The notes below the pieces were generated by a model. It worked only from the letters and a program-made list of their open reading frames with translations, was not told the DNA's origin and made no database searches. Both the position numbers and the translations under genes were made by a program. A stretch of DNA of 23,042 nucleotides from Bacteroidales bacterium. Its GTDB lineage: Bacteria; Bacteroidota; Bacteroidia; Bacteroidales; UBA932. The number at the start of each line of letters is the position of its first letter. Position 1 is the first letter of the stretch. Of this stretch, positions 1 to 23,042 are shown in pieces. The stretch covers positions 1 to 23,042 of the forward strand of contig JAILIM010000009.1 in assembly GCA_024695285.1 (NCBI GenBank), written 5' to 3'.

Positions 1-1
1 A

Positions 2-166
2 CGCACGGTTGACGTGACTGTCGGCGGAGATACCCAGAGCCAGCCCGGCGGAGTACCGGCTTCAGCTCCCGTCGTACTTGAGTACAGCGTAATGGCGGGC
101 GAAGTGATAATCACCGCCCCCGTGAACGGACTGCGCTTCTATCACATCAACTACACCAACCAGTAG
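2..166 (+). CDS. C-terminal end of a secreted protein carrying the locus-specific C-terminal module (5' truncated by window)
   Basis: The reading frame is open from the window edge to a TAG at 164-166 and gives 54 residues. The sequence aligns with the last ~55 residues of the lipoprotein at 3288-4817: both have an R-x-V-x-V-x-VG start, a GG-x-x-AS-x-x-P turn, an (A)G-x-V-x-I strand and a closing N-x-LRFY-x-I strand. The closing strand is GLRFYHINYTNQ here and ALRFYKIEFTGK there. The pectate lyase at 4975-8004 carries the same module internally. The missing upstream part is therefore probably another secreted or surface protein of the pectin system, possibly a lyase, but its catalytic part is not visible. 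It ends 61 nt before uxaC. Confidence 0.75.
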   Translation, partial: RTVDVTVGGDTQSQPGGVPASAPVVLEYSVMAGEVIITAPVNGLRFYHINYTNQ

Positions 167-175
167 TATCCTTCT

Positions 176-205
176 GGGGAGCCGGGCCTGACCGCCCGAC
201 TCCCT
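176..205 (+). terminator. Stem-loop between the upstream gene and uxaC
   Basis: GGGGAGCCGGGC pairs with GCCCGACTCCCT around a 6-nt loop (CTGACC), with one internal A-C mismatch and one terminal G-T pair. No T-tract follows on the plus strand. It could be a weak terminator, an mRNA 3'-end stabiliser for the upstream gene, or an attenuator ahead of uxaC. Confidence 0.45.
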
Positions 206-227
206 CCCAAATCAATCAATTGTCATT

Positions 228-1643
228 ATGAGCTTTATCAACCCCGATTTCATGCTCCAGACGGAGACAGCGCGCAAGCTCTTCCACGAGCACGCTGAAA
301 AAATGCACATCATCGACTACCACTGCCACCTCGTGCCGCAGCAGATCGCAGAGAACATCCAGTTCCGCGACATCACCCAGCTCTGGCTGGTGGACGGCCA
401 CTACGGCGACCACTACAAGTGGCGCGCCATGCGCGGCAACGGCGTGTCCGAGGACTACCTCACCGGAGGCAGGTACGACTCCTGGGAGACCTTCAAAAAG
501 TGGGCGGAGACCGTCCCATACACAATGCGCAACCCGCTCTACCACTGGACCCACCTCGAGCTCAGCCGCGTGTTCGGGATAGACAAGCTCCTCTCCCCCG
601 CCACCGCCCGTGAAATCTTCGAAGAGTGCAACGCCAAGCTCGCCACTCCCGAGTTCCGCGGCCAGGCCCTCATCCGCAGATTCAACGTGGACGTGGTCTG
701 CACCACCGACGATCCCGCAGACGACCTCCGCTGGCACAAGATGATAGCACAGAAGCCTTTCGGCACGAAGGTGATTCCCGCTTGGAGGCCCGACAAGGCA
801 ATGGCAATCGAGAATCCGGAGACCTACAAGGCCTATCTGAAGCAGCTCGGCGAGGTAGCCGGCATGGAGATCGATTCCTACGCCGACCTGCAGGAAGCCC
901 TGCAGAAGCGCCACGACTACTTCGCGGCCAACGGCTGCAAGCTCTCCGACCATGGCCTCGAGACCTTCTATGCCGCCGACTACAAGGAGCTTGAAATCGA
1001 GCTCATCTTCAAGAAAGTGCTTATGGGCATAGCCCCCGGCCCGCGCGAGCTGGAGAAGTTCCGCAGCGCATTCCTCCACGACCAGGCGGTCATGGACGCC
1101 GAGGCCGGCTGGACCCAGCAGTTCCACGTGGGCGCCATCCGCAACAACAACTCCAAGATGTTCGGCCTCGTGGGTCCCGACACCGGTTTCGATGCCATCC
1201 ACGACCTTCCCACGGCAGCGGCGGGCCACAAGTTCCTCGACCGTCTCGCAAGCGAAGACAAGCTCGCGAAGACCATACTCTACTGCCTCAACCCCAAGGA
1301 CAACGAGGTGATGATGACCATGGCCTACACCTTCAACGACGGCACCGTGCCCGGCAAGATGCAGTTCGGCTCCGGCTGGTGGTTCCTGGACCAGGAAGAC
1401 GGCATGCGCAAGCAGATGAACGCCCTGTCGAACCTCGGCCTTCTCAGCCGCTTCGTGGGCATGCTCACCGACAGCCGCTCATTCATCAGCTATCCCCGCC
1501 ACGAATACTTCCGCCGCATCCTCTGCGACGTAGTGGGCACCGACGTGGAGAACGGCAAGCTCCCCGCCTCCGAACTGGATTTCCTCGGACAGATGATTGA
1601 AAACATCTGCTACAACAACGCCAAGAACTATTTCAACTTCTAG
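228..1643 (+). CDS. uxaC: Glucuronate/galacturonate isomerase UxaC
   Basis: The product is 471 aa, the usual length for uronate isomerase (EC 5.3.1.12). It interconverts D-galacturonate and D-tagaturonate (or D-glucuronate and D-fructuronate) in the cytoplasm. It belongs to the amidohydrolase-like TIM-barrel family, and the N-terminal metal-site motif DYHCHL is visible with His32 and His34. Other family landmarks are the TTDDPADDL segment near residue 165 and the C-terminal SYPRHEYFRRILCD segment. The ATG at 228 is chosen because the family starts with a short MSFINPDFMLQ-type leader. Its stop is followed by a single base before uxaA, so the two are almost certainly co-transcribed. It opens the galacturonate branch completed by uxaA (next gene) and uxaB (8.1 kb). 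Confidence 0.97.
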   Translation: MSFINPDFMLQTETARKLFHEHAEKMHIIDYHCHLVPQQIAENIQFRDITQLWLVDGHYGDHYKWRAMRGNGVSEDYLTGGRYDSWETFKKWAETVPYTMRNPLYHWTHLELSRVFGIDKLLSPATAREIFEECNAKLATPEFRGQALIRRFNVDVVCTTDDPADDLRWHKMIAQKPFGTKVIPAWRPDKAMAIENPETYKAYLKQLGEVAGMEIDSYADLQEALQKRHDYFAANGCKLSDHGLETFYAADYKELEIELIFKKVLMGIAPGPRELEKFRSAFLHDQAVMDAEAGWTQQFHVGAIRNNNSKMFGLVGPDTGFDAIHDLPTAAAGHKFLDRLASEDKLAKTILYCLNPKDNEVMMTMAYTFNDGTVPGKMQFGSGWWFLDQEDGMRKQMNALSNLGLLSRFVGMLTDSRSFISYPRHEYFRRILCDVVGTDVENGKLPASELDFLGQMIENICYNNAKNYFNF

Positions 1644-1644
1644 T

Positions 1645-3123
1645 ATGAAGTACATCAAGATTAACCCAGACGACAACGTAGCCGTAGCGCTCCAGGACCT
1701 GCAGGCCGGTGAAGTCGTGGAAGGAGTGAAGCTCCTCTGCGACATTCCACGCGGGCACAAGGTGGTGCTTCGCAGCCTCCGCAGCGGCGACAACGTCATC
1801 AAGTACGGCTTCCCCATAGGCCACGTGACCCGCAATGCTCCCGCCGGCACGATGGTGGACCACTCCTGCGTCAAGACCAACCTCGAAGGCCTGCTGGATT
1901 ATAACTACAGCCCCGCCCTCGTAGATATTGAGCCTGCCGCCACGAGGCGCACATTCCGCGGATTCCGCCGCGCCGACGGCCAGGTGGGCATACGCAACCA
2001 GATCTGGGTCATTCCCACCGTGGGATGCGTCAACGGCATCTGCCAACAGATCGTATCCCGTTTCAAGGAAGAAATAAAGGGACGCGAGGGCAGCGTTGAC
2101 GCCGTCGTGGCGTTCCCCCACAATTACGGCTGCTCCCAGCTGGGCGGCGACCACGAAAACACCCGCACGGTGCTTGCCGACATGGTGCACCATCCCAATG
2201 CCGGCGGCGTGCTGGTAGTCAGCCTCGGTTGCGAGAACAATCAGCTCGACGCTTTCCGTGAGCTCGTCGGCCCCGTCGATGAGGCGCGCGTGCGCATGTT
2301 CGCCACCCAAAAAGTCAAGGACGAGGTCGAATACGGCCTTCAGCAGCTGCGCGAAATCTACGCCGTGTGCTCCAAGGACAGGCGTGAAGATGTGCCGGTG
2401 AGCGAACTTCGCGTCGGCCTGAAGTGCGGCGGCTCCGACGGCCTCAGCGGTATCACGGCCAATCCCCTGCTGGGCGTGTTCTCCGACTGGATCGTGGCCC
2501 AGGGCGGTACTACGGTCCTGACCGAGGTGCCCGAAATGTTCGGCGCCGAGACTATACTGATGAACCGCTGCCAGGACCGCGCCACCTTCGACAAGACCGT
2601 GGCCCTGATCAACGACTTCAAGGACTACTTCATCAAGCAGGGCATGCCCGTCTATGAGAACCCGTCCCCCGGCAACAAGGCGGGAGGCATCAGCACGCTC
2701 GAGGAAAAGAGCCTCGGCTGCACCCAGAAGTGCGGCAAGAGCACAGTGCGCGGCGTGCTGAAATACGGCGAGCGCCTGAGCGTGAAGGGCCTCAACCTTC
2801 TGAGCGCTCCCGGCAACGACCTCGTGGCCAGCACCGCTCTCGGCGCTTCAGGCTGCCAGATTGTGCTCTTCACCACCGGCCGCGGCACTCCTTTCGGGAG
2901 CTTCGTGCCCACCATGAAGATCAGCACCAACACTCCGTTGTTTGAGGCCAAGCCCGGCTGGATCGACTTCAACGCCGGCGTGCTCGCACAGGACGAGCCC
3001 ATGAGCGAGGTAGCCCCCCGCTTCATTGAGGCTGTACTTGCCGCCGCCAGCGGAGAGCCCGTGAACAACGAGAAAAACGGCTACCGCGAGATCGCCATTT
3101 TCAAGAGCGGAGTCACACTGTAA
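1645..3123 (+). CDS. uxaA: Altronate dehydratase UxaA
   Basis: The product is 492 aa. It dehydrates D-altronate to 2-keto-3-deoxy-D-gluconate (EC 4.2.1.7), the last step of the galacturonate branch before KDG. The N-terminal ~90 residues form a SAF domain (MKYIKINPDDNVAVAL onward), followed by the long UxaA/GarD dehydratase domain. The latter has conserved Cys and His stretches such as the FPHNYGCSQLGGD region, SLGCENNQ, GLKCGGSDGLSG and CTQKCGKS, typical of this iron-dependent family. An in-frame ATG exists upstream at 1597, but it would overlap the uxaC coding end in another frame and add non-homologous residues, so the ATG at 1645 is preferred. The gap to uxaC is 1 nt, so the two likely share one operon. 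Confidence 0.97.
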   Translation: MKYIKINPDDNVAVALQDLQAGEVVEGVKLLCDIPRGHKVVLRSLRSGDNVIKYGFPIGHVTRNAPAGTMVDHSCVKTNLEGLLDYNYSPALVDIEPAATRRTFRGFRRADGQVGIRNQIWVIPTVGCVNGICQQIVSRFKEEIKGREGSVDAVVAFPHNYGCSQLGGDHENTRTVLADMVHHPNAGGVLVVSLGCENNQLDAFRELVGPVDEARVRMFATQKVKDEVEYGLQQLREIYAVCSKDRREDVPVSELRVGLKCGGSDGLSGITANPLLGVFSDWIVAQGGTTVLTEVPEMFGAETILMNRCQDRATFDKTVALINDFKDYFIKQGMPVYENPSPGNKAGGISTLEEKSLGCTQKCGKSTVRGVLKYGERLSVKGLNLLSAPGNDLVASTALGASGCQIVLFTTGRGTPFGSFVPTMKISTNTPLFEAKPGWIDFNAGVLAQDEPMSEVAPRFIEAVLAAASGEPVNNEKNGYREIAIFKSGVTL

Positions 3124-3142
3124 CAACAAAACAATAAATATT

Positions 3143-3274
3143 ATGATCCAAAAACACTACACTGCCCCGCAGGCAGAATGGCTCGAAGCTGAGAACGCCC
3201 TCAGTTTCCTTGTAGAGAGTCCCACAGGCGAAATCCCGGAGCTCCAGGATGGAGGTTGGAGCGAAATATGGTAA
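3143..3274 (+). CDS. Short peptide gene (43 aa), paralogue of the 46-aa peptide at 4822
   Basis: ATG at 3143 opens a 43-residue acidic peptide starting MIQKHYTAPQAEWLEAEN and ending DGGWSEIW before TAA at 3272-3274. It lies 19 nt after uxaA and 13 nt before the lipoprotein start. A second peptide of the same build, at 4822-4962, lies 12 nt before the pectate lyase gene. Both share a Tyr-x-Ala-Pro near the N-terminus, an acidic and hydrophobic middle, and a late Asp-Gly-Gly followed by a charged or aromatic tail. No signal peptide or membrane segment is visible. Short peptides with an N-terminal Y-x-x-P are, to my recollection, common in Bacteroidales genomes, but I know of no assigned function. 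The paralogy and positional repeat support a real gene; alternatives are a regulatory leader ORF or a peptide-precursor relic. Confidence 0.65.
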   Translation: MIQKHYTAPQAEWLEAENALSFLVESPTGEIPELQDGGWSEIW

Positions 3275-3279
3275 AGGAG
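3274..3279 (+). promoter_or_regulatory. Shine-Dalgarno-like AAGGAG that decides the lipoprotein start
   Basis: AAGGAG overlaps the stop codon of the 43-aa peptide gene. It lies 8 nt upstream of the ATG at 3288 but only 2 nt upstream of the in-frame ATG at 3282, favouring 3288. Strong SD sites are uncommon in Bacteroidota, and the overlap suggests translation coupled to the peptide. Confidence 0.6.
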
Positions 3280-3287
3280 ATATGAAT

Positions 3288-4817
3288 ATGAAGAAGATTT
3301 ACGTTTTCGCGCTCTCAGCGCTCGCAATCATTGCTGTCTCCTGCAACAAGAACACCTTCGACGACGCTCCTTCCGGGACAGTCGTCAAGACCTTCACCGT
3401 AGAAGCTCCCGCAAACTCAAAGACCGCCCTCGACGGTATGAGCATCAAGTGGTCTGCCGGAGATGAAATCAACGTCGTGGCCGCCACCACAGGAAATCAG
3501 TACACTTTCACCCTCAAAGACGGAGCCGGCAGCAGCTCAGCCACATTCTCCGGCACCGTGCTCAGCGAAGACGCTTCAGAGACCAGCTTCGTGGCCGTGT
3601 ATCCCAATGTCAGCATAAGGCCTGCGTCCCTCCCGATAATCGAATTCGACTCCACTATGGGACGTATCAGGAAGGCGGTAAAAGACGGTTTCGACCCCGC
3701 CCAGAGCGTGCTGACTGCAGTCTCCGACAATGGCAGTTTCTCTTTCCGCCACGGTTCAGCCTACTTCAAGATTCAGGTTTCCGATGATAATGTCGATTCG
3801 CTGGTACTACATACTAGCAGCGCACGCTTCAGTGGAAGGCCCAAGTACAATGAAGACGGCTCCTACAACAACGTGGAAGGAGCGAAGCCCGATGTCGTAC
3901 TCGCTCCCGCGTCGGGAACGCTCGAGAAAGGCGCCACTTATTACATTCCCGTACTCTGCAAGAATTCCACACTCAAGATCCTGACGCTGACCGCCTACAA
4001 CCACAACGGAAAGAGCACCTCTTTTTCGACGGAAAAGAAGAGCACCGTAAAACTGGAACTGGGTAAGGTTTATGACCTCGGCTGTCCCGACATCAGCGTC
4101 GAGCCTGTCGTGACCGTGCTTACAGCAAGCGTCACCGGGGTGTCTGCAGATGCTGCCACCGGGCTGACTATCGCTGATGCTTATTCCGTCCGCAACGGCA
4201 CCGACGCAAACGTGACCGTGACCTACGACGGTACCGTAATCACAGCCGCATCAATCAACGGCGGCACAGTGACCTACAGTATTTCAGCGAACACGGGATC
4301 CGCACGCGACGGCTGGATTGGACTGAACACCGAAGGCGGCGAAGTAAAGAAGATTACCGTCAGCCAGCTGGCTGCAGGTGCGACCGAGCACTACGTCTGG
4401 GACTTCTCCTCCGATGAATGGCAGGCCGAGTTTGCCAAATATGGTGGCGTGAATAGCGATATTACCAACTGGAACCTCACATATAAGGGCCTCACGATAG
4501 TATCTTCCGCAAAGTCCAAATACAACACAACCTTCTTCCAGTGGGGCGGTAAGGGAAGCACAACCGACCGTTATATGACCTTCACGGCAAGCGGCGCAGG
4601 CACACTTAAAGTCACCGCATCCAATACGGGCAGCAGTGCAGATACTTCCCGTAAAGTCGCAGTGTTAGTCGGAAGCAGCGACGAGGTAAGTCAAGTCGGA
4701 GGTTCTGCGAGTTCAAGTCCAACAGTCTGTGAGTTCGAAATCGCAGCCGGTTCCGTCAAGATATACGCTATCGGCAACGCACTCCGTTTCTACAAGATTG
4801 AATTCACGGGAAAATAA
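3288..4817 (+). CDS. Multidomain surface lipoprotein, predicted non-catalytic glycan-binding protein
   Basis: The product is 509 aa. A lipoprotein signal MKKIYVFALSALAIIAVSC places the lipidated Cys at residue 19, and an Asp pair follows it (CNKNTFDDAP). Residues ~30-260 resemble the fimbrillin-like N-terminal region of the neighbouring pectate lyase (KTALDGMSIKWSAGDEINVV, then a FTLKDGAGSSSATFSG stretch). Residues ~262-360 look like a BACON-type Ig fold ending EVKKITVSQL. Residues ~365-509 are the WDFS-x-x-EWQAEFAK module shared with the lyase and the gene at the left edge. There is no catalytic domain, so the protein looks like the lyase without its enzyme part, consistent with a substrate-binding role at the surface analogous to SusE/F-type proteins; that role is inference. 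The start at 3288 follows from AAGGAG spacing and the signal peptide; longer starts add a non-signal leader. Confidence 0.8.
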   Translation: MKKIYVFALSALAIIAVSCNKNTFDDAPSGTVVKTFTVEAPANSKTALDGMSIKWSAGDEINVVAATTGNQYTFTLKDGAGSSSATFSGTVLSEDASETSFVAVYPNVSIRPASLPIIEFDSTMGRIRKAVKDGFDPAQSVLTAVSDNGSFSFRHGSAYFKIQVSDDNVDSLVLHTSSARFSGRPKYNEDGSYNNVEGAKPDVVLAPASGTLEKGATYYIPVLCKNSTLKILTLTAYNHNGKSTSFSTEKKSTVKLELGKVYDLGCPDISVEPVVTVLTASVTGVSADAATGLTIADAYSVRNGTDANVTVTYDGTVITAASINGGTVTYSISANTGSARDGWIGLNTEGGEVKKITVSQLAAGATEHYVWDFSSDEWQAEFAKYGGVNSDITNWNLTYKGLTIVSSAKSKYNTTFFQWGGKGSTTDRYMTFTASGAGTLKVTASNTGSSADTSRKVAVLVGSSDEVSQVGGSASSSPTVCEFEIAAGSVKIYAIGNALRFYKIEFTGK

Positions 4818-4821
4818 GGCC

Positions 4822-4962
4822 ATGAAAACAATCCACACATACGCAGCACCCTGCTGCGAATATGACTACTTCATCGAGGCCACTGCCCTTCTCGGGGGCA
4901 GTGACCTGACCGATGACGGCGCCGGAGACATCCTCACCGACGGCGGTGAATTCACCCTCTAA
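4822..4962 (+). CDS. Short peptide gene (46 aa), paralogue of the 43-aa peptide at 3143
   Basis: ATG at 4822 lies 4 nt after the lipoprotein stop and gives a 46-residue peptide beginning MKTIHTYAAPCCEYDYFIEA and ending TDGGEFTL. The pectate lyase starts 12 nt after its stop. It shares the Y-x-AP, the following Glu, the LL-x-x-S centre and the Asp-Gly-Gly near the C-terminus with the peptide at 3143. It has two adjacent Cys (CC) that the paralogue lacks, and a run of Asp-rich residues. An in-frame ATG further upstream (4729) would run antiparallel to the lipoprotein reading frame and is rejected. The Gly-Gly could be a coincidence or a leader-type cleavage site; no peptidase or maturation gene is nearby. 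Confidence 0.65.
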   Translation: MKTIHTYAAPCCEYDYFIEATALLGGSDLTDDGAGDILTDGGEFTL

Positions 4963-4974
4963 AACAATGCAGCG

Positions 4975-7900
4975 ATGAAAAAGACATTAATTACCCTTCT
5001 TGGCTTCGCCGCATTGTTTGCCGCATCCTGCCAGCCCAAAGAGCTGGTGGAACCTTTCCCCGGGGAGCGCCTCGTTCCCCTTACCCTGACTGCCGAGCAG
5101 GACGGAACACGTACACACATCGAGGTTGCTCCTACCGGCTGGCTGCCCTACTGGAACGACCAGGATTCCATCTTCGTGACCGTCGGAACCGACCTCAGCA
5201 AGGCCTACACCTTCATCAACACCAGCGGCGCCGGCACGACTGCCACCTTCAGCGGCGGCATTAAGGAAGGCGAAGGGCAGATGAGCATCTACGCCTTCAC
5301 CCCCAATAAATCCGGCAGGGCCGAAGACATCTTCAAATTCGAGATTGCATCCGAGCAGGAACTTCCCGACCTGACCACTTTCGATCCCCGTTACGACCTG
5401 CTGATTTCAGATGCCCTTGCAGTAAATGTCGCTGAAGGCAAGGCCTATGCAGACGGCAAGCTCCATTTCAACCGTATGCTTGCCATCGCAAAGGTGGTCA
5501 TCGCCGACGAAACATCCGACAACAGGCTATCCGGCAGGAAGATAAAGAGTGTCAAGCTCACTTCCTCAACCCAGGATCTCAGCGGCAAAGTGCGCGTGAA
5601 AATCACCGACCGCAGCTTCGACGGAATGGAGAGCAAGGAGAAGTACAACTATGTCGGGGCGACCTACAGCGGCGACGACTGGACGGCCGACGGCACCTCC
5701 GGAGGCTTCCTGATTATCAATCCCTGTACGCTTGACGCCGGGTCACAGCTCACGCTTGACGCCACCACTGACGACCAGGGCCTCACCTTCCACCACGCGG
5801 CCCAGCTTGCGTCTGCCTTGGAACTCAAGAGCGGCTCTATTCCCACCCTGAAGTTCGTCATCAAGGACCAGGATTTTGCGACAGTAACCACCTGGGACTT
5901 CTCCGAAAGCGGCTGGCAGGCTGAATTCGCCAAGCTAGGCTCAGCAGCCACAGAACTTGACCCCGTATCGCTCACTTATGCCGGACTGACCATCAAGGCC
6001 GACACTAAGAGCAAGTACAACACCACCTACTTCCAGCCGGCCAATCCCGGTTCAACCGCAGGCAACCACTTCAAGTTCACCGCTCCTGAGTCCGGCACCG
6101 TGACCGTCGTAGAATCCCACACAGGATCTTCGGCCCCCAACCCCCTGCGCAGCATCGTGGTCAACAACGGAGGCCAGGAAACCACCATTGAAGGCAGCAC
6201 AAGTTCCCAAAACAAGAAGACCTGCATTTTCAACGTCGTGGCAGGTGATGTCTACGTATATGGCACCGGAGCCGCAAGATACTACAGTATCAGCTATGTC
6301 CCCGGCCAGAGCGTCGATCCGGGCAATCCCGACAATCCTGATCCCCCTGTTAGCACCACGGCAGATCTTGAGTGCACCAACCCTCCGGCAACCGGGACTG
6401 TCGATCCGACATTGATGTACGGCTTTGCAGAAGCGGCGGGAGTGACCGGAGGCGACAACGCAAGTTCCGCGAACGTGCTCCACTTCAACAACGGCAAGGC
6501 ACTCCAGACATGGCTGCTCGCCCGCACGAAGAGCGAGAAGAAGGGTGACCACTCCCCCGTCACAATCTGGCTCAGCGGCACATTCGGTCCCGAAGACGGC
6601 CGCGATTTCAGTTCGGCCCATCCCTGGTTCGACGTCAAAGACGTCAGCAACCTGAGCTTCTACGGCACCGACGGATTCGTGATGGACCGCATTGGTATCT
6701 TCTGCGTGCGTGCAAACAACATCATCATCCGCAACATCAATTTCCAGCAGCCCAAGGCCAACAACGGTGCCGACGCTGTCTCCATGCAGGAATGCGACGG
6801 AGTCTGGGTGGACCATTGCACCTTCACGTCCCTCAACCAGACAAAGGACTACGAGGACGGCTCCACCGACATCACCCACGCATCCAAGAACGTTACCGTG
6901 AGCTGGTGCCGCTACATCAAGACGCAGAAGAGCTGCCTCGTGGGACACTCCAACAGCGCTTCCGCCGATGCGGCCATAACAGCTACGTTCCACCACAACT
7001 GGTTCGACGGTTCCAGTTCCCGCCATCCCCGTGTTCGCTTCGGCCAGGCCCACGTCTACAATAACCTGTATGACGGCTGCACCACCTACGGCGCAGGTTC
7101 CGCCTACGGAGCAAAGGTGCTCCTGGAATATAACTACTTCGACGGCGTTCAGTTGCCTACCGACATCTGCACCTATCCCGCCAAGGAGAGCAACGAGTCC
7201 AATCTCCAGGGCTCCGTGGCAGGATACCTCTACCCCACGCAGAACGTGTATGTGAACCGTCCTGCAAAGGCAAAGGATCCGTATCCGCTGAGCAACGTCA
7301 AGTACACGTCCTACAACGGCAGCACCATCACTCCCCTCACCTACGACGACTTCAAGCCAGCCTACGACTACGTCGTGACGGCAGCGGAAGACGTGCCCGC
7401 TGTGGTGAAGGAACACTCCGGCTACGGCAAGCTCGGATGGACCGAAGCGCCCGTCGCGGTCAACAACGGCGGCATAACGGAGTTCAACGGCACCGACGAC
7501 GATCCTACCAATCCCGACGTGGACGATCCGGATGATCCGGGTAATCCCTCCGGCGGCGATGGCGGAGCGCACACCCATGTCTTCTACTACGACTCTTCCA
7601 GTGCGGCCAAGAACCTCACCGACGGCGCTGCCGGCACTTACTTCACCGCCACGGCGAAAACCGACCTCTCCAAGGACTATTACTCAGGTTTCAACCCCTG
7701 GACCATCGGGGATTACACCTCGACCAAGGGCGTCAAGCTGAACAGTTCAGGATCGGTGACCTTCACGACCTCCGCATCCGTAAGCTCCACGGTACAGTTC
7801 TGGTTCATCCGCAGGCAAAGCAGTGCTGAAACGGCCAAGATCCAGATTGTCCCCGCCACCGGTACCGAACAGGTCTTTGACACTCCGTACGATACCATCG

Positions 7901-8004
7901 GATACTCCGGAGAACTGACCCTGGAAAAGGGTATGGGCTACACCATCAAGCAAAAATCCAGCGAGCAGGCCCTGCTCCTTGTCATAGTAAAAGAAACCGA
8001 ATAA
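4975..8004 (+). CDS. Multidomain PL1 pectate lyase lipoprotein
   Basis: The product is 1009 aa. A lipoprotein signal (MKKTLITLLGFAALFAASC, Cys19) leads to a fimbrillin-like N-terminal region (~30-295). A WDFS-x-x-GWQAEFAK module follows (~303-442), then a Pro/Asp-rich linker and a PL1 parallel beta-helix (~465-815). Lyase landmarks are VWVDHCTF (Asp613, His614), DGSTDITHASKNVTVSWCRY (Asp628, Asp632, candidate calcium ligands) and RHPRVRFGQAHVYNN with the Arg683/Arg686/Arg688 cluster that carries the catalytic base in PL1. A second Asp/Pro/Gly linker (~842-865) precedes a C-terminal module (~866-1009) that looks like a divergent copy of the first one. It would cleave de-esterified polygalacturonate by beta-elimination at the cell surface, giving unsaturated oligogalacturonides. 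It sits between the 46-aa peptide gene and uxaB. Confidence 0.93.
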   Translation: MKKTLITLLGFAALFAASCQPKELVEPFPGERLVPLTLTAEQDGTRTHIEVAPTGWLPYWNDQDSIFVTVGTDLSKAYTFINTSGAGTTATFSGGIKEGEGQMSIYAFTPNKSGRAEDIFKFEIASEQELPDLTTFDPRYDLLISDALAVNVAEGKAYADGKLHFNRMLAIAKVVIADETSDNRLSGRKIKSVKLTSSTQDLSGKVRVKITDRSFDGMESKEKYNYVGATYSGDDWTADGTSGGFLIINPCTLDAGSQLTLDATTDDQGLTFHHAAQLASALELKSGSIPTLKFVIKDQDFATVTTWDFSESGWQAEFAKLGSAATELDPVSLTYAGLTIKADTKSKYNTTYFQPANPGSTAGNHFKFTAPESGTVTVVESHTGSSAPNPLRSIVVNNGGQETTIEGSTSSQNKKTCIFNVVAGDVYVYGTGAARYYSISYVPGQSVDPGNPDNPDPPVSTTADLECTNPPATGTVDPTLMYGFAEAAGVTGGDNASSANVLHFNNGKALQTWLLARTKSEKKGDHSPVTIWLSGTFGPEDGRDFSSAHPWFDVKDVSNLSFYGTDGFVMDRIGIFCVRANNIIIRNINFQQPKANNGADAVSMQECDGVWVDHCTFTSLNQTKDYEDGSTDITHASKNVTVSWCRYIKTQKSCLVGHSNSASADAAITATFHHNWFDGSSSRHPRVRFGQAHVYNNLYDGCTTYGAGSAYGAKVLLEYNYFDGVQLPTDICTYPAKESNESNLQGSVAGYLYPTQNVYVNRPAKAKDPYPLSNVKYTSYNGSTITPLTYDDFKPAYDYVVTAAEDVPAVVKEHSGYGKLGWTEAPVAVNNGGITEFNGTDDDPTNPDVDDPDDPGNPSGGDGGAHTHVFYYDSSSAAKNLTDGAAGTYFTATAKTDLSKDYYSGFNPWTIGDYTSTKGVKLNSSGSVTFTTSASVSSTVQFWFIRRQSSAETAKIQIVPATGTEQVFDTPYDTIGYSGELTLEKGMGYTIKQKSSEQALLLVIVKETE

Positions 8005-8075
8005 TGACACTCTGAACAAAGCAATGTCATTCTGAATAAAAATGTCATTCTGAGCGAAGCGAAGAATCTAAAAAA
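8004..8075 (+). repeat. Dispersed REP-like element with two tandem partial heads, upstream of uxaB
   Basis: A full unit starting TGTCATTCTGAGCGAAGCGA and ending GAATCTAAAAA occupies 8043-8075. Two shortened heads precede it at 8004 (ATGACACTCTGA) and 8024 (ATGTCATTCTGA), with steps of 20 and 18 nt. The full unit recurs at 19830-19861, also just before a start codon. It fills the gap between the lyase stop and the uxaB start. No TAnnTTTG promoter is seen here. Confidence 0.7.
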
Positions 8076-8086
8076 CACAATACTAT

Positions 8087-9526
8087 ATGGAAAGATTAAA
8101 CCGTACCTCCGCCCCCCAGGCGAAACGCTACACTGAAAAAGTCATCCAGTTCGGAGAAGGCAATTTCCTACGCGCATTCATCGAATGGATTATTTGGAAA
8201 ACCAACCAGAAGACCGATTTCGACGGCTCCGTGGTCGTGGTCCAGCCCATCGAGAAGGGTATGGTCAGCTGGCTCAACGAGCAGGACGGCCTCTATCACC
8301 TCAACCTCCAGGGCCTCCAGAACGGAGAGCCCGTGGACAGCGTGGATCTCATCGACGTGATCAGCCGCGGCATCAACCCCTACGAGGAGTTCGACGCCTA
8401 CCTTAAACTCGCGGAGCAGTCTGAGATGCGTTTCGTCATCTCCAACACCACCGAAGCCGGCATCGCATTCGACCCTGCCTGCAAGCTGGACGATGCTCCC
8501 GCCTCTTCCTATCCCGGCAAGCTCACCCAGCTGCTCTACCACCGCTGGGAGTTCTTCAAGGGCGACAAGAGCAAAGGCTTCATCATCTTCCCTTGTGAAC
8601 TTATCTTCGAGAACGGCAAGCACCTGAAGGAGTGCATCCGCCAGTACATCGACCTCTGGAAACTGCCCGAGGGCTTCCGCACATGGTTCGAAGAGAGCTG
8701 CGGCGTCTACAGCACCCTCGTGGACCGCATCGTGCCCGGCTATCCCCGCGACACCGCCGCTCAACTCTGCGAAAGGGTGGGCTACCAGGACAACCTCCTC
8801 GACAAGGCGGAGATCTTCCACCTCTGGGTCATCGAGGCCCCGAAGGAAGTTGCTGCCGAGTTCCCTGCCGACAAGGCAGGCCTCAACGTGCTCTTCGTGC
8901 CCAGCGAGGCGCCCTACCACGAGCGTAAGGTCACCCTGCTCAACGGTCCCCACACCGTGCTGTCGCCGGTCGGCTACCTCAGCGGACTGGACACCGTAAA
9001 ACAGTGCTGCGAGGATCCCGAGGTGGGCCAATTCGTCAAGAAGGTGATGTTTGACGAACTCCTCCCCACCCTCAACCTTCCTAAGGAAGAGCTGGAGAAA
9101 TTCGCCGCCGACGTGATGGAGCGCTTCCGCAATCCTTTCGTCAAGCATTTCGTGACCTCCATCATGCTCAACTCCTTCCCCAAGTTCAAGACCCGCGACC
9201 TCCCCGGTCTCAAGACCTATCTGGAGCGCAAGGGAGAACTGCCCATCGGCCTTGTGCTCGGCCTCGCCGGCATCTGCACCTACTACAAGGGCGGGAAGAG
9301 GGGCGACGACGAGATCGTGCCCAACGACGATCCGAAGATAATCGGACTTCTCCAGGAACTCTGGGCCACCGAAGATCCCGCAAAGGTTGCCGACGGAGTG
9401 CTCGGAGCCGAATTCATCTGGGGCGAAGACCTCCGCGCCATCCCCGGCCTCCAGAGGCTTCTCGCAAAGGCACTTACCCTCATACAGCTTGAAGGAATGC
9501 GTTCCGCCGTGAGAGCAATAATCTAG
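8087..9526 (+). CDS. uxaB: Tagaturonate reductase (altronate oxidoreductase) UxaB
   Basis: The product is 479 aa, the usual length. It reduces D-tagaturonate to D-altronate with NADH (EC 1.1.1.58), linking UxaC and UxaA. It belongs to the mannitol dehydrogenase-like (polyol-specific long-chain) family. The N-terminal dinucleotide-binding motif IQFGEGNFLRAF is near residue 20, and the catalytic K-x5-x-x-H region is visible as KVTLLNGPHTVLSPVGYL with Lys281, Asn286 and His289. The closely related fructuronate reductase UxuB is an alternative, but the partnership with uxaA and the UxaB-like start favour UxaB. A REP-like element precedes it, and exuT follows after 4 nt. Confidence 0.93.
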   Translation: MERLNRTSAPQAKRYTEKVIQFGEGNFLRAFIEWIIWKTNQKTDFDGSVVVVQPIEKGMVSWLNEQDGLYHLNLQGLQNGEPVDSVDLIDVISRGINPYEEFDAYLKLAEQSEMRFVISNTTEAGIAFDPACKLDDAPASSYPGKLTQLLYHRWEFFKGDKSKGFIIFPCELIFENGKHLKECIRQYIDLWKLPEGFRTWFEESCGVYSTLVDRIVPGYPRDTAAQLCERVGYQDNLLDKAEIFHLWVIEAPKEVAAEFPADKAGLNVLFVPSEAPYHERKVTLLNGPHTVLSPVGYLSGLDTVKQCCEDPEVGQFVKKVMFDELLPTLNLPKEELEKFAADVMERFRNPFVKHFVTSIMLNSFPKFKTRDLPGLKTYLERKGELPIGLVLGLAGICTYYKGGKRGDDEIVPNDDPKIIGLLQELWATEDPAKVADGVLGAEFIWGEDLRAIPGLQRLLAKALTLIQLEGMRSAVRAII

Positions 9527-9530
9527 TTCT

Positions 9531-10982
9531 ATGAGCACACAGAAGAAATTAATGACCAATTGGCGCTGGTGGCTGTGCAGCCTGCTGTTCGTGGCCACCA
9601 CCGTCAATTACCTTGACAGGCAGGTGCTGTCCCTCACATATGAGGAGTTCATCAAGCCCGAGTTCCATTGGACCGATGCCAACTACGGCACCATCACCAG
9701 CTTCTTCTCCATCTTCTACGCCATCTGCTGCCTGTTCGCCGGCAAGTTCGTAGACTGGATGGGCACCAAGAAGGGCTACCTGATCGCCATCGGCGTGTGG
9801 TCCGCGGGCGCCTGCCTGCATGCCGCTACCGGCTGGGCCACGGCCCACCTCGCCGGACTCGACTCAGTCGCCGCAATGCGCGCCGTTGAAGTCGGATCCA
9901 ACGTGGCTCTGGCAGTATCTACGACTTCGGTTTATCTGTTCCTTTTGTGCCGCGGCATCCTCGCACTCGGCGAGGCGGGCAACTTCCCCGCCGCCATCAA
10001 GGTCACGGCAGAGTACTTCCCGAAGAAAGACCGCGCCTTCGCCACCTCCATCTTCAATGCAGGTGCATCCGTCGGCGCGCTGGCAGCTCCCCTGCTTATA
10101 CCGCCGCTGGCCGTGAAATTCGGCTGGGAGATGGCTTTCATCATCATCGGCGGACTTGGATTCATCTGGATGTTCTTCTGGGCCTTCATGTACGACAAGC
10201 CCGAGAAGAGCAAGAGGGTCAACGAGGCGGAGCTGGAGTATATCCACCAGGACGATGCCGAAGAGGCAGCCGCAAAGGCCGCAGTCGCCGAAGAAAAGAG
10301 CATTCCTTTCCTGAAGTGCTTCAAGTACAGGCAAACCTGGTCTTTCATCGCCGGCAAGTTCTTCACCGACGGTGTCTGGTGGTTCTTCCTGTTCTGGGCA
10401 CCTTCATATTTCAGCAACCAGTTCCAGGCTCCGGCCACTTCGCCGCTCGGACAGTGGCTGATCTTCACCCTCTACCTTATCGTCACCGTGATCTCCATCG
10501 GGGGCGGATACCTGCCCAAGATATTCGTGGACAAGAAGGGTATGCATCCGTATGCAGGCCGAATGCTTGCTATGCTGATATTCGCCTTCTTCCCCCTCGC
10601 CGCTCTGCTTGCCCAGCCTCTTGGCGTGCATTTCAACACTCCCTGGTGGCCGGCAATCCTCATCGGCCTTGCTGGAGCAGGCCATCAGGCCTGGAGCGCC
10701 AACCTCTTCTCTACCACCGGCGATATGTTCCCGAAGAGCACGGTCGCGACCATCACCGGCATCGGCGCCATGGCCGGAGGCATCGGATCAATGATTATCC
10801 AGTGGGTAGCCGGACAGCTGTTCACCTATGCAGAAGCACAGGGTGCAGCCTTCCACTTCCTCGGCTTCGAGGGCAAGCCCGCGGGCTACTTCATCATGTT
10901 CTGCTTCTGCGGTCTCGCATACATAATCGCGTGGAGCATAATGAAGTCCCTCGTGCCCAAATACAAGCCGGTTGAAGCCTGA
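9531..10982 (+). CDS. exuT: Hexuronate MFS transporter, ExuT-like (anion:cation symporter family)
   Basis: The product is 483 aa with about 12 predicted membrane segments. It starts MSTQKKLMTNWRWWLCSLLF, followed by the ACS-family signature NYLDRQVLSLTYEEF and a TM2-3 loop FVDWMGTKKGYL of the MFS D-R-x-G type. It would import galacturonate or glucuronate across the inner membrane with a proton. It lies 4 nt after uxaB, and its TGA overlaps the ATG of the next small frame (TGATG). A start at the later Met (9552) is possible but the start at 9531 fits the operon spacing. The assignment rests on family signature and context; a related uronate or sugar acid is possible as substrate. Confidence 0.88.
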   Translation: MSTQKKLMTNWRWWLCSLLFVATTVNYLDRQVLSLTYEEFIKPEFHWTDANYGTITSFFSIFYAICCLFAGKFVDWMGTKKGYLIAIGVWSAGACLHAATGWATAHLAGLDSVAAMRAVEVGSNVALAVSTTSVYLFLLCRGILALGEAGNFPAAIKVTAEYFPKKDRAFATSIFNAGASVGALAAPLLIPPLAVKFGWEMAFIIIGGLGFIWMFFWAFMYDKPEKSKRVNEAELEYIHQDDAEEAAAKAAVAEEKSIPFLKCFKYRQTWSFIAGKFFTDGVWWFFLFWAPSYFSNQFQAPATSPLGQWLIFTLYLIVTVISIGGGYLPKIFVDKKGMHPYAGRMLAMLIFAFFPLAALLAQPLGVHFNTPWWPAILIGLAGAGHQAWSANLFSTTGDMFPKSTVATITGIGAMAGGIGSMIIQWVAGQLFTYAEAQGAAFHFLGFEGKPAGYFIMFCFCGLAYIIAWSIMKSLVPKYKPVEA

Positions 10983-11128
10983 TGATTGATTCATTGCGTA
11001 AACTTATTGTTGTCTGCCTTGCGGCCGGGATGCTTCTTCCCGGCTGCAAGCAGCCTTCAGACTGCCCGGAGACGCCCTCCGACGAGGCCGCTCCATTTTC
11101 GTCCCGCCAGGCAGTGCTTGGCTGGTAA
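10982..11128 (+). pseudogene. Collapsed pectinesterase gene: lipoprotein signal fused to the CE8 C-terminal tail (48 aa)
   Basis: ATG at 10982 overlaps the exuT stop (TGATG) and opens a 48-residue frame. Residues 1-22 are a clean lipoprotein signal (MIDSLRKLIVVCLAAGMLLP, then Gly-Cys). A Pro/Ser/Glu linker CKQPSDCPETPS follows, and the last 15 residues are DEAAPFSSRQAVLGW. The intact CE8 pectinesterase at 13667-15418 begins its mature part CKPSGEPDGPDTPS and ends DEAAAYSSRQSVLGY. Both ends of a pectinesterase are thus present in frame and roughly 500 middle codons are missing. The tails match at about 70% of nucleotides, with many differences at third positions, so the parent was a diverged paralogue. 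It may still be translated as a tiny lipoprotein. Confidence 0.75.
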
Positions 11129-11144
11129 ATAACAACATGAGCTT

Positions 11145-12308
11145 ATGAGCAGCAATCGCGAAATCTGGCTGGACTGGCTGCGCGTGACCGCGTGCTTCCT
11201 GGTGATGGCCACCCACAGCTGCGAGCCCTTCTACCTGGGTGGTGAGGGCTCGCTTATCCTCACCAAGGCCGACGCGCTATGGGTGTCGGTGCTGAATGTT
11301 ATTCCGCGCGCCTGCGTGGCGCTTTTCGTGGTGGCATCGAGCTACCTCCAGTTCCCGCTCGGCTACCCCACGAAAGAATTCTTCAAGCGGCGTGCGCTGC
11401 GCATCCTGCCGCCTTTCCTGGTGTGGAGCGTGGTCTATGCCCTTATCTGGGGTGAACCGGTGCAGAATTTCAAGGACCTGCTGCTGAATTTCAACTATGC
11501 CGCGGGCCATATGTGGTTCGTTTACATGATCCTGGGCATCTACCTGCTGATGCCCCTCCTTTCTCCGTGGGCACGCAAGGTGGGCAGGAAGGAACTCCTG
11601 TTCTACCTTGCGGTCTGCCTCTTCACCACGGCAATTCCTTTCATCCGCCAGTGGGCAGGCGGGGCCGCTCCCGTCATCTATGGCCCTTCGGGTATTCCCA
11701 ACACCGCCAAGTACCCGCTCTGGGGCGAAGCGAGCTGGAACAGCTACGGCCTGTTCTACTACTTCAGCGGCTTCATCGGCTACCTGCTTCTCGGCCTCTA
11801 CTTCAAGAAGTTCGTGGGCCGTATGTCCGCAGGGCGCACAATAGCGATCGCCGCCCCTCTTTTCCTTGCCGGATTCGCGGTCTGCAACGCCGGCTTCCTC
11901 ACCCGCGTGTGGGCCGACTGCGGCGGAGAATTCCCGGTTGAAGGCCCCGTGGGGCTCGCAGCCCTTTGGGAAGGTCCCTGGCTCAACGACACCCTTGGCG
12001 TCGCCCTTATGGTAGTTGCTTGGATGCTGCTCTTCCGCCTCATACAGAACGGCGGGGCTTTCTATGATAAAGTACTCGTGCCGGTCAGCAAGGCAAGCTA
12101 CGGCATGTACCTGTGCCACATGGTGATACTCGGCGCCATCTCAGGATGGCTTCGGGGCGCCCTTGGCCTGGGGGCTGAAGGGGTGCTTGGGATCTGGACC
12201 ACTCCGGTGCAGATACTCGCCACCGCCATATTAAGCTTCACCGCCTCGGCAATCTTCTGCATACTCGTGCAAAAGATTCCCAAGGCGGGTCGCTGGATTG
12301 CCGGATAA
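11145..12308 (+). CDS. Membrane acyltransferase, acyltransferase-3 family
   Basis: The product is 387 aa with about ten hydrophobic segments. The first reads IWLDWLRVTACFLVMATHSC, containing the family's R-x(6-9)-H pattern with the essential His in or after TM1. Other features are the RRALRILPPFLVWS stretch and AGHMWFVYMILGIYLLMP, both characteristic of acyltransferase-3 proteins. These inner-membrane enzymes move acyl groups, often acetyl, onto sugars of surface or secreted glycans; the acceptor here is unknown. It lies 16 nt after the pectinesterase relic and ends the rightward operon. Its family members share low identity, so the second acyltransferase at 12489-13616 is a distant relative rather than a recent copy. 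Confidence 0.85.
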   Translation: MSSNREIWLDWLRVTACFLVMATHSCEPFYLGGEGSLILTKADALWVSVLNVIPRACVALFVVASSYLQFPLGYPTKEFFKRRALRILPPFLVWSVVYALIWGEPVQNFKDLLLNFNYAAGHMWFVYMILGIYLLMPLLSPWARKVGRKELLFYLAVCLFTTAIPFIRQWAGGAAPVIYGPSGIPNTAKYPLWGEASWNSYGLFYYFSGFIGYLLLGLYFKKFVGRMSAGRTIAIAAPLFLAGFAVCNAGFLTRVWADCGGEFPVEGPVGLAALWEGPWLNDTLGVALMVVAWMLLFRLIQNGGAFYDKVLVPVSKASYGMYLCHMVILGAISGWLRGALGLGAEGVLGIWTTPVQILATAILSFTASAIFCILVQKIPKAGRWIAG

Positions 12309-12316
12309 GGTATATC

Positions 12317-12364
12317 CTATCTCATTTCGGTGTAGCCGAACTTGTCCATGTCGCCATAATCGAA
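12317..12364 (-). pseudogene. 3'-terminal scrap of a kduI gene
   Basis: Read on the minus strand, the segment encodes [15 protein letters not shown] followed by TAG at 12319-12317. The intact KduI at 15423-16343 ends [15 protein letters not shown]. Thirty-three bases (12323-12355) are identical to 15429-15461 and in the same orientation; identity then decays. Upstream on the minus strand the frame continues with non-KduI residues to a stop at 12398-12400. It is the last ~15 codons of a lost or moved kduI copy, left between two convergent acyltransferase genes. Confidence 0.8.
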
Positions 12365-12488
12365 GAGCGAAATGTTATAACCACGACAGAACAATATTTA
12401 GGCATCAAGGCAGCTGGGAAGAAGTATTGGAAGTGTTGAATTCAGAACGAAAAAAGCTGCATTGACAAAAAAGCAGTATCTTGGAAGT
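12365..12488. other. A/T-rich junction segment of unknown origin
   Basis: This stretch between the kduI scrap and the end of the leftward acyltransferase is visibly richer in A and T than all flanking genes. On the plus strand one frame reads HQGSWEEVLEVLNSERKKLH and stops with TGA at about 12463-12465. This looks like the C-terminus of a real protein but has no recognisable start, and I cannot name a family. It may be the remains of an inserted element; no terminal inverted repeats are seen. Confidence 0.4.
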
Positions 12489-13616
12489 CTAGTTTTTCTT
12501 CTCTCCGAGTACCGCCCAGCGGACGAAGGGAATGCGCTTGAGCATTTCGTTCAGAAGGGGAGAAATAATAAACACGGCTGCCGTCAGTATAGCGTACATC
12601 GCTGCTGGCGGCAGTTGCGTATACTGCTTCATCATGTAGCCAAGGCTGGCGACCACGAGATAATGGACAATGTAGAGGCCGAAACTGTTACGCGTCATGT
12701 AAGAAGCGAAGGCGGAGGTGCGGTCGAAGCGGGCCTTGAACCACGCCATCATGCCGAGGCAGCCAAGCCAGCCGTAGATGCAGTTGAGGGGACTGCCGAG
12801 ATACTCCGGGCTGGTGTTGTCCTTTCCGAAGCTCAGGGCGATAAGGACGGCTCCCGAGACGACTGCGGCGGCCAGCAGCGGTATCCAGGCCTTGCCCAGC
12901 TGCTCATGTACCTCATCTTTGCTGAAGATAAAGTACCCCATAAGGAAAGGAACAAAGTAGAACAGCGGCTTGTACAGGTTATACAGTCCGTCCGCGGAAT
13001 CTGGCCTGGGATTATGGATTATGAGCTGCTCGCCCGCCCAGAACACGACACCCAGAAGGATGAGCCACACTATGCCCGTTTTGCCGCCGAAGAGACGGCC
13101 GCAGGCGTCGTGGAACTTGTCCTTGGCGTCCAGCTTACGGATAAGCAGGAGCAGAAGCGAGAAGAGCCACAGGTCCTGGATAAACCATAGCGGACCCGTG
13201 CCGCTGAAGGACCACATGAAGTATTTGGCCACTCCGGGCACGTCTGCAGTAAGGTCGACGCCCTGTGCCGCACCGGCAACTGCCGTATTGAAATACCCTG
13301 CCATCCACTGGAACACGAACAGGCCGATGGTGCCGGGAACAAGGAGCTTACGGGTGCGGGCACCGAACCACTCCTTGCCGGAAAGCTTGCGGAGAGCGTA
13401 CCTGGAGCCGATGCCCGCCAGCAGGAACAGCAACGGCATGAACCACGGGTACAGGATATACATGACGACATCCTGATACTGAGGGCATTCGGGATACGGG
13501 CCGAAGCCTCCTATCCCGCCGAAGACGCCCTTGTTGTTATAGAAATAGATTACATGATAGAACAGAACCAGGAGAACTGTGACCCAGCGCAGATTGTCAA
13601 TCCAATGCTTTCTCAT
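12489..13616 (-). CDS. Membrane acyltransferase, acyltransferase-3 family
   Basis: The product is 375 aa from the ATG at 13616 (MRKHWIDNLRWVTVLLVLFY, then His), or 386 aa from an in-frame ATG at 13649. The shorter start is preferred because homologues begin with the RKxxIDNLR motif directly. The DNLR-to-His spacing in TM1 is the family hallmark. Later segments include RTRKLLVPGTIGLFVFQW and GPLWFIQDLWLFSLLLLL. About ten membrane segments are visible. The acceptor is unknown. It is the last gene of the leftward kduD-EIIC-kduI-CE8 operon, 50 nt after the pectinesterase stop (17 nt if the longer start is used). It mirrors the rightward acyltransferase that follows a pectinesterase relic. Confidence 0.83.
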   Translation of the reverse strand: MRKHWIDNLRWVTVLLVLFYHVIYFYNNKGVFGGIGGFGPYPECPQYQDVVMYILYPWFMPLLFLLAGIGSRYALRKLSGKEWFGARTRKLLVPGTIGLFVFQWMAGYFNTAVAGAAQGVDLTADVPGVAKYFMWSFSGTGPLWFIQDLWLFSLLLLLIRKLDAKDKFHDACGRLFGGKTGIVWLILLGVVFWAGEQLIIHNPRPDSADGLYNLYKPLFYFVPFLMGYFIFSKDEVHEQLGKAWIPLLAAAVVSGAVLIALSFGKDNTSPEYLGSPLNCIYGWLGCLGMMAWFKARFDRTSAFASYMTRNSFGLYIVHYLVVASLGYMMKQYTQLPPAAMYAILTAAVFIISPLLNEMLKRIPFVRWAVLGEKKN

Positions 13617-13666
13617 TTTGAAAGGCCTAAACTTATAGGAAATATCCAAAAAACTACCAATGATTC

Positions 13667-15418
13667 CTAATATCCCAATACCGACTGCCGGGAAGAATAT
13701 GCAGCCGCCTCGTCTGCCGTGAGAACGCGGCCGTAGGCATTGTGACCCGCAACGGCCTTGCCGGATGCATCCACGCTGCCGAACTCACGCCAGCCGCTAG
13801 TGGCTGTAGGCACGGCGGGATTGGGAGCCGGATTGGTGTACCAGCCGGCAGGGCTGATTGCCGCCCCCATCCGGCAGTTCACGAACACAACGTTATCCCA
13901 GCAATCCGTCTGGCCGGCTGAACGGGCAAGATACATCGAACCGTCCTTGACGCCGTCTTCGGCAGTCAGGTTGCAACGAAGGAACACGAAGCCCTTGTCA
14001 GAGGCAGACTGAACACGCGCCTGTATTATATACCCTGCTGCACGTGCCCGAATCTCACAATCCTCGAAAAGGCAGGCCTTCGGGTAGCCCCAGATGAAGT
14101 CGCAATGGCCGGCAATAAGGGAATTGTGCACCCAGGCCACTCCCTTGCATAGAAACGTGTCCTGATATGACAACAGAGAGCACTGTTCCACGGTCAGGCG
14201 GTGAGCGTTACTTCCTGAATTGAAATAGATACACTCAGCCTGAGCCTGACCCTTGAGCTCGCCGAAACTGTTTTCAATCGTCAGGTCCTGAAGCGTCAGG
14301 TTGTCGCAATTCTCCACCAGGAACACGCTGCGGCCGCCGTTCTTTCCGACAGAACCCCCTACTGCAGGCCTGGAAGACACATTGCCGCCTGAACCGTTGG
14401 CATACGCCTCACTGTTCGGATACACTATCCTCACGGCATCACGCGAAGCTCCCTTAAGCGTGATGCCGCTTTTATCGCGAAGGAAAAGCGTCTCGTTGTA
14501 GGTCCCCGGAGCCAGAGAAATGACGCAGCCGTCCTTGGCCGCATAATCCAGCGCACGTTGAATGGTGCAGAAATCACCGGAACCGTCAGGAGCCACAGTC
14601 AGCGCCGCCGCCGAAGCCGGAACGCTGCCGGTCCTGAAGGAAAATTCACCGGGCTTTATGCCCCCGAAACCTTCAACGACACCCTCATCTACGGTCACAT
14701 AATACTCCGTGTCGAATTTCAGCACGCCGCTGTGAGGCTTGATTACCAGCGACTTGCCCTCAACCCGCAAAGGGGTGCAATTCACGACGCGCCATTTTCC
14801 GGAACAAGGAAGGGCGTCCATGAAGGTGTTGAATTTGGTGTCGTTCACCATCTGCTGGAGCGGCACCATACATGCGTCTTCCCGAACCTTGACAGTTGCA
14901 AGGTCCGCAAGGTCGATCCTGTCCACCTCGCTGCCCGAAGCGGTAAACACCTTTATCAGACCCGCATGGCCAAGCGACGGCTTGCTGTCAAAGCTCAGCA
15001 CCACAGGTGCATCCACGCAGACAGCGCCCTCCGAAGGGCCGGGCGCAGTACCCTGAGTGACCACTGCCAGCTCGCTGCTGTAGTCCGACTTGCCGCCGGA
15101 TCCGACGGCACAGACACTGAAACGGTATGCTGTGCCGGGAGTGAGTTTCTCGATGGTGACGTTACGCTTGGCGGCGCTTCCCTCCCGCATGGCTTCAGCA
15201 TCGCTTGAAAGGCGCCAGCTATAGCCGGTGGCACCTTCAACGGCGCTCCACTGGAAGGTCAGCGTAGTTTCGGTTGACCCGTGAAGGGTCACGTTGGCAG
15301 GGGCCGCCAGGTTCTGCTGCGAAGGGGTGTCCGGACCATCAGGTTCTCCGGACGGCTTGCAGGCCACGAGTAACGCAGCGACTGCGAAAAGGGCGGCAAG
15401 GCTTGAACGGCGACCCAT
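13667..15418 (-). CDS. CE8 pectin methylesterase lipoprotein with FN3 and Ig-like domains
   Basis: The product is 583 aa from ATG at 15418. The signal MGRRSSLAALFAVAALLVAC gives a lipidated Cys at residue 20. A fibronectin type III domain (~37-125, APANVTLHGSTETTLTFQWS onward) and a second Ig-like domain (~135-255) precede the right-handed beta-helix CE8 domain (~265-583), which begins VAPDGSGDFCTIQRALDYA. Catalytic landmarks are SYQDTFLCKG with Asp420 and GHCDFIWGYP with Asp440, plus YLAR for the substrate-binding Arg. It removes methyl esters from homogalacturonan, making it a substrate for the PL1 lyase. An upstream in-frame Met at 15598 is rejected because it overlaps kduI and lacks a signal. 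The gap to kduI is 4 nt. Confidence 0.92.
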   Translation of the reverse strand: MGRRSSLAALFAVAALLVACKPSGEPDGPDTPSQQNLAAPANVTLHGSTETTLTFQWSAVEGATGYSWRLSSDAEAMREGSAAKRNVTIEKLTPGTAYRFSVCAVGSGGKSDYSSELAVVTQGTAPGPSEGAVCVDAPVVLSFDSKPSLGHAGLIKVFTASGSEVDRIDLADLATVKVREDACMVPLQQMVNDTKFNTFMDALPCSGKWRVVNCTPLRVEGKSLVIKPHSGVLKFDTEYYVTVDEGVVEGFGGIKPGEFSFRTGSVPASAAALTVAPDGSGDFCTIQRALDYAAKDGCVISLAPGTYNETLFLRDKSGITLKGASRDAVRIVYPNSEAYANGSGGNVSSRPAVGGSVGKNGGRSVFLVENCDNLTLQDLTIENSFGELKGQAQAECIYFNSGSNAHRLTVEQCSLLSYQDTFLCKGVAWVHNSLIAGHCDFIWGYPKACLFEDCEIRARAAGYIIQARVQSASDKGFVFLRCNLTAEDGVKDGSMYLARSAGQTDCWDNVVFVNCRMGAAISPAGWYTNPAPNPAVPTATSGWREFGSVDASGKAVAGHNAYGRVLTADEAAAYSSRQSVLGY

Positions 15419-15422
15419 AGCG

Positions 15423-16343
15423 TTAGCGCATTTCGGTGTAGCCGAACTTGTCCATGTCGCCGTAGTCGAGGTTCTCGCCCGCCATGCCCCAGATGAACAT
15501 GTAGTTGGAGGTGCCGGCGGCGGCGTGGATGGACCACTCGGGAGACATGATCGCCTGTTCGTTGGCCAACCATACGAGGCGCTCCTCCTTGGGTTCACCC
15601 ATAAGGTGGCAGATCATATTGCCTTCGGTCACGTTGAAATAGAAATAGGCCTCTATGCGGCGGGAGTGGGTGTGGGCCGGCATGGTGTTCCACACGCTGC
15701 CCGGCTTCAGCTCCGTCAGGCCCATCTGCAGCTGGCAGGGGCCTTCTTCAAGCACGTTGGCCACTATAAGCTGGTTGATGACACGGTCATTGCTGTCTTC
15801 CATCTTTCCTGCGGGGAAGGAATTGGACTTCAGCGAGCCCTTGCGTCCCTCGATGGTCACGAGCTGGGTCTTATATACCTTGTGGGCCGGCGCTGAATTG
15901 ATGTAGAACTTTGCAGGGTTCTTAGCGTCCTTGCTCCTGAAAATGACATCCTTGTTGCCGCGGCCCACATAGAGGGCGTCCTTGAATTTCAGCGTGTAAC
16001 ATTTTCCGTCCACGCAGACGACGCCTTCACCGCCAACGTTGATGACGCCCAGTTCCCTGCGTTCGAGGAAAAAGTTCGCCTTGAGAGGGTCGATGGTCTC
16101 AAGTTTCAGGTCCTTGGTGGCAGGCACCGCCCCGCCGAAGATGAAACGGTCGTAGAGAGAATATGTGAGACGAATCTCATCGGCAACCATGACCTCGGGC
16201 ATCATGAAGCGTGCACGGAGAGTCTCGGTATCGTAGTGCTTTGCATCCTCAGGATGGCATGCGGTCTGGATGGTGTACTTTGTCTGCGCGCTGAGGGACA
16301 GACTGCAGATCAGGGCTGCAAATATGGTAATGCGCTTAAACAT
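15423..16343 (-). CDS. kduI: 5-keto-4-deoxyuronate isomerase KduI with an N-terminal signal peptide
   Basis: The product is 306 aa. From about residue 24 onward ([20 protein letters not shown]) it is a standard KduI (EC 5.3.1.17), which converts 4-deoxy-L-threo-5-hexosulose uronate to 3-deoxy-D-glycero-2,5-hexodiulosonate. The zinc ligands are visible as AHTHSRRIE (His224, His226, Glu231) and His273 in [11 protein letters not shown]. Residues 1-20 ([20 protein letters not shown]) look like a Sec signal with a cleavage site after SLSA, absent from the usual ~278-aa cytoplasmic KduI. The enzyme may therefore be periplasmic. The start at 16343 is the only one that gives a signal; upstream Mets lie inside the EIIC gene. 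It is 2 nt from the EIIC stop. Confidence 0.93.
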
Positions 16344-16345
16344 AA

Positions 16346-17734
16346 TTATTTGGTTTCTAATGATGCTTTGATGATACGGCGGCGGTTGATGACGGCCATT
16401 ACCGTGGTGCCGGCGACAAGTATGCCGCTGCCTATCCACTTGAAGTCATGAACGAGGTGGAAGATCACCCACGAGAAGATGCTGGACGCGAAATCGAGGC
16501 TGCCGCCCTGGAAACCGTCGGGAATGGCCACAGCCGCATCGCCCGTGCGTGCATAGACATCCTGTGCCGCCTTGGTGAACCAGGGAGCCAGGTCGGTGAC
16601 GAAGTACAGGCCCACGGTCAGCGCCACGAGGCCCACGATGAAGGTCTTGACCACGTTGCCCTTGGTGATAGGCAGCACGGCCGGGAACACGTAGAACATA
16701 CCGGCCAGGGATGCCAGCGGCAGGAATTCGTTGCCGGGAAGGATCACGGACAGCAGTATGGTCACAGGGATGAGCAGCAGCGACACCACAAGGGTCGTCG
16801 GGTGCCCGATCACGAGCGCGGGGCTCATGCCGATGTTGATGCCGGCAGAATTCTTGAACTTGCGGGACACCAGGTCCTTGGTGGCTTCAGCAATAGGCTT
16901 GAGGCCCTCGATGAAGAGGGACGTGATGCGGGGAATGAGTTCCATGACGGCGCCCATCTTGATGCCGAGTCCCAAAATCTTCGGGATACTCTGAACGATT
17001 TCTCCCCAGGTGCTGCATGACAGGCAGCCGATCAGGATGCCCACCAGCACTCCGAGGAACAGTGGCTCGCCAAGGATGCCGAATTTCTTCTTCATGCCTT
17101 CGGCGTCGATGTCCAGCTTGTTGAAGCCGGGAATCTTGTCGAGGCACCAGTTCACGCCCTCGGCAAACGGCACGAAGCTCTGGCAGAAGGGCTGCGGGAT
17201 GCTGATTCCGTCGAGGTCTTTATAGTAGGACTGGAACTTCTTCGTGGTCAGGTCCGCCATCACGAGCGTGATGATGAAACAGATTACAGCGGCGAAAAAG
17301 CCCCACCAGATGCTGTCGGTGGCATAAAACATCACGGCCCCGATGAAGGCAAAGTGCCAGTAGTTCCAAAGATCTATATTAATGGTGTTGGTGGCCTTGA
17401 CGAGCAGCAGGAGTATGTTAATGCCGAGGCACACGGGGATGATGAAGGCACCGACGGTGGTGTTGTAGGCCACGGAAGCGGCCGCCGGCCAGCCCATGTC
17501 GAAGATGCCGAGATGCAGGTCATAAATCTCGGTCATCGTCTTGAGCGGCGCACCCATGCTGGAGGTCAGCAGGGCCGTCACGACGCTCAGGCCCACGAAA
17601 CCGACACCGACGAGCAGGCCGCTCTTCAGCGCCTTTCCGAACTTGATGCCAATACAAAGGCCCAGGATCGTAAAGAGCACCGGCATCATCACCGCCGCCC
17701 CCAGACCAATTATATAACTAAATACTTGTTCCAT
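16346..17734 (-). CDS. Orphan EIIC transporter of the galactitol (EIIC-GAT) family
   Basis: The product is 462 aa with about 11-12 membrane segments. It begins [20 protein letters not shown], and long stretches are GatC-like: [41 protein letters not shown], a central [18 protein letters not shown] loop and [23 protein letters not shown]. In enteric bacteria GatC works with phosphorylated GatB and GatA. No EIIA, EIIB, HPr or EI gene lies in this window, so it may act as a secondary carrier. It sits between kduD and kduI in one operon, which suggests a keto-deoxyuronate or unsaturated uronate as substrate; that is inference from position. The intergenic hairpin at 17749-17799 separates it from kduD. 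Confidence 0.85.
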
Positions 17735-17748
17735 ATGATAAACTGCTG

Positions 17749-17799
17749 AATGGGGAGGGGTCGCGAAGCGACGATTCTGAGATACATACCCTCCCCATT
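17749..17799 (-). terminator. Intercistronic hairpin between kduD and the EIIC gene
   Basis: AATGGGGAGGG (17749-17759) and CCCTCCCCATT (17789-17799) are perfect 11-bp complements. A small inner hairpin TCGC-GAA-GCGA lies at 17761-17771. The structure begins 3 nt after the kduD stop and ends 14 nt before the EIIC start. Both flanking genes run leftward, so it may attenuate read-through or stabilise the kduD message rather than fully terminate. The inner sequence resembles fragments of the REP-like element. Confidence 0.6.
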
Positions 17800-17802
17800 T
17801 AA

Positions 17803-18606
17803 TTACTTAGGCTGTTTGCCGATGTAGGCTAGGATGCCGCCGTCGACGTAGAGTATGTGGCCGTTGACGGCGTCGGAAGCCTTGGAGGCGAGGAACACGG
17901 CGGGACCGGCCAGTTCGTCGGGCTCAAGCCAGCGGCCCGCCGGAGTCTTGGCGCAGATGAAACTGTCGAAAGGATGCCGGCTGCCGTCGGGCTGGCGCTC
18001 ACGCAGAGGCGCCGTCTGGGGCGTCGCGATGTAGCCCGGACCGATAGCGTTGCACTGGATGTTGTATTCACCGTACTCGGAGCAGATGTTGCGGGTCAGC
18101 ATCTTGAGGCCGCCCTTTGCCGCCGCATAGGCGCTGACCGTCTCGCGGCCGAGCTCGCTCATCATGGAGCAGATATTGATTATCTTGCCCTCGCGGCGCT
18201 CCATCATTTCAGGCACCACCGCCGCGGAACAGATGTACGGCCCCACCAGATCCACGTCGATGACACGCTGGAACTCCTCCCGCTTCATCTCGTGCATAGG
18301 AATGCGCTTGATGATGCCGGCATTGTTGACCAGGATGTCTATCTGCCCTATCTCCTTGTGGATACGTTCCACAAGGGCCTTTACTGCGTTCTCGTCGGTC
18401 ACGTCGCACACATAGCCGTGGACGTTGGTTATCCCGGCTTCGCGGTAGGCATCAAGGCCCTTCTGCATCGAGGCCTCGTTGGAGGTATTGAAAATGATGT
18501 TGTCAATGCCTGCCTGCACGAATGCTTTGGCAATGGCGAATCCGATGCCGTAGGCGGCTCCGGTGACCCAGGCGTTCTTGCCCTTCAAGGAAAAAAGATT
18601 ATCCAT
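17803..18606 (-). CDS. kduD: 2-keto-3-deoxygluconate 5-dehydrogenase KduD (SDR family)
   Basis: The product is 267 aa from ATG at 18606. It reduces 3-deoxy-D-glycero-2,5-hexodiulosonate to KDG (EC 1.1.1.127), the step after KduI. It is a classical short-chain dehydrogenase: cofactor motif TGAAYGIG (residues 15-22), NNAG (94-97) and catalytic Ser147, Tyr160 and Lys164 (SAYAAAKGG). It ends with a DGGILAYIG tail. A longer start at 18648 adds 14 residues that overlap the promoter box and is rejected. Gluconate 5-dehydrogenase (IdnO/Gno) is a close relative and an alternative name; the kduI, kdgK and kdgA context supports KduD. It leads the leftward operon and diverges from kdgK. Confidence 0.92.
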   Translation of the reverse strand: MDNLFSLKGKNAWVTGAAYGIGFAIAKAFVQAGIDNIIFNTSNEASMQKGLDAYREAGITNVHGYVCDVTDENAVKALVERIHKEIGQIDILVNNAGIIKRIPMHEMKREEFQRVIDVDLVGPYICSAAVVPEMMERREGKIINICSMMSELGRETVSAYAAAKGGLKMLTRNICSEYGEYNIQCNAIGPGYIATPQTAPLRERQPDGSRHPFDSFICAKTPAGRWLEPDELAGPAVFLASKASDAVNGHILYVDGGILAYIGKQPK

Positions 18607-18635
18607 AAACAGAATGGTTTTCGTGTTATTACTTA

Positions 18636-18643
18636 CAAATATA
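18636..18643 (-). promoter_or_regulatory. -7 box of the leftward kduD promoter
   Basis: Read on the minus strand, the sequence is TATATTTG, a full match to the Bacteroidota TAnnTTTG box, 29 nt upstream of the kduD ATG. A clear TTTG -33 box is not seen; the expected region is occupied by the direct repeats of the operator array. Confidence 0.65.
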
Positions 18644-18705
18644 ATCATTTTTCCGTGACCTCATAATCATTTTTCCGTTACCGTGCACGGAAATCCGGAA
18701 AAATG
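18641..18705. promoter_or_regulatory. Operator-like array between divergent kduD and kdgK
   Basis: Two 20-bp direct repeats, ATAATCATTTTTCCGTGACC (18641-18660) and ATAATCATTTTTCCGTTACC (18663-18682), differ at one base and are spaced by 22 bp, about two helical turns. A perfect palindrome CCGTGCACGG follows at 18681-18690. CATTTTTCCG (18668-18677) is repeated inverted as CGGAAAAATG at 18696-18705, framing the palindrome. The array fills the space between the two -7 boxes, as expected for sites of a shared regulator. No regulator gene is in the window. Confidence 0.7.
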
Positions 18706-18707
18706 CT

Positions 18708-18715
18708 TATCTTTG
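18708..18715 (+). promoter_or_regulatory. -7 box of the rightward kdgK promoter
   Basis: TATCTTTG fully matches TAnnTTTG and lies 33 nt upstream of the kdgK ATG. It begins 2 nt after the inverted arm of the operator array. Confidence 0.7.
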
Positions 18716-18748
18716 CATCGCAATAACCGATTTTTCTGTGTTTTAAAT

Positions 18749-19786
18749 ATGGCAAAAGTTGTAACGTTCGGCGAAGTAATGCTCCGCCTCTCGACTCCCG
18801 GATATCTCCGGTTTTCCCAGGCCCGCCAGTTCGACGCCACCTTCGGCGGCGGTGAGGCCAATGTAGCCGTGTCCCTCGCCAATTACGGCGTGGACGCGCG
18901 TTTCGTGACCCGTCTTCCCAAGAACGACATCGCCGACATGTGCGTTGCCGAACTCCGCGGACTCGGCGTCGGCGTGGACGGCATAGTCTACGGCGGTGAC
19001 CGCGTGGGCATCTACTATCTCGAGACCGGTGCGGTCGCCCGCGGCAGCAAGGTAGTCTACGACAGGGCCGGCTCGGCGATTTCCGAAATCAAGCCCGGTA
19101 TGGTGGACTGGCGCAAGGTGCTCGAAGGCGCCGACTGGTTCCACTGGACAGGCATCACCCCCGCCCTCTCCCAGGGTGCGGCAGACGCCTGCCTGGAAGC
19201 CATCAAGGTGGCCAATGAAATGGGCGTGAAGGTCAGCTGCGACCTGAACTACCGCAAAAAGCTCTGGAAATACGGCAAGAGCGCATCCGAAGTGATGCCC
19301 GCCCTCGTGGAAGGCTGCGACCTGATCCTCGGCAACGAAGAAGACGCCGAGAAGGAATTCGGCATCAAGCCGGAAGGATTCGACGCCGAGAAGACCGGCG
19401 GCGAAATCGACCAGACAGCATTCATCAGCGTGTGCCGCCAGCTCATGGAGAAGTTCCCCCGCTGCAAGAAAGTGGCCATCACCCTCCGCGGCTCCATCAA
19501 CGCCAACCACAACACCTGGGGCGGCGTGCTTTATGACGGCACAACTCTCTGGCAGTCAAGGCGCTACGACATCACCCACATCGTCGACCGCGTAGGCGGC
19601 GGCGACTCCTTCATGGGCGGACTGCTCTACGGCCTCCTCGCGTATGAAACTGACCAGGAAGCCATAGAATTCGCAGCTGCCGCATCCGCACTCAAGCACA
19701 CCATCATCGGCGACTATAACCGCGTCACCGTTTCCGAGGTCGAAGGCCTCATCAAGGGCGGCGGCTCCGGCAGGGTATCAAGGTAG
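18749..19786 (+). CDS. kdgK: 2-keto-3-deoxygluconate kinase KdgK (PfkB family)
   Basis: The product is 345 aa from ATG at 18749 (MAKVVTFGEVMLRLSTPGYL). It phosphorylates KDG at C6 with ATP (EC 2.7.1.45), where the galacturonate and unsaturated-uronate branches join. PfkB landmarks are the N-terminal FGGGEANVAVSLANYG substrate and nucleotide region and the C-terminal signature VGGGDSFMGGLLYG with catalytic Asp286. A longer in-frame start at 18683 is rejected because it precedes the TATCTTTG promoter box and gives non-homologous residues. It diverges from kduD, and a REP-like inverted pair separates it from kdgA. Confidence 0.95.
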   Translation: MAKVVTFGEVMLRLSTPGYLRFSQARQFDATFGGGEANVAVSLANYGVDARFVTRLPKNDIADMCVAELRGLGVGVDGIVYGGDRVGIYYLETGAVARGSKVVYDRAGSAISEIKPGMVDWRKVLEGADWFHWTGITPALSQGAADACLEAIKVANEMGVKVSCDLNYRKKLWKYGKSASEVMPALVEGCDLILGNEEDAEKEFGIKPEGFDAEKTGGEIDQTAFISVCRQLMEKFPRCKKVAITLRGSINANHNTWGGVLYDGTTLWQSRRYDITHIVDRVGGGDSFMGGLLYGLLAYETDQEAIEFAAAASALKHTIIGDYNRVTVSEVEGLIKGGGSGRVSR

Positions 19787-19787
19787 C

Positions 19788-19856
19788 AGATCCTTCGTCG
19801 CTAACGCTCCTCAGGATGACATTATATACTGTCATTCTGAGCGAAGCGAAGAATCT
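19788..19856. repeat. Inverted pair of REP-like units between kdgK and kdgA
   Basis: The left arm (19788-19821) begins AGATCCTTCGTCG and ends CAGGATGACA. The right arm (19830-19856) begins TGTCATTCTGAGCGAAGCGA and ends AGAATCT, then continues with AAAAA. They form a long imperfect hairpin around an 8-nt A/T spacer (TTATATAC). The right arm is the same unit as at 8043-8075. It starts 1 nt after the kdgK stop and may stabilise its mRNA or partly separate kdgK from kdgA. Confidence 0.7.
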
Positions 19857-19870
19857 AAAAATCCGAATCC

Positions 19871-20533
19871 ATGAGCAAATTCAACAAGATAGATACGATA
19901 AGTATCATCCGCGGCACCGGGATAGTGCCTGTGTTCTACAACAAAGACGTCGAACTGACAAAGAAGGTCGTCAAGGCCTGCTACGACGGCGGCATCCGCG
20001 CCTTCGAGTTCACCAACCGCGGCGATGGAGCCCACAAGGTGTTCGAGGCCCTCATGGCCTTCGTGCGCGCCGAATGCCCCGAAATGGCGCTTGGCGCCGG
20101 CACCATACTCGACGCCCCCACCGCAGCGCTCTACATCCAGATGGGAGCCGATTTCATCGTGTCCCCCTGCCTGGTGGAAGAGGTCGTGCCTCTCTGCAAC
20201 CGCAGGGGTGTACCCTACTCTCCCGGCTGCGGCACCGTCAGCGAGATTGTGCGCGCACAGGAACTTGGCTGCGACCTGGTGAAGGTCTTCCCCGCCGGCA
20301 CCGTCGGAGGCCCCGCATTCGTCAAGAACGTCCTCGCCCCTCTCCCCTGGGCCATGATCATGTGCACCGGGGCCGTCGAACCCACTCAGGAGAATCTCTC
20401 AGCCTGGGCAAAGAGCGGCGTCACCGCGGTCGGAATGGGCTCCAAGCTCTTCCCCAAGGATGTAATCGCAGCCGGCGACTGGGCAGCTATTTCCGAACTC
20501 TGCGCAAAGTCCCTCGAATGGTTCCGCAAATAG
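19871..20533 (+). CDS. kdgA: 2-keto-3-deoxy-6-phosphogluconate aldolase KdgA/Eda
   Basis: The product is 220 aa. It splits KDPG into pyruvate and glyceraldehyde 3-phosphate (EC 4.1.2.14), the final step of both branches. It is a class I aldolase TIM barrel: the FEFTNRGDG strand carries the general-base Glu near residue 46, GAGTILDAP and SPGCGTVSEI are barrel loops, and the Schiff-base Lys138 lies in DLVKVFPAGTVGG. The ATG at 19871 gives the standard start MSKFNKIDTISIIRGTGIVP. It lies 84 nt after kdgK, beyond a REP-like inverted pair, and is closed by a strong terminator. It may also have 4-hydroxy-2-oxoglutarate aldolase activity as in Eda. Confidence 0.95.
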   Translation: MSKFNKIDTISIIRGTGIVPVFYNKDVELTKKVVKACYDGGIRAFEFTNRGDGAHKVFEALMAFVRAECPEMALGAGTILDAPTAALYIQMGADFIVSPCLVEEVVPLCNRRGVPYSPGCGTVSEIVRAQELGCDLVKVFPAGTVGGPAFVKNVLAPLPWAMIMCTGAVEPTQENLSAWAKSGVTAVGMGSKLFPKDVIAAGDWAAISELCAKSLEWFRK

Positions 20534-20542
20534 CTTATCCAC

Positions 20543-20587
20543 ATATACGAAGAGGCCGGCTGTCGTTCAGCCGGCCTCTTTGTATAT
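20543..20587 (+). terminator. Strong bidirectional terminator
   Basis: A 20-bp stem with one G-T pair has a core AAGAGGCCGGCTG / CAGCCGGCCTCTT and a 5-nt loop TCGTT; the outer part pairs ATATACG with TGTATAT. It lies between the convergent kdgA (stop 20533) and the lipoprotein gene (stop 20599), so it can serve both. Confidence 0.9.
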
Positions 20588-20598
20588 AAGCCATGAAC

Positions 20599-21510
20599 CT
20601 ATAAGGTGAACTTGAGCTGGGTGGTGGCTTCCTTGCCGTTGACATCCTTCACATAGACCGTGAAGACATTGGTGGAAAGTCCCATGTCGAAACGGAGGTC
20701 GTACATGAAGGAGAAGTCGAGCATCACGTCGATCTTGCCGGAGACCGTCGATCCTGAAGGGAAATAATCCTTGAATGCCGTGCCTGCTTTCTCGTCATTG
20801 ACGAGGTCGATGAGCGATCCGCCGTTTGCCGTGCGGTTCTTGATGTAGGTCATCAGTTTGGAGTCGGCGCCGTCTTCCAGCTTCACGGTCAGGTCCTTGA
20901 TCTTGCCGGGAGCGTTGACGCGTACCTTGCATGCTATAGCTGTCTTGCTAAGGTCGACAGGGTCGAACTTTGAATTGTTGTCCCAGTAGAACGCGGGGCC
21001 GGAAGTGTAGTGGATTTTGGCCTTGGCAGAAACGCTGTTCTTTGCCTGGTCCGCCAGGTTGATGGTGACGGTGAACGTGGTGTTGTTCTTGACTATCTGG
21101 CCTTTGAACAGGGACTCAAGAATGGCCACCAGGTCAAGGTTGGCGAGGGTCTTGCCGCGAAGCGATGAACCTGCGGGCATGCCCAGTCCGTTCAGGAAAC
21201 TTGCCGTATAAGAATCGTCAATCACGTCGAACACGGCGCCCTTGGACGTCGTTCCCTTATTGGATGAAACCTCGATGTATGGATTGGCGAGAATGGATAA
21301 TTCGCCAAGCTCGAGAGTCACGGTCAGAAGGTCGATCTTGCCGGGGGCGGCGATTGCGATTGCGCCGTCCAGCCCGGGAGCCAGCTCAACCTGTGCGAAA
21401 TTGGGGTTGGAAGCCCAGGTGATGGTGGGGAGATTCGGATCGACCTGCTTCTCGCAGGAGATGGCGACCACTGCCAGAAGTGCCGAAAAGATGATGGAAA
21501 AACGTTTCAT
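20599..21510 (-). CDS. Lipoprotein with two tandem homologous domains, function unknown
   Basis: The product is 303 aa. The signal MKRFSIIFSALLAVVAISC gives a lipidated Cys19. Two repeats of ~130 residues follow. Repeat 1 contains ITWASNPNF, APGKIDLLTVTLE, a VIDD segment and NTTFTVTINLADQAKNSVS. Repeat 2 contains FYWDNNSKF, APGKIKDLTVKLE, a LVND segment and TNVFTVYVKDVNGKEAT. Each looks like an Ig-type beta domain. I do not recognise a named family. It has its own promoter at 21537-21568 and is separated from the pectin genes by the terminator, so a role in pectin use is not implied. Confidence 0.82.
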   Translation of the reverse strand: MKRFSIIFSALLAVVAISCEKQVDPNLPTITWASNPNFAQVELAPGLDGAIAIAAPGKIDLLTVTLELGELSILANPYIEVSSNKGTTSKGAVFDVIDDSYTASFLNGLGMPAGSSLRGKTLANLDLVAILESLFKGQIVKNNTTFTVTINLADQAKNSVSAKAKIHYTSGPAFYWDNNSKFDPVDLSKTAIACKVRVNAPGKIKDLTVKLEDGADSKLMTYIKNRTANGGSLIDLVNDEKAGTAFKDYFPSGSTVSGKIDVMLDFSFMYDLRFDMGLSTNVFTVYVKDVNGKEATTQLKFTL

Positions 21511-21536
21511 TGTATCTGACGTATTTAACTAACCTT

Positions 21537-21568
21537 CAAATGTAAACAATTTCAGCGCAAAATGCAAA
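21537..21568 (-). promoter_or_regulatory. Promoter of the two-repeat lipoprotein gene
   Basis: On the minus strand TTTG (21568-21565) is followed after 20 nt by TACATTTG (21544-21537), a full match to the Bacteroidota TTTG / TAnnTTTG pattern. The start codon lies 26 nt downstream. Confidence 0.75.
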
Positions 21569-21573
21569 TCAGG

Positions 21574-22503
21574 CTAAACTCCGGGATGCCCTCTGTGGCG
21601 CTTTTCATTATTCCAGAGGCCATATATTTCACTGACGTTTCCAGCGGTTATGAAAGCCGCTATCTTTTCGTTGCGGATATGGTTCATAAGGTTGGAAAAC
21701 TCTTCCTGGGTCAGCAGGGCTTGTATTTCCACGTTGACTTCTCCGCTGTAGCCGCCTTTTACTTCATACAGGCTGCAGCCCCTGTGGAGGGTATTTATAA
21801 TGTAGTCACGCAGATGCTCGAAATCCTTTGAGATAATGCAAACCCTCTTCCTCTTGTTGATGCTGGCAGTGAAATAATCGATTGCAAGGCCGTTCATCCA
21901 GGTGCCGACAAGGCCCGTCACGACCATCCTGAACGGATTGATAGTGAAAGCCGTGCAGCAGATAATGGCTCCAGCCACTGTCACGGACACTCCTATATCG
22001 AAATGCAGGTATTTGTTGACTATCTTGGCAAGTATGTCAAGGCCGCCGGTAGAAGCATTTATATGGAATAATATCGTCTGGGAAATGCTGACCACCAGCA
22101 CGAAGCAGACCAGGTCAAGCAGCGGATCGCCCATCACTGAGGTCATTCCGGGCTCGATTAGATTCTCGTAAGGCAGCACTTTCTCCCAGAATTCCAGCAT
22201 GGGACCGAGGATCAGGGCGGTGTAGACCGTCTTGGCGCCGAACTCCTTGCCGATAAGGAGCCAGGCCAGTATCAGCAGTATGGCATTGATTACGGTCACC
22301 ACCACCGAGACCTTCACGTTTATGCCTGCAAGGCCGAACAGATTGGATATCACGATGGAAAGACCGGATATTGAGCCGAGCACCAATTTACTGGGAATCA
22401 TGAAATAATAGACAGCGGCGGCGGCAATGGCCATACCGAGTGTCATGATGAAGAGTTCTTTCCAGAATTTGAAAGTACCCAGGTAACGAAGCACGTTATT
22501 CAT
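21574..22503 (-). CDS. YitT-family inner-membrane protein (DUF161 plus DUF2179)
   Basis: The product is 309 aa. Five or six membrane segments occupy residues ~15-210, with YitT landmarks FMIPSKLVLGSISGLSIVIS near the start and the conserved HINASTGGLDILAKIVNKY near the middle. A cytoplasmic DUF2179 domain (~215-300) contains ITAGNVSEIYG. YitT proteins are widespread, with two or more copies in many Bacteroidales; their transport substrate is not established. It is divergent from ftcD. Its C-terminal tail (NEKRHRGHPGV) stops 5 nt before the promoter of the next leftward gene. Confidence 0.88.
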   Translation of the reverse strand: MNNVLRYLGTFKFWKELFIMTLGMAIAAAAVYYFMIPSKLVLGSISGLSIVISNLFGLAGINVKVSVVVTVINAILLILAWLLIGKEFGAKTVYTALILGPMLEFWEKVLPYENLIEPGMTSVMGDPLLDLVCFVLVVSISQTILFHINASTGGLDILAKIVNKYLHFDIGVSVTVAGAIICCTAFTINPFRMVVTGLVGTWMNGLAIDYFTASINKRKRVCIISKDFEHLRDYIINTLHRGCSLYEVKGGYSGEVNVEIQALLTQEEFSNLMNHIRNEKIAAFITAGNVSEIYGLWNNEKRHRGHPGV

Positions 22504-22543
22504 AATGTGGTCAATTGGTTGCGTAAATATAGCACAATTTTGT

Positions 22544-22573
22544 TTTGGATGAGCAAAAAACTCGCTATATTTG
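22544..22573 (+). promoter_or_regulatory. Promoter of ftcD
   Basis: TTTG at 22544-22547 and TATATTTG at 22566-22573 are separated by 18 nt, matching the Bacteroidota promoter pattern. The ftcD ATG lies 25 nt downstream of the -7 box. Confidence 0.7.
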
Positions 22574-22598
22574 GAGATAAAACTAATAACCCTTTTCT

Positions 22599-23042
22599 AT
22601 GAAAAGAATTATCGAATGCGTCCCCAATTTCAGCGAGGGACGGAACAAGGCGGTGATAGACGGAATCGTGGCTGCCATCGCTTCCGTCGAAGGAGTGAAA
22701 GTGCTCAACGTAGACCCGGGTGAAGCCACGAACCGCACAGTAGTGACCTTCGTTGGTGAGCCGGATCCGGTCGTGGAAGCGGCTTTCAAAGGCGCCGCCG
22801 CAGCAAAGGAACTGATTGATATGCGAAAGCACCACGGCGCCCATCCGCGCAGCGGAGCTACCGACGTGCTACCCCTGATACCGGTGTCCGGCATCACGCT
22901 AGAAGAATGCGCCGTGCTGGCCCGCGCCCTTGCGGAGCGCATGTGGAAAGAGCTCGGAATCCCCTGCTACTGCTATGAGGCCGCGGCTTTCAAGCGCGAG
23001 CGCCGCAACCTTGCGGTATGCCGTGCCGGTGAATATGAAGCC
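22599..23042 (+). CDS. ftcD: Glutamate formimidoyltransferase, N-terminal part (truncated by window)
   Basis: The first 148 residues run off the window end. The start MKRIIECVPNFSEGRNKAVI is the canonical FtcD N-terminus, and HPRSGATDVLPLIPVSG carries the catalytic His82 at the position known for the family. It transfers the formimino group of formiminoglutamate to tetrahydrofolate (EC 2.1.2.5) in histidine breakdown. In Bacteroidales it is usually followed by hutI and a cyclodeaminase gene, outside this window. Its own promoter is visible, and it has no link to the pectin genes. Confidence 0.95.
   Translation, partial: MKRIIECVPNFSEGRNKAVIDGIVAAIASVEGVKVLNVDPGEATNRTVVTFVGEPDPVVEAAFKGAAAAKELIDMRKHHGAHPRSGATDVLPLIPVSGITLEECAVLARALAERMWKELGIPCYCYEAAAFKRERRNLAVCRAGEYEA

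Follow-up and report, generated by a model that had tools for sequence, protein, structure and literature searches.

The DNA analysed here (the window, a stretch of 23,042 nucleotides from a Bacteroidales bacterium) is a pectin-use locus, as judged from its genes and from Pfam and equivalog profile searches (Table 1). At its core lie three minus-strand genes in the order dhuD-EIIC-kduI, with kdgK and kdgA running divergently. EIIC is immediately upstream of kduI, and only 2 bases separate its stop codon from the kduI start. For dhuD, the ATG at 18606 was preferred over 18648; the kdgK start was picked by eye, in a frame that opens at 18683. The window also holds a set of hexuronate genes that we take, by their sequences, to be uxaC, uxaA and uxaB. 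The MFS transporter adjoining uxaB scored 173.1 bits against the D-galactonate transporter model TIGR00893, under the cut-off of 395.

Table 1. Features of the pectin-use locus, in positions of the window
Feature	Position	Strand	Evidence or remark
kduI	15423..16343	-	306 aa, ATG start; NF002091 387.9 bits (cut-off 250); PF04962 77.7 bits
Sec/SPI-type leader of KduI	16287..16343	-	residues 1-19, predicted cut A19|Q20
His224, His226, Glu231 (presumed zinc ligands)	15651..15674	-	present, conserved
His273 (presumed zinc ligand)	15525..15527	-	present, conserved
Orphan EIIC-GAT permease	16346..17734	-	PF03611 263.6 bits (cut-off 24.2)
dhuD-type SDR reductase	17803..18606	-	NF005488 460.7 bits (cut-off 369)
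kdgK, divergent from dhuD	18749..19786	+	KDG kinase family matches
kdgA aldolase	19871..20533	+	NF005499 324.5 bits (cut-off 275)
Pectinesterase, fn3 domain and N-terminal leader, downstream of kduI	13667..15418	-	PF01095 67.9 bits
PL1-type pectate lyase, N-terminal leader	4975..8004	+	PF00544 116.5 bits
MFS transporter adjoining uxaB, hexuronate type by position	9531..10982	+	PF07690 169.9 bits

The window was compared with two sets of sequences. The first, referred to here as the close loci, comprised the window and the best 80 of 375 confirmed relatives, giving 81 loci that are biased to the window's kind. The second contained 260 sequences (259 loci and the window), one of which (L141) gave no KduI match. 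After filtering for length and completeness there were 247 KduI proteins, corresponding to 221 unique sequences, 87 with an N-terminal leader (leader-bearing) and 134 without (leaderless). Leaders were lacking in 134 of the 140 unique KduI sequences beyond the close loci.

The preliminary description of this DNA had stated that the KduI core and all four zinc ligands are intact, and this was borne out. The window protein falls within the NF002091 equivalog family, and the presumed metal site of three histidines and one glutamate is complete (H224, H226, E231 and H273). Their role as zinc ligands is presumed from E. coli KduI. His224, His226, Glu231 and His273 are kept in 87, 86, 87 and 87 of the 87 leader-bearing sequences, respectively, and in 132, 134, 133 and 133 of the 134 leaderless ones. 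All four are among 56 alignment columns that are >95% identical in both groups. The window KduI departs from the known members of the family in habit rather than in any catalytic criterion: known KduI is a leaderless cytoplasmic protein of about 278 aa, whereas the window protein begins with a leader of 19 residues.

This leader has an MFKR start, an uncharged hydrophobic stretch and the residues SLSA, after which comes Gln20. It thus possesses the basic n-region, the hydrophobic core and the small residues before the cut that define a Sec/SPI signal peptide. A Sec-type signal had been proposed earlier at residues 1-20; the leader itself stands, but its extent does not, as the likely cut between Ala19 and Gln20 falls one residue earlier. 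In an AlphaFold2 model built with 26 sequences (mean pLDDT 81.2, pTM 0.84), the leader had low confidence (mean pLDDT 49 for residues 1-10 and 47 for residues 11-20), with the first core strand running from residue 21. A later start codon, which the preliminary description had named among the findings that would undo its proposal, is ruled out for the window KduI since there is no ATG, GTG or TTG between Met1 and the conserved core. The sole starts before the core are a GTG 69 codons upstream, which lies inside the EIIC gene, and the ATG 37 codons upstream. A leader-giving start is present in 81 of the 81 close loci, the window included.

Leaders were called with a home-made Sec rule. The rule was positive for all 81 KduI proteins of the close loci and for none of the 134 leaderless KduI sequences. 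Among soluble cytoplasmic neighbours from the same loci it was positive for 0 of 76 (KdgK 0/31, KdgA 0/27, UxaB 0/10, UxaA 0/5 and UxaC 0/3), and it was likewise negative for all 75 EIIC proteins. Exported controls were recovered in 13 of 16 cases for pectinesterase and in 1 of 1 for PL1. False calls were made for 15 of 40 DhuD proteins, at low score (highest 2.79), and for 5 of 38 MFS membrane proteins. Raising the threshold to at least 2.9 kept 72 of the 81 KduI proteins and none of the 40 DhuD proteins.

The way in which the leader varies is also informative. In 84 leader-bearing relatives the leader aligned over a sufficient length for comparison; their identity to the window averaged 31% (range 11-50%) in the leader, against 84% (64-96%) in the mature part. 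Lysine or arginine nevertheless occurs within the first six residues of all 87 leader-bearing sequences, 85 of the 87 leaders have no acidic residue, alanine occupies the -1 position in 85 and glutamine the +1 position in 84. The letters of the leader therefore drift while charge, hydrophobicity and the A|Q site persist, which is the pattern of signal-peptide evolution. Export of KduI by Sec is well supported, about as firmly as sequence can make it, and would place the enzyme in the periplasm.

Two solved structures bear on the same boundary. The closest solved chain, 9kd0, aligns to the window KduI from Gln20 on, and over 287 aligned residues it is 100% identical to residues 20-306 of the leader-bearing copy of Bacteroides xylanisolvens XB1A (L068). 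The chain of 9kcz is 99.6% identical over 275 aligned residues to a leaderless copy from the same genome (L082) and to a further one (L086). From these identities, the depositors apparently dropped exactly the leader in 9kd0 and nothing in 9kcz, and they had probably recognised the leader in the former. Among the papers searched, none names 9kd0 or 9kcz.

We compared the N-termini of KduI proteins according to their EIIC neighbourhood, as the preliminary description had suggested, and the result was as its proposal would predict. Among the 221 unique sequences, an EIIC gene lay directly upstream of 83 of the 87 leader-bearing copies and of none of the 134 leaderless ones. For leaderless genes of the drawn genomes the flank fetched was 1.5-2.5 kb, shorter at contig ends, so that an EIIC gene beyond it would be missed; the whole-genome search for EIIC covered the Bacteroidales draw. 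In the four exceptions (L038, L057, L059 and L075), EIIC was farther upstream in the same cluster, with kdgK and kdgA between EIIC and kduI (L057 and L059), or stood beside dhuD on another contig of the same genome (L038), or the contig stopped 1.7 kb upstream of kduI (L075). In the draw of 295 Bacteroidales genomes, 72 had a KduI match over the cut-off (the genes of two of these, G437 and G538, were left out). Leader-bearing KduI was found in 8 of the 295 (G002, G242, G332, G384, G457, G487, G516 and G563), and EIIC-GAT in exactly those eight and nowhere else. Each of 12 named genomes examined individually has exactly one EIIC-GAT, which adjoins the leader-bearing KduI in 11 of them.

The number of times this association arose is small. 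A quick tree of 170 of the 221 sequences required two changes to account for the distribution of leaders, and in a more careful tree of 58 chosen rows all leader-bearing rows formed a single side of the tree, weakly supported (73/83). Most belong to a main clade that forms one strongly supported group and is marked by group-specific residues, by an insertion close to residue 166 and by two residues added at 201-202. A second lineage (L144 and L145; L260:6539-9702 and L261:6292-9414) likewise combines a leader of its own with a dhuD-EIIC-kduI cluster but lacks that insertion; it may or may not share its origin with the main clade. On these trees the leader would have only one or two origins. 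As there are only one or two leader-bearing clades, the association of leader and EIIC has very few independent events behind it. One metagenome-assembled genome labelled Paenibacillus (L062) has a dhuD-EIIC-kduI locus that falls together with those of Barnesiella and Muribaculaceae; this genome is perhaps mis-binned or mis-named.

The permease encoded between dhuD and kduI is an EIIC-GAT protein by its match to PF03611. Against the GatC model TIGR00827 it scored 363.6 bits, under the cut-off of 542.2, and so lies outside that subfamily as modelled. The sole solved chain that it matches is 9u82, a galactitol IIC protein of the phosphotransferase system (PTS), at 249.6 bits. It resembles the GatC-type EIIC of the galactitol PTS in being a PF03611 permease and differs from it in falling below the TIGR00827 cut-off and in its genomic company: profile searches found HPr in 0 and EIIB in 0 of 12 related named genomes (the window's own genome was not among the 12). 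The same searches gave matches in 7 of 14 (HPr) and 6 of 14 (EIIB) control genomes. The N-terminal domain of EI was matched in one of the 12, weakly (24.2 bits, in G011) and in a frame with an internal stop. A PTS function for this EIIC is thus unlikely, HPr and EIIB being unmatched in all 12 genomes while the control genomes gave matches, and the permease probably does not act as a PTS component.

A partial precedent for transport in such a state comes from E. coli. In a strain lacking EI, transport of xylose without phosphorylation (facilitated diffusion) by a galactitol-type PTS transporter was deduced in the part of PMC10989795 that deals with it, where deletion of IIA, IIB or IIC is also reported to have lowered xylose use in each case. 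Since all three were needed, that part of the study provides a precedent for unphosphorylated transport and not for EIIC acting alone.

The reductase of the cluster is an SDR of the PRK07097/gbs1891 type and not KduD: it exceeded the cut-off of NF005488 and scored 209 against the KduD model TIGR01832, under the cut-off of 338.85. In the PDB it matched 9kd1 (442.5 bits, the nearest chain) and 4u8g, which is gbs1891 (393.1 bits). We take gbs1891 to be DhuD. The entry number of 9kd1 is the next after that of 9kd0.

In 45 of the 81 close loci a dhuD gene lies upstream in the same orientation. It was not found in 25 loci with at least 4 kb of upstream sequence, most of them from Bacteroides or Phocaeicola, and in the other 11 the fetched upstream stretch was shorter than 4 kb. 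A leaderless KduI is present as well in eight of the 12 named genomes, and in these eight dhuD is beside the leaderless copy. Such a second, leaderless KduI could serve keto-uronate that arrives by another route. In the remaining four no KduI other than the leader-bearing copy was matched (draft assemblies are among them).

An exported KduI would need its substrate outside the inner membrane. Searches of five genomes, four of which have leader-bearing KduI only, gave 33 GH88-family matches, 17 of them strong. Leaders were called on these 17, from the best-scoring ATG in frame, and the 16 weaker matches were left out; 15 of the 17 had a leader by the Sec rule and the other two (L283 and L286) had one by eye. 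A GH88 domain was also encoded near the cluster itself: locus L051 has one as part of a leader-bearing pectinesterase fusion, divergent from EIIC, and a GH88 domain like it occurred within the fetched stretch of 11 of the 81 close loci. For PL22, the cytoplasmic oligogalacturonate lyase, 12 of 13 genomes had no match and the remaining one a match of 37.7 bits. A chondroitin GH88 enzyme of B. thetaiotaomicron is described in one part of PMC9067506 as periplasmic and as releasing 5-keto-4-deoxyuronate. The substrate of KduI should therefore be available in the periplasm, to judge by these predicted leaders. The suggestion made earlier, that uronate isomerisation may be periplasmic, is supported by the grouping with EIIC, the leaders on the GH88 hydrolases and the absence of PL22 matches from 12 of 13 genomes.

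We propose the following route. KduI would be exported by Sec, cut after Ala19 and stay soluble in the periplasm. Exported GH88/GH105 unsaturated uronyl hydrolases would release 5-keto-4-deoxyuronate (DKI, also DHU) there, and KduI would convert it to 3-deoxy-2,5-hexodiulosonate (DK-II). The adjacent EIIC-GAT, working without PTS partners, would carry DK-II across the inner membrane unphosphorylated. DhuD, in which no leader was seen, would reduce DK-II to KDG in the cytoplasm, and KdgK and KdgA would act thereafter. The usual order of uptake and conversion would be reversed. What the sequences provide towards this scheme is an intact KduI, its conserved leader, the link to EIIC, the lack of HPr and EIIB matches in 12 genomes and the leaders on the hydrolases; from these we infer the periplasmic location of KduI, its activity there, and both the cargo and the mode of action of EIIC. 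The route as a whole (periplasmic isomerisation, import of DK-II by an orphan EIIC without phosphorylation and reduction by DhuD) appears to us moderately probable. Our confidence is reduced by the requirement for IIA and IIB in the E. coli precedent and by the clustering of dhuD in only 45 of the 81 loci.

Several other readings were weighed against this route. KduI could be exported while EIIC carries something else (e.g. galacturonate or DKI), in which case the gene order would reflect shared regulation only. We consider this unlikely. It draws on the presence of a separate hexuronate route in the window (uxaC, uxaA, uxaB and the MFS transporter, all named by sequence), on the score of EIIC under the GatC cut-off, on a cargo that is only presumed and on the inconstant presence of dhuD in the cluster (45 of 81 close loci). 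Against it, leader-bearing KduI and EIIC-GAT are confined to one and the same set of 8 Bacteroidales genomes out of 295, and in clusters that include dhuD the order dhuD-EIIC-kduI suits an import step between isomerase and reductase. It is improbable, in our judgement, that the leader is inefficient or dual in effect, so that much KduI remains in the cytoplasm and acts there as usual. The four named genomes in which only a leader-bearing copy was seen (drafts included) argue against such a dual location, as does the persistence of the A|Q site and of the leader properties despite changing letters. The retention of a leaderless KduI in 8 of 12 named genomes speaks in its favour, and because of these copies the group probably continues to isomerise uronate in the cytoplasm.

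Doubts about the enzyme or its start codon carry less weight. An exported KduI might act on a different uronate or clear a reactive keto-aldehyde from the periplasm, with the feeding of the pathway secondary, and its specificity could have drifted, given the insertion and group-specific residues of the main leader-bearing clade. The 56 columns shared at >95% identity by both groups, ligands included, and an NF002091 score well over the cut-off make this highly improbable. Least credible of all is that the start codon is wrong and that the true KduI begins later and is cytoplasmic. Some relatives do have further ATGs inside the leader, and some gene models start late (e.g. at MSAQ in P0093), but the window has no start between Met1 and the core and all 81 close loci have a start that gives the leader.

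Returning to the proposed route, the window KduI can be set beside systems already described. It belongs to the same family as the solved KduI structures 1x8m (286.9 bits), 1xru and 9kcz (333.9 bits) and has the same presumed zinc ligands; it differs from them in its 19-residue leader, and the main leader-bearing clade differs further in its insertion and two extra residues. With 9kd0, by identity a Bacteroides xylanisolvens KduI, it shares the leader-bearing clade, the 9kd0 chain itself being without the leader. The kduI-dhuD type E cluster of Bacteroidota, as presented in the main text of PMC12838403, similarly combines KduI with a DhuD-type reductase, and the leaderless copies in L081-L088 adjoin dhuD as in that cluster. 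In contrast, the window has the order dhuD-EIIC-kduI and a KduI with a leader. The same text assigns kduI-dhuD to Bacteroidota and dhuD-kduI specifically to Mycoplasmatota and Spirochaetota, and applies a 1000-bp cut-off in its plot of gene distances. With about 1.4 kb between dhuD and kduI, the dhuD-EIIC-kduI arrangement may for this reason have escaped that survey. The word 'signal' is absent from its main text, and the portions consulted mention neither a KduI leader nor an intervening permease.

The portions of PMC12838403, PMC12269599, PMC6045597, PMC7953866, PMC9067506, PMC3878776, PMC11381880, PMC10989795, PMC8072126, PMC13274419 and PMC5306329 that were consulted do not describe an exported KduI. 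According to one section of PMC3878776, some proteins of the KdgR regulon of B. thetaiotaomicron are periplasmic or extracellular; they are not named in that section, and it is possible that the localisation table in its supplement contains an earlier notice of the exported enzyme.

If the proposed route is correct, a step of pectin and glycosaminoglycan degradation that textbooks place in the cytoplasm would occur, in bacteria of the gut and rumen, beyond the inner membrane. Keto-uronate remaining in the periplasm would have a candidate importer, and a PTS permease would have a role in genomes without HPr or EIIB matches. We would give an even chance to the broader proposition that Bacteroidales evolved an isomerise-then-import route in which a stripped PTS permease became a dedicated DK-II carrier feeding DhuD, the exported KduI being the sole copy in some species (4 of the 12 named genomes).

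Elsewhere in the window, a 510-aa protein without a Pfam match (3285-4817, plus strand) neighbours the pectate lyase. The two have in common a C-terminal domain of about 136 residues with 43% identity, together with a weaker N-terminal similarity. Two acyltransferase-3 membrane proteins form a convergent pair in the middle of the pectin locus (11145-12308, plus strand; 12489-13649, minus strand), and a YitT-family membrane protein with a DUF2179 domain lies at its edge (21574-22503, minus strand).
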